Shown in pieces: positions 1 through 64,000 of a stretch of 64,000 nt of DNA (positions are counted from its first letter, which is position 1; each line of letters begins with the position of its first letter). The notes below the pieces were generated by a model. The model did not search any database, was not told the origin of the DNA, and saw nothing but the letters and a program-made list of their open reading frames with translations. Origin of the DNA: Sinorhizobium mexicanum (GTDB lineage: Bacteria; Pseudomonadota; Alphaproteobacteria; Rhizobiales; Rhizobiaceae); assembly GCF_013488225.1 (NCBI RefSeq), contig NZ_CP041238.1:3507501-3571500 (forward strand). The letters are read 5' to 3'. The position numbers were made by a program, and so were the translations under genes.

Positions 1-1839
1 CTCACCGGCATTACTTCGAGCCTTTTAATGGGCGTTGCACTGTTTGCGGCTCTCGACGGGCGACAGCAGCTGGCGATCCCGGCCGAGGCCTTTGCCGCAC
101 TCGATCCCTCCGCTCCAGGTAGCGCACCGATCAATACCGCCAAGCGCGGCGACCGCATCCTCTCGCCAAACGTCGTCGCCAAGCCGGCCGACAAGACGGT
201 CATGGAAGTGTCGACGATGATCCACGACGGCGAAAAGGAGGTTGTCCGCCGGCAGCCCTTCGTCCACGTCAAGATGGCACTCGCGGCCAATCATCAGACG
301 TCCGAAAACTATCCCGCATTCGACCCGCTGGCGATCTTCGCGACCGATGATGGTGACGCCGAAGCTCCGGCGGCAAGGACGGGCACCATCTACGGTTCGG
401 ATGTCGAATCCGAAGTGGCGCTGAAAACCGTCGACTTTCCGTTGAAAGGATCGGGCTTGAGCTTCGGCCCATCCATGTCGCTCGACGAGGTGGAGGAAAA
501 CGTCCGCACCAACGGTTCGGTCCTGACGGAGGGCAATACGCAGGTTGCTTCGCTCTTCTATGTCGACCCGCAACGCTTCGCTTCGGATGCGGGCGATCTC
601 GATCTGATCCAGGGGCTTTCGGCCCGGATCGTCGAGGAGAACATGAGCGTTTCGGCCTACGAGAATATCACCAAGCAGAGCACCGAATACGCCGACGACG
701 TCATACCGGTGCGCCGGCCGACACCGATCGCGACCGTGATGATGAATGCCGGCTATGCCAAGGCGCAGGCCGAGGATGCCGGAGGCTACATCGAAGAGGC
801 ACTCGGCGCCAAGGAACTCGCCGCCGGCGACGTCCTGCGCATCGGCATCATCCAGAAAGGCGAAGAGGCGCGCATCGTGCGCGCCACCATCTACTCGCGC
901 AATCGTCACGTGCTCACCATGGCCGTCGACGACAAGGGCCGTTTCGTCCCCGGTGCCGAGCCGCCGAAACTCGATGCGGTCGCGACGGCCTTCGACGACA
1001 ACGGCACGCCGGTCGTCACCAGCGGCCATGATCTGCCCCGCGTTTACGACGGTATCTATCGAGCCGCCCTCTCCTACGGCATGAACTCCGACATGGTGGC
1101 CCTGGTGGTCAAGCTGTTGGCAAGCAATGTCGACTTCCAGGCGCAGTTGAAGCCGACAGATTCACTCGAGGCGTTCTTCTCCGTCACCGACGAAAGCGGG
1201 CTCGCGACGGATGATTCCGAACTTCTCTACGTGAATGCCAAGTTCGGCGACGCCGAAACCCGGTTCTACCGTTTCCAGGACCCGGACGACAATTCGATCG
1301 ACTACTTCGACATGGACGGCAAGAGCATCCGCCAGTTTCTTTTGCGCAATCCCGTTCCGAACGGCCATTTCCGTTCCGGTTTCGGCATGCGCCGGCACCC
1401 GATCCTCGGCTTCTCCCGCATGCATACGGGTGTTGACTGGTCGGCGCCGCGCGGCACGCCGATCATCGCGGCCGGCAATGGTACGGTCGAGAAGGCCGGC
1501 TGGGACTCCGGCGGCTACGGCAACCAGACGCTGATCCGGCACGCCAACGGCTACGTCTCGTCCTACAACCACCAGAGCGCGATCTCCAAGAGCGTCAAGC
1601 CGGGCGCCAAGGTCGTCCAGGGCCAGGTGATCGGCTGGGTCGGTACGACCGGGCTTTCGACCGGTCCGCATCTCCACTACGAGCTGGTCGTAAACGGCAA
1701 CAAGGTCGATCCCCTGCGCATCCGCCTGCCCGGCGGCAAATCGCTCAAAGGAGATGCGCTGGCGAAGTTCGAGAAGGAACGCGAACGGATCGATGAACTT
1801 CTCGGCAAGGACGAGGGCAACGAGGTTGCGAGCAAGTAA
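1..1839 (+). CDS. rgsM: M23 family peptidoglycan metallopeptidase (5' end outside the window)
   Basis: This is a LytM/M23 zinc endopeptidase that would cut peptidoglycan cross-links in the periplasm. The frame is open from base 1, and the first visible residues form a hydrophobic segment (LTGITSSLLMGVALFAAL), so the ATG at 28 is probably internal and the cytoplasmic start lies upstream. A long middle region precedes the C-terminal M23 domain. Counting from the window edge, the zinc motif HxxxD is at about residues 475-479 (HTGVD) and HxH at 557-559 (HLH), so the enzyme looks catalytically intact. It sits tail-to-tail with clpB. From memory, the gene next to clpB in S. meliloti is rgsM, an M23 protein needed for polar growth. 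The family is certain; the symbol rests on context and recall. Confidence 0.85.
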   Translation, partial: LTGITSSLLMGVALFAALDGRQQLAIPAEAFAALDPSAPGSAPINTAKRGDRILSPNVVAKPADKTVMEVSTMIHDGEKEVVRRQPFVHVKMALAANHQTSENYPAFDPLAIFATDDGDAEAPAARTGTIYGSDVESEVALKTVDFPLKGSGLSFGPSMSLDEVEENVRTNGSVLTEGNTQVASLFYVDPQRFASDAGDLDLIQGLSARIVEENMSVSAYENITKQSTEYADDVIPVRRPTPIATVMMNAGYAKAQAEDAGGYIEEALGAKELAAGDVLRIGIIQKGEEARIVRATIYSRNRHVLTMAVDDKGRFVPGAEPPKLDAVATAFDDNGTPVVTSGHDLPRVYDGIYRAALSYGMNSDMVALVVKLLASNVDFQAQLKPTDSLEAFFSVTDESGLATDDSELLYVNAKFGDAETRFYRFQDPDDNSIDYFDMDGKSIRQFLLRNPVPNGHFRSGFGMRRHPILGFSRMHTGVDWSAPRGTPIIAAGNGTVEKAGWDSGGYGNQTLIRHANGYVSSYNHQSAISKSVKPGAKVVQGQVIGWVGTTGLSTGPHLHYELVVNGNKVDPLRIRLPGGKSLKGDALAKFEKERERIDELLGKDEGNEVASK

Positions 1840-1858
1840 CGCTCACCGCTGTAATGCG

Positions 1859-1890
1859 GAAAGGCCGCCCTTCGGCGGCCTTTTGTGTTT
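1859..1890 (+). terminator. Rho-independent terminator after the M23 gene
   Basis: A perfect GGCCGCC/GGCGGCC stem with a TTC-type loop is followed by TTTTGTGTTT, 20 bases after the stop codon at 1839. Confidence 0.8.
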
Positions 1891-1896
1891 TATACT

Positions 1897-2000
1897 CTAC
1901 AGCGCCGCGCGTCTGACAAGACGCGCAAAGAAAGCTGTAGCACTTTGAATTGCTGCATGTCTTTATCCTGAAATCGGCGACGATTTAAGGATACATGCAG
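1897..2000 (+). repeat. RIME1-like double-palindrome repeat, full copy
   Basis: Palindrome 1 runs from CTACAGCG to GCTGTAG around a TCTGACAAGA core. Palindrome 2 runs from CTGCATG to CATGCAG around an AAATCG/CGATTT stem. The two are joined by the conserved linker CACTTTGAATTG. It ends 4 bases from the clpB stop codon and so forms the 3' flank of the clpB transcript. Confidence 0.85.
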
Positions 2001-2004
2001 TAGC

Positions 2005-4611
<2,607 letters not shown>

Positions 4612-4697
4612 TCTCTACCTCCATAGCCCGGCGAGCCCATCTTCGTGGCACTGGCCGGCGTTTCAGGATCAGGCTCCCGCATTCGGCAAGCCTGTCA

Positions 4698-4798
4698 CTT
4701 CAGCGCCGCGCGTCCTATCAGACGCGCAAGGGTCGCTGACGCTTTGAAATGCTGCATAATTTTATCCTTAGATCGACTCGATCTAAGGAATTATGCAG
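4698..4798 (+). repeat. RIME1-like repeat, full copy, somewhat diverged
   Basis: Both palindromes are present. The linker reads GCTTTGAAATGC rather than CACTTTGAATTGC, and palindrome 2 has compensated changes (ATAATT/AATTAT and AGATCG/CGATCT), so base pairing has been kept while the sequence drifted. Confidence 0.8.
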
Positions 4799-4971
4799 TG
4801 AGACCTCGTCCTCGCATTTGCGCGCGATCGAGTCCTCGAAGCGGAATATGGGGCAGCATTTTCGGAAATTAAAGTGCCGCAACGGAAGGCGTTCAGTGAA
4901 ATCTCGATCGGCAAGTGGCGCCTGCCCGTTCCGATCAAAGAGCGCCTCGATCATCGAGTGGTAGGCACAAG

Positions 4972-5000
4972 AAAACCCGGCTGCTGGCAGCCGGGTTTTC
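4972..5000 (-). terminator. Rho-independent terminator of the DUF4167 gene
   Basis: AAAACCCGGCTGC and GCAGCCGGGTTTT form a perfect stem whose A/T arms give U tracts in both directions. It lies 45 bases beyond the stop codon at 5045. Confidence 0.75.
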
Positions 5001-5044
5001 GTCAAATCGTCGCGTAAGGCCGCGCGAAACGCGGCGGAATGCAT

Positions 5045-5695
5045 TTATTCCGAGGTGGCAAGCGCCGGCGCGTCGCCGGATGCTTCTCCGCCCGGCTGGG
5101 CGTCGCCCGATGCTTCGTCCTGCGCGCCGCGGCGCGGCTGCCGGCGCGGACGGCTCGCGCTGCGACGGCGAGAGGCCGGGCGGCTGGAGGCCGCCGCAGG
5201 CGTTTCTTCTTCCATTGCAACTTCGGCAGGCGTGCCTTCGATCACCGGCTGCGGACCGGAACCGTCCATAACCGGCTGAGGTGCGCTCACCGGAGGCTGG
5301 GCTGCAACTGAGACAGGTGCCTCTTCGGCATAGACCTGATCCAGATCGTCCTGATCGCGATCGACCACGTCTCTTTCCTGATAGTCCTGGCGCTCTTCGC
5401 GCTGGAAACGATCCTGCATCTGTGCCTGGGCAGCCGCGATGATGCGGTTGTAGTGTTCGGCGTGCTGCAGGTAGTTTTCGGCCATGACGCGGTCGCCGGA
5501 GCTCTGGGCGTCACGCGCAAGGGCGGCGTACTTCTCGGCGATGTGCTGGGCCGTACCGCGAATCTTCACGTCAGGACCGGAGCTGTCGTAAGTCCGCGTA
5601 AGCGGATTGGATCCCTTACGATTGTGATTGTTGTTTCCGTTGTTGTTGTTGTTATTTCGCCCACGGCCGCGCTTGTTTTGCTGTCCTGGCCTCAT
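5045..5695 (-). CDS. DUF4167 domain protein, Asn- and Arg-rich
   Basis: The function is unknown; the conserved N-terminal domain is the alphaproteobacterial DUF4167 family. The start is the ATG at 5695 (MRPGQQNKRGRGR), where family similarity begins, rather than an ATG 34 codons upstream. The 216 residues fall into three parts: an RGRGR stretch and a run of asparagines (about residues 12-24), then the conserved core (about 27-95, including IRGTAQHIAEKYAALARDAQ), then an acidic and Pro/Ala-rich tail ending in an Arg/Ser-rich basic patch. The RG/Asn composition suggests RNA or nucleic-acid contact or low-complexity assembly, but that is inference only. It lies downstream of prfA-prmC on the same strand with a 334-base gap, so it probably has its own promoter. 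Confidence 0.85.
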   Translation of the reverse strand: MRPGQQNKRGRGRNNNNNNGNNNHNRKGSNPLTRTYDSSGPDVKIRGTAQHIAEKYAALARDAQSSGDRVMAENYLQHAEHYNRIIAAAQAQMQDRFQREERQDYQERDVVDRDQDDLDQVYAEEAPVSVAAQPPVSAPQPVMDGSGPQPVIEGTPAEVAMEEETPAAASSRPASRRRSASRPRRQPRRGAQDEASGDAQPGGEASGDAPALATSE

Positions 5696-6029
5696 TGTAC
5701 ATTCACCCGAATTTTCTTGATAATGATGATCATATGGTTCCGCGTCCCGGCCGGATCTGTCCGCGCCCGAGAAAACACGCGCCGCAACAGACCGCATATC
5801 GCGATCTCGGCGCCGGCTGACGTCAAATTAACAGGTACCCGCACGAGGCACTGTCGAAACCCTAGCAACTCTTTCTTGAGAGCAATCCCCGTGGCCAGGT
5901 CATACCGGAACGAATCTTTGGTCAATGACCTTCTGCCCAGTGCGCGGGGGCAAACTAGCCCGCTTCCTTTAGGATTCCAAGCCCTTTCTTTGCCCTTCGA
6001 GAAAAGAGATGCGCCGATGCAGCATTTTT
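5696..6029. other. Intergenic region between DUF4167 and prmC
   Basis: This 334-base stretch must contain the promoter of the DUF4167 gene. TTGACC-like hexamers occur on the minus strand, but none is paired with a good -10 at 17-18 bases. I see no gene, repeat or strong hairpin in it. Confidence 0.5.
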
Positions 6030-6911
6030 TCAACGATCGCTGCCGCATTCTCCGTCGCGCTTCAACAAGAGGACCCGGTCGTTGCCACCAAGGTCCTTCG
6101 CGCTGTCGTGCAAGCGCAACCCTTGCGCCGCGAACAGCGCCGTTACCGCCTGCTTTTGATCGAAACCGATTTCCAAGCCGATTACGCCGTCTGCTTCAAG
6201 ATGACGATCGGCGTGAAGGGCGATGGCACGATAGGCATCAAGCCCGTCATCTCCGCCATCAAGAGCAGCGGCCGGATCATAAAATTTCACTTCCGGCTCA
6301 AGCTCATCGACAACTCTGGACTGGATATAAGGCGGATTTGAGACGATCACATCGAACCGCCCTTCGACCCCCTCGAACCAGTCGCTCCGAAGCGTCTGGA
6401 AGCGTCCAGCAAGGCCGTTGCGCTCTGCGTTGTCGCGCGCCGTTGCCAAGGCGTCTTCCGATATATCGGTACCAAGACCGCTGGCTTCAAGTACCTGATC
6501 GAGAAGAGCGAGACAGATTGCCCCTGTTCCCGTGCCGAGATCGATGATCCGGCAGGCCTCCTTGCGGGCGACAATCCGTCGCATATGCGGGATCATGCAA
6601 TCAACCAGCGTTTCCGTGTCCGGTCTCGGTTCGAGCGTGTCCTTCGAGAGCTTGAGGATCAGTCCATAGAACTCTCTTTCACCCAGGATGCGGTAGACCG
6701 GCTCGCGCGCTGTGCGGCGGTCGATGGCGGCACGGATGCGCGCCGCAACAGTGTCGTCGACCGCCTCCCCTCCTCGCGCCATCAAGTCGGCAAGCGAAAG
6801 GTCGAGCAGCCCCGATATCAGATGCCGCGCATCGAGCGCCGCCGTCTCGATACCGGCGGCCTTCAGCCTGTCGCGGCTTTCGGCAAGAAGGCGGTCGAGC
6901 GTCTCGGACAT
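6030..6911 (-). CDS. prmC: Peptide chain release factor N5-glutamine methyltransferase PrmC
   Basis: PrmC transfers a methyl group from SAM to the glutamine of the GGQ motif in release factors. The 293-residue protein has an N-terminal helical substrate-binding domain, SAM motif I (IIDLGTGTG, about residues 120-128) and the catalytic NPPY motif at about 191-194. It starts 6 bases after the prfA stop codon, so the enzyme and its substrate are made from one operon. Confidence 0.96.
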   Translation of the reverse strand: MSETLDRLLAESRDRLKAAGIETAALDARHLISGLLDLSLADLMARGGEAVDDTVAARIRAAIDRRTAREPVYRILGEREFYGLILKLSKDTLEPRPDTETLVDCMIPHMRRIVARKEACRIIDLGTGTGAICLALLDQVLEASGLGTDISEDALATARDNAERNGLAGRFQTLRSDWFEGVEGRFDVIVSNPPYIQSRVVDELEPEVKFYDPAAALDGGDDGLDAYRAIALHADRHLEADGVIGLEIGFDQKQAVTALFAAQGLRLHDSAKDLGGNDRVLLLKRDGECGSDR

Positions 6912-6917
6912 TGCGGC

Positions 6918-8000
6918 TCAACCCTGCTGCTCGCCGAGAAGTGCAAGCTGGCTCGCCTGATGATCCGCCAGCAACGCATCCACAACCTCGTCGATCTCGC
7001 CTTCCATCATCCGGTCGAGCTTGTAGAGCGTCAGGTTGATGCGATGATCCGTGAGGCGCCCCTGCGGGAAATTATAGGTGCGGATACGCTCCGAGCGATC
7101 GCCGGACCCCACCTGGCTCTTGCGATCCGCCGAACGCTCGCTGTCGGCGCGCTGGCGCTCCATGTCAAAGAGCCGTGAGCGCAGCACCTGCATGGCCTTG
7201 GCGCGGTTCTGATGCTGCGATTTCTCCGAACTCGTGACGACGATGCCCGTCGGAATATGCGTAATGCGGACCGCCGAGTCGGTCGTATTGACGTGCTGGC
7301 CGCCTGCGCCCGAAGACCGCATCGTATCGATGCGGATATCCTCGGGCCGGATCTCGATGTCGATCTCCTCAGCCTCGGGCAGCACGGCAACAGTGGCAGC
7401 GGAGGTATGGATGCGTCCGCTCGCCTCGGTCTCCGGCACGCGCTGCACCCGGTGGACGCCGGATTCGAACTTTAATCGCGAGAAAACGCCGCGACCCGAC
7501 ACGGTGGCGATGATTTCCTTGTAGCCGCCGGCCTCGCCCTCGCTCGCCGACAGAACCTCGACACGCCAGCCCTTGGTCGAGGCATAACGCTCGTACATGC
7601 GAAAGAGGTCGCCGGCAAAGAGCGCCGCTTCCGAGCCGCCGGTGCCGGCGCGGATTTCAAGGATCGCGCTTTTTTCGTCCGCCGCATCTTTCGGTAGGAG
7701 CAGGATCTGAATGTCTTGCTCGAGCGCCTCGATCTGCTCCTCGACGTCGGGCTTTTCCATCTCCGCGAGGTCGCGCATCTCCTTGTCCGTCGTCCGGTCG
7801 GAAAGCATCGCGTTGATGTCGGTAAGTTCAGCCGTCGCCTTCTCGTAGGCGCGGATCTTCGTCACGACCGGCTGCAGCTCGGAATATTCCGAGGCCAGTT
7901 TCACATAGACGTCCGCCGACGGCCCGGCCGACATGCGAGCTTCGATTTCACCGAACCGGCGCTCCAGTTCGCGCATCTTTTCAACGGGAAGCTTTGCCAA
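6918..8000 (-). CDS. prfA: Peptide chain release factor 1 (RF1)
   Basis: RF1 recognises UAA and UAG stop codons and triggers peptide release. The tripeptide discriminator is PET (in VPETEASGR, near residue 187), the RF1 form of PxT. The GGQ hydrolysis motif (AGGQHVN) is near 229-231 and is the target of the adjacent PrmC. The start I chose is a TTG at 8000 (MAKLPVEKM), with GGAG placed 7 bases upstream. Four further codons up to a TTG at 8012 are open but have no ribosome-binding site. The resulting 360 residues match the usual length. Confidence 0.96.
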
Positions 8001-8051
8001 ATGTAACTCCAAATGCGTTCGCCCGCCCCGGGGTTCATCCGGGCGTGGCTA

Positions 8052-8155
8052 CTGCATGTTTCCTTAAATCCGAATCGATTTAAGGGCAAAATCACGCAGC
8101 AACTCAAAGCTCCACAGCGATCTTCGCGCGTCTGACTAGACGCGCGCCGCTGTAA
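8052..8155 (-). repeat. RIME1-like repeat, full copy, reverse orientation
   Basis: Both palindromes are intact and are joined by CAACTCAAAGCTCCACAG. It lies between the ptsP stop codon and the prfA start on the same strand, so it would be transcribed as part of any ptsP-prfA read-through RNA. Confidence 0.85.
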
Positions 8156-8172
8156 GGACGCTTCAATCCTGT

Positions 8173-10440
8173 CTAAACCGGTATGCCGTTCGCCGCTGCG
8201 AAATCGACGAGGAGCTGCCGAACGGACGTTTGGGATTTCACGTCGTCGAGCGCAGCTTCCAGAATCTCGTTCAACTTGCCGGCATCGAGCGCCAAGAGCA
8301 TTGCCTTGACCGGCCCGACTGCGGTCGGCGACATTGACACCGAACGGAAGCCGAGGCCGAGCAGCGCCATCGCCGACAACGGCTTGCTCGCCATTTCGCC
8401 GCATAGCGTGACCGGCGTGTCGTTGCGCTCGCCGGCCCGCACGATATCGCGCAGGATACGCATGAATGGCCGGTCGAGAATGTCGAAACGATCGGACACA
8501 CGGGCATTGCCGCGGTCGACCGCCATCGCGAACTGGAAGAGATCGTTCGAACCGACGGAAACGAAATCCACCTCTGCCATCAGTTCGTCGAGCTGCCACA
8601 TCAGCGCCGGAACTTCCAGCATCGCACCGAACTGCAGCTTGCGCGGCAACTGCTCGCCAAGCTTCGACTGGCGCTCGATCTCCTTCTGCAACAGTTCGCG
8701 CGCGCTCTTGAGCTCGGAGACTTCCGTCACCATGGGCAGCATCAGCTTGAGTTCAGCGCCGGCGGCTGCTCTCAACATCGCCCTCAACTGCGTGCGCAGA
8801 AGCCCGGGCCGGTCGAGCGAAAGCCGGATCGCGCGCCAGCCGAGCGCCGGGTTTTCCTCTTCCGCCGCGCGGAAATAGGGTACGACCTTGTCGCCACCGA
8901 TGTCGAGCGTGCGGAAGGTCACCGGCTTGCCGCCCGTTTGCTTTAGCACGCTGCGATAGAAGGCCTCCTGTTCCTCTGCCTTCGGCATGGTCGACGCGAT
9001 CATGAATTGCAGCTCCGTGCGGAAAAGGCCGATGCCTTCCGCCCCCGCCTCGTTCAGATGCGGCAGGTCCACCAGCAGGCCGGCGTTCATCTGTAGCGTG
9101 ATGCGCTTGCCATCCTTCGTCAGCGGCTCGACATCTTTCAGCGCACGAAACTGGGCCTGCCGGCGGGCACGGAACCGCACCTTCTCCTCATAGGCCCGCT
9201 GCAGGTCGGCCAAGGGCCGCAGATGCACCTTCGCATCGTCGCCGTCGACGATGATCGCGTCGCGGTTTTCGGCAAGCGCCACCGCCCCCGCCGCCTGGCC
9301 CACGACCGGAATCCCCATGGCGCGGGCGACGATCACTACATGGCTCGTGACTGCGCCCTCTTCAAGGACCAGGCCGCGCACTCTTTCTCGCGGATAGTCG
9401 AGCAGTTCGGCCGCCCCCATGGCGCGGGCGACGATGATCGCGTCATTGGGAAAATCGGCTGCGGAAAGCCTGGCGCCATAGCCGGAAAGCTGGCGCAGCA
9501 GCCGGTTGGCAAGGTCGTCGAAATCGTGCATCCGCTCGCGGAGATAGGGATCCGTGAGCCGGATCATTCGCGCCTTGGTCTCGCTCTGAACGCGTTCGAC
9601 GGCGGCTTCCGCCGTCAGGCCGTTGCGGATCGCTTCTTCAAGCTTCCTCACCCAGCCACGATCGTGAGCGAACATCCGATAGGTTTCGAGCACCGCCCGA
9701 TGTTCGCCCTCCATCGAGACTTCGCGGCGCGACAGCATGTCGTCGATCGAGATACGCAGAGAACCGAGCGCCTCTGCGAGGCGCTGCAATTCCTGTTCCG
9801 TATCCTCGTTGAGCAGGTTCGTGACGACGATCCTCGGCTCGTGCAGCACGACGTAGCCGAGGCCTATGCCCTCGCCGAAGCTGTTGCCTTCGATCGAGAC
9901 CGGGCGCGAAAGATCGAGTTCGAGCCCCGGCTTGGTGATCTTCTTCAATTCGCCGGTCGCAACCATCTCGGCGAGCACCATCGCCGTCGTTTCCAGCGCC
10001 TCGACCTCGTCCTCGCGATAGTTGCGCATCGCCTTGTTCTGGACGACGAGAACGCCGAGCGCTCGTCCCGTACGCAGGATCGGCACGCCGAGGAAGGAGT
10101 GGTAGATCTCTTCGCCCGTCTCCGGCAGGTAGGTGAATGCCGGATGCGACTGCGCATCGGAAAGATTAAGCGGTCGTGCCGAGGCGGCGATCGTACCGAC
10201 GAGACCCTGCCCCATCTTCAACTGCGCCAGGTGGACCGCGGTCTTGTTCAGACCTTCGGTGGCGTAAAGTTCGAGCACGCCATCGGAACGCAGCACGTAG
10301 ACGGAGCACACTTCCGCGACCATGTTCTGTGCGATCTGGCGCACGATCCGGTCCAGGCGCTCCTGCGGCTCAAGCGGTTCCGCCATGAGCTCGCGCAACC
10401 GCTTGAGGAGAACGCGCGGACCTGCGGAAAGGTCTCTCAT
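8173..10440 (-). CDS. ptsP: Phosphoenolpyruvate-protein phosphotransferase EI-Ntr (PtsP)
   Basis: This is the first enzyme of the nitrogen-type PTS. It takes phosphate from PEP and passes it to NPr and then EIIA-Ntr, a regulatory rather than sugar-transport relay. The 755-residue order is diagnostic: an N-terminal GAF domain (about 1-165) that distinguishes it from sugar EI, the PEP-utiliser N domain, the swivelling domain with the phospho-accepting histidine in VTSHVVIVARAMG (about residue 366), and the C-terminal TIM barrel with SVGSNDLFQF and the LCGEMAS cysteine motif. In rhizobia the GAF domain is reported to sense glutamine. It lies 91 bases after lysC on the same strand. A GGGCC-GAC-GGCCC hairpin in that gap (about 10488-10503) lacks a T-tract. 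Confidence 0.96.
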   Translation of the reverse strand: MRDLSAGPRVLLKRLRELMAEPLEPQERLDRIVRQIAQNMVAEVCSVYVLRSDGVLELYATEGLNKTAVHLAQLKMGQGLVGTIAASARPLNLSDAQSHPAFTYLPETGEEIYHSFLGVPILRTGRALGVLVVQNKAMRNYREDEVEALETTAMVLAEMVATGELKKITKPGLELDLSRPVSIEGNSFGEGIGLGYVVLHEPRIVVTNLLNEDTEQELQRLAEALGSLRISIDDMLSRREVSMEGEHRAVLETYRMFAHDRGWVRKLEEAIRNGLTAEAAVERVQSETKARMIRLTDPYLRERMHDFDDLANRLLRQLSGYGARLSAADFPNDAIIVARAMGAAELLDYPRERVRGLVLEEGAVTSHVVIVARAMGIPVVGQAAGAVALAENRDAIIVDGDDAKVHLRPLADLQRAYEEKVRFRARRQAQFRALKDVEPLTKDGKRITLQMNAGLLVDLPHLNEAGAEGIGLFRTELQFMIASTMPKAEEQEAFYRSVLKQTGGKPVTFRTLDIGGDKVVPYFRAAEEENPALGWRAIRLSLDRPGLLRTQLRAMLRAAAGAELKLMLPMVTEVSELKSARELLQKEIERQSKLGEQLPRKLQFGAMLEVPALMWQLDELMAEVDFVSVGSNDLFQFAMAVDRGNARVSDRFDILDRPFMRILRDIVRAGERNDTPVTLCGEMASKPLSAMALLGLGFRSVSMSPTAVGPVKAMLLALDAGKLNEILEAALDDVKSQTSVRQLLVDFAAANGIPV

Positions 10441-10531
10441 CGCGTGAGGTCTCCAGAATAAGAATTACCGACGACATGCTTCAGGGCCGACGGCCCTTCG
10501 AGCCGCGAATCCAAAATCGAATGTCTGCTGT

Positions 10532-11806
10532 TTAACTCTTATCCAGACCGTAGGCGGAATGCAAAGTGCGAACCGCCAATTCCGCATATGGACCGTCGAT
10601 CAAAATGGATATCTTGATCTCGGACGTGGTGATCGCCTTGATGTTGATGCCCTTGTCGGCAAGCGCGCGGAAGGCCGACGCGGCGACGCCCGCATGGCTG
10701 CGCATGCCGATGCCGATCACCGAGACCTTGACGAGGCCGGATTCCGACTGGGCAACGTCGTAGCCGATCTTTTCCTTGTTGTCGGAAAGCACCTTCAGCG
10801 CCTTGTCCACATCGCCGGAGGGAACGGTGAAGGTCATGTCCGTCTTCGAGCCGTCTTCCGAGATGTTCTGCACGATCATGTCGACGTTGATATGGGCCTC
10901 TGCCAGGGGGCCGAAGATCGCGGCGGAAACGCCCGGCCGGTCTGCCAGACGGCGCAGCGAAATCTGGGCTTCATCCTTGGCATAGGCAATGCCGGTTACG
11001 ACTTCCTGTTCCACGATCTCATCCTCATCACAAATCAGCGTTCCGGGCGGGTTCAGAAGGTCACCCATGCCCGGCGCATCGGGATCCTCGAAAGAAGAGC
11101 GCACGAAGGTGCGAACCTTGTGCACCATGGCGAGCTCGACCGAGCGCACCTGCAGCACCTTGGCGCCGAGCGAGGCCATTTCGAGCATTTCCTCGAAGGC
11201 GATTTTCTTCAGCCGGCGGGCCTTGGGCTCGATCCGCGGGTCGGTCGTGTAGACGCCATCGACATCCGTATAGATGTCGCAACGGTCGGCCTTGACAGCG
11301 GCGGCGATCGCAACCGCCGAAGTGTCGGAACCGCCGCGCCCGAGCGTCGCCAGCCGATTGTCCGGACCAAGGCCTTGGAAGCCGGCGATCACCGCCACCT
11401 GGCCCTCGCCCATCCGACGAATGATGTCGGCGCCTTCGATGTCGAGGATGCGGGCGGCGCCGTGGGCGTTGTCGGTCTTGATCGGGATCTGCCAACCCTG
11501 CCAGGAGCGCGCGTTGATGTTCATCGATTGCAGCGCGATCGCCAGCAGCCCGGAGGTGACCTGCTCACCGGAGGCAACGACGGCATCGTATTCACGCGCG
11601 TCGTAAAAGGGGGCGTTCGAACCGGCGACCTTCGGCATGTTTTCGACCCAGCCGACCAACTCGTTGGTCTTGCCGGACATGGCGGAAACGACGACGGCGA
11701 CCTGGTGACCGGCATCGACTTCGCGTTTCACATGGCGGGCGACATTGTAGATGCGTTCCAAATTTGCGACGGATGTTCCGCCGAATTTCATCACGATGCG
11801 TGCCAT
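10532..11806 (-). CDS. lysC: Aspartate kinase
   Basis: This enzyme phosphorylates aspartate, the committed step to lysine, threonine and methionine. The 424 residues show the kinase motif KFGGTSV (7-13), an amino-acid kinase domain to about residue 245, and two C-terminal ACT domains that would bind lysine and/or threonine for feedback inhibition. The second ACT repeat contains GIGMRSHAGVA. It is a monofunctional aspartokinase with no homoserine dehydrogenase fused. The ATG start gives MARIVMKFGG, the usual N-terminus. Confidence 0.96.
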   Translation of the reverse strand: MARIVMKFGGTSVANLERIYNVARHVKREVDAGHQVAVVVSAMSGKTNELVGWVENMPKVAGSNAPFYDAREYDAVVASGEQVTSGLLAIALQSMNINARSWQGWQIPIKTDNAHGAARILDIEGADIIRRMGEGQVAVIAGFQGLGPDNRLATLGRGGSDTSAVAIAAAVKADRCDIYTDVDGVYTTDPRIEPKARRLKKIAFEEMLEMASLGAKVLQVRSVELAMVHKVRTFVRSSFEDPDAPGMGDLLNPPGTLICDEDEIVEQEVVTGIAYAKDEAQISLRRLADRPGVSAAIFGPLAEAHINVDMIVQNISEDGSKTDMTFTVPSGDVDKALKVLSDNKEKIGYDVAQSESGLVKVSVIGIGMRSHAGVAASAFRALADKGINIKAITTSEIKISILIDGPYAELAVRTLHSAYGLDKS

Positions 11807-12031
11807 TTCGCCTCTACCGGTACCGATGTTTGCGCGCGAGCGCGCGACAGGGAAAGCGTCCCCGCCGGCGCCTGACGATCAAAAAAGCTTGGGACTTCTC
11901 GGACATCGGCCAGTCACCGCTTCGGGGAGCGGAAAGTCGCGGCGTCTCTTAGCGGATCAACGGGCGCCGTGCAATGGCAAGCCGACGGATTGGCGAGGTT
12001 CCAGCCGATGTTTGACCCGGCCTCCCGCCCC

Positions 12032-12135
12032 CTACAGCGCCGCGCGCCTTTTCAGGCGCGCAAAGGGCGCTGTAGCACTTTGAATTGCTGCATGTTTTCA
12101 TCCTCAAATCGGCTGCGATTTGAGGAAACATGCAT
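12032..12135 (+). repeat. RIME1-like repeat, full copy
   Basis: Near-consensus: CTACAGCG to CGCTGTAG with a CGCGCC/GGCGCG core, linker CACTTTGAATTG, then the CTGCATG palindrome around TCAAATCG/CGATTTGA. It lies between the divergent lysC and ABC-F genes, just upstream of the ABC-F promoter candidate. Confidence 0.85.
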
Positions 12136-12149
12136 TGGTCGCGCCTAGG

Positions 12150-12178
12150 TTGAAAATCTTTGTCCACGGTGGTAACAA
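12150..12178 (+). promoter_or_regulatory. Candidate promoter of the ABC-F leader transcript
   Basis: TTGAAA and TAACAA are separated by exactly 17 bases. Transcription would start near 12185, about 30 bases before the leader ORF and about 305 bases before the ABC-F start. This was found by eye and there is no expression evidence. Confidence 0.45.
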
Positions 12179-12214
12179 CACTCTGCAACTCAATTGATGA
12201 AGGGAGGGCTGCGC

Positions 12215-12286
12215 GTGATTACCTATTTCCGGCACCACCGCCAGCGTGGCCCCGTCTCCGCCCTGCAGATGCGTTTGCAGGGCTGA
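12215..12286 (+). CDS. Candidate leader peptide ahead of the ABC-F gene (23 aa)
   Basis: A GTG-initiated ORF of 23 codons begins MITYFRHHRQRG and ends with TGA. Its ribosome-binding site GGAGG, 7 bases from the GTG, is much stronger than that of the ABC-F gene itself. An in-frame ATG at 12197 is possible but has no such site. The peptide is basic and has no signal sequence. The arrangement (short well-translated ORF, then ~200 bases with several inverted repeats such as GAACC-ACA-GGTTC at about 12343-12355, then an antibiotic-resistance-class ABC-F gene) is typical of ribosome-stalling attenuation leaders. That role is inferred. Confidence 0.45.
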   Translation: MITYFRHHRQRGPVSALQMRLQG

Positions 12287-12490
12287 CCAGAGACCGAACC
12301 TCATTCTCATCGCTTCCTGGTCTGCCCAGTCGTCGTGCAGAGCCGAACCACAGGTTCACTGGCTCCGCCCATCGTCATTACCCGAGCCGAATGGCCCCAA
12401 CGCGCTGACGTTCGCATCCGGCCATCCCGCTTCCGCTCCTTCCGCAGTTGTCGGAGCGAAAGCACAGCTCGGGCAGTCCAGAGAACGAAC

Positions 12491-14020
12491 ATGGCCTTGA
12501 TCAATGTAAAGAACCTCAGCGTCACCTTGGGCGCGCCGCTCTTTTCGAACCTCAATCTTTCGGTCGCAGCCGGCGACCGTATCGGCATCGTCGCCGCCAA
12601 CGGCCGGGGAAAGTCCACGCTTTTGAAATGCATCGCGGGCGGGCTTGATCCGACCGCAGGCGAAATCACGCGCTTGCGTGGTCTGACAATCGGCCATGTC
12701 GAGCAAGCGGTACCGACCGCTATCTTGGACAAGCCATTCTACGAGGCTGTCCGCCATGCCTTGCCGGAGGAACAGGCGGAGACCGAGAGCTGGCGGGTCG
12801 ATGTCATGCTGGATTCCCTCGGAGTTCCGCCGGAGCTTCGCGAACGGCCGATCGCACAACTCAGTGGCGGCTGGCAGAGGCTCGCGCTCCTTGCCCGCGT
12901 CTCCGTCACCGATCCGGACGCGCTGCTGCTCGACGAGCCGACGAACCATCTCGACCTCGCCAAGATCATGCAGCTGGAAAATTGGCTCAACAGCCTGCCC
13001 CGCGACGTTCCCGTGCTGATCTCCAGCCACGATCGCGCCTTTCTCGATGCAACGACAAACCGCACGCTGTTTCTGCGTCCCGAGCAGTCTCAGGTATTTT
13101 CGCTGCCCTATTCGCGTGCCCGCGGCGCGCTGGACGAGATCGATGCCTCGGATGAGCGGCGTTATCAGAAGGAGATGAAGACCGCCCAGCAACTGCGCCG
13201 GCAGGCGGCCAAGCTCAACAATATCGGTATCAACTCCGGCAGCGACCTCCTGACCGTCAAGACGAAGCAGTTGCGGCAACGGGCGGAGCGCCTGGAAGAT
13301 GGGGCGCGGCCGGGGTTTCAGGAACGATCATCCGGGGCGATCCGGCTTGCCAACCGCGGCACGCATGCCAAGATCCTGGTGACGCTCGATGATGTACTCG
13401 TGGAAGCGCCTGGCGAACGCCTGCTCTTCAAGACAGGCAAGCTCTGGATCTGCCAGGGCGACCGCATCGTGCTGCTCGGGCGCAACGGCACCGGAAAATC
13501 GCGGCTCATCAACCTGATCAGGACGGCGATATCCGGACCGGGCCACGCATCGGAAAGCATCAAGCCAACGCCGTCCCTCGTGCTCGGCTACAGTGATCAG
13601 GACCTCGCTGGCCTGCCGGATGAGGACACCCCACTGGCAGCCCTCGGCCGGCGTTTTGAGATCGGCGATCAAAGGGCGCGCGCCCTGCTGGCCGGTGCCG
13701 GGCTCGGCATCGACCTCCAGACCCGCCCGATCGCTGTTCTTTCAGGCGGCCAGAAGTCAAGGCTTGCCATGCTTGTCCTGAGGCTTACCAATCCGAATTT
13801 CTACCTGCTCGACGAGCCGACGAACCATCTGGATATCGAAGGGCAGGAAGCGTTGGAAGGGGAGCTGTTGGCGAACGAAGCGACCTGCCTTCTCGTCTCG
13901 CACGACCGCAGCTTCGTGCGCGCCGTCGGCAATCGCTTCTGGCTGATCGAAAACCGACGGCTCGTCGAGGTCGACGGTCCGGAGGATTTCTTTGCCTCCG
14001 CGGCAACAAGTCCGATGTGA
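12491..14020 (+). CDS. ABC-F family ATPase (ribosome-associated, possible antibiotic-resistance type)
   Basis: This is a soluble ABC-F protein with two ATPase domains and no membrane segments. Members bind the ribosomal E-site, either to regulate translation or to dislodge antibiotics. Domain 1 has Walker A NGRGKST (37-43), signature LSGGW (about 124) and LLLDEPTNHLD (about 146). Domain 2 has GRNGTGKS (about 330), LSGGQ (about 417) and LLDEPTNHLD (about 439). A charged linker (about residues 205-280) lies between them. The start is the ATG at 12491 (MALINVKNLS); the frame is open further upstream but similarity starts here. Its own ribosome-binding site is weak (AGAGAACGAAC). It is 509 residues long. 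I cannot assign it to EttA, Uup or a resistance subgroup by eye; the leader argues for inducible resistance. Confidence 0.88.
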   Translation: MALINVKNLSVTLGAPLFSNLNLSVAAGDRIGIVAANGRGKSTLLKCIAGGLDPTAGEITRLRGLTIGHVEQAVPTAILDKPFYEAVRHALPEEQAETESWRVDVMLDSLGVPPELRERPIAQLSGGWQRLALLARVSVTDPDALLLDEPTNHLDLAKIMQLENWLNSLPRDVPVLISSHDRAFLDATTNRTLFLRPEQSQVFSLPYSRARGALDEIDASDERRYQKEMKTAQQLRRQAAKLNNIGINSGSDLLTVKTKQLRQRAERLEDGARPGFQERSSGAIRLANRGTHAKILVTLDDVLVEAPGERLLFKTGKLWICQGDRIVLLGRNGTGKSRLINLIRTAISGPGHASESIKPTPSLVLGYSDQDLAGLPDEDTPLAALGRRFEIGDQRARALLAGAGLGIDLQTRPIAVLSGGQKSRLAMLVLRLTNPNFYLLDEPTNHLDIEGQEALEGELLANEATCLLVSHDRSFVRAVGNRFWLIENRRLVEVDGPEDFFASAATSPM

Positions 14021-14032
14021 GTGCAGCCCCCG

Positions 14033-14061
14033 CGACAACCCCGCCCGCTGGCGGGGTGTCG
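14033..14061. terminator. Hairpin between convergent ABC-F and methyltransferase genes
   Basis: CGACA plus CCCCGCC pairs with GGCGGGG plus TGTCG around a CGCT loop, with one bulged A. The stem is strong but has no T-tract, so terminator function is uncertain. Confidence 0.35.
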
Positions 14062-14089
14062 CTGAGCCGACGGAACAACACAATTCATC

Positions 14090-14647
14090 CTACCGCTTGG
14101 CAGCGGCAACCGGCTTGGGTGGAAGAGCGATAACGCAGGCGACGTCACAACCGTCAAGCCTGCGCGTCAATACCGCCTTCACCGTCCAGGCGTTACACCT
14201 GATGCCCGCCTCCAGCCGTCGCGCGATATCGTCGGCGCTGTGACCTGGTTCGTCATGGAAGAGGAAGAGCCGCCCGGCCGGAGAAAGGTGCCGCGCCAGG
14301 ACCACAAGCTCGCGGGCGGGATCTTTCCGCGCGAAAGCGCCGACGCGCAGGGCGTAGGCTTTGTCGAAGCGCGCCTCCCCGAGATCCGCAGAGGCAAGCT
14401 CGGCGGTATGAAACCGCGCGCGGCCGGCGGCGAGATGAACCGCATTTCGTCGCTTTGCCGCCTCAATCATCGTCGCCGACCGGTCGACCGCGACGATGCG
14501 GCCATCGATCAGCCTGTCGCAAACCATCGTCACCGCAACCCCATGGCCGCAGCCGATCTCGAGTATCTCCTCGGACGCGCCCGGCGATAATACGTCGACG
14601 GCCCAGGCTATCCTGTCGTTCGGCACGATCTCGTCCCCCTCGATCAC
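14090..14647 (-). CDS. Class I SAM-dependent methyltransferase
   Basis: A small methyltransferase of unknown substrate. Motif I is ILEIGCGHGVAV, motif II is VAVDRSATM, and the motif IV region reads YALRVGAFARKDP. I chose the GTG at 14647 (MIEGDEIVPNDRIAWAVD; 185 aa) because the AAGGCGG site lies just upstream, but the frame stays open to a TTG at 14713, which would add 22 residues. It is convergent with the ABC-F gene and divergent from the reductase gene. Nothing marks it as an rRNA methylase, so a joint resistance role is speculative. Confidence 0.75.
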   Translation of the reverse strand: MIEGDEIVPNDRIAWAVDVLSPGASEEILEIGCGHGVAVTMVCDRLIDGRIVAVDRSATMIEAAKRRNAVHLAAGRARFHTAELASADLGEARFDKAYALRVGAFARKDPARELVVLARHLSPAGRLFLFHDEPGHSADDIARRLEAGIRCNAWTVKAVLTRRLDGCDVACVIALPPKPVAAAKR

Positions 14648-14791
14648 ACCCGCCTTAGCACAGGAAGATTGCCACGGCGAGGTATACCGCTCCTTAAACA
14701 ATACTACTTGCAAAATAGCATCAGTTTTGCCATCCTGCCATGATACCGCAGGGAGCCGCAGGTCGGCACGTCGTCAACGGGAGCAAAGACA

Positions 14792-15337
14792 ATGCGCAAG
14801 ATTATCATGTGGGACATGGTCAGCGTCGACGGCTTCTTCGAGACGCCAGATCACGACATAAGCTGGTTCGTCTTCGAAGATGAACTCGCAGCCTACATCG
14901 GCGAGACGCAGATGGAAGCCGGAACGCTGCTTTTCGGTCGTGCGACCTATGAGACGATGGCGGCCTATTGGCCGGCGGCCGAGGGCGACATCGCCACGTT
15001 CATGAACGGTATCGAGAAATTCGTGTTCTCGAGAACGCTGAAGAGCGCCGACTGGCACAACACGACGCTCGTTTCAGGCGACGCCGTCGCGCAGGTGGAG
15101 CGGCTGAAGGAGCTCGACGGCGGAACAATCTTCATCTTCGGCAGCGCCGATTTCGCTGCGACCCTGACGGCGAAGGGGCTCGTCGATGAGTACCGCCTCG
15201 GCATCAATCCCGTGCTGCTCGGCAAAGGTGTTCCGCTCTTCCAGAATATTCCGGAGCGCACGAACCTGAAGCTCACGCATACACGCCCGCTCAAATCCGG
15301 CGTCGTCATCCTGCATTACCAGCCGCAATCCGCTTGA
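14792..15337 (+). CDS. Dihydrofolate reductase family protein (RibD C-terminal domain)
   Basis: This 181-residue protein has the DHFR-like fold shared by the RibD reductase domain and YyaP/YwjB-type proteins. It shows the N-terminal [29 protein letters not shown], an [19 protein letters not shown] segment, and [13 protein letters not shown] near the NADPH site. Such proteins are NAD(P)H-dependent reductases whose substrate is usually unknown; it is not assignable as a true FolA. The ATG is preceded by GGGAGC at good spacing. It appears to be a single-gene unit upstream of ubiG. Confidence 0.85.
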
Positions 15338-15479
15338 TCCCATCTCGCCAGGAGTCTCGAGGGCTTGCGTACCGGTTGAGGCGCCTCTTGACATCGTCCT
15401 TCGATCGTCCGACTTCACGATCAGAAGGAAGAAGTGTCGAGCGGGTCGAACCTTGCCCGCCGACTGCAAGGAGACTCTG

Positions 15480-16226
15480 ATGAGCGAGACGGCACGCACC
15501 ACGATCGACCAGAGCGAAGTGGACCGGTTCTCCGCGATGGCTGCGGAATGGTGGGATCCGACCGGCAAGTTCCGTCCGTTGCACAAGTTCAATCCGGTGC
15601 GCCTTGCCTATATCCGCGACAAGGTATCGGAGCATTTCGGCCGTGACCCCAAGGGTCCGCAGCCGCTTAAAGGCCTGCGGCTGCTCGATATCGGTTGCGG
15701 CGGCGGGCTTCTCTCCGAGCCGATGGCGCGCATGGGCGCAGATGTCCTTGGCGCTGACGCATCGGAAAAGAACATCGGTATCGCCAAGACCCACGCCGCG
15801 GGGAGCGGCGTTTCCGTCGACTACCGCGCAGTCACCGCGGAGGCGCTCGCCGAAGCCGGCGAAAGCTTCGACGTCGTCCTTAACATGGAGGTGGTCGAAC
15901 ATGTCGCCGACGTCGATTTCTTCGTCACCACCTGTGCCCACATGGTGCGCCCGGGCGGACTGATGTTCGTAGCCACGATCAACCGCACGGTGAAAGCCGC
16001 CGCGCTCGCGATCTTCGCCGCGGAAAACCTGTTGCGCTGGCTCCCACGCGGCACCCACCAATACGAGAAGCTGGTTCGTCCGGAGGAACTGGAAAAGCCG
16101 CTCGAGGCAAGCGGTCTCGAAATCGCGGACCGCACCGGTGTGTTCTTCAACCCGCTCGCCAATCAATGGAATCTGTCGAAGGATATGGACGTCAACTACA
16201 TGCTCGTCGCAAGGCGGCCGCGCTGA
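15480..16226 (+). CDS. ubiG: Ubiquinone biosynthesis O-methyltransferase UbiG
   Basis: UbiG carries out both O-methylations in ubiquinone synthesis, using SAM. The 248-residue protein has the conserved N-terminal [15 protein letters not shown], motif [10 protein letters not shown] (69-76) and [15 protein letters not shown]. The start is the ATG at 15480, preceded by AAGGAG; an in-frame ATG at 15453 has no site and no family similarity. A TTGACA upstream at about 15389 lacks a good -10 partner. Confidence 0.95.
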
Positions 16227-16284
16227 CTTTTTGAAACGGCGCGTTCCGGGCGGAAAACCGCCACGCGCTTTCCCTCACGCCGCC

Positions 16285-16713
16285 CTAATTCACGTCATCC
16301 GGCAGCACCGGCAGGGGTGCGATCTCGATGCCTTCTTCCAGAAGCGCGATCGCCTCTTCCGCGCTTGCCTTGCCGATCAGCCCGCGCTCCTCGGCCTCGC
16401 CATAGTGGATCTTGCGCGCTTCTTCCGGGAAACGTTCGCCGACGTCCTCGGCATTCTCGCGGATCGAATTGACCAGTTCGCGGATCTTGGCGATCGTTTC
16501 CTTCTGGGCCCGATCCATCACGAGTGCCCGCGTCGCCTCCTTCTTGCGCGCGGTCGATACCGAAGGCGCCATCAGCTGCTTGGTAACGGAGTGAGAGCCG
16601 CATGCAGGACAGGCGACCAGACGTTGCTCAGCCTGGGAATCGAAATCGTCGCTCGACGCGAACCAGCCTTCGAAGTCATGGCCATCATCACACGAGAGGT
16701 TGTAACGGATCAC
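16285..16713 (-). CDS. DUF1178 family protein
   Basis: A 142-residue conserved proteobacterial protein of unknown function. Cysteines near the N-terminus (C8 and the CPACG pair at about 35-38) suggest a small zinc ribbon resembling the FmdB/regulatory type. A charged helical region follows (about 60-110, rich in K/E), and the C-terminus contains LLEEGIEIAPLPVLPDD. Its start overlaps the stop of the nitrilase-family gene by 4 bases, so the two are translationally coupled. Confidence 0.88.
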   Translation of the reverse strand: MIRYNLSCDDGHDFEGWFASSDDFDSQAEQRLVACPACGSHSVTKQLMAPSVSTARKKEATRALVMDRAQKETIAKIRELVNSIRENAEDVGERFPEEARKIHYGEAEERGLIGKASAEEAIALLEEGIEIAPLPVLPDDVN

Positions 16714-17567
16714 GCTGCAACGCCCCCTTTCCCGGTCGGCATCACCTCGTCCAGCACAAAACTGCGGCCATTCTTGAGATTGGGTATCTTCGCCCGCGCG
16801 CCATGCACCGCGGCAATGTCGATGTCGGCAACGATAACCCTCTCCCCGGCCGCGCCTGCCTCAGCGAGCACGCGGCCCCACGGGTCGATGATCATCGAAT
16901 GACCGAAGGTTTCACGACCATCCTCGTGTTTTCCAGCCTGCGCAGCGGCGACGACGAAAAGGCCGTTTTCGATGGCGCGGGCGCGCAACAGGATCTCCCA
17001 GTGCGCCTCGCCGGTCTGCTTGGTGAAGGCCGCAGGTATCGACATGATCTCGGCACCGGCAACGGCCTGCTGGCGGAAGAGCTCGGGGAAGCGGACGTCG
17101 TAACAGATGGAAAAGCCCAGCTTACCGAAGGCAAGATCGGCGATGCGCGCTGTCGCGCCGGGTTGGTATGCCGCACTCTCGCGCCAGCTTTCGCCATTCT
17201 CCAGATCCACGTCGAACATGTGGATCTTGTCGTAATCGCAGACCTTGACCCCGGTCGGCCCGAAGAGGAAGCCGCGGTTGGCAATTTTGCCGTCGGAAAG
17301 CGCTATCGGTGTCGAGCCTATATGGAGATAGACGCCGAGCTCGCCGGCAAGGGCCGCGGCTTCGTGCACGACGACGTCGTTCGCCTCGTCCTTCAGCACG
17401 GATCGAAGTCCTGCCCGATCGCGCTGGATGGCACCGGTCATTTCCGGAGTCTGGATGTAGGTCGCGCCTTGAGCGGCCGCCTCACGCACGAGCTTCGCCA
17501 TCGTCTCCACGTTTCTTGCGGGATCGACGCCGGAACACATCTGGACGGCTGCAGCCTTGAAACTCAT
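16710..17567 (-). CDS. Carbon-nitrogen hydrolase (nitrilase superfamily)
   Basis: An amidase-type hydrolase of 285 residues, closest in pattern to Nit1/Nit2 and omega-amidases, which clean up deaminated glutathione or alpha-ketoglutaramate-type products. The catalytic triad is visible: E42 in QTPEMTG, K114 in DYDKIHMFDV and C155 in SICYDVRFPE. The start is the ATG at 17567 (MSFKAAAVQM), preceded by GGAGAG; upstream in-frame residues show no similarity. It is followed by the DUF1178 gene with a 4-base overlap and preceded by grxC and comF on the same strand, a context fitting thiol or glutathione metabolism. Confidence 0.9.
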   Translation of the reverse strand: MSFKAAAVQMCSGVDPARNVETMAKLVREAAAQGATYIQTPEMTGAIQRDRAGLRSVLKDEANDVVVHEAAALAGELGVYLHIGSTPIALSDGKIANRGFLFGPTGVKVCDYDKIHMFDVDLENGESWRESAAYQPGATARIADLAFGKLGFSICYDVRFPELFRQQAVAGAEIMSIPAAFTKQTGEAHWEILLRARAIENGLFVVAAAQAGKHEDGRETFGHSMIIDPWGRVLAEAGAAGERVIVADIDIAAVHGARAKIPNLKNGRSFVLDEVMPTGKGGVAA

Positions 17568-17638
17568 CTTTCTTCTCTCCGTAGCCGTCCTCACGCAGGC
17601 GCGCTCGCGCACGTTCGCGATGGCCGCGCATCAAACCT

Positions 17639-17895
17639 TCAGGCAGCGAGCAATGCGTCGAGCTTGCCGGCGCGGTCGAGCGCATGCAGGTCGTCACAAC
17701 CGCCGACGTGGAGGTCATTGATGAAGATCTGCGGGAAAGTCGTGCCGCCGTTGGACTTTTCGATCATCGTCTGGCGCAGACCCGGATCAAGGGTCGCGTC
17801 ATGTCGACGAAGTTGACGCCTTTGGTTTCGAGAAGTTTCTTTGCTGCCGAGCAATAGCCGCAGAACTGACGCGTATAAATGACGACGGAAGCCAT
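17639..17895 (-). pseudogene. grxC: Glutaredoxin 3 gene with a -1 frameshift
   Basis: The reading begins normally at the ATG at 17895 (MASVVIYTRQFCGYCSAAKK, with CGYC active-site cysteines at 12 and 15). It leaves frame near 17800-17804, where GACATGACGCGACC is seen but GACATCGACGCGACC would encode the expected VDIDATLDPG. In the observed frame it stops 11 codons later. After the break the other frame gives a perfect glutaredoxin C-terminus (KSNGGTTFPQIFIND...GGCDDLHALD) to the stop at 17639. With one base restored the product is 85 aa, the normal size. So this is either a recent loss of the gene or a sequencing error. Glutaredoxin 3 reduces glutathione-mixed disulfides. Confidence 0.85.
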
Positions 17896-17941
17896 ATTGT
17901 TGAACCGTTCCTTCACCGGCACAACGCCGGACATTTAGTTG

Positions 17942-18718
17942 TCATATAGGACCGGACATGGCTCTTGCAAAGGTCAAAACCGTGACGTCTCCGGCCCCCG
18001 CCCGCTTCAGCGCGCGGGTCGCGGCCGAGACGGTTGCACCGGTCGTATATACATCGTCGACGAGTATGATCCTTTTCCCGCTGAGACCCGGCCTGCCGCT
18101 TTCAGGGACGACGAAAGCGCCGCGCACATTCTCCTCACGCGCCCGGGCGCCGAGACCGACCTGCCGGCTGGTGCGTTTGATGCGGCGAAGCGCGTCCGGC
18201 CGGTAGGGCTTTTCCGCACGCCCCGCGATGGCACGGGCGAGCTCGGCGGCCTGATTGAATTTTCGCCGCCAGAGGCGGAATGCATGGAGCGGAACCGGAA
18301 CGATCATGTCGGCAGCAGCGACCGCGCCGTCGCTCGCGCGGATCATCCATTCACCCATCATCGGCGCAAGATCGGTACGGTCGCGGTATTTCAAACCGTG
18401 GACGAGATCGCGCACGACACCATCATGGATCGCCACCGAGCGAAGTCGGTCGAAGACGGGGGGATCAGCGATAGCTTCTGGGGAGACCGAACCCGGCCCG
18501 GCATCAAAGGCAAAGGGCAGCCCGAGGATCTCGCAATAGGGGCGCTCGATCAGCCGCAGGCCGGACCAGCAGGCCGGGCATACGGCGTGATGGTCGCCGG
18601 TCAGCCGCCCGCAGCCGCAGCAGACCGGCGGATAGACGATACCGACGGCTTCGCGCCCGAGGCGGCGCAACAACCCCGCCCAATGCAAGGCCCGATTTCG
18701 CGATCCTTCCTGTTCCAT
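17942..18718 (-). CDS. comF: ComF family phosphoribosyltransferase-like protein
   Basis: ComF/GntX proteins pair a zinc finger with a type I phosphoribosyltransferase fold and are linked to DNA uptake in some bacteria; in rhizobia the role is unknown. The zinc cysteines lie at about residues 33-36 and 47-50 (CCGCG, CPAC). The PRPP-binding motif is IILVDDVYTTGATV near 220. I used the ATG at 18718 (MEQEGSRNRALHW; 258 aa). ATGs at 18754 and 18835 are in frame but overlap the divergent methyltransferase-like gene and lack good sites. Confidence 0.9.
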   Translation of the reverse strand: MEQEGSRNRALHWAGLLRRLGREAVGIVYPPVCCGCGRLTGDHHAVCPACWSGLRLIERPYCEILGLPFAFDAGPGSVSPEAIADPPVFDRLRSVAIHDGVVRDLVHGLKYRDRTDLAPMMGEWMIRASDGAVAAADMIVPVPLHAFRLWRRKFNQAAELARAIAGRAEKPYRPDALRRIKRTSRQVGLGARAREENVRGAFVVPESGRPGLSGKRIILVDDVYTTGATVSAATRALKRAGAGDVTVLTFARAMSGPI

Positions 18719-18776
18719 ATGGTTGACTTTGTCCACGTCAGGGTTTCTTTGCATCCGTGATTTCGGAGAGAGTACC

Positions 18777-19664
18777 GTGGAAATCATCTTTGACCAGAGC
18801 CTCGTCGAGGCGCGCCGCCACAGGGCCCGTATCAACGGCGACCAGAAGGCAACCTTCCTGCTCGATATCGTGGCGCGGGAGCTCGCCGAGCGCGTCAGCG
18901 TCGTTGAAAGGCATTTCGACCGGGCAATGGAGTTGCATGGCTACACCGGTCCCACGGCGCGCTGTCTTGCCGCGACGGGCAAGGTCGGAACCATCGAGCG
19001 GGTGGAAACGGAGGACGGCTTCGGTTCCGGGGACCGGCCCGTTACGGTCGCCCCACTGGAGCGAATTCCCGCCGCACCGGAGTCGCTCAATCTCCTCGTG
19101 TCGCCGCTTTCGCTGCATCTGACCAACGATACGCCCGGCGTCTTCATCCAGGCCCGTCGCGTGTTGAAGCCGGATGGCCTGTTTCTGGCGGCCATCCCCG
19201 GCAACGGCACGCTGCAGGAGCTTCGCGATTCGCTTCTCACGGCCGAGGCCGAACTGACCGGCGGGGCGAGCCCGAGGGTCATTCCCTTTGCCGATGTTCG
19301 TGAAATGGGCGCCCTCCTGCAGCGGGCGGGCTTTGCCCTGCCGGTCGCGGACGCCGAAACCTACACGGTCCGCTACGATTCACTTTTCGGGTTGCTGAAG
19401 GACCTCAGGGCCATGGGCATGGCCAACCCGCTGGCGGCCCGCAGTCGCGTGCCGGTTTCCCGGCGGTTTTTCCTGAGGGCGGCCGAGATCTATGCGGAAC
19501 GCTTCTCCGATCCCGACGGCCGCGTCCGCGCGACCTTCTCGATCATCTATGTTTCCGGTTGGGCGCCGCACGAAAGCCAGCAAAAACCGTTGAAACCCGG
19601 CTCCGCCAAGCAACGGCTGTCCGAAGCGCTCGGCGCTGACGAGCATCCGTTGAAAGAACGATAG
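18777..19664 (+). CDS. NDUFAF5-like methyltransferase-domain protein
   Basis: A 295-residue protein whose second half matches the mitochondrial complex I assembly factor NDUFAF5 in order of motifs: SPLSLHLTNDTPG, RRVLKPDGLFLAAIPGNGTLQELRDSLL, GGASPRVIPFADVREMG, LLKDLRAMGMANPL and SGWAPHESQQKP. NDUFAF5 hydroxylates an arginine of NDUFS7, so a role in NADH dehydrogenase assembly is a reasonable inference. The place where SAM motif I should be reads AMELHGYTGPTARC, without the usual GxGxG. The start is the GTG at 18777, 6 bases after GGAGAG. It is divergent from comF. Confidence 0.82.
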   Translation: MEIIFDQSLVEARRHRARINGDQKATFLLDIVARELAERVSVVERHFDRAMELHGYTGPTARCLAATGKVGTIERVETEDGFGSGDRPVTVAPLERIPAAPESLNLLVSPLSLHLTNDTPGVFIQARRVLKPDGLFLAAIPGNGTLQELRDSLLTAEAELTGGASPRVIPFADVREMGALLQRAGFALPVADAETYTVRYDSLFGLLKDLRAMGMANPLAARSRVPVSRRFFLRAAEIYAERFSDPDGRVRATFSIIYVSGWAPHESQQKPLKPGSAKQRLSEALGADEHPLKER

Positions 19665-19680
19665 GCGACATGACAGAACC

Positions 19681-19731
19681 GTGCGTCGTCAGACGCACTG
19701 AGGTCGGCCGTAGCACGTTAAGGTGCTCCAT
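19681..19731 (+). repeat. Decayed RIME1 fragment
   Basis: The order GCGTC-AGACGC, then AGGTCG, GTAGCACGTTAAGGTGCTCCATG follows the RIME palindrome 1 and linker but with many changes, and palindrome 2 is missing. Confidence 0.4.
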
Positions 19732-19765
19732 GGAGACGCGGCGTTCCGGCACCTTCGGGGCATTC

Positions 19766-19939
19766 TCAGCCCCAGGCCGACTCCGCCGTGTCCACCACAT
19801 GATCGAAGAGACCGAGCAGCGAATCGGAGAAACTCTCGAGACCGACGATGAGGCCGATGGAAATAAGTGCGGCGACGAGGCCGTATTCCACGACTGTGGC
19901 GCCGTCTCTGCTGCGAATGAAGCCCGTAAACTTAGCCAT
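19766..19939 (-). CDS. Flp/Fap-type IVb pilin (57 aa)
   Basis: A complete small pilin-like gene. The peptide begins MAKFTGFIRSRDGATVVEYG: a short basic leader, then the Flp signature with the invariant glutamate at E18 followed by Y19, and then a hydrophobic helix (LVAALISIGLIVGL). The C-terminal part is FSDSLLGLFDHVVDTAESAWG. Prepilin peptidase would be expected to cut after G13 or in the hydrophilic leader before the ATVVEYG segment. GGAAGG precedes the ATG at good spacing. No tad/cpa assembly genes are in the window, so it is an orphan copy that would need an assembly system elsewhere. Confidence 0.85.
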   Translation of the reverse strand: MAKFTGFIRSRDGATVVEYGLVAALISIGLIVGLESFSDSLLGLFDHVVDTAESAWG

Positions 19940-19987
19940 GGTCCTTCCCCCGTGTCGACCACCCTTGAACGAAGAACGCGCGCCTGC

Positions 19988-20022
19988 CGCGGCGAGCGTC
20001 TTTCAGACGCGCAAAGGTCGCA
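19988..20022 (+). repeat. RIME1 half element (palindrome 1 only)
   Basis: GCGAGCGTCTTTCAGACGCGCAAAGGTCGC matches the core of palindrome 1. The linker and palindrome 2 are absent. It lies between the small membrane protein and the pilin gene. Confidence 0.6.
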
Positions 20023-20048
20023 ACAACAGGCCTGGCACTTGGTTCAAC

Positions 20049-20369
20049 TCAGCATCCGCTCTTGCTGCCATCCGCATCGATGATGCAAACGGCGCCCGGC
20101 ATTTCCTGCAGCACGCTGCGGCGCACTGTGTAGCGCTTGCTCGTGCCGTTCGAAGGAATCGAGCCGGTCGAAATATTGTCGTATTCCATCGGCGTATTCG
20201 CCAGCATGCGCTTATCTGCCTTTGATGACAGCATCGGCGTGAGGATCATCGTCAGTGCAATCACCGCCGTTCCGAACAGCAACGACAGATTGAGCACGCC
20301 CGTCCGGCGGGCCTGGCTCGCCGCCAGATCCTTGTCCTGAACTGTCCTCCAGAAATCTTCGTCTACCAT
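20049..20369 (-). CDS. Small single-pass membrane protein, unknown function
   Basis: A protein of 106 residues that I do not recognise. The start is the ATG at 20369 (MVDEDFWRTVQDKDLAAS), preceded by GAGG. A cytoplasmic N-terminal stretch of about 25 residues is followed by one transmembrane segment (LSLLFGTAVIALTMILTPML, about 29-48) and an outer C-terminal domain with MEYDNISTGSIPSNGTSKRYTVRRS and a single VCIIDADGS segment with one cysteine plus a terminal cysteine. It lies immediately upstream of the pilin gene on the same strand with about a 110-base gap, so co-expression is possible. Confidence 0.65.
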   Translation of the reverse strand: MVDEDFWRTVQDKDLAASQARRTGVLNLSLLFGTAVIALTMILTPMLSSKADKRMLANTPMEYDNISTGSIPSNGTSKRYTVRRSVLQEMPGAVCIIDADGSKSGC

Positions 20370-20605
20370 CCCAGCCTCGCAAACACGTGAAAGAGCGGCG
20401 GGCGAAGCACCCTTCCCAAGCCTCGACCTGACCACACCTGCTCGAAACCGGTGTCATGCCATAGCTGGCAAGCACCGAAACTGATGTCTCCAGCATGCCA
20501 CGAGGGTGATAAACTTTTGATTAATAAACTTCGAGATTTCCGGTAGATTCGCGCCCTGACGGGGAAACAATCGGGCGATACGCAACAGCGTGCGGCCCTG
20601 TCGGA

Positions 20606-21019
20606 TCAGAGCAAATCCATCAGAAATGGGATCAGCGGCTCGTCTGCCGGAGGCATCGGATAGTCGCGCAGCGCTTTCGGCCGCACCCACTTGATCGTCT
20701 GGCCCTCTCGCCCCTCGGCAAAGCCCTCGTATCGCCGACATACATAAAGCGGCATCAGCAGGTGAAAATCGTCATAGCTATGGCTCGCGAAGGTGAGCGG
20801 CGCAAGGCATGCGACCTTGGTGCGTATGCCGAGTTCCTCCTCCAACTCGCGGATCAGCGTCACCTCAGGCGTTTCACCAGGCTCCACCTTGCCGCCCGGA
20901 AACTCCCAAAGCCCGGCAAGCGGCTTTCCCTCCGGACGCTGCGCCAGGAGAACGCGGCCATCGGAATCGACCAGAGCGCAGGCCGCAACCAGCACGATCT
21001 TCTTTCCCTGCACATCCAT
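20606..21019 (-). CDS. mutT: 8-oxo-dGTP diphosphatase MutT (Nudix)
   Basis: It hydrolyses oxidised guanine nucleotides to prevent mutation. The 137-residue protein carries the full Nudix box (GKVEPGETPEVTLIRELEEE followed by LGI, about residues 43-65) and the N-terminal MutT signature VLVAACALVDSDGRVLLAQRP. The C-terminus includes IKWVRPKALRDYPMPPAD, usual for MutT. It starts 3 bases after the GNAT gene stop, in an argJ-GNAT-mutT run. Confidence 0.93.
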   Translation of the reverse strand: MDVQGKKIVLVAACALVDSDGRVLLAQRPEGKPLAGLWEFPGGKVEPGETPEVTLIRELEEELGIRTKVACLAPLTFASHSYDDFHLLMPLYVCRRYEGFAEGREGQTIKWVRPKALRDYPMPPADEPLIPFLMDLL

Positions 21020-21022
21020 GCG

Positions 21023-21778
21023 TCAGGCCCCCGGCGTGCGATAAAGGTAACGATAGACTTCGGTGAAGCCGGCCTTGCGGTACAGTTCGACCGCCGCTTC
21101 GTTTTCCGCCTCTACCTGCAGCCAGGCCTTCTTCGCACCCTTAAGACGCGCCCAGCGCAGTGATGCATCGAGCAACGCCGAACCGACTCCCTTGCGGCGC
21201 ACGCCTTCGGCTACCGCGAACTGCATGATGCCGGCCAGGTCGTTATCCTGGACGACCAGCGACACCGCGGTCGGGCCGATCTCAAGGTCTTCGAACAGGA
21301 ACAGACCGCATTCCGGCTTGATGGCATTGATGATTTCGGTGAGCGCCGGCTTGGTCTGCGGCTCCTCCTTGCCGATCAGGATGCGCGCATCGACGAAACG
21401 ACCGACATCCTTGATGGGGAGATGGTCTATGCCGTCGCCGAATTCGCGCTCGGCCAGGTCCGCCGTCAGCACCAGGCTGTGTCCGAATGCGGCCCATTCC
21501 TCATTGTCCATGTAGGCGATCAGTTGAGGCGGCGTCAGCGGTGTCTGGCGAACGGTGAGCGGACGGCCGTAATCGGCGAAGCGCTTGCCTGCTTTTCCGA
21601 GCCGGATGGGAATGTCACGGTAATCCGACGGATCAAGTGGATTGACCGAGTTCAGCCGTTTGGACGCGTGTCCCGCCGTAAGGCGGATCAGCCAGCTGCC
21701 GTCATACTGAACACTCGCAGCCGGCCACGCACGGAAGCCGACGGCTTCCAGGCGGCGCACACTCGGAAGATCAACCAT
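21023..21778 (-). CDS. GNAT family N-acetyltransferase
   Basis: A 251-residue acetyltransferase. The C-terminal GNAT fold is clear: the acetyl-CoA loop is VAEGVRRKGVGSALLDASL (about residues 195-213), followed by AWLQVEAENEAAVELYRKAGF. The N-terminal half (VDLPSVRRLEAVGFRAWPA) is an extra domain seen in rhizobial homologues next to argJ. I start it at the ATG at 21778, preceded by GGGGA. The frame is open to 21961, but that extension is translated RIME repeat and not protein. The substrate is unknown. Confidence 0.88.
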   Translation of the reverse strand: MVDLPSVRRLEAVGFRAWPAASVQYDGSWLIRLTAGHASKRLNSVNPLDPSDYRDIPIRLGKAGKRFADYGRPLTVRQTPLTPPQLIAYMDNEEWAAFGHSLVLTADLAEREFGDGIDHLPIKDVGRFVDARILIGKEEPQTKPALTEIINAIKPECGLFLFEDLEIGPTAVSLVVQDNDLAGIMQFAVAEGVRRKGVGSALLDASLRWARLKGAKKAWLQVEAENEAAVELYRKAGFTEVYRYLYRTPGA

Positions 21779-21861
21779 GATCGTTTCCCCAACCGCCGCG
21801 TCTGTCGCCGGCGGATGCCCGTCATTCGATGTCATTCGTTCGCAACCTCGGATCGAAGGAA

Positions 21862-21965
21862 CTACAGCGTCGTGCGTCTTTCCAGACGCACGAAGGACGC
21901 AGTAGCACTTTGAATTGCTGCATGTTTTTGTCCTTAAGTCGGTTACAATCCAAGGAGACATGCAG
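21862..21965 (+). repeat. RIME1-like repeat, full copy
   Basis: CTACAGCG to CGCAGTAG, linker CACTTTGAATTG, then the CTGCATG palindrome with a weakened core (AAGTCGGTTACAATCC). It lies between the argJ stop (7 bases away) and the GNAT start, inside the presumed operon. Confidence 0.85.
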
Positions 21966-21972
21966 CAAAGCG

Positions 21973-23214
21973 TCAGCTTCTGTAGTCGCCGTTGATCTCG
22001 ACATATTCCTTGGTCAGATCACAGGTATAGACGGTCGCACGGCCCGAGCCGAGGCCGATGTCGACGCGGACCGGAATGTCTTCGCCTTTCATGACGGCAC
22101 TTGCCGCCGCCTCCGAATAGTCCGGATCCCGCTCGCCTTCGACGGCAACGCGCACATCGCCGAACCAGATCGCCAGCCGGTCTCGTTCGGCCATCTCTCC
22201 GGACTTGCCGACAGCCATGACCACCCGGCCCCAGTTCGCATCCTCGCCGGCAACAGCCGTCTTGACGAGCGGTGAATTGGCGATCGACAGCGCAATGCGC
22301 TTGGCCGCGGCATCGTTTTCCGCACCTTCGACGGTTACCGCGACCATCTTGCGTGCGCCCTCGCCGTCGCGCACCACCTGCAGAGCCAGATCGTGCAACA
22401 GATCGTTGAGGGCGGCACGGAAGGCGTCGAGGCGCGGATCGCCGGCGTCCGCGACCTTCGCCTGGCCGTCCCTTGCCGCCGCGCCGGTTGCAAACAGCAT
22501 CAGCGTGTCGGAGGTGGAGGTGTCGCTGTCGACAGTCACGGAGTTGAAGGTCGGGCCGACGCCGGCGGAAAGCAGGGCCTGAAGCGCTGGCGGCGCGATA
22601 TCTGCGTCCGTCACCACGAAGGAAAGCATCGTCGCCATGTCCGGCGCGATCATGCCCGCGCCTTTGGCGATGCCGTTGATCGTCACCGTGACGCCGCCGA
22701 TCTCGGCACTGCGGGTCGCGACCTTCGGATAGGTATCCGTGGTCATGATCGCCTTGGCGGCCTCGAACCAGAAATCTTCCTTAGCGGAAACCGCAAGACC
22801 ATCGAGGACGCCAGCGAATTTGGTCGCATCGAGCGGTTCGCCAATCACGCCAGTCGAGGCAAGGAAGATCTCGTTCTCATTGCATCCGACGGCCTTGGCT
22901 GCGGACTGCGCCGTAAGTTCGGTCGCCTCCCGCCCCTTCTTGCCGGTAAATGCATTGGCATTGCCCGAATTGACGACGACGGCGCGTGCAACGCCTCCCG
23001 GAAGGTTCCTGCGGCAGAAATCGACGGGCGCCGACGGGCATTTCGATCGCGTGAAGACACCGGCAGCCGCAGCGGGCTCGTCGAAGATCATCATCAACAC
23101 GTCCGTGCGGTTCTTGTACTTGATCCCTGCCGCGGCCGTGGCCATGCGCACGCCTCGAAGCGGCGGCATTTCGGCGAAGGTTTTCGGAGCGAGCGGAGAA
23201 ACGGAGCCGGACAT
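21973..23214 (-). CDS. argJ: Bifunctional ornithine acetyltransferase/N-acetylglutamate synthase
   Basis: ArgJ transfers acetyl from N-acetylornithine to glutamate, closing the acetyl cycle of arginine synthesis, and in bifunctional forms also uses acetyl-CoA. The 413-residue precursor has the self-cleavage site in [17 protein letters not shown], with the new N-terminal nucleophile threonine at about residue 195. [10 protein letters not shown] and the C-terminal [11 protein letters not shown] are typical. The ATG at 23214 fits the family N-terminus ([22 protein letters not shown]). argH lies in this window too, but at a distant locus. Confidence 0.96.
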
Positions 23215-23322
23215 GGGATGAACCTGCTTTTGGAGAACCCTGGATACTGTTGCGACAAATGCCCGGCCGGCATCGAACCGTCGGGCACCGACAATGAGTG
23301 AAACCGAATGTCGTTCACGCCT

Positions 23323-23427
23323 CTCCAGCGCCGAGCGTCTTAATCAGACGCGCAAAGGACGCTGTAGCACTTTGAATTGCCGCATGTTTTTATCCTTGAA
23401 TCAGCTAGGATTTAAGGAAACGTGCAG
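23323..23427 (+). repeat. RIME1-like repeat, full copy
   Basis: Near-consensus palindrome 1, linker CACTTTGAATTG, and palindrome 2 with CGCATG/CGTGCAG ends. It lies between the argJ start and the parvulin stop, 25 bases from the latter. Confidence 0.85.
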
Positions 23428-23452
23428 CAGGGGAACGGCACCCGGCAAAAGC

Positions 23453-24307
23453 TTACTTCGTTTCCTGCGGCTTGTTGGCCTCGTCATAGGCCTTCTTGAG
23501 CGCCGGATCCGAGATTTCGACGCCGGTCTCCTTTTTCGCGGAAGCCAGAAGCTCGAGATATTTGTCACGCATGACGAGCTGACGAACCTGCGGCTCGACC
23601 TGTTCCAGCGTCGGCGGCGCCTGCGGGCGCTTGTCTTCGACGAGGATGACGTGGAAGCCGAACTGCGTCTTCACCGGGGTCTTGGTGTAGGTGCCCTTTT
23701 CGAGGGCGAAGGCAGCCGCCTCGAATTCCGGCACCATCCGACCCTTGGCGAAGTAGCCCAGATCACCGCCGTCATCCTTGTTCGGATCGGACGATTTGGC
23801 CTTGGCGAGTTCGACGAAGCTCTTGCCGGCGTCGAGTTCCTTGATCACGGCCTTTGCCTCATCCTCGGTCTTCACCAGGATATGGCGTGCCTTGATCTCT
23901 TCCTGTGCCGGGATTGCGGCAATTTCCTTGTCGTAGCGTGCCTTGACGTCTTCCTTCGTCACCGCATCCACGACATGCTTCTTGAAGAATGCGTTGTGAA
24001 GTTCGCGCTCGGTGAGGTAGGCGATACGCTGCTTGAAGACGGCGTCATCCTGGAGGCCTTCCTTTTCAGCGTTCTTTGCCAGAAGCTTGACGTCGATGAC
24101 GGCGGAAAGCGCAGCGGCGCGTTTCTGTTCCTCCGGCATCTGCTGAAGCTGAGGATCAAGGCCACCGAGAGCGAGATTGAGCTCGGACTGGCGGACTTCC
24201 TGATCGCCAACCTTCGCGATTACCGGATCGGTTTCTTCGGCGCGCGCTCCATGCAAAGCGATTGCCGCGACGAAAACCGCAGCCGCCAAAGTCTTGTATC
24301 TGGACAT
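23453..24307 (-). CDS. Periplasmic parvulin-type peptidyl-prolyl isomerase
   Basis: An exported PpiC/SurA-like foldase of 284 residues. The signal peptide is MSRYKTLAAAVFVAAIALHG with cleavage after ARA. An N-terminal SurA-like helical region precedes the rotamase domain (about 128-225), which starts at EIKARHILVKTEDEA, continues through SFVELAKAKSSDPNKDDGGDLG and ends FGFHVILVEDKR. The C-terminal helix is lysine-rich. It is divergent from secA, placing an export foldase beside the export motor. Confidence 0.92.
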   Translation of the reverse strand: MSRYKTLAAAVFVAAIALHGARAEETDPVIAKVGDQEVRQSELNLALGGLDPQLQQMPEEQKRAAALSAVIDVKLLAKNAEKEGLQDDAVFKQRIAYLTERELHNAFFKKHVVDAVTKEDVKARYDKEIAAIPAQEEIKARHILVKTEDEAKAVIKELDAGKSFVELAKAKSSDPNKDDGGDLGYFAKGRMVPEFEAAAFALEKGTYTKTPVKTQFGFHVILVEDKRPQAPPTLEQVEPQVRQLVMRDKYLELLASAKKETGVEISDPALKKAYDEANKPQETK

Positions 24308-24413
24308 TCCACTAACCTTTCACCATTGACCGCCGGCGCGATTGCCTCTGGCCGTTGCGGCTGCACAACACCAGAATGTGGCCGTTCTGTAGCCATCCGG
24401 CAGTGCAAGTGCG

Positions 24414-24442
24414 TTGACATAATCCGACCCCCCTCTTATCTG
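24414..24442 (+). promoter_or_regulatory. Candidate secA promoter
   Basis: TTGACA and TATCTG are separated by 17 bases, about 100 bases upstream of the secA ATG, in the divergent gap with the parvulin gene. Confidence 0.55.
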
Positions 24443-24549
24443 TCACGCAACCTCGCGTCCAGAACAGTTTCCGGGCGTTTCATGGCATTATGTGGTTTTT
24501 CAAGCCCAACCTGAAACCCCAGGCGACAAATAAAGAAAGGGCCATTCAT

Positions 24550-27261
24550 ATGGTCAGTCTCGGCGGCCTAGCCCGCAAGTTGTTTGGTTCCGCCAATGAG
24601 CGCCGCGTCCGTGGTTACAACGGCCGGGTGGACGCCATCAACGCTCTCGAAGCCGAAATGAAGGCGCTCAGCGATGAAGCGCTGGCGGCAAAGACAACGG
24701 AATTTCGCCAGCAATTGGCCGAAGGCAAGACGCTCGACGACATCCTCGTGCCGGCCTTCGCAGTCGCGCGCGAAGCCGCGCGCCGCGTCCTCGGCCTGCG
24801 TCCCTTCGACGTCCAGCTCATTGGCGGCATGATCCTGCACGAGCGCGCCATTTCCGAGATGAAGACCGGTGAAGGCAAGACGCTCGTTGCCACACTGCCC
24901 GTTTATCTCAATGCGCTTGCCGGCAGGGGCGTGCATGTTGTCACCGTCAACGACTACCTTGCCCAACGCGACGCAGGCATGATGGGCCGCATCTACGGCT
25001 TCCTGGGCCTGACGACCGGCGTCATCATTCACGGCCTCACCGACGAGCAGCGCCGCGATGCCTACGCCTGCGACGTCACGTATGCGACCAATAACGAGCT
25101 TGGCTTCGACTATCTGCGCGACAACATGAAGTATGAGCGCTCGCAGATGGTGCAGCGCGGTCACTTCTTCGCGATCGTCGACGAAGTCGACTCCATCCTT
25201 GTCGACGAGGCGCGCACGCCGCTGATCATTTCCGGCCCGCTCGACGACCGCTCCGACCTCTACAATACGATCAACGATTTCATTCCGCTGCTTGCGCCGG
25301 AAGACTACGAGATCGATGAGAAGCAGCGCTCGGCCAACTTCTCGGAGGAAGGCACTGAGAAGCTCGAAAACATGCTGCGGCAGGCGGGGCTGTTGAAGGG
25401 CGAGTCGCTCTACGACATCGAGAACGTCGCAATCGTCCACCACGTCAACAATGCGCTGAAGGCCCACAAGCTCTTCACGCGTGACAAGGACTACATCGTA
25501 CGCAACGGCGAGATCGTCATCATCGACGAGTTTACCGGCCGCATGATGCCGGGGCGCCGCTATTCCGAAGGCCAGCACCAGGCGCTGGAAGCCAAGGAAA
25601 AGGTACAGATCCAGCCCGAGAACCAGACGCTCGCCTCGATCACCTTCCAGAACTACTTTCGCATGTACGAAAAGCTTGCCGGCATGACCGGTACGGCAGC
25701 GACGGAAGCAGAGGAATTCGGCAATATCTACGGCCTCGAAGTGGTCGAAGTTCCGACCAACCTGCCGATCAAGCGCGCCGACGAGGACGACGAGGTCTAT
25801 CGGACGGCCGGCGAGAAATACAAGGCGATCATCGACGAGATCAAGGCTGCGCACGAGCGCGGCCAGCCGATGCTGGTCGGCACGACCTCCATCGAGAAAT
25901 CCGAGCTTCTTGCCGACATGCTGAAGAAGACCGGCTTCTCGCAGTTCCAGGTCTTGAACGCCCGCTACCACGAACAGGAAGCCTATATCGTTGCCCAGGC
26001 CGGCGTTCCGGGCGCCGTGACGATCGCCACCAACATGGCCGGCCGCGGCACCGACATCCAGCTCGGTGGCAACCCCGACATGCGCATCCAGCAGGAACTG
26101 GCGGAGATGGAGCCGGGGCCGGAACGCGAGGCACGCGAAAAAGCGATCCGCGAAGAAGTGCAGAAGCTCAAGGAGAAGGCACTCGCGGCCGGCGGTCTCT
26201 ATGTCCTCGCCACCGAGCGCCATGAGAGCCGCCGCATCGACAACCAGCTGCGCGGCCGCTCGGGCCGTCAGGGGGACCCCGGGCGTTCGAAGTTCTACCT
26301 GTCGCTGCAGGACGACCTGATGCGCATCTTCGGGTCCGACCGCATGGACGGCATGTTGCAGAAGCTGGGCCTGAAGGAGGGCGAAGCAATCGTCCATCCG
26401 TGGATCAACAAGGCGCTCGAGCGGGCACAGAAAAAGGTCGAGGCGCGCAACTTCGACATCCGCAAGAACCTGTTGAAATATGACGACGTCCTCAACGATC
26501 AGCGCAAGGTCATCTTCGAGCAGCGCATCGAGCTGATGGACGCGGAGAGCGTCACCGAGACGGTCACCGACATGCGCAACGAAGTGATCGAGGATGTCGT
26601 CAGCAAGCGGATCCCCGAGCGCGCCTATGCCGAGCAGTGGGACGTCGAGGGCCTGAAGGCGGATATCCAGCAGTATCTCAACCTCGACCTGCCGATTGCC
26701 GAGTGGGCTGCCGAAGAAGGCATCGCCGAGGACGACATTCTCGAACGCGTCACCGCTGCCGCCGACAAGGCTGCGGCCGACCGGGCGGAACGCTTCGGCC
26801 CCGACATCATGCAATATGTCGAGCGCTCCGTCGTGCTGCAGACGCTCGATCATCTCTGGCGCGAACACATCGTCAACCTCGACCATCTTCGTTCGGTCAT
26901 CGGCTTCCGCGGCTACGCCCAGCGCGATCCGCTTCAGGAGTACAAGTCCGAGGCGTTCGAACTGTTCCAGGGCCTGCTCGGCAACCTCCGCCAGGCCGTA
27001 ACGGCACAGTTGATGCGCGTCGAACTGGTTCGCGAGGCGCAGGACGCACCCCAGCCGCTGCCGCCGATGGAAGGCCATCACATCGACCCGCTGACCGGCG
27101 AGGACGACTTCGCGCAATCTGGCGCGCCGCTGCTGGCCGTTGCACAGGCCGACCGCAATCCGGCCGACCCCTCGACCTGGGGCAAGGTATCGCGCAACGA
27201 GCCCTGCCCTTGCGGCTCGGGCAAGAAATACAAGCATTGCCACGGGATATACGAAGCATGA
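24550..27261 (+). CDS. secA: Preprotein translocase ATPase SecA
   Basis: SecA is the motor that pushes secretory proteins through SecYEG. The 903 residues contain Walker A MKTGEGKT (about 104-111), the DEVD box in [14 protein letters not shown] (about 210), the preprotein cross-linking domain, the second motor half with [15 protein letters not shown], and the helical scaffold/wing. The C-terminal zinc finger is [12 protein letters not shown] (about 885-896), which binds SecB. I use the ATG at 24550 ([13 protein letters not shown]); the ATG at 24490 gives an unlike extension. It is a monocistronic unit with its own terminator. Confidence 0.97.
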
Positions 27262-27264
27262 TCG

Positions 27265-27289
27265 AATGCCGCCTTCGGGCGGCATTTTC
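27265..27289 (+). terminator. Rho-independent terminator after secA
   Basis: AATGCCGCC-TTCG-GGCGGCATT is followed by TTCG, immediately downstream of the secA stop codon. The stem and tetraloop are perfect; the T-tract is short. Confidence 0.7.
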
Positions 27290-27428
27290 GTAAGTGCGTT
27301 CGACCGCGCAACGGCTCAGCGTGTGGGCAGCTGTGTGACAGCCCTCCTGCGGATGCCGCGCGAACCCTTTGTTAACGCTGATCTGCCAGAAGTGGGACCC
27401 TGTATTGCGTAGTGTCAGGGTATCCCTC

Positions 27429-28856
27429 GTGTTCATGGCGGTGTATCAATCGGCCGGACGAATGCTGCCGTCGGCGGTGAGGCACCGCCTGTCTCGGCTG
27501 CTGGCCAGGCTTGGATCGGTCGCGTCCGCCGCCGACCCCAAGAGCCGTGCGCAACGCACAGCCCTGATCGCTTTCGCGATCCGCATCTTCAGTGCAGCCA
27601 TTGCCCTCGTCTCGCAGATCGTTCTCGCCCGTCTGATGGGAGAGTTCGAATACGGCGTCTTCGTCTTCGTCTGGGTCCTGGCCGTCCTGTTCGGTAATCT
27701 GTCCTGTCTTGGCCTGCACTCGGCGGTGATCCGCTTCCTGCCGGAATACCAAACCGCAGACGCCTTGGCCGAAATCCGCGGCCTGACGACGGTAGCGCGT
27801 ATCTTTGCACTGCTGTCGGCGACCGCGCTCGCCACCGTCGGCGGCATCGGGCTCTGGTTCTTTGCGGACATGATCGAGCATTATTACGTCGTCGCCCTCT
27901 ATCTCGCTCTGGTCGCCCTGCCGATGATTGCACTCGGCGACGTGATGGACGGCACGGCGCGCGCCCATAGCTGGCCGCTCGCGGCGATGAGCCCCACCTT
28001 CATCGTGCGGCCGCTGCTCATCCTCGTCTTCATGGTGCTGGCCACCGCCGGCGGCTTCCCGAACACAGCGAAGACGGCAATGATCGCCGCGCTGGCGGCC
28101 ACCTACGTCACGACGCTCGCGCAATTTCTCGCAATGACACGGCGCCTGCGCAGGCGTTACGTTCGCGGACCGATGAAGATCGAACTCGGGCCATGGCTGC
28201 GCCTTTCCGTGCCGATATTCCTCGCTGAAGGTTTCGGTTTCCTGCTGACCAATTCCGACGTCGTGATCGTCGGGCTCTACCTGCCGCCAGACGACGTGGC
28301 GATCTATTTCGCCGCTGCCAAAACCATGGCTCTCGTCCATTTCGTCATGTTCGCCGTGAAGGCGGCGGCGGGTCCGCGCTTTTCCGAGGCGATGGCTTCC
28401 GGCGAAAGCCGCCAACTCGCCGAAATCGCAACCGAAAGCGCACACTGGTCCTTCTGGCCCTCTCTCGCGATGGGCGGCACGGTGCTCGTCGCCGGTCGTT
28501 TCCTGCTGTCGCTGTTCGGCCCGGCCTTCACGGCGGGGGCGCCACTGATGGCGATCCTGTTTGCCGGGATTCTGGCCAAGGCCTTCGTCGGCCCCGTCGA
28601 AACCCTGCTGACCATGACCGGCCGGCAGAAGCTCTGTGCGATGCTTTACGCGACCGCGCTCGGCGTCAACATCGCGTTGAACATTGTTCTTATCCCGGCC
28701 TTCGGCCTGATCGGCGCAGCATGCGCCACCGCCGGCGCGATGTTCTTCGAGGCAGCAATTCTGCACCTTGCTGCAAGACGCGCTTTCGCCATCCCCCTTC
28801 CCGCTTTCGCGGGCGCAGGAAGCGGTAACAACAAGAACGAGGCGATCCGTCCATGA
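27429..28856 (+). CDS. Polysaccharide/lipid flippase (MOP superfamily, Wzx-like)
   Basis: An integral membrane protein of about 475 residues with 12-14 hydrophobic segments, for example IRIFSAAIALVSQIVLARLM near the N-terminus and the C-terminal TALGVNIALNIVLIPAFGLI, a pattern of the polysaccharide-biosynthesis/MATE-like exporters that flip lipid-linked glycans. I chose the GTG at 27429 because AGGG lies 8 bases upstream; an ATG at 27435 and a TTG at 27369 are alternatives. A basic N-terminal tail precedes the first helix. It overlaps the next gene by 4 bases (ATGA), so the two should act together. No glycosyltransferases are nearby, so the substrate cannot be inferred. Confidence 0.85.
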   Translation: MFMAVYQSAGRMLPSAVRHRLSRLLARLGSVASAADPKSRAQRTALIAFAIRIFSAAIALVSQIVLARLMGEFEYGVFVFVWVLAVLFGNLSCLGLHSAVIRFLPEYQTADALAEIRGLTTVARIFALLSATALATVGGIGLWFFADMIEHYYVVALYLALVALPMIALGDVMDGTARAHSWPLAAMSPTFIVRPLLILVFMVLATAGGFPNTAKTAMIAALAATYVTTLAQFLAMTRRLRRRYVRGPMKIELGPWLRLSVPIFLAEGFGFLLTNSDVVIVGLYLPPDDVAIYFAAAKTMALVHFVMFAVKAAAGPRFSEAMASGESRQLAEIATESAHWSFWPSLAMGGTVLVAGRFLLSLFGPAFTAGAPLMAILFAGILAKAFVGPVETLLTMTGRQKLCAMLYATALGVNIALNIVLIPAFGLIGAACATAGAMFFEAAILHLAARRAFAIPLPAFAGAGSGNNKNEAIRP

Positions 28857-30127
28857 TCGGCAACACACCCTTTCCCGGAGATACGAACGGCAGAGCGAGC
28901 CGCCTGCTCGGCGGATTGGCCCAGCCGGGCTTCGACGCGGCGCAACCCGAGCAGACCGTCAGCGTCGGGCGGCCAGGCCGCTACCTTTCGATCTATTCCG
29001 CAAGGGCCGGCTACGAGTTGCAACGAGAGCTCGATTATCTCTCCAACCGCGCGATAGAACCGAACGTATTCTTCACGGGCCGCTTCCTCGCGCCGGCCAT
29101 GCCACGCCTCGAGGACCGGGTCATCCGGCTCGCCGTGATCCGGGACAACGATGAACGCCGCAGCAGAATGCGCTTCCTCATGCCGTTTTCGATCGAGAAA
29201 CCGGGCTTCGCGATCGGCGCGTCCATCATTCGTGCCTGGTCCAACCCGTTTGGCCCGCTCGGCGTACCGCTGCTCGATGCAGAAGGTGCGGCCGAAACGA
29301 TCAGTAACCTTTACGAGGCCCTGGCCGCTCCGTCGTCCGGCCTGCCGCCGGTACTCGTGCTGCCGGACGTGAGGCTCCAGGGCCGGTTCGCACAACTCGC
29401 CCGCGCCGTCGCGATCAGCGAAAACCTGCCGCTCACCGTGACCGACAGCTTTGAACGGCCGATGCTCGAAAGCCTGCTCGACGGCCCGACATACTTGCGC
29501 AAGGCAATCAAGCGCGGACATTTCAAGGAATTGCGGCGCCAATGGAAGAACCTCGAAAAGCACGGACGCCTGATCTACACCGTCGCACGCCAGCCGGAGG
29601 AAATCCGCTTGCGCATGGAGGAATTCCTGGCGCTGGAGGCTTCCGGTTGGAAGGGGCGAGAGCGCAGCGCCATGATCACGGATCGCTTCCGTGCCGCCTT
29701 TGCCCGTGAGGCGATCACCAATCTCGCCGAGACGGACAGCGTCCGCATCCACACACTCGATCTCGACGGCAAGGCGATCGCCTCCATGGTCGTTCTGCTC
29801 ATGGCCGGCGAGGCCTATACGTGGAAGACCGCCTATGATGAGCGATATGCGATATATTCGCCCGGCAAGCTGCTGCTCGCCGAACTGACGGAATGGCACC
29901 TCGACGACGCTAACATCGCCCGCTCCGATTCCTGTGCGGTGCCCGACCACCCGGTGATAGGCCGCTTCTGGCAGGAGCGCGAGGAGATGGGAACGCTCGT
30001 CATTGGGTTGCAGCAGAACCGTGACCGCGATGTCCGCCAGGTTGCGGCACAACTCCACCTCTATCGCAATACCCGCAACATGGCACGGCTGCTGCGCGAG
30101 AAGATACGGGCGCTTGCCGGCCGCTGA
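28853..30127 (+). CDS. GNAT/FemAB-like acyltransferase
   Basis: A 424-residue cytosolic protein whose C-terminal half matches the BioF2-like/FemAB GNAT fold found beside exopolysaccharide genes. It contains RMEEFLALEASGWKGRERSAM, IHTLDLDGKAIASMVVLLMAGEAYTWKTAYDERYAIYSPGKLLLAEL and a terminal helix. The EASGWKGR and Y-x-P-G-xLL motifs are the usual markers. It probably attaches an acyl or aminoacyl group to a glycan or lipid carrier handled by the flippase encoded just upstream (4-base overlap). The acceptor is unknown. Confidence 0.8.
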   Translation: MIGNTPFPGDTNGRASRLLGGLAQPGFDAAQPEQTVSVGRPGRYLSIYSARAGYELQRELDYLSNRAIEPNVFFTGRFLAPAMPRLEDRVIRLAVIRDNDERRSRMRFLMPFSIEKPGFAIGASIIRAWSNPFGPLGVPLLDAEGAAETISNLYEALAAPSSGLPPVLVLPDVRLQGRFAQLARAVAISENLPLTVTDSFERPMLESLLDGPTYLRKAIKRGHFKELRRQWKNLEKHGRLIYTVARQPEEIRLRMEEFLALEASGWKGRERSAMITDRFRAAFAREAITNLAETDSVRIHTLDLDGKAIASMVVLLMAGEAYTWKTAYDERYAIYSPGKLLLAELTEWHLDDANIARSDSCAVPDHPVIGRFWQEREEMGTLVIGLQQNRDRDVRQVAAQLHLYRNTRNMARLLREKIRALAGR

Positions 30128-30136
30128 CGCGTCGGC

Positions 30137-30222
30137 CCGAAAATCGGGATCGATTTTCGGAAAAGCATTATGCGTGGAAGACTTAAAGCGTCCTTTGTGC
30201 GTCCTGCAGGACGCACAGCGTT
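30137..30222 (-). repeat. RIME-related mosaic variant with a different first palindrome
   Basis: CCGAAAATCG and CGATTTTCGG form a palindrome (30137-30160) different from RIME palindrome 2. It is followed by GCATTATGCG, then AAAGCGTCCTTTGTGCGTCC and a GGACGCACAGCG arm that do resemble RIME palindrome 1 in reverse. It sits between convergent genes and could also stop transcription. Confidence 0.55.
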
Positions 30223-30233
30223 GCAATGCCGCC

Positions 30234-31871
30234 CTATTTGCTAAGCGCTTCGGCAGCCGCCCGATCGCGCAGCAGCCGTCGGATCACCTTTCCCGACGTC
30301 GTCAACGGCAGGCTGTCGACGAACTCTATCTCACGCGGGTATTCGTGCATGGAGAGCCTGGTTTTCACCCGGTCGCGGATTCCGGCCGCGACCTCGTCAT
30401 CGGCGGAGATGCCCGGCCTCAGCACCACATAGGCCTTGACGATCTCGGTGCGGACCGGATCGGGCTTGCCGATGACCGCAGCCAATTGAACGTCGGGATG
30501 GCCGGCCAGGCAATCCTCGATCTCACCTGGACCGATGCGGTAACCGGACGAGGTGATGACGTCGTCGTCACGGCCGAAGAAGGTGAAGTAACCCTCCGCG
30601 TCCATCACGCCCTGGTCCCCGGTGGTCATCCAATCGCCTATGAATTTCGTTTCCGTCGCCCGCTCGTTGCGCCAATAGCCGAGGAACATCACCGGGTCCG
30701 GGCGCTGCACAGCCACCTGCCCGACTGTGCCCGGCGGCAGGATCCTCCCCTCGCCGTCGATGATCGCCACCCTGTGACCGGGCGCCGCCTTACCCATGGA
30801 ACCCGGCTTCAAGACACCGAGATCCGCAGCCGAGGAGATGACGATATTGCACTCCGTCTGGCCGTAGAACTCGCTGACGTCGATCCCGAGTGCTGCCTTT
30901 GCCCATTCGAAGGTCTCCCGCCCGAGCGCCTCGCCGGCCGAACCGATCGTCCGCAGCTTGAGAGCGTAGCGGTCACGCGGTCTGTCGACGGCCTTCAGGA
31001 GCCGAAGTGCCGTCGGCGGGATGAAGGCATTGCGCACGTCCATCTCTTCCATGATCCGGAAGGCCATATGCGGATCGAATTTCTGCGCCGGCGATGAAAC
31101 CACCGGTACGCCGAGCAAAAGCGCCGGCAGCAGTGCGTTCAGAAGACCCCCGGCCCAGGCCCAGTCGGCCGGGGTCCACATCCGGTCGCCGGGTTGCGGC
31201 AGGAAGTGATGATGGAACTGGAAGCCCGGCAGGTGACCGAGCAGGACGCGATGGCCATGCAGCGCGCCCTTCGGAGGCCCCGTTGTGCCGGAAGTGTAGA
31301 TCATCAGCGCCGGATCGTCCGGCGTCGTGTCGGCGGCAGCAAAACGCTTTCCGCTGTTTGCGAGCCGATCGAAACGCACTGTTCCGGGCTCATCCTCTTC
31401 ATCCGCCAGCACGACGAGAGCGAGTGCCGGCAGCTTCGCTCTGATCGCGGCAAGCCGCTCGTAGCCAAAACGGTTGGTGACGATCGCAGACGCGCCTGCA
31501 TCCAGCAGCCGATATTCGAGCGCATCGACGCCGAACAGCAAAGCGAGCGGCAACGCGATAGCGCCAAGCTTGTAGATCGCAACATGCGCAATTGCCGCCT
31601 CGAAACCCTGTGGCAGAAAGATAGCGACACGGTCGCCGCGCTTGACGCCATGCTGTGCCAATGCGGCGGCAAAAGCGGACGAGCGCGCGGCGAAGGCACC
31701 ATAGGTCAAAGACAGATGCGCGTCACGAGGCCTGAAGTGCTGAAGGCAGACACGCTCCGGTTCCCGCTCCGCCCAGGCATCGCTGACGGCGACACCGATG
31801 TTAAACTTCTCCGGAATCCGCCACCGGAAATCGCGATAAAGTTCGTCGTAGTTTTCAATTTTCGGGAGCAT
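30234..31871 (-). CDS. Acyl-CoA synthetase (AMP-forming, acetyl/medium-chain type)
   Basis: It activates a carboxylic acid to its CoA thioester through an acyl-AMP. The 545-residue protein has the P-loop YTSGTTGPPKG (about 190-200), the A5 motif FYGQTECN, the A8 hinge GRDDDVITSSGYRIGPGEIE and the catalytic lysine in TTSGKVIRRLLR near the C-terminus. The N-terminal YDELYRDFRWRIPEKFNIG is typical of the AcsA-like/medium-chain subgroup. Acid specificity cannot be read from sequence. It is a monocistronic gene next to the tRNA-Leu gene. Confidence 0.9.
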   Translation of the reverse strand: MLPKIENYDELYRDFRWRIPEKFNIGVAVSDAWAEREPERVCLQHFRPRDAHLSLTYGAFAARSSAFAAALAQHGVKRGDRVAIFLPQGFEAAIAHVAIYKLGAIALPLALLFGVDALEYRLLDAGASAIVTNRFGYERLAAIRAKLPALALVVLADEEDEPGTVRFDRLANSGKRFAAADTTPDDPALMIYTSGTTGPPKGALHGHRVLLGHLPGFQFHHHFLPQPGDRMWTPADWAWAGGLLNALLPALLLGVPVVSSPAQKFDPHMAFRIMEEMDVRNAFIPPTALRLLKAVDRPRDRYALKLRTIGSAGEALGRETFEWAKAALGIDVSEFYGQTECNIVISSAADLGVLKPGSMGKAAPGHRVAIIDGEGRILPPGTVGQVAVQRPDPVMFLGYWRNERATETKFIGDWMTTGDQGVMDAEGYFTFFGRDDDVITSSGYRIGPGEIEDCLAGHPDVQLAAVIGKPDPVRTEIVKAYVVLRPGISADDEVAAGIRDRVKTRLSMHEYPREIEFVDSLPLTTSGKVIRRLLRDRAAAEALSK

Positions 31872-31944
31872 GGGCGGCCGCGACAGAGTTCTCCGCCCGT
31901 CTGTTCAATGGAGGTGCGGCGTTCGATAACTTCGTGAGGTGTAG

Positions 31945-32029
31945 TGGTGCCCCATGCCGGGGTCGAACCAGCACTCCTTTCGGAACTCGATTTTGAGTCG
32001 AGCGCGTCTACCAATTCCGCCAATGGGGC
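31945..32029 (-). tRNA. tRNA-Leu(CAA)
   Basis: An 85-base gene including an encoded CCA. The acceptor stem is GCCCCAT/ATGGGGC, the anticodon stem CTCGA/TCGAG encloses the loop CTCAAAA with anticodon CAA, a class II variable arm follows, and the T-arm has GGTTCGACCCC. Confidence 0.95.
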
Positions 32030-32055
32030 TCAGGCTGTGATGTCAGCGGCTTGCG

Positions 32056-32084
32056 ATTTACACGATCGATTTCGCGCCGGTCAA
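32056..32084 (-). promoter_or_regulatory. Candidate promoter of tRNA-Leu
   Basis: On the minus strand TTGACC and GTAAAT are separated by 17 bases, with the -10 about 26 bases before the tRNA 5' end. Confidence 0.5.
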
Positions 32085-32238
32085 CCGCGAAAATGCATTT
32101 CGCCGCCAGATGATCACAAAAGCGTGCAAACTGTGTGTCTTGCGGGCAATTTACAGCGCCGCCGATCCTTCCTAAGAAGGCGTCGTAATGGCACGGCCGC
32201 CGCAGCCGTCCACCCTGTCGCCCGACCGCGAGGTATCC

Positions 32239-32748
32239 ATGACCGCAGCTTCCGTCGCCCAACGCCAGCACCTTGTTGGCGCCGTTCTCGTCACGCTCGG
32301 CATGGCGGCAACTGTCGGCGGCGCGCTCGGCTTCGAGCATATCGGCGGCTATATCCCCTGTGCGCTCTGCCTGTTGCAGCGCAATCCCTACTACTACGGC
32401 ATTCCGCTCGGCCTTCTGGCGGTCGTTTCGAGCGCTCTCAAGTTCCCAGCCTGGATCACGCGAACGCTGCTCCTGCTCGTCGGCATCCTGATGCTCGTCG
32501 GTGCCGGCATGGGCGTCTATCACTCGGGCGTCGAATGGCATTTCTGGGAGGGACCGTCGACCTGCGCGACAGCCGCCCAGGGCATCTCGTCCGATGTCGG
32601 GGATCTGCTCGGCGATCTCGATGCCAAGCACGCGCCCTCCTGCACGGATGCGGCACTCCGCGTGCTCGGACTCTCCTTTGCAGGCTGGAATGTGATCGCA
32701 AGCCTCATCCTGGCTGGGATCGCATTGCGCGGCGCCGCCAAGGCTTGA
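32239..32748 (+). CDS. dsbB: Disulfide bond formation protein DsbB
   Basis: An inner-membrane oxidase of 169 residues that re-oxidises DsbA with quinone. Four transmembrane helices are visible. The first periplasmic cysteine pair is CALC (41-44), followed by the characteristic LLQRNPYY, and the second pair is C109 and C135 in the long periplasmic loop (GPSTC...HAPSC). The ATG at 32239 has GAGG at correct spacing; the ATG at 32188 would add an unlikely Pro-rich extension. Confidence 0.92.
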   Translation: MTAASVAQRQHLVGAVLVTLGMAATVGGALGFEHIGGYIPCALCLLQRNPYYYGIPLGLLAVVSSALKFPAWITRTLLLLVGILMLVGAGMGVYHSGVEWHFWEGPSTCATAAQGISSDVGDLLGDLDAKHAPSCTDAALRVLGLSFAGWNVIASLILAGIALRGAAKA

Positions 32749-32751
32749 TAA

Positions 32752-33309
32752 TTACGGCTGCAGTTCGACATCCCAATAGAGATAGTCCATCCAGCTTTCA
32801 TGCAGATGGTTCGGCGGAAAGAGCCTGCCGTTGTTGTGCAGGTCCTGCACCGTAGGCTGGTAGGGCCTCTGATGCGGGAACATGTTGGCCTGCTTCGGCA
32901 GCTTGCTGCCCTTGCGGAGATTGCAGGGCGAACAGGCCGCCACGACATTTTCCCATGTCGTCTGGCCGCCATGGGCACGCGGCACCACATGGTCGAAGGT
33001 CAGGTCGTCAGGCGATCCGCAATACTGGCACTCGAACTTGTCGCGCAGGAAGACGTTGAACCGGGTGAAGGCCGGATGGCGGGACGGCTGCACATAACTC
33101 TTGAGACAAACGACACTCGGCAGCCGCATCGAGAAGCTGGGCGACGAGACGGAATGTTCGTATTCGGCGAGGATCGTAACGCGGTCAAGGAAGACGGCCT
33201 TGATCGCGTCCTGCCAGGACCAGAGCGACAAGGGGTAGTAACTCAGCGGCCGGTAGTCGGCGTTCAAGACGAGCGCCGGCAGGGCCTGCGGTGAGACTGC
33301 AATCGTCAA
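32752..33309 (-). CDS. HNH endonuclease family protein
   Basis: A conserved 185-residue proteobacterial HNH protein. The nuclease core holds a zinc site (CQYCG, C94 and C97; CSPCN, C126 and C129) and the catalytic HNH-type histidine in FDHVVPRAHGG (H107). The N-terminal ALPALVLNADYRPLSYYPLSLWSW is characteristic. The start I prefer is a TTG at 33309 (MTIAVSPQAL), with AGGAG 7 bases upstream; the ATG at 33315 is only 1 base from that site. It is found in most rhizobia, so a housekeeping or repair role is more likely than defence. It is convergent with dsbB, with 3 bases between. Confidence 0.88.
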   Translation of the reverse strand: MTIAVSPQALPALVLNADYRPLSYYPLSLWSWQDAIKAVFLDRVTILAEYEHSVSSPSFSMRLPSVVCLKSYVQPSRHPAFTRFNVFLRDKFECQYCGSPDDLTFDHVVPRAHGGQTTWENVVAACSPCNLRKGSKLPKQANMFPHQRPYQPTVQDLHNNGRLFPPNHLHESWMDYLYWDVELQP

Positions 33310-33415
33310 GCGCATTCTCCTGATCGATTCGGCATCTGCACCTTCTATATTAGTCGTGTTGCGACAGGATTGTGAAGCCACAAAGAAAAACGGCGCGAAG
33401 GATTCGCTTTTTTCT

Positions 33416-34063
33416 TCAAGGCGTCACTGGCAGCGCATCACGCCGCATTTCCTGTGCATAATACGCCCAGAACAGCCGCGCGGCGACGCTGCGCCACGGT
33501 GACCAGCAGGTCGCGAGCGAATCAATCTCGCTTGCTGTCGGGCGCAGGTCGAACTCCAGCGCATGGCCGATGGCGTTTTGCAGCGCAACGTCGCCAGACG
33601 GAAAGACGTCCGGATGGCCGGCGCAGAAAAGCAGGTAGACCTCCGCCGTCCAGCGACCGACCCCCTTTATTGCCGTCAATTCGTGGATCGCCACGGCGGC
33701 CTCGGCGTTGCAGATGGCGTCGAGGTCGATCTCGCCGGCAACCGCCGCCGCCGCGACGCGCCGCAACGTGTCGGCCTTGGCGCGGGAGAGGCCGAATTGC
33801 CGGCAATCTTCGTCGCCGAGCGAAAGGACTGCATCCGGACTGATCTCGCCGAGAGCGGCCTCCATGCGCCGCCAGATCGCGGCAGCGCTCGCCTTCGAGA
33901 CCATTTGCGACACAATGATGTTCGCGATACCGCGATAACCCGGATCCGTTCGCCTGAGCGGCACCGGCCCCGCCTTGGCGACCACGTGCTCGAGACGGGC
34001 GTCGAGCATTATCAGACCGGCAAGCCCGGCCTCGATATCCTCGTGTGTCCGGATGATCCGCAT
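33416..34063 (-). CDS. DNA-3-methyladenine glycosylase II-type (HhH-GPD)
   Basis: A base-excision glycosylase of 215 residues removing alkylated bases. The helix-hairpin-helix LTAIKGVGRWTA (130-141) is followed by the catalytic aspartate D158 in FPSGDVALQ. The N-terminal AlkA domain is absent, so it is the short form. I start at the ATG at 34063, preceded by GGAGG. A 22-residue upstream extension to 34129 is translated RIME sequence. Confidence 0.92.
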   Translation of the reverse strand: MRIIRTHEDIEAGLAGLIMLDARLEHVVAKAGPVPLRRTDPGYRGIANIIVSQMVSKASAAAIWRRMEAALGEISPDAVLSLGDEDCRQFGLSRAKADTLRRVAAAAVAGEIDLDAICNAEAAVAIHELTAIKGVGRWTAEVYLLFCAGHPDVFPSGDVALQNAIGHALEFDLRPTASEIDSLATCWSPWRSVAARLFWAYYAQEMRRDALPVTP

Positions 34064-34073
34064 GCGCCCTCCA

Positions 34074-34178
34074 CTGCATGTGTCCTTAAATCCTAACCGA
34101 TTCAAGGACAAAAACATGCAGCAATTCAAAGTGCTACAACATCCTTTGTGCGTATGAAATGACGCAGCCGCGCTGTAG
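34074..34178 (-). repeat. RIME1-like repeat, full copy, reverse orientation
   Basis: Both palindromes and the CAATTCAAAGTG linker are present; palindrome 1 has lost some pairing (GCGTATGAAATGACGC). It fills the divergent space between the glycosylase and gluQ, where both promoters must also lie. Confidence 0.85.
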
Positions 34179-34221
34179 AAAGCGGATGACCTTTATACCG
34201 CTTCCATGCCAAAGGGAAACG

Positions 34222-35106
34222 ATGACCATTTCGCCAGAGCAACCCGTTTTTCGTTTCGCGCCGAGCCCGAACGGCCTGCTGCACCTTGGTCATGCGCTGT
34301 CCGCCCTCCTCAATCATGACATGGCGGCCTCCACCAACGGACGCTTTCTGCTTCGGATCGAGGATATCGACCAGACACGCTGCCGCCCGGAGCTGGAACA
34401 GGCGATTTTCGACGATCTCGGTTGGTTGGGTCTCAGTTGGGAGCAACCGGTACGCCGCCAATCCGAACACCTCGACCTTTATGCCGAGATACTTCAGCGC
34501 CTGCGCGCAATGGGTGTCGTTTATCCATCCGTCATGACCCGCGGGGAGATCAGGGCGGCGGTCGCCGCGGCAGAAGCCGAGGGGTCGGTCTGGCCGCGCG
34601 ATCCGGATGGAACGCCACTTTATCCGGGCCGCGAGCGCGAACTATCGCTTGGCGAGCAAGCCGCACTTGCCGCCGGCGATCGATCCTTTGCCTGGCGTCT
34701 CGACGTCACAAGGGCGATCGATCTCGTGCCCGGCCCTTTGACATGGCAGGAAACCGGAGCAGGTCCCGCCGGGGAAACGGGTGAAATCCCGGCGGATCCC
34801 GCAAGCTGGGGCGATGTGATCCTTTCGCGTTCCGACGCGCCATCGAGTTACCATCTCTCGGTCGTCGTCGATGACGCGCTCCAGGGCGTCACTCAAGTCG
34901 TGCGTGGGCGTGATCTGTATCATGCGACTTCGATCCACCGCTTGCTCCAGCGGCTTCTCGATCTCCCGGAACCAGTCTACCACCACCACCGCCTTATCCT
35001 TGGGCCGGATGGCAAGAAGCTGTCGAAGAGCAGCAAAGACACGGGTATCGCCGCATTCCGCGCTGCCGGAAAGACGCCAGCGGACATTCGCGCCATGGTG
35101 CTATGA
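34222..35106 (+). CDS. gluQ: Glutamyl-Q tRNA(Asp) synthetase
   Basis: A GluRS-like enzyme without an anticodon-binding domain. It attaches glutamate to the queuosine in tRNA-Asp. The HIGH-type motif is APSPNGLLHLGH (about 13-24) and the KMSKS-type is KKLSKS (about 264-269). The 294 residues end right after the catalytic core, which separates it from true GltX. The Cys cluster that binds zinc in E. coli YadB is not visible; the corresponding stretch reads YPSVMTRGEIRA. The ATG at 34222 (MTISPEQPVF) has AAAGGGAA upstream. Its stop overlaps the convergent YihY gene by 6 bases. Confidence 0.93.
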   Translation: MTISPEQPVFRFAPSPNGLLHLGHALSALLNHDMAASTNGRFLLRIEDIDQTRCRPELEQAIFDDLGWLGLSWEQPVRRQSEHLDLYAEILQRLRAMGVVYPSVMTRGEIRAAVAAAEAEGSVWPRDPDGTPLYPGRERELSLGEQAALAAGDRSFAWRLDVTRAIDLVPGPLTWQETGAGPAGETGEIPADPASWGDVILSRSDAPSSYHLSVVVDDALQGVTQVVRGRDLYHATSIHRLLQRLLDLPEPVYHHHRLILGPDGKKLSKSSKDTGIAAFRAAGKTPADIRAMVL

Positions 35107-36003
35107 GCCATTCTCGCCGGGGCGATCGTCGCTCTCGCGCTGGCCCAGGAAACTGCGCATGACAAGGCGCTTGACGCGGAATTTCATGATCGCGGCATTG
35201 ATCTCGGCGCCGATGATGAAGATCGCGCCGATCATATACAGAAACACCAGGACGATCACGACCGAGGCGAGACCGGCATAGGTGGTCACGTAGTTGGAGA
35301 AAGCCGTGAGATAATAGGCAAAGACGTAGGCTCCGATCGACCAGGACACCAGAGTGAGAACGATTCCGGGAAGGACATCGACGATCTTACGGTGACCGTC
35401 CGGAAGCCAGAGATGCGACACCAGCAGCCCGCTGGTCAGCATCACAAGCGCGAGCGTCAGCCCCCAATTGTCGACCGTTGCGAGAACGGAGTCGAGCCAG
35501 GGCAGCCATTGGTCGGCATTGCGTACCGCAAGCGGCACTGCAACGAGAAGAACGCTGATGACGGCAAGGATCAGCACGCCGGCGATCACGAAGCCGAGGC
35601 TCGCAAGCCGCGTCACGTACCACGAGCGGCTCTCCGCGACCCGATAGGCGCGGTTCAGCGCAATCCTGAGCGCCTCGACGCCGTTGGAGGCAAAATAGGC
35701 GGCCGCGAGCACGGAAACAGTGAGCACGCCGCCGCGCGGAATCGTCAGCACCCGGACGACCTCATCGGCCAGTGGTTGGGCGATCGATTCCGGCCAGGCA
35801 TCGAAAATCAGATGGACGGCCGTCTCCGCAAACTGGTCGGCGCCGAGGAAGCTTCCGAGCGCCGTGCCGAAGATCAGGAACGGAAAGACCGCCATCAGCG
35901 AGGACAGTGCAACGTGGCTCGCCATCGCCCAGCCGTCGTCCTCGCTGAAATGCCAGAGCGCATCGAAGACGACCTTCCAGATGATGCGAACGACGGCCGG
36001 CAT
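35101..36003 (-). CDS. YihY/UPF0761 family membrane protein
   Basis: A 300-residue inner-membrane protein with about six transmembrane segments. Family markers are DDGWAMASHVALSSLMAVFPFLIF at the first helix and the EALRIALNRAYRV segment after the second. The function is unproven; the old link to RNase BN has been withdrawn. The ATG at 36003 (MPAVVRIIWKVV) is preceded by GGAG; upstream in-frame sequence is unlike the family. The C-terminal tail is basic and polar. Confidence 0.9.
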   Translation of the reverse strand: MPAVVRIIWKVVFDALWHFSEDDGWAMASHVALSSLMAVFPFLIFGTALGSFLGADQFAETAVHLIFDAWPESIAQPLADEVVRVLTIPRGGVLTVSVLAAAYFASNGVEALRIALNRAYRVAESRSWYVTRLASLGFVIAGVLILAVISVLLVAVPLAVRNADQWLPWLDSVLATVDNWGLTLALVMLTSGLLVSHLWLPDGHRKIVDVLPGIVLTLVSWSIGAYVFAYYLTAFSNYVTTYAGLASVVIVLVFLYMIGAIFIIGAEINAAIMKFRVKRLVMRSFLGQRESDDRPGENGS

Positions 36004-36124
36004 TCCTTCTCCGAGCTTGCCGTATCCACGGGACCGACGGGCACCCGTGCAACACACGCAATTCAATTGTATCCCACCGATGAATATGGGAAACGGGGGA
36101 TGGATTTCTACAGGAATCGACCGG

Positions 36125-36958
36125 ATGCCAGATCGCCCCACCATCATTGTCACAGGCTGTTCTTCCGGCATCGGCGCCTATTGCGCCCGCGCGCTGAAGG
36201 CAGACGGCTGGCGCGTCTTCGCGACCGTTCGCCGGCCCGAAGATCAGACGGAACTGGAGGCCGAAGGCATCGAGACCTTCATCATGGACTACACCAGGCC
36301 GGAAACGATCGTCGGGTTGGCGGAGGCGGTGATGGCCCGTTCAGGCGGGCGCATCGACGCCCTCTTCAACAATGGTGCCTATGGCCAGGCGGGCGCCGTC
36401 GAGGATCTGCCGGCCGAGGCGCTGAGGCTCCAGCTCGAAACCAACGTCGTCGGCTGGCATGAGCTGACACGCCGCGTCTTACCGGCGATGCGTGCCCGCG
36501 GCCACGGCCGCATCGTCCAATGCTCGTCAATTCTCGGCATCGTCCCCTATCGCTGGCGCGGTGCGTACAATGCCTCGAAATTCGCGATCGAGGGACTGTC
36601 GCTGACGTTGAGAATGGAGCTTGCCGGCAGCGGCGTCGACGTCAGCCTGATCGAGCCCGGGCCGATCGCCTCGAGATTCACGGCCAATGCCATCCCTTAT
36701 ATCGAGCGCTTCATCGACCTCAAGAATTCCGTCCACCGCAGGGAGTATGAGCGGCAGATGCGACGCCTGCGCGGCGAAAGCAAGCCGGCACCGGGCAAGC
36801 TCGGGCCGGATGCCGTCTATGCTGTCTTAAAACATGCGCTGACGTCACGCAGGCCGCGACCGCACTATATAGTAACCAGACCTGCCAAGCAGGGCGCGCT
36901 GTTGAAGAAGCTCCTGCCGGCCGCCCTATTCTATCGCATCATCGGCCGTCTCGGCTGA
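36125..36958 (+). CDS. Short-chain dehydrogenase/reductase
   Basis: A 277-residue classical SDR. The nucleotide motif is TGCSSGIG (about 9-16), NNGAYG replaces NNAG, and the active site is S in VQCSSILG and YNASK. The C-terminal ~60 residues (RLRGESKPAPGKLGPDAVYAVLKHAL) are typical of the DltE/YdfG-like SDRs of rhizobia. The substrate is unknown. The ATG at 36125 is preceded by AGGA. It starts a same-strand run with the small membrane protein, the adenosyltransferase and the rhomboid gene. Confidence 0.88.
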   Translation: MPDRPTIIVTGCSSGIGAYCARALKADGWRVFATVRRPEDQTELEAEGIETFIMDYTRPETIVGLAEAVMARSGGRIDALFNNGAYGQAGAVEDLPAEALRLQLETNVVGWHELTRRVLPAMRARGHGRIVQCSSILGIVPYRWRGAYNASKFAIEGLSLTLRMELAGSGVDVSLIEPGPIASRFTANAIPYIERFIDLKNSVHRREYERQMRRLRGESKPAPGKLGPDAVYAVLKHALTSRRPRPHYIVTRPAKQGALLKKLLPAALFYRIIGRLG

Positions 36959-36981
36959 CCGAAATCGGAGGGATATGCATC

Positions 36982-37185
36982 ATGTCCACTTTCTTCACCG
37001 GCCTGACCCTGCTCGTCATGGGCCTGGTCGCCATCGTCCTGATCCGCGGCCTGTTCAACATGGCCACCGGCGGCAGCGGCAATACTTCGAACAAGCTGAT
37101 GCAGGCGCGCATCGTCCTGCAAGCGATCGCGATCGCGCTGATCATGCTGACGCTGTGGATTACCGGCGGCGGACGGCCGGGCTGA
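36982..37185 (+). CDS. Twin transmembrane (HIG1-domain-like) protein, 67 aa
   Basis: A short protein with two hydrophobic helices (LTLLVMGLVAIVLIRGLFNM and IVLQAIAIALIMLTLWI) flanking a Gly/Ser/Asn turn and KLMQARIVLQ. The NKLMRxRI-type motif between two helices is the HIG1 signature; relatives associate with cytochrome oxidase supercomplexes. GGAGGG precedes the ATG. It is conserved in rhizobia just upstream of the PduO-type adenosyltransferase and etfBA. Confidence 0.8.
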   Translation: MSTFFTGLTLLVMGLVAIVLIRGLFNMATGGSGNTSNKLMQARIVLQAIAIALIMLTLWITGGGRPG

Positions 37186-37202
37186 GAAGGGGCGACGACA
37201 CC

Positions 37203-37775
37203 ATGGTAAGGCTCAACAAGATCTATACGAGAACAGGTGACGACGGCACGACCGGACTTGTTTCCGGCCCACGCCGCGCGAAATGCGACCTGCGCATCGA
37301 GGCCTATGGAACTGTCGACGAGGCGAACGCCCTGGTCGGCCTTGCGCGCCTGCATACCGGCGACATGGGTGATCTCGACGCAATGCTGATGCGCATTCAG
37401 AACGACCTCTTCGACCTCGGAGCAGACCTTGCAACGCCAGACACCGGCGAGAAGCTGGACTATGAACCGCTGAGGATCGCAGCCTCCCAGGTCGCAAGGA
37501 TCGAGGGCGAGATCGATCGCCTCAATGCCGATCTCGAACCCCTGCGGTCCTTCGTTCTGCCGGCTGGCAGCCCGGCCTCCGCGGCGCTGCACGTTGCCCG
37601 CACCGTCGCACGACGCGCCGAACGCCAGATCGTCGCCCTTGCTGCCGGTGAGATCGTCAGCCGCGACGCGATCTCCTATATCAATCGGCTCTCGGACTTC
37701 CTTTTCGTTGCCGCTCGCTGGGCAAATGACAAGGGACGTGCCGATGTGCTTTGGGTTCCGGGCAAGAACAGATAA
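37203..37775 (+). CDS. Cob(I)yrinic acid a,c-diamide adenosyltransferase, PduO type
   Basis: It transfers adenosyl from ATP to cob(I)alamin to make coenzyme B12. The 190-residue protein has the N-terminal ATP motif YTRTGDDGTTGL, the EAYGTVDEANALVG helix, and the C-terminal SDFLFVAARWANDKG plus DVLWVPG, all PduO-family hallmarks rather than CobA/BtuR. It starts 17 bases after the small membrane protein gene, in the same operon. Confidence 0.93.
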   Translation: MVRLNKIYTRTGDDGTTGLVSGPRRAKCDLRIEAYGTVDEANALVGLARLHTGDMGDLDAMLMRIQNDLFDLGADLATPDTGEKLDYEPLRIAASQVARIEGEIDRLNADLEPLRSFVLPAGSPASAALHVARTVARRAERQIVALAAGEIVSRDAISYINRLSDFLFVAARWANDKGRADVLWVPGKNR

Positions 37776-37805
37776 CGTTCGTCAAGAATCGCGCTCGGGG
37801 GCCGC

Positions 37806-38597
37806 ATGTTCATACCGCTTCACGACAGCAACACGCTAAAGCACATCAGCATGCAGTACGTGACGATCGCACTGATCGCCACGAACGTCGCGGTCTGGCT
37901 GGTTACCGGCCCGATCGCCACGGAAGAATTCGCGAACGCGGCCGTGCTCGGGCTCGGCTACATCCCTGCCGTTGTCTTCGAGTATGCCGATCTCGATCCG
38001 TCGCTTGTCATCGTTCCCGATCAATTCACGTTCGTCACCTATTCGTTTCTGCACGGCGACTTCTCGCATCTGGCGATGAACATGCTGTTTCTCTGGGTGT
38101 TCGGCGACAATGTCGAGGACGCGCTCGGGCATTTTCGCTTCCTCGTCTTCTACCTGCTGTGCGCCGCTGCGGGCGCGCTTGCGCACGGATTGCTGGATCC
38201 TGCCTCGGAAGCGCCGCTGATCGGCGCCTCGGGCGCCATCTCGGGCGTCGTCGCCGCCTATTTCCTGCTGCATCCGAAGGTGCGCGTGTGGGTTCTCGTC
38301 CTCTTCCGCATTCCGTTGCCGCTCCCCGCGGCGATCCCGCTGGCGTTCTGGATCGGCCAGCAATTCTACATGCTGGTGGTCGACTCCGGCAGCGGTGTCT
38401 CCTGGAGTGCTCATGTCGGCGGCATTGTTGCGGGGCTTCTGCTGGTGGTCATTTTGCGACGCCGCGGCGTTCCGCTTTTCGATCGCACGATCGTCACTCC
38501 GCGCGCCGTCGAGCATCGTGCGGAGCGACCCGAAGCGGTCGACGCAAGCACTGTAAGCGCCCGAAAACCGCCTACTCCATGGGGGCGCCCGACCTGA
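37806..38597 (+). CDS. Rhomboid family intramembrane serine protease
   Basis: A 263-residue membrane protease with about six helices. The catalytic dyad is S142 in GASGAISG and H203 in WSAHVGG, and the HxxxN support motif is FSHLAMNMLFL (helix 2). An extended loop (PLPLPAAIPLAF) precedes the fifth helix, and a cytosolic basic tail follows the last one. It follows the adenosyltransferase by 30 bases. Substrates are unknown. Confidence 0.92.
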   Translation: MFIPLHDSNTLKHISMQYVTIALIATNVAVWLVTGPIATEEFANAAVLGLGYIPAVVFEYADLDPSLVIVPDQFTFVTYSFLHGDFSHLAMNMLFLWVFGDNVEDALGHFRFLVFYLLCAAAGALAHGLLDPASEAPLIGASGAISGVVAAYFLLHPKVRVWVLVLFRIPLPLPAAIPLAFWIGQQFYMLVVDSGSGVSWSAHVGGIVAGLLLVVILRRRGVPLFDRTIVTPRAVEHRAERPEAVDASTVSARKPPTPWGRPT

Positions 38598-38707
38598 GGG
38601 CCGATGCTGGCGCGCAATATCCGCGCCAATATGGAGCACAATTTCAATATGTTGATTGTTTCGCAGGCGAGAAAGGCGTAGCCATTCGACGTTTCCCGCT
38701 CCACCTC

Positions 38708-38743
38708 TTGTCAGGCGCACATATGACGTGTACGTAAACGTCA
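38708..38743 (+). promoter_or_regulatory. Promoter and triple-ACGT operator ahead of etfBA
   Basis: TGACGTGTACGTAAACGTCA (38724-38743) contains three ACGT units exactly 6 bases apart inside a TGACGT/ACGTCA palindrome. It overlaps the -10 region (TACGTA, 38731-38736) of a possible promoter whose -35 is TTGTCA (38708-38713; 17-base spacing). ACGT-NN-ACGT sites are what I recall for MerR-type LiuR regulators of branched-chain and fatty-acid catabolism, which commonly include ETF genes. Confidence 0.5.
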
Positions 38744-38888
38744 CTCGAAATCTCGACGTTATATCGATTTAGCTTCGCGGGCGGCGATTGTAATTGGAGA
38801 AAAAACGCGTATCGATGTCGCCAACCGACAATCAGGCAGCTCTGTTAAGGGGCATTTTCCTGCGAAAGCTCTTGGAGGGAATGAATCC

Positions 38889-39638
38889 ATGAAAATCCTA
38901 GTCACGGTGAAGCGTGTGGTGGACTTCAACGTCAAGATCCGGGTGAAGGCGGATGGGTCCGGTGTCGAGCTGGCCAATGTCAAGATGTCGATGAACCCGT
39001 TCGACGAGATCTCGGTCGAAGAGGCGCTGCGGCTGAAGGAAGCCGGCAAGGCGAGCGAAGTCGTCGTCGTGTCGGTCGGCCCGGCCAAGGCCGAGGAGAC
39101 GCTGAGGACCGCGCTGGCCATGGGCGCCGACCGGGCGATCCTGGTCGAGACCGAGGACCAGGTCGAGCCGCTCGCTGTCGCCAAGATCGTCAAGGGTGTC
39201 GCCGAAGCCGAACAGCCGGGGCTGATCATCGTCGGCAAGCAGGCGATCGACGACGATTCGAACCAGACCGGCCAGATGCTGTCGGCGCTGCTCGGCTGGG
39301 CCCAGGGCACCTTCGCCTCCAAGGTCGAGATCGCCGACGGCAGCGCCAAGGTGACGCGCGAGGTCGATGGCGGCCTGCAGACGGTCGAACTGAAGCTGCC
39401 GGCGGTGGTGACCACCGACCTCAGGCTGAACGAGCCGCGTTATGCCTCGCTGCCGAACATCATGAAGGCGAAGAAGAAGCCGCTCGACAAGAAGAGCCCG
39501 GCCGATTTCGGCGTCGACACTTCGCCGCGGCTGAAGGTGCTGAAGACGGAAGAGCCGTCCGGCCGCAAGGCCGGCATCAAGGTCAAGTCGGTCGCCGAGC
39601 TCGTCGAGAAGCTCAAGGGCGAAGCCGGCGTATTGTAA
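38889..39638 (+). CDS. etfB: Electron transfer flavoprotein beta subunit
   Basis: EtfB binds AMP and, with EtfA, passes electrons from acyl-CoA and related dehydrogenases to ETF-quinone oxidoreductase. The 249 residues begin [19 protein letters not shown] and contain the [11 protein letters not shown] recognition-loop end. The sequence is of the mitochondrial/housekeeping type, not the FixA nitrogen-fixation type. It is followed by etfA after 25 bases and preceded by a candidate operator. Confidence 0.96.
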
Positions 39639-39663
39639 GTTTCAGGAAAGGGAGCACAACACC

Positions 39664-40593
39664 ATGGCCATTCTGCTTCTGGCTGACCACGACACCACCC
39701 ACCTTTCCGACCAGACGGCGAAGGCGCTGACCGCGGCCACCAAGATCGGCTCCGACGTGCATGTGCTGGTCGCCGGTTCGAACATCAAGGCGATCGCCGA
39801 TGAGGCGGCAAAGCTTGCCGGCGTTGCCAAGGTGCTCGTTGCCGACGACGCCTCGCTCGCCAACAACCTCGCCGAGCCGCTCGCCGCAACGATCGTCGCG
39901 CTGGCCGGCGGCTACGACACCATCATTGCCGCCGCCACCTCGGTCGGCAAGAACGTTTTGCCGCGCGTCGCTGCACTGCTCGACGTCGCCCAGGTCTCGG
40001 AAATCATCGAGGTGGTCTCCGCCGACACCTTCAAGCGGCCGATCTATGCCGGCAATGCCATCCAGACGGTGCAGACGAGCGAAGCCAAGCGCGTCATCAC
40101 CGTGCGCACCGCCTCGTTTGCCGCGGCCGCCGAGGGCGGTTCGGCCGCGGTCGAGACGGTTGCGGCCGCCGCCAATCCGGGGGTTTCGAGCTTCGTTGCC
40201 GATGCGCTGTCGTCGTCGGACCGGCCGGAACTGACCTCGGCGAAGATCATCATCTCCGGTGGCCGGGCGCTCGGCTCGTCGGAAAAGTTCAAGGAAGTGA
40301 TCCTGCCGGTCGCCGACAAGCTCGGGGCCGCCGTCGGCGCGTCGCGCGCCGCCGTCGATGCCGGCTATGCCCCGAACGACTGGCAGGTCGGCCAGACCGG
40401 CAAGGTGGTCGCCCCCGACCTCTACATCGCCTGCGGCATTTCCGGGGCGATCCAGCATCTCGCCGGCATGAAGGATTCCAAGGTGATCGTCGCGATCAAC
40501 AAGGACGAGGAGGCGCCGATCTTCCAGGTCGCCGACTACGGCCTCGTCGCCGACCTCTTCGACGTCCTGCCGGAACTCGAAAAGGCGCTGTAA
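39664..40593 (+). CDS. etfA: Electron transfer flavoprotein alpha subunit
   Basis: EtfA holds the FAD of the ETF heterodimer. The 309 residues show [34 protein letters not shown] and [22 protein letters not shown], the C-terminal FAD domain motifs. It is the second gene of the etfBA operon, with a strong terminator downstream. Confidence 0.96.
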
Positions 40594-40664
40594 CCACACG
40601 TAAAACGCGTTTGCCTCCGGCATGAAAAAGGCTGGAAAAAGCGCGTGCTTGGCATTAACAATCG

Positions 40665-40698
40665 TACCGGGCCGGCCCAAGCGGCCCGGTATTTTTTT
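40665..40698 (+). terminator. Rho-independent terminator after etfBA
   Basis: TACCGGGCCG and CGGCCCGGTA pair around a GCCCAAG loop, followed by seven Ts. hbdA starts 52 bases further on, so it may be expressed by partial read-through or its own promoter. Confidence 0.85.
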
Positions 40699-40750
40699 AT
40701 CTGCGGCTGCAAGGCTGCCGAAAATCTCTTGAAGATGGGTGTTCGCTTCG

Positions 40751-41623
40751 ATGATCAAGACGGTCGGAATTATTGGCGCTGGTCAGATGGGCTGCGGCAT
40801 TGCCCATGTTTCGGCAGTCGCCGGATACAAGGTGCAGCTCTACGATCTTGCTGCGGACCGCATCGAGGCCGGGCTTGCGACCATCAACGGCAATCTCGCC
40901 CGTCAAGTTTCCTCCGGCAAGATGACCGACGAGGACCGCAAGAAGGCGCTTTCCCTGATCAAGGGTTCCGCCGACATCAACGATCTCTCCCAAGCCGATC
41001 TTGTGATCGAGGCGGTAACGGAAGACGAAACCGTCAAGCGCAAGATCTACGGCCAGGTTTGCCCGATCATGAAGCCGGAAGCGATTCTCGCAACCAACAC
41101 GTCCTCGCTGTCGATCACGCGCCTCGCGTCCGCGACAGATCGGCCGGAACATTTCATGGGCATCCACTTCATGAACCCGGTTCCGGTGATGAAGCTGGTG
41201 GAACTGGTGCGCGGCATTGCGACCGATGAAGAAACCTTCAAGACGGCGAAGGAGTTCGTCGCTCATCTCGACAAGACCGTCACCGTCGCCGAGGATTTCC
41301 CCGCCTTCATCGTCAACCGCATCCTGTTGCCGATGATCAACGAGGCGATCTACACCCTCTACGAGGGCGTTGGCACCGTGGACGCCATCGACACGGCGAT
41401 GAAGCTCGGTGCAAACCATCCGATGGGGCCGCTGCAACTGGCCGACTTTATCGGCCTCGACACCTGCCTGTCGATCATGCAGGTCCTGCATGACGGCCTG
41501 GCCGACTCGAAGTATCGCCCCTGTCCGCTGCTGGTCAAATATGTCGAGGCCGGCTGGCTCGGCCGCAAGTCTGGCCGTGGCTTCTACGACTATCGCGGCG
41601 ACGTGCCAATTCCGACACGCTAG
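40751..41623 (+). CDS. hbdA: 3-hydroxybutyryl-CoA dehydrogenase
   Basis: An NAD(P)-dependent enzyme of short-chain 3-hydroxyacyl-CoA oxidation/reduction. The 290 residues begin MIKTVGIIGAGQMG, the dinucleotide motif. NTSSLSIT and the catalytic histidine in HFMNPVPVMKLVE follow, and the C-terminus has KSGRGFYDYRG. A GTG at 40739 in frame is the alternative start (4 more residues). Its position behind etfBA fits beta-oxidation-type metabolism. Confidence 0.94.
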   Translation: MIKTVGIIGAGQMGCGIAHVSAVAGYKVQLYDLAADRIEAGLATINGNLARQVSSGKMTDEDRKKALSLIKGSADINDLSQADLVIEAVTEDETVKRKIYGQVCPIMKPEAILATNTSSLSITRLASATDRPEHFMGIHFMNPVPVMKLVELVRGIATDEETFKTAKEFVAHLDKTVTVAEDFPAFIVNRILLPMINEAIYTLYEGVGTVDAIDTAMKLGANHPMGPLQLADFIGLDTCLSIMQVLHDGLADSKYRPCPLLVKYVEAGWLGRKSGRGFYDYRGDVPIPTR

Positions 41624-41682
41624 GAAAAGCGTGCGCGGTTTTCCGCCCGCATCCCGCGTCTCAACTTATGAATCGATAACCC

Positions 41683-42378
41683 TCAGCTGCCGGCCGACGC
41701 GCCCAACGCTGCCTGAATGAGCCCCTTCGCATCTTGGCTGTCCCAGGCGGCGGGACCGTTCATCGACCCGATCAGGCAGCCCTTCTCGTCGAGGAGCAGG
41801 GTCGCAGGAAGGCCGAAAGCGAGGCCCTCCTTCTTGAGCGTATTGAACACGCTCATCGACGCATCCCGGTAGTAGCCGAGCTCGTGAACCCCGACCTCAT
41901 CGAGGAAGGCTCTCGGCTTTTCGTCGTCGCCGGTATCGATGTTGATCGCGACGACCAGGAAGCGGTCGCCACCGAGCGCCTTCTGCAGTCCGTTCAGCGC
42001 CGGCATCTCCTCCCGGCAGGGCACGCACCAGGTCGCCCAAAGGTTCATGAGGATCGTCTTGCCGGAAAAAGCGGCAAGGGTCAGCGGTTTTCCATCGGGG
42101 CCGTTAAAATCGAGACTGCTGATCGGACGCGGATCGGCCGCCGGCGTCATGGCGGCGACCTGGCCTTTCATGAACGGGGTCAGCGAGGCGACCTTCTGTT
42201 TGGCTTGTGGACAGCTCCCGCCATCCGCCATTTGCGTCGCAGCGCGGTCGCCGGATCCTGTGGCATTGCCAGACCCCGTCTCCTTCACGTATACCGCAGC
42301 CGCACCGACGATCACGCCGAAAAGGGCGGCGAGCGCGAACAACCTGACGGCCAGGGGGCTTTTCTTCTGGTCTGGCAT
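41683..42378 (-). CDS. tlpA: TlpA-type membrane-anchored thiol:disulfide oxidoreductase
   Basis: A 231-residue reductant that acts in the periplasm, in rhizobia needed for cytochrome aa3 maturation. An N-terminal anchor helix ([21 protein letters not shown], about 11-31) is followed by a linker and a thioredoxin fold with active site WCVPC (C118, C121) and the cis-proline region in [10 protein letters not shown] third cysteine, C56, lies outside the fold and one, in KGC, near the C-terminus. The ATG at 42378 has GGAG at good spacing. It is divergent from argH, with only 25 bases between the start codons. Confidence 0.93.
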
Positions 42379-42403
42379 TTCATTCTCCAAGGCGGGCATC
42401 CTC

Positions 42404-43807
42404 ATGGCTGACGGCAGTTCCGAGACGAAATCCTCCAACCAGATGTGGGGCGGGCGCTTCGCCTCTGGCCCGGATGCGATCATGGAGGAGATAAACGCCT
42501 CGATCGGCTTCGACAAGAAGCTCTATGCCCAGGACATCCGCGGCTCAATAGCGCATGCGACCATGCTGGCGCATCAAGGCATCATTTCTGCCGAAGACAA
42601 AGACAAGATCGTTCACGGTCTCGACACGATCCTGTCAGAGATCGAAAGCGGTGCATTCGAATTCTCGCGGCGCCTGGAAGACATTCACATGAATGTTGAA
42701 GCGCGACTGGCAACCCTGATCGGGCCGGCTGCCGGCCGGCTGCACACGGCGCGCTCGCGCAACGACCAGGTCGCGCTCGACTTTCGCCTGTGGGTGAAGG
42801 AAGAACTGCAGAAAACCGAAAAGGCGCTGACGGCGCTGATCGCGGCCTTCCTGGATCGCGCCGAAGAACATGCCGATACAGTCATGCCCGGGTTCACCCA
42901 TCTGCAGACGGCGCAGCCGGTCACCTTCGGCCACCATTGCATGGCCTATGTCGAAATGTTCGGCCGCGACCGCTCGCGCGTCCGCCATGCGATCGAGCAC
43001 ATGGACGAAAGCCCGATCGGCGCCGCCGCTCTGGCAGGCACCGGCTTCCCGATCGACCGGCACATGACGGCAAAGGCGCTTGGCTTCCGCGAGCCGACCC
43101 GCAACTCGATCGACACGGTCTCCGACCGAGACTTCGCACTGGAGTTCCTTTCGATCGCCTCGATCGCGGCGACACACCTGTCGCGTCTCGCCGAAGAGAT
43201 CGTCATCTGGTCGACGCCGCAATTCGGCTTCATCCGTCTGTCGGACGCGTTTTCGACCGGCTCGTCGATCATGCCGCAGAAGAAGAACCCCGATGCCGCC
43301 GAGCTCGTGCGTGCCAAGACGGGTCGCATCAACGGTTCGCTGATTGCACTGCTGACCGTGATGAAGGGCCTGCCGCTCGCCTATTCGAAGGACATGCAGG
43401 AGGACAAGGAGCAAGTCTTCGACGCCGCCGAGAGCCTCGAACTGGCAATTGCTGCAATGACCGGCATGGTGCGCGACATGAGCGTGCGTGCCGATCGAAT
43501 GAAGGCTGCGGCCGGCTCCGGCTATTCGACCGCGACCGACCTTGCCGACTGGCTGGTGAGAGAGGCGGGTCTGCCCTTCCGCGACGCCCATCATGTGACC
43601 GGCCGCGCCGTGGCGCTTGCCGAGCAGAAGAGTTGCGATCTCGCCGATCTGTCGCTCGCCGACCTGCAGTCGATCGATGCCGCGATCACCGAGAAGGTCT
43701 TCGACGTGCTCACCGTCGAGGCTTCGGTCGCAAGCCGCACCAGCTTCGGCGGCACCGCCCCTGCCGAAGTGCGCAAGCAGATCGCCTGGTGGCGGGCCCG
43801 CAACTGA
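42404..43807 (+). CDS. argH: Argininosuccinate lyase
   Basis: The last enzyme of arginine synthesis, splitting argininosuccinate into arginine and fumarate. The 467-residue protein carries the fumarase-superfamily signature [12 protein letters not shown] (about 286-297), plus [12 protein letters not shown] and [13 protein letters not shown]. The ATG at 42404 gives [19 protein letters not shown], with the WGGRF that opens this family. The longer open frame upstream overlaps tlpA and is not used. Confidence 0.96.
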
Positions 43808-43808
43808 T

Positions 43809-43907
43809 GCATGTCGCCCGAAAGTGTGCGGCGGTTTCGGACAACGACATGCATGCCAGCAAAGACCTAAGCGTGTCGCCTGGCTCCCATTGTAGGCGAC
43901 GCGCTTG
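43809..43907. repeat. Second mosaic repeat family (RIME2-like), two palindromes
   Basis: GCATGTCG and CGACATGC enclose a CCGAAA/TTTCGG stem (43809-43852). AAGCG-GTCGCC and GGCGACGCGCTT form a second hairpin (about 43869-43906), joined by AGCAAAGACCT. The plan is like RIME1 but the sequence differs. It lies directly after the argH stop codon. Confidence 0.6.
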
Positions 43908-44024
43908 AGCCAGCGCAGAAAGAGGGTGCACAAGGCCCTGAAAAATCGATAAGACATCGCTCCAGAGCGGGGCCGGAAGACCCGCCCGCTCCGACTCACT
44001 CGGCTCCCGTTCCGGCAAAGGAAA

Positions 44025-44222
44025 ATGACGATGACATTGACGAAGGCAGCCCGGCTTGCGCTTGTGCTCGCTATCCCCGGGCTGGTTCTCATCGGTTGTG
44101 GGCGTAAGGGCGATCTCGACAGGCCGGGCGCCACGACGATCAACACCAAAGCGCCGGCCGGAACCGTCGAAGAGAAGGCTACGGTAGAGGACCGGCCCTT
44201 CCTGCTTGATCCCCTCCTCTGA
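44025..44222 (+). CDS. Small lipoprotein upstream of lysA (LptM-like)
   Basis: A 65-residue lipoprotein with lipobox LIGC (mature cysteine C25), followed by GRKGDLDRP and a disordered tail. The CGxKGxL-P pattern after the lipobox is that of LptM/YifL-type proteins, which in E. coli help mature the LPS transporter LptDE and lie upstream of dapF/lysine genes. A second in-frame ATG two codons on is equally likely. It is co-transcribed with lysA, 14 bases downstream. Confidence 0.8.
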   Translation: MTMTLTKAARLALVLAIPGLVLIGCGRKGDLDRPGATTINTKAPAGTVEEKATVEDRPFLLDPLL

Positions 44223-44236
44223 ACCGAGCGAAACCC

Positions 44237-45505
44237 GTGAACCATTTCGAATACCGTGACGGAATTCTCTACGCCGAAGATGTCCCCGTAACGGACATCG
44301 CTAGAGCCGTCGGAACACCCTTCTATTGCTATTCCACCGCAACGCTGGAACGCCACTACCGGGTCTTCGCCCAGGCCTTTGCCGATGTTGATGCCATGGT
44401 CTGCTATGCCATGAAGGCCAATTCGAACCAGGCCGTGCTGAAGACTCTGGCCCGGCTCGGCGCGGGGGTCGATGTGGTTTCCGAAGGCGAACTCCGGCGC
44501 GCGCTTGCCGCCGGCGTGCCGGCTGACCGGATCATGTTTTCGGGCGTCGGCAAGACCGCGCGCGAGATGGATTTCGCGATCGAGGCGGGCATCTATTGCT
44601 TCAATGTCGAGTCCGAACCGGAGCTGGAGGTCCTGAACCAGCGGGCGCTAAGGGCCGGCAAGCAGGCGCACGTCTCCTTCCGCATCAATCCGGACGTCGA
44701 TGCCCGCACGCATGCGAAGATTTCGACCGGCAAGAAGGAGAACAAGTTCGGTATTTCCTGGGAGCGGGCGCGCAGCGTCTACGCCCACGCCGCCACCCTG
44801 CCCGGCATCAAGGTCACCGGCATCGACATGCATATCGGCAGCCAGATTACCGAGTTGCAGCCGTTCGACGATGCCTTCAAGCTGCTGCGCGAACTCGTCG
44901 ATACCCTCAGGTCTGATGGCCATGTGATCGATCACGTCGATATCGGCGGAGGTCTCGGCATTCCCTACAGGGACGACAACAATCCGCCGCCATTGCCCGA
45001 TGCCTATGCCGACATCGTCAAGAACCAGCTCAAGGGCCTTAACTGCCGCATCGTGACCGAACCCGGCCGGCTGATCGTCGGCAACGCCGGTATTCTCGTC
45101 ACCGAAGTGGTCTACGTGAAGGATGGCGGTGACAAGACCTTCGTCATCGTCGATGGCGCGATGAACGACCTGATCCGCCCGACCCTCTACGAGGCCTATC
45201 ACGAAATCCGGCCGGTGAAGATTTCGGCCGCCAACGCACCGCGCATCAAGGCCGACGTGGTGGGCCCCGTTTGCGAAACCGGCGACTACCTTGCGCTTGA
45301 TCGCGAGATGGCGATGCCGAGACCGGGCGATCTGTTCGCAATCGGCTCGGCCGGTGCTTACGGCGCGGTGCAGTCGGGTACCTACAACAGCCGCCTGCTC
45401 GTTCCGGAAGTGCTCGTCAAGGGCGACCGCTTCCACGTCGTGCGGCCGCGCCAAGACTATGACAGCCTGATCGGCCTCGATTCGGTGCCGGAGTGGCTCG
45501 ACTGA
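44237..45505 (+). CDS. lysA: Diaminopimelate decarboxylase
   Basis: A PLP enzyme, last step of lysine synthesis, cutting into the meso-DAP pool also used for peptidoglycan. The 422 residues show the PLP lysine in CYAMKANSNQAVL (about K60), GIDMHIGSQI, IVTEPGRLIV and the substrate cysteine in GPVCETGD. It starts at a GTG (MNHFEYRDGILYAEDVPV). lysC, the first enzyme of the pathway, is 33 kb away on the opposite strand. Confidence 0.96.
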   Translation: MNHFEYRDGILYAEDVPVTDIARAVGTPFYCYSTATLERHYRVFAQAFADVDAMVCYAMKANSNQAVLKTLARLGAGVDVVSEGELRRALAAGVPADRIMFSGVGKTAREMDFAIEAGIYCFNVESEPELEVLNQRALRAGKQAHVSFRINPDVDARTHAKISTGKKENKFGISWERARSVYAHAATLPGIKVTGIDMHIGSQITELQPFDDAFKLLRELVDTLRSDGHVIDHVDIGGGLGIPYRDDNNPPPLPDAYADIVKNQLKGLNCRIVTEPGRLIVGNAGILVTEVVYVKDGGDKTFVIVDGAMNDLIRPTLYEAYHEIRPVKISAANAPRIKADVVGPVCETGDYLALDREMAMPRPGDLFAIGSAGAYGAVQSGTYNSRLLVPEVLVKGDRFHVVRPRQDYDSLIGLDSVPEWLD

Positions 45506-45616
45506 ACCGCTCTGGTTCGGTTTCTGGCGGAGACGCCGCAAAGCCGTGCGGCGATCACGATTTGTTGTCGCCCTCGTCTTCGCCACAAACGGTGTTATCC
45601 TGCGGTGCGAGGATCA

Positions 45617-45716
45617 CTACGGCGCGGCGCGTTGCCAGACGCACAACGGACGCTGTAGCACGTTGAATTGCTGCATGTTTTATCCTTGATCGGCTGCGAT
45701 TTAAGCATACATGCAG
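45617..45716 (+). repeat. RIME1-like repeat, full copy, slightly shortened
   Basis: Both palindromes are recognisable, but palindrome 2 has lost bases (CTTGATCGG) and part of palindrome 1 no longer pairs. It lies between lysA and the TIGR02302 gene, 38 bases before the ATG. Confidence 0.8.
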
Positions 45717-45754
45717 AAGGGCGACCATGAGCGACCGAAAGGGAACTTGGGCGG

Positions 45755-48430
45755 ATGACGCAATTCCGGCGGGATGACACGCCACAACCGAAGCCGTTTG
45801 CCAGGATGCTGGCAACCAAGAGGTTTTTCGCCCGCTTGGTCCTTTTGGCGGAGCAGATTCTGCCGCGCGCGCTGATGCCTGCGTCGATCGTTCTCCTGTT
45901 CCTTTCCGCCGGCTGGCTCGGCTTCTTCCGCGTTGCGCCGTTGTGGCTGCACGCTGCAACCCTTCTCGCCTTTTTCGCGGGACTGTTCTTCTCGCTTCTG
46001 CCGCTAACCCGGATCCGTTGGCCGGAAAACCCCGATGCCGACCGGATGCTCGAAGAGCGCAACGACTTGCCGCATCAGGCGATCCGCGTCCAGGACGACA
46101 CGCCGGCGACGGAGGGAGCGTTCGGGGCAGCGCTCTGGCGGGAGCATCAGGCGCGCATGGCTCGATTGGTCCGCGCATTGGACACCGGCCTTCCGCGCCC
46201 CGACATCGCGCGGCATGACCCCTGGGCACTCAGGGCGGTCCCCGTGCTTCTTGCCTGCATTGCATTTGCCTATTCCTATTCGAACCGCGCGGGGCTGATA
46301 ACCGACGCTTTCCGGCTGCCCCAGCAACAGGTTGTCGCGGCGGACATCCGCATTGACGCCTGGGTGACGCCGCCGGCCTATACGGGCCGCGCGCCGATTT
46401 TCCTGACTGGCCGACAAGACACGGCCTCGCAAGGCGTGGCGTCGCAAGGCGTGGCGTCGCAAGACATGCCATCGCAGGATACGGCCCCAGCACAGCAGGA
46501 AAAGGCCCTCTTCACCGTGCCGCAGTTCAGCGATTTGACCGTCAGGATAACCGGCGCCGGACCGGAGGCACGTGTGAGCTATGCCGAATCCGGTGGAACA
46601 GGACCGATCACCATTCCGGCTTCCGCTGACAAGGCGAAATCGGAGCCGAAGACGGAGCCGCAGGAAACCGCGCAGATGCCGCGAAACGGCGTCCGCAACC
46701 ATCTCTACAAGATAACCAAGGACGGAACGCTTTCGGTCGGCGGTCAAAGCTGGAACTTCAAGATCACGCCGGACAGCGTCCCCGACATCGCTTTCGATGG
46801 CGCGCCGCGCCCGACCGCGAACGCATCGCTCGAAATAAGCTTCCTTGCGCATGACGACTACGGGATTTCGCAGGCCTGGGCAGATATCAAGCCGCTGGAT
46901 GAACTGCCTGCCGGCGCCCGCTCGCTCTACCCTCCGCCCGAGTACCGTCTCGATCTGCCGCGCCGCAACGCCCGTGAGGCCAAGGGAACGACGAGCCGGA
47001 ACCTCAGCGAGCATCCGCTCGCCGGGAAGCGTGTGCGCATCACCTTGGTCGCCCGCGATGCCGCCGGCCAGGAAGGCCGAAGTGTGCCGCAGGACGTGAT
47101 CCTTCCGGCGCGCCAGTTCTTCGAACCGCTCGCGGCCGCCGTTGCCGAGCAACGACAGATCTTCGCGCTCAATGTCAACGATCTTCCGCGCGCCATCGAT
47201 CTCAACGACGCACTGACGCTCTATGCGGAGGAGACGATTCCCAACCTTACGCATTTCCTGCTGATCCAATCGGCGCGCACGCGCATGGCGCTCGCACGTA
47301 ACGACGACATGCTCCGGGACGCAGCCGATCATCTCTGGGAGATTGCTCTCGGCATCGAGGACGGAGACCTGTCGCTCGCCGAGCGGCGGCTGCGCGACGC
47401 TCAGCAGGCGCTTTCCGACGCACTGGACCGCAATGCGTCCGACGAAGAGATCGCCAAGCTGATGCAGGAATTGCGCCAGGCGATGCAGGAATACATGCAG
47501 CAACTTGCACAGCAAGCGGCGAAAAATCCGCGCATGGCTAACCCCGATCAGAACAACGTGCTGCGCCAGCAGGACCTGCAGAAGATGATGGACCAGATCG
47601 AAAACCTGGCCCGCTCCGGCTCGCGCGATGAGGCGCGCCAACTCCTGTCCGAACTGCAAAGAATGATGAACAACCTGCAGGCCGGGCGCATGCAGCAAAT
47701 GGGCGAGCAGAACAACGCCATGCGTCAGCAGATGGACAAGCTCGGCCAGTTGATGCAGCAGCAGCAACAGTTGATGGATGAGACCTTCAAACTGGACCAG
47801 GCGCTACGCGACCGCATGCAACGGGGCGACCCGTTACAGGATGAAGACAACGAGCTCTTTGGTCAGGACATGCCGCAGGATCCCGGGCAGCGCAACGATC
47901 CCAACGGCAAGCCCAACCCGCTCGACGACATGACCGCCGAGCAGCTGAAGGACGCCTTGAAACAACTGAGGCAGCAGCAGGATGGGCTCGGCAAGCAACT
48001 CGGGGAACTGCAGAAGGGCCTCGAGCAGCTTGGCGTCAAGCCCGGCAAGGGCTTCGGCGAGGCACAGCGCGAGATGAAGGGAGCGGCCGAGGCTCTTGGC
48101 GAGGGTGAGGGCGAGCAGGCTGTCGGCAGTCAGGGCCGGGCGTTGCAGGCGTTGCGCGAAGGCGCACAGGACATGATGAACCAGATGCAGGCCCAAGGGC
48201 AGCAGGGTCCTGGACAGGGCGTTCCGCAGTACGGCCAGAATGGACGTGACCCGCTCGGCCGTCGTCAGCAGAACGTTGGCCCCGACTTCGGCGACCAGGT
48301 CAAGGTTCCGGACGAAATCGATACGCAACGCGCTCGCCAGATCCTTGATGAGATCCGCCGCAAGCTCGGCGACAGCCTGTCTCCGGAAGCCGAGCGGCAA
48401 TATCTCGAACGCCTGCTCGATATGCGTTGA
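45755..48430 (+). CDS. TIGR02302 (DUF4175) family membrane protein
   Basis: A large alphaproteobacterial envelope protein of unknown function (891 aa). Two hydrophobic segments lie near the N-terminus (ALMPASIVLLFLSAGWLGFF and LLAFFAGLFFSLLP), and a third around residue 165 (AVPVLLACIAFAYSYS). A periplasmic-looking beta-rich region follows (about 185-470). The long C-terminal part is Gln/Met-rich coiled coil (about 560-720), ending in a Gly/Gln-rich stretch and a conserved YLERLLDMR. Around residues 225-240 an ASQGV/ASQD repeat varies in copy number. The ATG at 45755 is chosen although other in-frame starts exist. It may act in the envelope, but no catalytic motif is visible. Confidence 0.85.
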   Translation: MTQFRRDDTPQPKPFARMLATKRFFARLVLLAEQILPRALMPASIVLLFLSAGWLGFFRVAPLWLHAATLLAFFAGLFFSLLPLTRIRWPENPDADRMLEERNDLPHQAIRVQDDTPATEGAFGAALWREHQARMARLVRALDTGLPRPDIARHDPWALRAVPVLLACIAFAYSYSNRAGLITDAFRLPQQQVVAADIRIDAWVTPPAYTGRAPIFLTGRQDTASQGVASQGVASQDMPSQDTAPAQQEKALFTVPQFSDLTVRITGAGPEARVSYAESGGTGPITIPASADKAKSEPKTEPQETAQMPRNGVRNHLYKITKDGTLSVGGQSWNFKITPDSVPDIAFDGAPRPTANASLEISFLAHDDYGISQAWADIKPLDELPAGARSLYPPPEYRLDLPRRNAREAKGTTSRNLSEHPLAGKRVRITLVARDAAGQEGRSVPQDVILPARQFFEPLAAAVAEQRQIFALNVNDLPRAIDLNDALTLYAEETIPNLTHFLLIQSARTRMALARNDDMLRDAADHLWEIALGIEDGDLSLAERRLRDAQQALSDALDRNASDEEIAKLMQELRQAMQEYMQQLAQQAAKNPRMANPDQNNVLRQQDLQKMMDQIENLARSGSRDEARQLLSELQRMMNNLQAGRMQQMGEQNNAMRQQMDKLGQLMQQQQQLMDETFKLDQALRDRMQRGDPLQDEDNELFGQDMPQDPGQRNDPNGKPNPLDDMTAEQLKDALKQLRQQQDGLGKQLGELQKGLEQLGVKPGKGFGEAQREMKGAAEALGEGEGEQAVGSQGRALQALREGAQDMMNQMQAQGQQGPGQGVPQYGQNGRDPLGRRQQNVGPDFGDQVKVPDEIDTQRARQILDEIRRKLGDSLSPEAERQYLERLLDMR
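46426..46490 (+). repeat. Imperfect 15-base tandem repeats within the TIGR02302 gene
   Basis: The unit GGCGTGGCGTCGCAA occurs twice in a row, flanked by diverged copies, encoding the repeated pentapeptide GVASQ. Because the unit is a multiple of three, copy-number change would alter length without breaking the frame. Confidence 0.75.
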
Positions 48431-48524
48431 CCACTGCAGAACCGCTAGTAGCGACGGACATGGAAGGACGCACGCAACCGGCCGCCGCCGGCGAAGCGGC
48501 GAAGGCCGGAAGTCGGGATGGCTG

Positions 48525-48884
48525 TCAGGCGACGAGCGCCAAGGCGACGGCCTTGCGGATGTCGGGCAGCGAAAATGGCTTGGAAATCACATCGACGACC
48601 TTCCCCGAAAGATCGTCCGCCCGCTCGCGTTGTTCCGCATAGCCGGTCATCAACAGGATCTTGAGCGCGGGAAAAGCGGCGGATGCCTGATGCGCCAATT
48701 CGATGCCGTCCATCACAGGCATGCGGATGTCGGATAAAAGCAGATCAAAGGCCTGGGTTTGAAGGCGAGCGAGTCCATCGGCTCCATCCCCCGCCTCGAC
48801 CGTTTCATGCCCATCGAGTCGCAATGCGCGCGCCACAAATGAGCGCAAGGCATCCTCATCCTCGGTAATCAGGATTCTCGCCAT
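48525..48884 (-). CDS. cpdR: Single-domain response regulator, CpdR-like
   Basis: A 119-residue receiver domain with no output domain. The phospho-acceptor is D52 in LLLSDIRMPVMDG; E9/D10, the T in LLMTGYAE and K in ISKPFSLPDIR complete the receiver pocket. MARILITEDEDALRSFVARAL and KPFSLPDIRKAVA closely follow Caulobacter CpdR, the adaptor that, unphosphorylated, targets ClpXP to the pole for degradation of CtrA and PdeA. Rhizobia carry more than one paralogue, so the number is not assigned. The second of two adjacent ATGs (48884) gives better spacing from GGGAGG. Confidence 0.85.
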   Translation of the reverse strand: MARILITEDEDALRSFVARALRLDGHETVEAGDGADGLARLQTQAFDLLLSDIRMPVMDGIELAHQASAAFPALKILLMTGYAEQRERADDLSGKVVDVISKPFSLPDIRKAVALALVA

Positions 48885-49209
48885 CATGGCCTCCCGTGTT
48901 CGCTCCCATAGAGCGCATGCGTCCCTTGGACTGGCAAAGGACGCTCATCTCGTTGAACTCGAGCATGATGCCTTCTGAAACCGCTATCGATTTCGAGCAT
49001 ATGCCGACGCCACGTTTCGGCATGGCCGAAGCCGTGGCGCCCCTCCAAACAACCAGCTTTTCGTTTGCTTTCGGTAAACGCGGCAGCGTCGATTTTCAGA
49101 AAAGGCGGCGCGTCATTTCTTGGACGGTCCCGATCCAAGAAAAAACCATGCAGCATTCAAAGGAATGCGGCGACCTTTACATGTTCGATAAGACCGGCGC
49201 GCTGCAGTA
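48885..49209. other. Intergenic region between cpdR and hpt
   Basis: 325 bases with the cpdR upstream region and a heavily decayed RIME copy next to the hpt stop codon. No other element is recognised. Confidence 0.5.
49112..49207 (-). repeat. Decayed RIME1-like repeat, reverse orientation
   Basis: TTCTTGGAC/GATCCAAGAA replaces palindrome 2, then CATGCAGCATTCAAAGG matches the consensus linker, and GCGACCTTTA to GGCGCGCTGCAG follows palindrome 1 with many mismatches. The end abuts the hpt stop codon. Confidence 0.5.
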
Positions 49210-49755
49210 TCACTCAGCGTCACCCGTCACGACCCCGACGAATGGCAGTTCGCGGAAGGCGTAGGCGACGTCCATGCCATAACCGACCACGAAATGGTCC
49301 GGGCACTCGAAGCCGACATAATCGGCCTCCAGATCGACCCGCCGTTTCATCCGCTTGTCCAGGAGAACGGCGATCGTGACATTGCGCGCGCCGCGCTCCA
49401 GGAGCAGATCCTTCGCGAAACGCAAGGTCCGGCCGGACTCGAGAATGTCGTCGATCAGCAACACATCGCGACCGTGCACGTCGCTGTCGATATCCTTGGT
49501 GATCTTCACGCCCTTGGATTCGGTTCCCGTGCCGTAGCTCGACAGCGTGATGAATTCGACCTCGGGAGCAAGTCCGGCATCATGCATGGCACGGATCAAA
49601 TCGGCCGCGAAGATGAACGAGCCTTTCAATATCGAAATGACCAGCAGATCCTTATGCGGGCCGCGAACGATCGCGTCGGCCAGCTCGTGATTGCGGGCGG
49701 CAATCGTCTCGGCGCTATAAAGGACTTCGATGTTCTTGCCGCGGACGACGGGCAT
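49210..49755 (-). CDS. hpt: Hypoxanthine phosphoribosyltransferase
   Basis: It salvages hypoxanthine and guanine to IMP and GMP with PRPP. The 181-residue protein has the PRPP motif VLLIDDILESGRT (about 97-109), LLVISILKGSFIFAADLIR, and the C-terminal CPDHFVVGYGMDVAYAFRELPFVG that contacts the purine. The ATG at 49755 (MPVVRGKNIEVLY) is standard. It lies downstream of the gene at 49824 on the same strand after 68 bases. Confidence 0.95.
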   Translation of the reverse strand: MPVVRGKNIEVLYSAETIAARNHELADAIVRGPHKDLLVISILKGSFIFAADLIRAMHDAGLAPEVEFITLSSYGTGTESKGVKITKDIDSDVHGRDVLLIDDILESGRTLRFAKDLLLERGARNVTIAVLLDKRMKRRVDLEADYVGFECPDHFVVGYGMDVAYAFRELPFVGVVTGDAE

Positions 49756-49823
49756 ACGGGGCTCTCCAGGACTTCATTGCGGAAGACAAGGACCGCCTTC
49801 CTCTCAGGCGCCGCTTAGCACAA

Positions 49824-50453
49824 TCAGAGCCGAGAAACACTGTTTTCGGCGAAAGAAACCGTCACCTTGGGCATTTTTCCGCCCGTATAGGGAAGGCGGG
49901 CAGCGAAATGGCGGCTCTCGCCGGGTGCAATCGACGCGCCGTCGGGCATCAAACGCGTTGCCGTCACCTTGCGTCCGTTGCTCCTGACGTCGACCACGAC
50001 AAGCGGCAGACGCTGTTCGGTACCAGAGCGGTTGTCGATGCTTCCATAGACCGAAAGCACACGCATGCCGCCGGCATAGTCGAAGGAAGTCGTGACGCCT
50101 CCGATCGACAGAGGTTGAGTGTCTGCCTGGCCTCCACCGAAAAGGCCTGCGATCAGAAGGAACACCCCAAGGCCGAGCCCGCTGACCAGCCCGGCGAATT
50201 GGCGGCGCGGCATGCCGCGCAACCTGGCCTCGACGACCGTCAGAACCTGCCGCGCAGGCTTTGCGCTGCGGCGCGTGGCTCGCCGGTTGTCATTGAAGAC
50301 TGGATAAGGGCTGGGCCGAGCGGCGACGGCAATGGTCTCGAATTCCGCATCGACATAGTCGAGGTTTCTGGCCGTCGCGCCACTTGGACGCGCCTCACGT
50401 TCCGGAGGAAGCAGATCGATGCGTGCGGCGGTTCTTGAGCGAAATGCCTGCAT
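49824..50453 (-). CDS. Membrane protein next to ftsE, DUF3426-like C-terminal domain
   Basis: A 209-residue bitopic protein of unknown role. The cytoplasmic N-terminal ~115 residues are charged; one transmembrane helix (LVSGLGLGVFLLIAGLFGGG) follows; the outer part is a beta-sandwich (VLSVYGSIDNRSGTEQRLPL, IAPGESRHFAARLPYTG) that resembles the DUF3426/FxLYD domain. The zinc-finger N-terminus usual in DUF3426 proteins is missing here. The ATG at 50453 has GAGGGGGAA upstream. It is divergent from ftsE across the gap holding a CtrA-type box. Confidence 0.75.
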   Translation of the reverse strand: MQAFRSRTAARIDLLPPEREARPSGATARNLDYVDAEFETIAVAARPSPYPVFNDNRRATRRSAKPARQVLTVVEARLRGMPRRQFAGLVSGLGLGVFLLIAGLFGGGQADTQPLSIGGVTTSFDYAGGMRVLSVYGSIDNRSGTEQRLPLVVVDVRSNGRKVTATRLMPDGASIAPGESRHFAARLPYTGGKMPKVTVSFAENSVSRL

Positions 50454-50755
50454 GGGTTCCCCCTCGGGATCACTCCGTCGCTCCTCCCGGAGCATCGTGC
50501 GCGCGGATCGGCAGCTCGACCGGCGGCAGCCTTGAGCGGAGCTTGCGGGCAATGCCTGTAACCGGCCTGTGCAAGAAACAGGGCATTGCATCAAATCCTG
50601 ACGACACGTAAACCGAAATGGTTAATGTTTCGGAAAGAAGCCGTGAAAGCGACGCCTTTTCATGGAAAGTTAACCGCCGCTTAACCGCCGTGCCGCAAAC
50701 GGTTTTGCCTTGGCGGACTTGCTGTCCTGTACGGGGGCGATCGACTTGGCGGCGG
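50454..50755. other. Divergent gap upstream of ftsE
   Basis: 302 bases serving both ftsE and the DUF3426-like gene. It contains the TTAA-N7-TTAA box at 50670-50684 and nothing else recognised. Confidence 0.6.
50670..50684 (+). promoter_or_regulatory. CtrA-type box upstream of ftsEX
   Basis: TTAACCGCCGCTTAA is a perfect TTAA-N7-TTAA, the full-site consensus of the cell-cycle regulator CtrA, 71 bases before the ftsE ATG. No other perfect copy was noticed in the intergenic regions of this window. Confidence 0.6.
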
Positions 50756-51451
50756 ATGTCGAAGGTCGTGACGAGAGACTGGGCTGTCCCATTGATTCAC
50801 TTTGAGAACGTCGGCTTGCGCTATGGCATGGGACCGGAAATCCTCCGGGACCTGACATTCGACATTCCACGCCGGTCGTTTCAGTTTCTCACGGGACCTT
50901 CGGGCGCCGGCAAGACGACCTTGCTGCGGCTGCTCTTTCTGTCGCTGCAGCCGACGCGCGGGTTGATCCGCATGTTCGATCGCAACATCTCGTCCATCCC
51001 GAGAGACGAATTCCCGATGCTGCGCCGGCGCGTCGGCATCGTCTTTCAGGACTTCCGCCTGCTTGACCACCTGACCACCTACGAGAACGTCGCCCTGCCA
51101 CTCCGAGTGCGCGGCAAGGAGGAGGCAAGCTACCGCGCGGATGTGCTCGAACTTCTCAAATGGGTCGGCCTCGGCGAGCGTATCAACGTCTTGCCCCCGG
51201 TGCTTTCGGGTGGCGAGAAACAACGTGCGGCGATCGCCCGGGCCCTGATCGACCGGCCGGAGATCCTGCTGGCCGACGAGCCGACAGGCAACGTCGACCC
51301 GCCGATGGCGCGCCGGTTGCTGAACCTCTTCCTTGAGCTCAATCGGCTTGGAACGGCGGTGGTGATCGCCACTCACGACCTGTCGTTGATGGACCAGGTC
51401 GAGGCCCGGCGCATGATCCTGTCTCAGGGGCGGCTCGACATCTATGAATGA
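50756..51451 (+). CDS. ftsE: Cell division ATP-binding protein FtsE
   Basis: FtsE is the ATPase of the FtsEX complex, which activates septal peptidoglycan hydrolases. The 231 residues show Walker A GPSGAGKTT (47-55), the FQDFRLLDHLTTYENV Q-loop, LSGGEKQR and LLADEPTGNVDP. The start is uncertain: the ATG at 50756 adds 12 residues before PLIHFENVGLRYG, and a TTG at 50792 (MIHFENV) is possible. It overlaps ftsX by 8 bases. Confidence 0.95.
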   Translation: MSKVVTRDWAVPLIHFENVGLRYGMGPEILRDLTFDIPRRSFQFLTGPSGAGKTTLLRLLFLSLQPTRGLIRMFDRNISSIPRDEFPMLRRRVGIVFQDFRLLDHLTTYENVALPLRVRGKEEASYRADVLELLKWVGLGERINVLPPVLSGGEKQRAAIARALIDRPEILLADEPTGNVDPPMARRLLNLFLELNRLGTAVVIATHDLSLMDQVEARRMILSQGRLDIYE

Positions 51452-52451
51452 GAACAGCATCCCCCGCCGCGAAACCGAACAGCAGCAGCAGCGCCGCGCC
51501 GAGATGCGCGTGCGCCCGACAGGTCCGATCGTGCCTTCGGCCAATGTTTCCGGTCACGCGCTGATGTGCGTCATCGCGATCATGTCCTTCCTCGCCTGCC
51601 TGACGCTCGGTGGAGTCAGCATGGTAAGGGCGACGGCGCAAAGCTGGCAGTCCCAGATCTCGCGGGAAATCACCATCCAGATCAAGCCCGACGACAATCT
51701 CGACATGGAAAAGGCGCTCGCCGATGCGCGCGACCTGGCTCTGACCTTCAGCGGCACGACCGGCGGGAAGATTGTCGATCGGGCCGCCACGGCCCGGCTG
51801 CTCGAGCCGTGGCTCGGCGAGGGTCTCGACCTCGACGAGTTGCCCGTGCCACGGCTGATCGTCATTACGATCGACGAGAACAACCCGCCCGATTTCGCCA
51901 CCATGCGCAAGGCGTTGACGGAAACCATCCCGCAAGCCTTCCTCGACGATCATCGCACCTGGGTCGACCGCCTGGTGGCAATGGCCAATACCACCGCGAT
52001 GATCGGGAGCGGCGTGCTCGCGCTGGTTTTCTCGGCGATGGTGCTCACCGTCGTCTTCGCGACCCGCGGCGCATTGTCCGGGAATCGTCACATCGTCGAA
52101 GTGCTGCATTTCGTCGGCGCGGAAGCGGGTTTCGTTGCCTCAGAGTTCCAGAAGCACTTCCTGCGAATCAGCCTGAAAGGGGCCGGCGCCGGCGGTCTTT
52201 TGGCCGCACTTTCGTTCGCAATGGCGAGTTTCTGGCAATCTCGGACACTCGCCACGCCCGAATCAGACCAGGCAACCGCGCTGTTCGGCCGATTTGCCAT
52301 CGGATATACCGGTTATCTCGGCATTTTTGCGATCATAATCGTCATCGCCCTGCTGACGACTCTGACGGCGCGCCTTACAGTCATGCGGACGATCTACGAA
52401 ATAGATCTCATTCGGTCGGATCCTGGCCGGACGGACACCTATCAAAGCTGA
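51444..52451 (+). CDS. ftsX: Cell division protein FtsX
   Basis: The membrane subunit of FtsEX, 335 residues. It has a cytosolic Gln/Arg-rich N-terminus (ETEQQQQRRAEMRVRPTG), a first helix (ALMCVIAIMSFLACLTLGGV), a periplasmic domain (about 60-170) that would contact peptidoglycan-hydrolase regulators, and three further helices, including VLALVFSAMVLTVVFATRG and YLGIFAIIIVIALLTTLT. The M23-family enzyme at the left edge of the window belongs to the class that FtsEX typically controls, though not necessarily this one. Confidence 0.94.
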   Translation: MNENSIPRRETEQQQQRRAEMRVRPTGPIVPSANVSGHALMCVIAIMSFLACLTLGGVSMVRATAQSWQSQISREITIQIKPDDNLDMEKALADARDLALTFSGTTGGKIVDRAATARLLEPWLGEGLDLDELPVPRLIVITIDENNPPDFATMRKALTETIPQAFLDDHRTWVDRLVAMANTTAMIGSGVLALVFSAMVLTVVFATRGALSGNRHIVEVLHFVGAEAGFVASEFQKHFLRISLKGAGAGGLLAALSFAMASFWQSRTLATPESDQATALFGRFAIGYTGYLGIFAIIIVIALLTTLTARLTVMRTIYEIDLIRSDPGRTDTYQS

Positions 52452-52502
52452 CAGTCATGAATCGCCTTCACTCCATCTATTCCCTGCCGCAATCTGCGGC
52501 TA

Positions 52503-52606
52503 CTGCATGATTCCTTAAATCGGAATCGATTTAAGGACAAAATCATGCAGCAATTCAAAGTGCTACGGCGATCTTTGCGCGTCCGACTCGACGCGCGGCG
52601 CTGTAA
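52503..52606 (-). repeat. RIME1-like repeat, full copy, reverse orientation
   Basis: CTGCATG to CATGCAG around TTAAATCG/CGATTTAA, linker CAATTCAAAGTG, then palindrome 1 ending GGCGCTGTAA. It lies between ftsX and the YdcF gene and ends just before its candidate start codons. Confidence 0.88.
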
Positions 52607-52618
52607 GTGAAGAGAATC

Positions 52619-53350
52619 ATGATGGTGCGAGAATTGGGCGAGCGCCGAATGGCCGAGAGGGACAACTGGCGGGAGCGGGCCGCGCGCCGCCGCCGGTCCC
52701 GCAGCCTGTTGCGCAAGCTTCTGCGCCGGACATTTTTCGTGCTGCTCATTTTCCTTGCCGTTTTCATCGCCGGCTTCCTGCAATTTGCGGACACCGTTGC
52801 GTCGCTACAGCCGCCCGCTCGTCCGAAGGCCGACGCAATCGTCGTTCTGACGGGCGGTTTCCAGCGGATCGATCAGGCAGTCGATCTTCTGAAATCGGGA
52901 GCAGGCAAGCGGCTGCTGATCTCAGGCGTCCATCCGACCACGACGGGAACCCAGATACGCCGCAATACGCAGAGTTCCGCCGATCTCTTCAAATGCTGCG
53001 TCGACATCGGGCATGAAGCAATCGACACGATCGGCAACGCCACGGAGGCCGCGCAGTGGATCCGCGACCGCGGCTACAAAAGCGTGCTCGTCGTCACCAA
53101 CAATTATCATATGCCGCGCAGCCTCCTGGAACTGCGCCGCGCCAAGCCTGACACGGAATTCATCGCCTATCCCGTCGTCAATTCCGACTTGAAGACGACC
53201 AACTGGCTGCGCAACCCGCTGGTCCTCAAGGCCATTCTGCTCGAATACGGCAAATACTCCGTCGCCTCGCTGCTCGACATGATGGGTGCGCGTCCGACGA
53301 ATGGCCTGAGGGCGGCCCTCGCCTCTCGGGTTACCCCGGCCGAGGAGTAA
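52619..53350 (+). CDS. YdcF/ElyC-like DUF218 membrane protein
   Basis: A 243-residue protein with one N-terminal membrane anchor (FFVLLIFLAVFIAGFLQFA) after a very basic segment (RRRRSRSLLRKLLRR), then a DUF218 domain: ADAIVVLTGGFQRIDQAVDLL, TIGNATEAAQWIRDRGYKSVLVVTNNYHMPRSL. ElyC relatives act in envelope or lipid-carrier homeostasis. Starts at 52607 (GTG), 52619, 52622 and 52649 are all in frame, and no site clearly decides. It is followed by plsC. Confidence 0.85.
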   Translation: MMVRELGERRMAERDNWRERAARRRRSRSLLRKLLRRTFFVLLIFLAVFIAGFLQFADTVASLQPPARPKADAIVVLTGGFQRIDQAVDLLKSGAGKRLLISGVHPTTTGTQIRRNTQSSADLFKCCVDIGHEAIDTIGNATEAAQWIRDRGYKSVLVVTNNYHMPRSLLELRRAKPDTEFIAYPVVNSDLKTTNWLRNPLVLKAILLEYGKYSVASLLDMMGARPTNGLRAALASRVTPAEE

Positions 53351-53450
53351 CAAGGGGGCGCCCCCGCCCGGAATGCCACGACGACTTTTGCGCGGGGAAA
53401 AGCCTGCCGGGCCGTCGCGGCGGTTTTCCTCGGCGACATATTCGTGTAGG

Positions 53451-53505
53451 CAGCAATTCAAAGTTCTATAGCGTCAGGCGCGTCTTGAGACGCGCGGCGC
53501 CGTTG
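53451..53505 (-). repeat. RIME1 partial copy (linker plus palindrome 1)
   Basis: CAGCAATTCAAAGTTCTATAGCG matches the linker, then GCGCGTCTTGAGACGCGC is a perfect palindrome core. Palindrome 2 is deleted. It lies between the YdcF gene and plsC. Confidence 0.7.
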
Positions 53506-53525
53506 TCCGCATCGAGAGCCACCTG

Positions 53526-54311
53526 ATGATCATCCTGCGTTCGATCCTTTTCAATCTGGTCTTCTATGCCAATCTGATCGTCCAGATGATCGTGCTGACG
53601 CCGATCTATTTCATTCTTCCCCGCAAGAAGGCCTGGTTCGTGCCGAAGAATTGGGTGCGCAGCAATCACTGGCTTCTGGAGAAGATCGTCGGCACGACGT
53701 TCGAAATCGAAGGTTTGGAGAATATTCCGGAGGGACCCTACATCTTCGCGCCCAAGCACCAGTCCTTCTGGGATGCCTATGCGCTCCTGCCATGGCTCGA
53801 CGATCCGTTCTATATTCTCAAGCGCGAGCTTACCTGGATACCGCTGTTCGGCTGGTACATCATCAAGCAACGCATGGTGCCGGTAAACCGCGCGGCACGC
53901 GGCAAGGCGATGACCGACGTGATGGAGCGCACCAAGAACGAGATGGCGACCGGGCGGCAGTTGATCATCTATCCGGAAGGCACGCGTCGCCCCCCGGGTG
54001 CACCGCCCGAATACAAATACGGAATCGCCCGCCTCTACCGTGATCTCAAGGTCCCGGTCGTGCCCGTTGCCATGCATCCCGGGCTCTTCTGGCCGCGACG
54101 CAAATTCCTGCGCTTCCCCGGTCATTTCAAGGTGCGCGTCCTGCCGCCGGTCGAGGCAGGGATGGATCCGGATGCCTTCCTGAAAAAGCTGGTCGAGGTG
54201 ACCGAGGCTGCAAGCGATGAACTGCTTGTCGAAACCGTCAAGGCCAATCCGCAGCTCCCGTTGCCGCCGACCGCAAAGCAGCGACTGCGCGAACTCGGCC
54301 AGGCCTCCTGA
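53526..54311 (+). CDS. plsC: 1-acyl-sn-glycerol-3-phosphate acyltransferase
   Basis: It makes phosphatidic acid by acylating lysophosphatidic acid. The 261-residue protein has an N-terminal membrane segment (ILFNLVFYANLIVQMIVLTP), the catalytic HX4D in KHQSFWD (about H78), the acceptor-binding EGTRRP (about 150), and VPVVPVAMHPGLFWPR. It is a normal length for the family. It ends 4 bases before the convergent gamma-glutamylcyclotransferase gene. Confidence 0.94.
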   Translation: MIILRSILFNLVFYANLIVQMIVLTPIYFILPRKKAWFVPKNWVRSNHWLLEKIVGTTFEIEGLENIPEGPYIFAPKHQSFWDAYALLPWLDDPFYILKRELTWIPLFGWYIIKQRMVPVNRAARGKAMTDVMERTKNEMATGRQLIIYPEGTRRPPGAPPEYKYGIARLYRDLKVPVVPVAMHPGLFWPRRKFLRFPGHFKVRVLPPVEAGMDPDAFLKKLVEVTEAASDELLVETVKANPQLPLPPTAKQRLRELGQAS

Positions 54312-54314
54312 GCC

Positions 54315-54355
54315 CTACAGCGACCTTTGTGCGTCCGGAAAGACGCGTGGCACTG
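54315..54355 (-). repeat. RIME1 palindrome 1 alone, inside the ChaC-like reading frame
   Basis: CTACAGCGACCTTTGTGCG to GACGCGTGGCACTGTCG is a single palindrome 1. Its outer arm CTACAG, read on the minus strand, supplies the CTG TAG that ends the gamma-glutamylcyclotransferase. Confidence 0.75.
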
Positions 54356-54887
54356 TCGTCGCGGCCAATCTTGCAACGACATCCTCCAGCCACGGGTCGC
54401 GGATTCCCATCTCCTGGAGATGCGCAAGCGTGTTGAGGACGTATTCGGTGTTCGGCCCGGACTTGCCGAAAGCAGTCGCGACCGTTTCCGCCGCGTCCGC
54501 CGCGCTGAGTGCCCCGGCATATTGGGCGTGGCCGCGATCGACCACGTAGGCGAGCGCCGGCACGCGGCGTCCGTCGGCAAGCTGGACCGGCATGGTCCGC
54601 TCCCTATAGACATGCGTCACAAGTTCCCGCTCGCGCAGATAATCGATCACGTCGGTCTTTTCGCTCCCCGGCACGCGAAATGCGGTGCCGATGCAGGAGC
54701 CGCCATAGTCGAGGCCGAGCACGAGACCCGGCCGCTGCTCCGTGCCGCGATGCACCCAGGAACGCACGCAAAGGGAGCGGCGATAGCCGAAGGCACGCGC
54801 CGTCGATTTCTCCTGAAAACGGAAACCCGGGTTCCACATCAACGAGCCGTAGCCAAAGACCCAAAATTCGTCCATATCCACTGCCAT
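54315..54887 (-). CDS. Gamma-glutamylcyclotransferase (ChaC family)
   Basis: ChaC-type enzymes cleave glutathione to 5-oxoproline and Cys-Gly. The 190-residue protein has the N-terminal FGYGSLMWNPGF, YRRSLCVRSWVHRGT and PGLVLGLDYGG, and the catalytic glutamate is expected in the YLRERE segment. The start is either 54887 or the ATG at 54875 (MDEFWVFGYG), which is where most relatives begin. The last 12 residues (VPRVFPDAQRSL) and the stop codon are encoded by a RIME half-element, so this C-terminus is not ancestral. Confidence 0.9.
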   Translation of the reverse strand: MAVDMDEFWVFGYGSLMWNPGFRFQEKSTARAFGYRRSLCVRSWVHRGTEQRPGLVLGLDYGGSCIGTAFRVPGSEKTDVIDYLRERELVTHVYRERTMPVQLADGRRVPALAYVVDRGHAQYAGALSAADAAETVATAFGKSGPNTEYVLNTLAHLQEMGIRDPWLEDVVARLAATTVPRVFPDAQRSL

Positions 54888-55116
54888 TCAATCCATGCCG
54901 CCTGCCACGTGTCGCATCATTCGCCATCACGGTCGTGATTGATCAAGCCGAAACTTCGTCGGCACACGGAAGAGAGGTCGGCAACCGTATATAGGAATGG
55001 AAAATAGTTTGCAGGATCGGCAACCGCCACCCGGAACGGAATGAGAAGCGCCAGTCGCTTTCCGTCCCTTCTACCTTCGCCCGCAATGGTCCGAAGCGGT
55101 TCCCGCCACAGCAGCA

Positions 55117-56148
55117 ATGGAGTACACGATTAGAATGACCGTCACCGACGTCGCCAACGGATCGCCAGCCGGCAAGAAATTTCTCTGGCTGACGGTGGGT
55201 ATCGTGCTTGCCGCCGGCATTTATTCCGCCGGCTGGTTCTTTGCTGCGGACCAGATCGAAAAGCGACTGACAACCTACCTTTCGGAAAAGCGGGAAAACG
55301 GTCTTGGCGGTGAGTGCGCGGAGATGGACGTGCGCGGCTTCCCGTTCCGCATCGGCCTTTTCTGCGACAAACTGCGGCTCGACGACAATCTTCGCGGCGC
55401 TTCCGCATCCTTCGGCGCCCTGAGAACGGCCGCCCAAGTCTATCAGCCGGGGCATGCCGTCGTCGAACTCGACGGCCCCGCCGAGGTCCGTGTCTCGCCA
55501 GGACTTTCGGTCTCGGCCGACTGGACGCTGCTGCACGCGAGCCTCAAGGCGACGATGTCGGGCCTCGACCGCACGTCGATCGCCTATGACAATCTCACGG
55601 GAACGGCGCGTTGGCCGCTGACGGGCGACAGCCTGGGTTTCGGCGCAAGCCACGGCGAGATCCACCTGCGCCAGAACGGCGACGATCTCGACGCCGCCCT
55701 GAGCGTCGAGAAGCTCGATCTGCGCCCGGAGCAAGGGCCGAGTCTCGCCGCCCCTGTCGATGTCACAGCGGACGTCACCGTCGTCGGCAAGGCCGGGTGG
55801 ATGCAGGCAAGTGCTCTTTCCGAGCACATGCTCCGCGGCAGCAGCGGCGAACTGCGTCACGTGACGCTTGATGCGGGCGGGGGAATGAGTGCAAAACTCT
55901 CAGGCCCCTTTTCGGTCAATGACCAGGGCCTGATTTCCGGCGAATTCTCGCTGACCATGATGAATATCGACACCTGGCGGGCGAACCTCGTAAAGGTGGT
56001 TCCGGAAGAAACCGACATGATCAACAATGTCGCCAACATGCTGAAGGCGCTTGCCGGCGGCAAGAACGAGGCGACGGTGAAGCTCAACGTCCGCGACGGC
56101 ACCGCGTTCCTGGCCTTCATTCCGGTCGGCGTAATACCGCCACTCTGA
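55117..56148 (+). CDS. DUF2125 domain protein
   Basis: A 343-residue alphaproteobacterial protein of unknown function. One N-terminal membrane anchor (FLWLTVGIVLAAGIYSAGWFF) precedes DUF2125, a mostly beta outer domain (GECAEMDVRGFPFRIGLFCDKLRL, PGLSVSADWTLLHASL) that looks like an AsmA/lipid-scaffold-type fold. Paired cysteines near residues 67 and 83 may form a disulfide. The ATG at 55135 is an alternative start: GGAG lies upstream, though 12 bases away. It is divergent from the ChaC-like gene. Confidence 0.85.
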   Translation: MEYTIRMTVTDVANGSPAGKKFLWLTVGIVLAAGIYSAGWFFAADQIEKRLTTYLSEKRENGLGGECAEMDVRGFPFRIGLFCDKLRLDDNLRGASASFGALRTAAQVYQPGHAVVELDGPAEVRVSPGLSVSADWTLLHASLKATMSGLDRTSIAYDNLTGTARWPLTGDSLGFGASHGEIHLRQNGDDLDAALSVEKLDLRPEQGPSLAAPVDVTADVTVVGKAGWMQASALSEHMLRGSSGELRHVTLDAGGGMSAKLSGPFSVNDQGLISGEFSLTMMNIDTWRANLVKVVPEETDMINNVANMLKALAGGKNEATVKLNVRDGTAFLAFIPVGVIPPL

Positions 56149-56157
56149 AGAGCCGTA

Positions 56158-56244
56158 CTGCACGTCTCCCTAAGGACAAAACATGCAGCAATTCAAAGGG
56201 TTACAGCGTTCTTTGCGCGTCTGGCAAAACGGGCGGCGCTGTAA
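56158..56244 (-). repeat. RIME1 partial copy, one arm of palindrome 2 lost
   Basis: The CATGCAGCAATTCAAAGGGT junction and palindrome 1 are kept, but only TCCCTAAGGACA remains of the inner palindrome 2. It lies between the convergent DUF2125 and tyrC genes, 9 bases after the DUF2125 stop. Confidence 0.75.
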
Positions 56245-56256
56245 GCGCAGTACCGA

Positions 56257-57183
56257 TTATTTGGGATCCATCGCATGCCGGCCGAAATCCGGCATGGCGG
56301 TATCCTGGCCCGCCTGAATGATCGAGCGGCGGATCGCCCGCGTGCGGGTGAAGAGGTCGAACAGCTTGTCGCCGTCGCCCCAGCGGATCGCCCGCTGCAG
56401 ATAGGCGAGGTCTTCGGAGAAGCGGGCGAGCATTTCGAGGATCGCCTCCTTGTTGTGCAGGCAGACGTCACGCCACATGGTCGGGTCCGAGGCTGCGAGG
56501 CGGGTGAAGTCGCGGAAGCCCGACGCTGAGTATTTGATGACCTCGGACTCCGTCACCGTTTCCAGGTCGTCTGCCGTGCCGACGATGTTGTAGGCGATGA
56601 TGTGCGGAACGTGCGAGACGATCGCCAGCACCTTGTCGTGGTGCTCCGGGTCCATCTCATCGACCATCGAGCCCATCGTCTCCCAGAAAAGCCGAAGCTT
56701 CGCGACGGCCTCTTCGTCCGCGCCGGCGGGCGGCGTCAGGATGCACCAGCGTCCACGGAAAAGGCCGATGAAGCCGGCGTCGGGGCCGGAATGCTCGGTG
56801 CCCGCGATCGGGTGGCCGGGGATGAAATGGACCGTCTTGGGCAGATGCGGCGTCATCTGCGCGATGACGGAGCCCTTCGTCGAACCGACGTCGGTAACGA
56901 TCGCACCCGGCTTCAAGTGCGCGGCGATTTCGGCGGCAACGGCGCCGGAAGCGCCGACCGGTACGGAAACGACGACGAGGTCGGCATCCTTGACCGCCTC
57001 GGCTGCCGAAAGTGTATAGCGGTCGCCGAGGCCGAGTTGCTCGGCGCGTTTCAACGTTGCGGCACTCCGCGTCGAAACGACGAGCGTGCCGCCAAGCTGC
57101 TTCTCGCGGATTTCCCGGGCGATCGACGATCCGATCAGGCCAATGCCGATGAGGGCTATCGTTTCGAACTGTTGAGCCATCAT
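56257..57183 (-). CDS. tyrC: Prephenate/arogenate dehydrogenase
   Basis: An NAD(P)-linked step of tyrosine synthesis. The 308 residues open with the dinucleotide motif [11 protein letters not shown] (about 12-22) and contain [27 protein letters not shown] with the catalytic histidine, and [13 protein letters not shown]. There is no chorismate mutase or ACT domain fused. It overlaps the aminotransferase gene by 4 bases; the paired aminotransferase fits the next step from prephenate or hydroxyphenylpyruvate. Confidence 0.93.
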
Positions 57184-58286
57184 TCTTGTCCCATGAATTC
57201 GGTCAGTGCGGCGATGGCCCCTTCGTTCGCTTCTGCAGAACCGATGGTCATGCGGAGCGCATTGGGAAAACCGTAGGCGCGCACGGAGCGCAGGATGAAG
57301 CCGCGAGCGGTCAGGAACGCATCCGCCTCCTCGGCCGATTTCCCGCCCGTCTCCGGAAAATGGATCAGCACGAAGTTGGTGACCGAAGGCGTCACCCGCA
57401 GGCCGATCGCCTGCAAGGCCGCGGTGACTTTCGCGAGCCAGGCAAGATTGTGATCGACCGCCGCGGCAACGAAGGCCTGGTCGCGGATCGCCGCCGCCCC
57501 GGCGGCAATAGCAGGCGCATTGAGATTGAACGGGCCACGTACGCGGTCCACCGCGTCCACGATCTCGCGCGGAGCAAACATCCAGCCGATGCGAAGCCCG
57601 GCGAGGCCGTAGATCTTCGAGAACGTCCGCGTCATCACGACGTTGCGATTGGCCGACACCAGTTCGAGGCCCGCCTCGTAATCGTTGCGCCGGACATATT
57701 CCGCATAGGCGGCATCGAGCACCAGCAACACGCCGGAGGGAAGGCCCGCGTGCAGCCGGCGGACCTCGTCCACGGGAATATAAGTGCCTGTAGGGTTGGC
57801 CGGATTAGCGATGAAGACGATCTTGGTGCGCTCCGTCACCGCCGCGAGGATCGCGTCGACATCGACACGCGCATCCTTTTCCTTGACCGTAACCGCCGTG
57901 GCGCCGGCCGCCATGATCTGGATCTTGTAGACAAGGAACCCGTGCTCGGTGATGATTCCCTCGTCGCCCGGGCCGAGATAGGTGTGGCAGAGCAGCCCGA
58001 GCAGCTCGTCGGATCCGTTGCCGCAAACAATATTGGCCGGGTTGAGGCCGTGAACCGCAGCGATCGCGTCCTTCAGCGCATGCGCCTGACCGTCCGGATA
58101 TCGTTCGAGATTGAAAGCCGCCTTCTGGAACGCCTCGATCGCGCTCGGGCTGGCACCCAGCGGTGTCTCGTTCGACGAAAGCTTGTGGACCTTGGCAACA
58201 CCCGGCGCATGTTCCTTGCCCGGCACATAGGCGGCAATGTCCAGAATACCGGGACGCGGCTGTGGGTTCTTTGAATCAAGGTTCAT
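57180..58286 (-). CDS. hisC: Histidinol-phosphate/aromatic aminotransferase
   Basis: A class I/II PLP transaminase of 368 residues. The lysine for PLP is in [16 protein letters not shown] (about K223), with [14 protein letters not shown] and [12 protein letters not shown] also present. Translational overlap with tyrC suggests it works on aromatic keto-acids; rhizobia usually hold another hisC for histidine. The ATG at 58286 ([23 protein letters not shown]) is used; the open frame upstream is not conserved-looking. Confidence 0.92.
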
Positions 58287-58379
58287 CGGATCGGCTTTCA
58301 CGGGAGGAAATGTGGCAAAGCCAATAGCCGTGTGGAGGAATTTTGTCGAGTGCGGCAAGCCCACGCGGCTACAGCACCT

Positions 58380-58459
58380 TACAGCGCCGCGCGTCTTTGA
58401 GACCGCGAAGGTCGCTGTAGTTTGTCCTCAGATCGATTCCGATTTGAGGCATCATGCAG
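58380..58459 (+). repeat. RIME1 copy with a central deletion
   Basis: TACAGCGCCGCGCGTCT to GTCGCTGTAG gives palindrome 1, then TTTGTCCTCAGATCG directly joins the inner palindrome 2. The linker and the outer left arm (CACTTTGAATTGCTGCATG) are gone. Its right end overlaps the stop codon of the methyltransferase at 58452. Confidence 0.75.
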
Positions 58460-59207
58460 CAGCGGGCGGCCGGTTGCGCGTGCTCGGCACGCCATGCGGC
58501 GCCAGCACCGGAACAAAGACCCGGCGCGACGCTCGGACGGCAACCGGCAGGCCCTGATAGAGCCGCTTTTGTGCCTCCACGATGATCACACCGGAAAACA
58601 CCGGCCAGAAAGACCGGCCGAACCGCTCCAGGCTGCGCCGCAGGCGGAGAACAATCTTGCGCTTCGACGGCGGAAAGAACAGCGCCTCGGAAGTGGCGCC
58701 GGGCGTGAAATTCGTCTCACGCAGAAGCGCCGTCAGCTGACCGCGCGAATAGGGCCGCCCCGAGCCGAAGGGCGTGTGCTCCATCCGCGCCCAGACACCG
58801 CGGCGATTTGGCACGACGATCACAAGCCGGCCGCCGGGTGCGAGAACCCGCCAGATTTCCTTCATTGTTTCGCGCGGGCTTTCGGCGAATTCCAATGAAT
58901 GGACCATTAGCACGCGGTCTATCGACGCGTCAGGCAGCGGCAGTTCTTCGTCGAAGACCAGCGCGGTCGAAGACAACTCGGCGACCGGCCAGTTCACCGC
59001 GCCCTGCCCAGCGGGCATGAAGGCGAAGGTCCGTTCGGTGTCAGCGCGGAACCGCTCGAGATAGGGCACGGCATAGCCGAGGCCGACCAGCCGCTCCTCG
59101 GGCAATCGCGCCCAGATCGAGGAGAGTGCCATGCTGACGGAATGCTCCGCCATCCGGCCCAGCTCGGAATGATAAAATTGACGAAGATCGACGATATCCG
59201 TGTGCAT
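58452..59207 (-). CDS. Class I SAM-dependent methyltransferase (gloB-divergent)
   Basis: A 251-residue conserved rhizobial methyltransferase of unknown substrate. The start of the fold is LVGLGYAVPYLERFRA (motif I is degenerate for the consensus), followed by LPLPDASIDRVLMVHSLEF (motif IV region) and REIWRVL-type EIWRVLAPGGRLVIVVPNRRG (motif VI). The start is the ATG at 59207 (MHTDIVDLRQFYHSELGRM). The last residues (PPAAA) and the stop come from a RIME end. It is divergent from gloB, a constant pairing in rhizobia as I recall. Confidence 0.85.
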   Translation of the reverse strand: MHTDIVDLRQFYHSELGRMAEHSVSMALSSIWARLPEERLVGLGYAVPYLERFRADTERTFAFMPAGQGAVNWPVAELSSTALVFDEELPLPDASIDRVLMVHSLEFAESPRETMKEIWRVLAPGGRLVIVVPNRRGVWARMEHTPFGSGRPYSRGQLTALLRETNFTPGATSEALFFPPSKRKIVLRLRRSLERFGRSFWPVFSGVIIVEAQKRLYQGLPVAVRASRRVFVPVLAPHGVPSTRNRPPAAA

Positions 59208-59325
59208 GACCAACATGTTAGCTTTGGAGCGGTAGACTTCAAGGCGAGCCTCGCTACATTCGGCTGAAGCGGAGCGGACGTGGTATCGCCCGCACCCCGC
59301 GACACGCCGATCGGAGGATCTCATC

Positions 59326-60096
59326 ATGGCCGCGCTCGAACTCGACCTCTTCCTCTGCCGCACCGACAATTTCGGTGTGCTTCTTCATGATGCGGCAAGC
59401 GGTGCGACCGCATCGATCGATGCTCCGGAAGAACGACCGATTCTCGAAACGCTGGAGCGACGGGGCTGGCGCCTCACGCACATCCTGACGACCCATCACC
59501 ACGGCGACCACGTGGCGGCGAATGTCGGCCTGAAGGAACGCTTCGGCGTCACCATCATCGGGCCGAAAGGCGAGGCGTCGAAGATCCCCGGCATCGACCG
59601 GAGTGTCGGCCAAGGAGACCGTTTCGATTTCGCCGGTCATCCGGTCGAGGTCATCGAAACGCCGGGACATACCGCGGGCCACATCTGCTTCCATTTCCCG
59701 AAGGATAAGCTGCTGTTTGCCGCCGACACGCTGTTTGCGCTCGGCTGTGGGCGGCTGTTCGAGGGAACCGCCGAAACGATGTGGCAATCGCTGAGCCGGC
59801 TGATGGCGCTCCCGGACGATACCGCCGTCTATTTCGGCCACGAGTACACGCTCGCCAATGCGCATTTCGCCGTGACGATCGATCCCGAAAACGCAGCGCT
59901 CAAGGCGCGTGCTGCCGAAATCGAAGAGACGCGCTCGGACGGCGGGTTCACCGCGCCGACGACGATCGGCCTTGAAAAGCGGACCAACCCGTTCCTTCGC
60001 GCAGGCGACGCGAAGATCCGCAAGCATCTCGGCATGGAGAGAGCGAGCGACGCGGAGGTGTTCGCAGAGATCCGCAAGCGCAAGGATAATTTCTGA
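59326..60096 (+). CDS. gloB: Hydroxyacylglutathione hydrolase (glyoxalase II)
   Basis: It hydrolyses S-lactoylglutathione in methylglyoxal detoxification. The metallo-beta-lactamase core TTHHHGDH (55-62) binds two metals, with later ligands in [15 protein letters not shown] and YFGHEYT. The C-terminal [18 protein letters not shown] is the glutathione-binding tail. At 256 residues it is full length. It overlaps the cupin gene by one base. Confidence 0.95.
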
Positions 60097-60539
60097 TGGA
60101 CGTCTCACGGCATCTCACGCCGGCCGCAATTGTCGACGCGCTGGGATTGGCCAGGCATCCGGAGGGCGGCTGGTATGTCGAGACCTTCCGCGACGTCGGT
60201 GGCGCGCCACGCAGCCATTCGACGGCGATCTACTATCTGCTCGAAAAGGGCGAGCGCTCACACTGGCACCGCGTCCGCGACGCCGCCGAAATCTGGCACT
60301 ACTATGCGGGCGCCCCGCTCGAGCTCAGCATCGCGGCGCCGGGCAAGCCGGCCTCACGCTTTCGCCTTGGTCCGGACCTGCTTGAGGGCGAAAGGCCGCA
60401 GCACGTCGTTCCCGCCAACTGGTGGCAGTCGGCCGCCCCGCTTGGAGACTGGACGCTCGTCGGTTGCACCGTGGCGCCGGGATTCGACTTTTCCGCATTC
60501 GAGATGGCGTCGCCCGACTGGCGGCCGCCGGAGAACTGA
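60096..60539 (+). CDS. Cupin, DUF985 family
   Basis: A 147-residue single-domain cupin. The signatures are HPEGGWYVETFRD, STAIYYLLEKGERSHWHRV with the metal-binding histidines, and VPANWWQSAAPLGDWTLVGCTVAPGFDFSAFEM. The function is unknown. It is read from the same RNA as gloB (TGATG overlap). Confidence 0.92.
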   Translation: MDVSRHLTPAAIVDALGLARHPEGGWYVETFRDVGGAPRSHSTAIYYLLEKGERSHWHRVRDAAEIWHYYAGAPLELSIAAPGKPASRFRLGPDLLEGERPQHVVPANWWQSAAPLGDWTLVGCTVAPGFDFSAFEMASPDWRPPEN

Positions 60540-60542
60540 CGT

Positions 60543-61433
60543 CTACTCCGCCGGCTGCGGGGCAGCGGCCCTCTTGCGAAAAATCATGTCCTTTGCCGCC
60601 AGCACGGCACCGCCGGTGACGAGCAGGCAGGCCGCGGCAATACGCCAGGACGGCTCCGCAAAACCGAACAGGATGAGGATCAGCGTCGAGAAGACGGGTG
60701 CGGCGTAGCTTTTCACGCCGAGAAGTTGGATGTCTCCGTTCTTCACACCGAAGTCCCAGGCATAGAAAGCCGCACCGACCGGCAAGAGGCCAAGTCCGGC
60801 GACCGCCAGCCACTCGAAAGCCGTCTGCGGCCAGATCGTCGTCTCGAGGCCGAGATGGCAGAGGAAGGAGAGGATGGACGTCGCCAGGCAGAAACCGGTG
60901 ACGACATCGGTCGAAACCGCGTCGAAGCGGCGCGTCAGCAAGGAATAGCCCGACCAGGTGAAGGCGCAGAGGAATGCCGCGCCGTAGCCGAGCAGATAGG
61001 CCTCTTCGAAGGCAATGCCATTGCGGGCGACGATCAGGATCGTGCCGCCAAGTCCGGCAAGCGCCCCCGCGAGGTGATACCAGCGAAGCCTTTCTCCCGG
61101 CAGCAGCGCCGAGCCCACCACGATCAGCAGCGGCCAGAGATAGGCGATCAGGCCTGCCTCGACCGCCGGGGCGTTGCGAAGCGCGGTGAAATAGAGAAAG
61201 TGGTAGCCGAAAAGCCCGGCAATGCCGGTGATCCAGACCCTGGCTGGCTGTTTCAGGAGCTTGAATCGCTCCGGTTTCAGCGCAAGCACGGCGATGCCCG
61301 GCAGGCTGCCGATGAGGAAGCAGATCGCCGACAGCTGGAACGGCGGCATTTTGCCCGACGCTGCGGTAAAGAGCGCCAGGAGCGACCACATCAGGATCGC
61401 GGAAAAACCGATCAGCGTTGCCTTGAACTTCAT
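60543..61433 (-). CDS. EamA/DMT-family transporter
   Basis: A 296-residue inner-membrane protein with ten hydrophobic segments in two EamA repeats. Examples are LIGFSAILMWSLLALFTAA at the start and SYAAPVFSTLILILFGFAEP in the second repeat. It is related to YddG-type aromatic amino-acid exporters (the repeat-1 motif PFQLSAICFLIGSLPG), but the substrate cannot be read. The ATG at 61433 (MKFKATLIG) has GCAGGA upstream. It is convergent with the cupin gene, with 3 bases between. Confidence 0.88.
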   Translation of the reverse strand: MKFKATLIGFSAILMWSLLALFTAASGKMPPFQLSAICFLIGSLPGIAVLALKPERFKLLKQPARVWITGIAGLFGYHFLYFTALRNAPAVEAGLIAYLWPLLIVVGSALLPGERLRWYHLAGALAGLGGTILIVARNGIAFEEAYLLGYGAAFLCAFTWSGYSLLTRRFDAVSTDVVTGFCLATSILSFLCHLGLETTIWPQTAFEWLAVAGLGLLPVGAAFYAWDFGVKNGDIQLLGVKSYAAPVFSTLILILFGFAEPSWRIAAACLLVTGGAVLAAKDMIFRKRAAAPQPAE

Positions 61434-61493
61434 TCCTGCCCCCACGCCCGGCTCACGTGCGTGAAAGCCGCATCAAATCAATCATGCATTAAT

Positions 61494-61597
61494 CTGCATG
61501 TTTCCTTAAATCGTAGCCGATTTGAGGATAAAAACATGCAGCAATTCAAGGTGCTACAGCATCCTTTGCGCGTCTGATTAGACGCGCGGCGCTGTAG
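61494..61597 (-). repeat. RIME1-like repeat, full copy, reverse orientation
   Basis: The best consensus copy in the window: CTGCATG to CATGCAG, linker CAATTCAAGGTG, then CTACAGC to GGCGCTGTAG. It lies between the DUF3108 gene and the EamA gene, both on the minus strand. Confidence 0.9.
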
Positions 61598-61640
61598 TTA
61601 GCGCCCGTTCGCGACGAGCGAAAGAGAATTTCGGGATTGA

Positions 61641-62417
61641 TCACCCGCCGAATCGCGTCGCGGAGACGGTTACGGGACCAAGCTTCGTCGGGATGCGGAC
61701 ATAGACCGGGGCATAGACATCGACGGCCTCGGCTTTTGCAAACCAGATCTCCATGGTCTCCAGCCGGCGCAGATATTCGACGTCCTCGCGGCCCTTCCTG
61801 TACCCTGCCTTCGGCACGAACCGGACACCGCAGACAATGACTTCGCCGTTGAATCCTCTGGTCTTGAAGCTTCGCGTTCCCTTCGGTGAAAGCCTGATGT
61901 CCAGCCGCGATTCGCCATCGAAGATCGGCAGTGTGTTGGGGCAAACCCTGCTCTTGCCCGGAATGATCAGCCCGGAGAGCGGGTCCAGCACGTTGCGCAT
62001 GTCGCGGCTCGTCACAGGCACCCAGTTCTTCGGAAGCGGGGTGCGTTTCGGGGTCATGCTCGCACGCACGACATTACCGTTGCGGAAGGTCACGCTGATT
62101 GCGCGCGACTTTCTGCCACTGCGATAGGACATCGAATATTGCGAGGCGCGCAGATGATCATTCGCGATCACCCCGGAAACGCGCGTCTGGCCGGACGTGC
62201 GGCTGATGATGTCGATGAGTCCGGCGGAATTCAGTGTGCCGGAAATCGTGTAGCGGTTCTTTACAAGTTCGGTGTGGAAAGTGGCGCGCGCCAACGGCAG
62301 GCCGGCAAGCGCAATACTATAGTCCGTCTGATGCTCGATATCGGCAGCCAAGCATTCTGTGGAAAACGTCATGGCAGCCAGCAATGCTGTTGCCCCGAAG
62401 CCATTGCGCCTTTTCAT
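61641..62417 (-). CDS. DUF3108 domain protein, exported
   Basis: A 258-residue periplasmic protein of unknown function. The signal peptide MKRRNGFGATALLAAMTFST is followed by likely cleavage after ECLAA. The domain shows DYSIALAGLPLARATF, SRTSGQTRVSGVI, the RDMRNVLDPLSGLIIPG segment and PIFDGESRLDIRLSPKGTR. Two cysteines (VCPNTL and VCGVRF) could pair. The ATG at 62417 is used; the longer open frame extends into the region upstream of rpmB. It is divergent from rpmB, as in other rhizobia as far as I remember. Confidence 0.85.
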   Translation of the reverse strand: MKRRNGFGATALLAAMTFSTECLAADIEHQTDYSIALAGLPLARATFHTELVKNRYTISGTLNSAGLIDIISRTSGQTRVSGVIANDHLRASQYSMSYRSGRKSRAISVTFRNGNVVRASMTPKRTPLPKNWVPVTSRDMRNVLDPLSGLIIPGKSRVCPNTLPIFDGESRLDIRLSPKGTRSFKTRGFNGEVIVCGVRFVPKAGYRKGREDVEYLRRLETMEIWFAKAEAVDVYAPVYVRIPTKLGPVTVSATRFGG

Positions 62418-62783
62418 GCCCGAAAGCCCTGTCGTTCCTAGCCGTTGCAATCCTCTGGGATGCAAGCGGTTTGCGGCTTTTTTTGCGCCAATTGCTGAAA
62501 TCTGGCCGCCGCAAAGGAGAACGAGCGGCATCCTTTTCGTCGCATGGCGTTTGAAGAGAAATAGCGCAGTGAATATCGGCTTGGAATGGGTATCGGCGGA
62601 GATTATTGTAGCGGCGGCAGCGATCGCGTTGCGGTTTTTCGAGAATGCGCAGGGTTTGGCTTGACTGGCAGGGCTTCTGTGACTATAGAACCGCGACTTT
62701 CCAATAATGGCCAACAGGAACGCGGCCTGGGCTCTGGGCCCGCTACCGCATTGTCCGGCGGCGATAAAGAGAATAGGTGTACC
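62418..62783. other. Divergent gap between DUF3108 and rpmB
   Basis: 366 bases. The rpmB promoter is at 62660-62688. I see no small gene or repeat in the remainder. Confidence 0.6.
62660..62688 (+). promoter_or_regulatory. rpmB promoter
   Basis: CTTGAC, 17 bases, CTATAG: an almost perfect rhizobial housekeeping-sigma promoter (CTTGAC-N17-CTATAT). It would give a leader of about 90 bases before the rpmB ATG. Confidence 0.8.
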
Positions 62784-63074
62784 ATGTCCCGTAGTTGCGA
62801 ATTGACCGGCAAGGGCGTCCAGTCGGGCCACAATGTCAGCCACGCCAACAACAAGACCAAGCGCAAGTTCCTCCCGAACCTGTGCAACGTCACGCTGATT
62901 TCCGATGCTCTCGGCCAGCGCTTCCGCCTGCGCGTTTCCGCAGCCGCTCTCCGCTCGGTCGAACACCGCGGCGGGCTCGACGCTTTCCTGCTGAAGGCTG
63001 ACGAGAACGAGCTGAGCATGCGCGCTCGCCTGCTGCGTCGCCAGATCGTCAAGAAGACCGCTGAAGCAGCCTGA
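62784..63074 (+). CDS. rpmB: 50S ribosomal protein L28
   Basis: A small basic protein of the large ribosomal subunit. The 96 residues begin [20 protein letters not shown] and carry [19 protein letters not shown] and [22 protein letters not shown]. The C-terminal extension over E. coli L28 is normal in alphaproteobacteria. It is a single-gene unit with a strong promoter and terminator. Confidence 0.97.
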
Positions 63075-63102
63075 TCGGCGCCAGCGCTTCCGACAAGACT
63101 TG

Positions 63103-63136
63103 AAGGCTTGCGGGCTTCGTCCGGCAAGCCTTTTTC
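63103..63136 (+). terminator. Rho-independent terminator after rpmB
   Basis: AAGGCTTGC and GGCAAGCCTT pair around a GGGCTTCGTCC loop, followed by TTTCTCG. It lies 28 bases after the rpmB stop codon. Confidence 0.8.
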
Positions 63137-63188
63137 TCGTGTCTTGACCTATTCATCCGCCGGGCAAGCATCCGGTCACGTCCTCCAA

Positions 63189-63219
63189 CTGGTGGCATCA
63201 CCCAGGATAAAAAAATGCT
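63189..63219 (+). promoter_or_regulatory. Candidate preQ1-I-like riboswitch overlapping the yhhQ start codon
   Basis: Stem P1 is CTGG (63189-63192) with CCAG (63202-63205). The loop GGCAT (63194-63198) can pair with ATGCT (63215-63219), which is the yhhQ start codon plus two bases. The A-rich stretch GATAAAAAA (63206-63214) would be the third loop. A C directly before the 3' arm of P1 (63201) sits where the preQ1-binding cytosine is in Tte/Bsu preQ1-I aptamers. The AGGA ribosome-binding site (63204-63207) lies partly in P1. A fold of this kind would shut off translation when preQ1 is bound. This was deduced by hand only; pairing by chance is possible. Confidence 0.45.
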
Positions 63220-63856
63220 GATCAGCCGCACCTTCTTTGTCTATGTCGCGCTCATGACCTCGGTGGTCGTGGCGTCGAATTTCCTCGTACAATATCCGCT
63301 TCCGGGCTCCATTGCCGGCATGAACCTCGGCGACCTGTGGACTTGGGGCGCTTTCAGCTATCCCTTCGCCTTCCTCGTCACCGACCTTACCAACCGCCAT
63401 TTCGGGCCGCGAATTGCGCGCCGCGTGGTGGTTGCCGGCTTTGTCGTCGGCGTCACGTTCTCGATCTACTTCGCGACGCCGCGCATCGCGATCGCCTCTG
63501 GCTCGGCATTCCTCTTCGGTCAGCTCCTCGACATTTCCGTGTTCAACCGGCTACGCAGGCAGACCTGGTGGCGCGCGCCGCTCGCCGGCTCGCTCATCGG
63601 CTCGGCGCTGGACACCGCGATGTTCTTCTCGTTTGCCTTCGCGCCCTTCTTTGCGTTCTTTGGACCGAACGACAGCTTTGCGCTGGAGACCGCTCCCCTG
63701 CTCGGGGTGCTTGCAGCAGGAGCGCCGCGCTGGATTTCCTGGGGGCTCGGCGATCTTCTGGTGAAGGTCCTTTGCGGCATCGTGCTGCTCTTGCCCTATG
63801 GAGCGCTGATGAGCGTCATCAAGCCAATGCCGGCGGCCAACGCCACCGCCGCATAA
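63215..63856 (+). CDS. yhhQ: Queuosine precursor transporter (YhhQ/COG1738)
   Basis: An inner-membrane importer of preQ0/preQ1, bases used for queuosine in tRNA. The 213 residues contain six hydrophobic segments; the markers are ASNFLVQYPLPG, WGAFSYPFAFLVTDLTNRHFG near the N-terminus and SGSAFLFGQLLDISVFNRLRR. gluQ, which also acts on queuosine-tRNA, is elsewhere in the window, so the strain has Q metabolism. The start codon lies inside a possible preQ1 pseudoknot. Confidence 0.93.
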   Translation: MLISRTFFVYVALMTSVVVASNFLVQYPLPGSIAGMNLGDLWTWGAFSYPFAFLVTDLTNRHFGPRIARRVVVAGFVVGVTFSIYFATPRIAIASGSAFLFGQLLDISVFNRLRRQTWWRAPLAGSLIGSALDTAMFFSFAFAPFFAFFGPNDSFALETAPLLGVLAAGAPRWISWGLGDLLVKVLCGIVLLLPYGALMSVIKPMPAANATAA

Positions 63857-63883
63857 GGCAAGCAAGGAACGGGAATGACGTTG

Positions 63884-63908
63884 ACGGGCCGCGATGCGGC
63901 CCCGTTTC
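63884..63908 (+). terminator. Terminator after yhhQ
   Basis: ACGGGCCGC-GAT-GCGGCCCCGT is a near-perfect stem (one bulged C), followed by TTCGTTT. It lies 28 bases after the stop codon. Confidence 0.7.
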
Positions 63909-63948
63909 GTTTGCAGTTTCCCGCGTTCCAAGGGAGCGCTGAGTTTAC

Positions 63949-64000
63949 TCAATTCAGAACCAGCCGGAATTCGAGCATCAGGTTGCGTTCGAGAATCGAA
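63949..64000 (-). CDS. Possible C-terminal end of a gene entering from the right
   Basis: On the minus strand an open frame from the window edge reads SILERNLMLEFRLVLN and then TGA. The length and hydrophobic/basic alternation look like a real C-terminus and the position (convergent with yhhQ behind a terminator) is sensible, but 16 residues cannot be identified. Confidence 0.35.
   Translation of the reverse strand, partial: SILERNLMLEFRLVLN

Follow-up and report, generated by a model that had tools for sequence, protein, structure and literature searches.

What kind of signal occupies the bases that lead into yhhQ in Sinorhizobium mexicanum, and can the start codon of a gene itself form one strand of a metabolite sensor? 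In the window (the whole stretch of 64,000 nucleotides analysed here), positions 63189-63219 of the + strand read CTGG T G GCAT CA C CCAG GATAAAAAA ATGC T and run into yhhQ, a queuosine-precursor transporter gene. A sequence-only reading had proposed a minimal preQ1-type riboswitch at this site, with a gene match that would raise it above chance. The comparison of relatives indicates that the block is probably a preQ1-I riboswitch that acts in cis to switch translation OFF, and that it either descends from the type III element of E. coli yhhQ or is a sister of it.

Architecture of the element

Base identities are given for 188 genomes of 99 genera. The main count took in 201 genomes, 71 of them chosen through a model match; its pattern demands U6, CAT, ATG, and the specificity C, which builds in the constancy of these bases and makes variants score as missing. 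The helix P1 is formed by CUGG (63189..63192, +) and CCAG (63202..63205, +), with the bases originally claimed, and in the window it encloses a loop of nine nucleotides (63193-63201, +). The loop opens with U (63193, +), the equivalent of the ligand-reading U6 of E. coli, followed by nucleotide 7 (63194, +), which is G in the window and in 123/188 genomes, and U in 65/188, the latter form occurring in 53 of the 99 genera. The 5' strand of P2, the anti-start GCAU (63195..63198, +), has a CAU demanded by the pattern, whereas its first base, nucleotide 8, is free. The short loop L2 (63199..63200, +) varies in sequence and comprises 2-3 nucleotides: CA in 123 genomes, UA in 22, AA in 16, AC in 14, CU in 8, CAA in 3, and CAC in 2 of 188. 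It is followed by C (63201, +), the equivalent of the preQ1 specificity base (C15 in wild-type E. coli, C14 in the crystal). This C precedes CCAG in 188/188 instances, as the pattern demands, and both it and the leading U are also present in the model matches L185-L203, which were obtained without the pattern.

The presumed Shine-Dalgarno (SD) sequence AGGA (63204..63207, +) lies 7 nt before the AUG with half of its bases within P1, and is continued by the A-rich linker L3, GAUAAAAAA (63206..63214, +, 9 nt); counting the A of AUG, seven As are found in 180/188 genomes. Both the straddling ribosome-binding site and the near-pure A third loop of the original proposal are present. The 3' strand of P2 is the start codon together with the first base of codon 2 (AUG+C, 63215..63218, +). 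P2 had been extended to five pairs, GGCAT with ATGCT; the four pairs GCAT/ATGC stand, and the fifth, G63194-U63219, is rejected since position 63219, at the middle of codon 2, is unconstrained (A31 C27 T26 G8 among 92 genera). Single-sequence folding of the element (z -0.67) would not by itself have revealed it.

The downstream gene (63215..63856, +) is yhhQ (COG1738/QPTR; PF02592, E 4e-22), with its ATG at 63215. The upstream neighbour (62784..63074, +) is, judging from its protein sequence, what we take to be rpmB, the gene of ribosomal protein L28; its homologue lies 5' of the motif in all 125 instances with at least 900 nt of upstream sequence (58 genera). A terminator-like hairpin separates the two genes (63112..63131, +; one found by consensus scan vs 0.2 expected), and a scan of the yhhQ upstream region found no sigma-70-like promoter. 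In many genera with G7-G8 loops, a CTCC(A/G)(A/G) sequence abuts the 5' side of P1 (window 63182-63188), while by eye it is not evident in the class with U7-C8 loops (UC class). It could pair with GGA or mark the transcript start.

Distribution and conservation in Rhizobiaceae

Within the genus of the window, the block is present in 32/32 yhhQ upstream regions with differing flanks. Among family loci anchored on yhhQ (119 genomes, 64 genera), the motif occurs at 118/120 and is absent from L116 and L139; 60 of these 120 loci were hand-picked among the YhhQ matches listed. Named loci carry it in 71/80 cases, and as these are the best 80 of 588, close relatives predominate; carriers include S. 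meliloti (L249), Rhizobium johnstonii 3841 (L279), Agrobacterium tumefaciens (L253), Mesorhizobium (L320), Aurantimonas (L316), and Hoeflea (L309). The remaining 9 of the best 80, among them Amorphus, Devosia, Roseibium, and Prosthecomicrobium, lack the motif; seven are from families outside Rhizobiaceae and two are unclassified. No motif was found at the yhhQ loci of 11 genomes from other families of the order. The nearest named relatives of the window's YhhQ belong to Sinorhizobium/Ensifer (84-88% identity). The S. meliloti leader also appears at yhhQ in L342 (CP090106.1, 3.7 Mb, labelled plasmid pSymB) as in the chromosomal-looking L249; the plasmid label may be wrong. A second VUT/COG1738 homologue, 32-34% identical and present in some relatives, has no such element before the match (L049, L050, L051).

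Conservation is sharply bounded. In a profile of one pattern-matching sequence per genus (92 genera), much of the inner invariance is built in and the flanks are free. Information rises to 2.0 bits at the first base of P1 and has this value at 23 of the 29 positions up to the G of AUG, the other six having 0.84-1.85, while the 50 bases 5' of P1 carry 0.01-0.63 bits. Information falls to 0.4 and then 0.13 bits at the two bases after the AUG. With this profile and its presence at 118 of 120 yhhQ-anchored loci, the element is far above chance; loop and P1 are conserved among relatives, as the original proposal required.

A covariance model (R2) built from 17 sequences with P1 as the only structure matched 265 of 297 sampled family genomes and 99 of 109 genera at a cut-off of E 0.01; searches over more than 40 genomes used stricter filters. 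Class-wide, it matched 3/385 genomes, namely the window's own genome and two weak sites without yhhQ nearby. YhhQ is present in 280/297 of the sampled family genomes. The 32 without an R2 match divide equally into 16 without YhhQ at E 1e-20 and 16 with it; of the latter, three (L203, L323, L324) do contain the motif and 13 have kept YhhQ with no intact element (L116, L139, and L325-L336 among the loci). A near-motif pattern scan of the element-less loci found only L336 (g129), in which yhhQ is kept and the element has decayed to CTGGTTCCATTACCAAG. Three small genomes of g31 (L330-L332, 1.5-1.6 Mb) likewise keep yhhQ and have lost the element, while a larger genome of the same genus (L195) retains it. 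If g31 is Bartonella, which is a guess, the loss would fit an early loss of queuosine (Q) genes. Such an early loss is described for Bartonella in a paper whose main text does not contain the word "riboswitch" (PMC10723273).

Some model matches elsewhere were discarded. For the outside-family matches L183, L184, and L069-L071, tblastn detected no yhhQ within the stretch examined, and in L070, L205, and L212 the match falls within a coding sequence reading AGGITQHIGAYQV, presumably that of the translation factor infB. The hairpin sequence CTGGTGGCAT(C/T)ACCCA recurs in these three coding sequences without the linker or the AUG.

Covariation of the two helices

P1 reads CUGG/CCAG in 186 of the 188 genomes. 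The two exceptions, CCGG/CCGG of L196 and CUAG/CUAG of L197, are each compensated on both strands, and the pattern would have let uncompensated mixtures of these forms through. Pairing holds in 148/148 cells on 37 distinct sequences, with 0/500 shuffles as good, and none of the slid P1 controls contains a double change.

In P2, the fourth pair connects nucleotide 8 with the base after the AUG, both unconstrained in the pattern, and is complementary in 123/123 genomes with G7. Loops with G7-G8 are combined with C after the AUG (107 genomes, 39 genera) and those with G7-C8 with G (16 genomes, 8 genera), and genus g161 contains G-C and C-G forms alike. In the UC class, the AUG is followed by A, C, or U (35, 21, and 9 genomes) and by G in 0/65. 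The same rule holds for the 117 yhhQ-anchored motif genomes alone (GG/C 89, GC/G 2, UC/A 16, UC/C 8, UC/U 2). In a permutation over 47 genus-state combinations, with relatedness still included, 0/100,000 shuffles reached 47/47, and the absence of G after the AUG in the UC class has p about 0.001, again with relatedness included. One test of P2 covariation dropped 9 of the 37 distinct sequences, as their differing A-run or linker length put them out of register.

A quick tree of 77 of the 129 full-length YhhQ proteins (at most two per genus and state) requires at least 11 changes among the three loop states in its best form, of which the starred, well-supported branches force 2-3 per class. The independent contrasts on the starred branches (3 and 2) all point in the right direction, their number being too small for significance in a sign test. 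Covariation of the proposed pairing outside the AUG is thus found at the fourth pair, without exception among the 123 genomes. The three CAU:AUG pairs, demanded by the pattern, are invariant in the family members that were counted, so that their case rests on the comparison with gammaproteobacteria and on seven genomes in which the AUG is out of frame.

The AUG as a pairing strand

The motif's AUG is in frame with yhhQ in 183/188 genomes (judged with tblastn for 125 and from the frame of the match for 58); start sites were read from the reading frames. In seven genomes it is out of frame and yet kept in P2. Five of them (L198-L201 and L203, from three genera) have an in-frame ATG 13 or 16 nt downstream (7 or 13 in L203), and two of a fourth genus with a longer linker (L323, L324) have one at +13. 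The base after CCAG is G in 182/183 in-frame instances and C in 5/5 out-of-frame ones, and L323 and L324 are also without the linker SD. L202 combines a CCAGC linker with an in-frame AUG and has an in-frame GTG 15 nt on.

Apparently, the AUG of the out-of-frame genomes forms part of a Shine-Dalgarno sequence, AUGGA. By eye, its GGA lies 8 nt from the new ATG in L199-L201, L323, and L324, and 11 nt in L198, and in L203 it ends 2 or 8 nt before the ATG, depending on the ATG chosen. If AUGGA acts in this way, P2 would hide an SD as it does in E. coli, and the AUG would have been kept for pairing, not for initiation. An in-frame GTG within the aptamer (-23) is a possible alternative start in L198, L200, L201, and L203.

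Relationship to known riboswitches

The nearest known element is the type III preQ1-I riboswitch of E. coli yhhQ, with which the rhizobial one shares the H-type pseudoknot, a nine-nucleotide loop between GG and CC, U6, the specificity C, the A-rich linker, the yhhQ gene, and a design acting at the level of translation (PMC10622847). Likeness is closest in the UC class (65 genomes, 53 of 99 genera), which reads CUGG UUCCAU[C/U/A]A C CCAG, linker, AUG in 63/65 genomes, the other two having an L2 of 3 nt. The corresponding loop UUCCAU[C/U/A]AC differs in these 63 genomes by one or two of nine bases from the leaders of E. coli, Enterobacter, Salmonella, Proteus, and Aeromonas (E. coli type III loop, UUCCCUCAC). 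The E. coli leader (L054) reads UUGGG UUCCCUCA C CCCAA ... AAAAAGG, a layout repeated in the other four genera; in Klebsiella (L339), the same loop is combined with a much longer linker. At loop position 10, C is replaced by A, with the partner changing from G to U, which turns an anti-SD strand paired with AGG into an anti-start strand paired with AUG. Variation is also seen at loop position 12, as it is in Aeromonas.

The E. coli crystal structure reads U6 U7 C8 C9 C10 U11 nn C14, with P2 formed by C9-G30, C10-G29, and U11-A28; U7 enters a U7-A27-preQ1 triple, C8 forms the ceiling of the pocket, and the specificity C reads preQ1 (PMC10622847). U6 is the base that reads the ligand (PMC11625349). 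Equivalents of U6, U7, C8, A13, and C14 are present in 63 genomes of the UC class. The G7-G8 class of the window keeps U6 and C14, not U7 and C8, and the base before the specificity C is A in the window and in 83/92 genera, otherwise C or U.

Several properties distinguish the rhizobial element from its E. coli counterpart. Its P2 pairs with the AUG (and with codon 2 in the G7 classes) instead of with the SD AAGG (PMC10622847); the SD is placed in P1 and the linker, P1 has 4 bp, and the linker is nearly fixed at 9 nt. Loops with G7-G8 or G7-C8, unlike the U7-C8 of E. coli, are found in 46/99 genera. The features that define type III are present in part: the pseudoknot with covarying P1 and P2, the specificity C, the A-rich linker, and yhhQ downstream are all found, while an SD-like P2 partner (AUGGA) is seen in 7 genomes only and the UU and pyrimidine-rich loop is replaced by UGG in the window, UUCC occurring in 65/188 genomes. 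Because the SD is not in P2 and the window's class departs from the UU/pyrimidine loop, the element is reported as a variant of type III, not as a member. The element described here is found in Rhizobiaceae (GTDB sense), in contrast to a description of type III as almost exclusively gammaproteobacterial (PMC10622847); a later review gives type III as almost exclusively from Pseudomonadota (PMC11625349), a phylum to which the alphaproteobacteria belong. On sequence grounds, there is a strong case for placing the UC class in preQ1-I, and the class of the window is assigned there by continuity.

The original comparison was with the aptamers of Bacillus queC and Thermoanaerobacter, i.e., type II (RF00522). 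These form a pseudoknot of similar size, have loop purines as in the window's class, and carry AC before the 3' strand of P1, as the window does (PMC11625349); however, they differ in loop sequence and P2 partner. The nearest class is preQ1-I, with type III in place of the Bacillus and Thermoanaerobacter types. RF00522 gave no match at E 10 in the region, its best score in the genome (14.8 bits, gathering 39) lying elsewhere; since the crystallised type III switch of E. coli escapes Rfam as well, the missing match counts neither for nor against the element. The SAM-II riboswitches of alphaproteobacteria likewise use a small pseudoknot to control genes. They have another ligand, sequence, and set of genes (PMC1273637, PMC9373788). 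No earlier report of an element of the present kind was found in the open-access literature; the alignment of McCown 2014 might include alphaproteobacterial members.

Proposed mechanism and alternative explanations

When preQ1 is scarce, both P1, a weak helix of 4 bp, and the pseudoknot would be open, and the ribosome would use AGGA and AUG. Plentiful preQ1, made through QueF or imported, would sit between P1 and P2, pair with C63201, and clamp the H-type pseudoknot. In the clamped state, GCAU would pair with the start codon and the base that follows it, P1 would hold half of the SD, and the A-linker would lie along P1; SD and start codon would both be inaccessible and the transporter unmade. 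Synthesis of preQ1 is expected in the window's genome, which encodes QueF and TGT. Adding 300 nM preQ1 rescues the queC and queF mutants of S. meliloti (PMC3568095), which implies that it enters the cell, and the E. coli YhhQ/QPTR is a transporter of both preQ0 and preQ1 (PMC10723273, PMC5372724). An importer repressed by preQ1 is the expected logic. The structure and its association with yhhQ are well supported by the sequence comparisons, from which we also infer the ligand, its binding, the repression, and a ligand common to the G7-G8 and U7-C8 subclasses. It is likely that these elements constitute a start-codon-sensing branch of preQ1-I, in which the AUG, not the SD, closes the pocket, the first A of the AUG lies in the pocket ceiling, and codon 2 provides a fourth pair; certain lineages would have turned the AUG strand into the SD, with the gene start 13-16 nt later and the hidden signal swapped, and the G7 classes would represent a fourth type of pocket.

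On the other side, G-G in the window's class replaces U7-C8, two pocket bases of the type III crystal structure. The same fold and switch might therefore respond, in the G7-G8 class, to preQ0, queuine, or another 7-deazaguanine, an improbable alternative: the equivalents of U6 and the specificity C stay in place, and YhhQ imports preQ0 besides preQ1 (PMC10622847). The E. coli type III riboswitch, however, favours preQ1 over preQ0 (PMC10622847), and the repeated changes of loop class before the same gene on the best quick tree favour one ligand, though the starred branches force fewer of them. As the comparative evidence speaks to structure and not to ligand, the RNA might also be bound by a protein that represses yhhQ translation without any metabolite; this has a small probability, given that the loop, the specificity C, the A-linker, and the gene are those of a known preQ1 aptamer, which a protein site need not copy.

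Explanations without an RNA switch fare worse. SD, spacer, and AUG are all present, as a merely strong and conserved translation start would have them; but conservation is as high in P1 and the anti-start strand, 5' of the SD, as in the start itself, P1 changes are compensatory, and the AUG is retained in the out-of-frame genomes that have lost the linker SD, which makes this reading very unlikely. The probability is slighter still for an operator in the DNA or for a gene encoding a leader peptide (GTG GCA TCA ... TGA): the window does contain a 9-codon GTG frame ending at the yhhQ start, yet across the 188 genomes the indels in L2 (CAA, CAC) and the A-run (5-8 in length) break the frame, and the block covaries with codon 2, as expected of an RNA helix. 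The strong ribosome-binding site, the operator, and the leader peptide were all rejected.

If the preQ1-I assignment is true, Rhizobiaceae including Sinorhizobium, Rhizobium, Agrobacterium, and Mesorhizobium possess a near-universal metabolite switch at yhhQ, where Rfam showed none in the tested loci; queuosine synthesis is required for symbiosis in S. meliloti (PMC3568095). Burial of the SD would have been traded for burial of the start codon through one compensated base pair. The unusual point is that the start codon itself would be one strand of the sensor, and with sensor, SD, and start codon overlapping within about 30 nt, this is about as compact as regulatory RNA gets. The arrangement would also place a coding constraint on the protein, as the G7 classes have C or G as the first base of codon 2; with G7-G8 this codon starts with C in 92/92 cases, encoding Leu, Gln, Arg, or Pro.

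Neighbouring observations

Rfam scans of the yhhQ region gave no relevant match. Further upstream in the window (61483-61635, +), there is a sub-threshold match to RF02600 (BASRCI27, a Brucella sRNA; 33.1 bits, gathering 59.8, E 1.3e-4). This stretch contains a long hairpin (61494-61541), and a look-alike of it is located upstream of yhhQ in L029.
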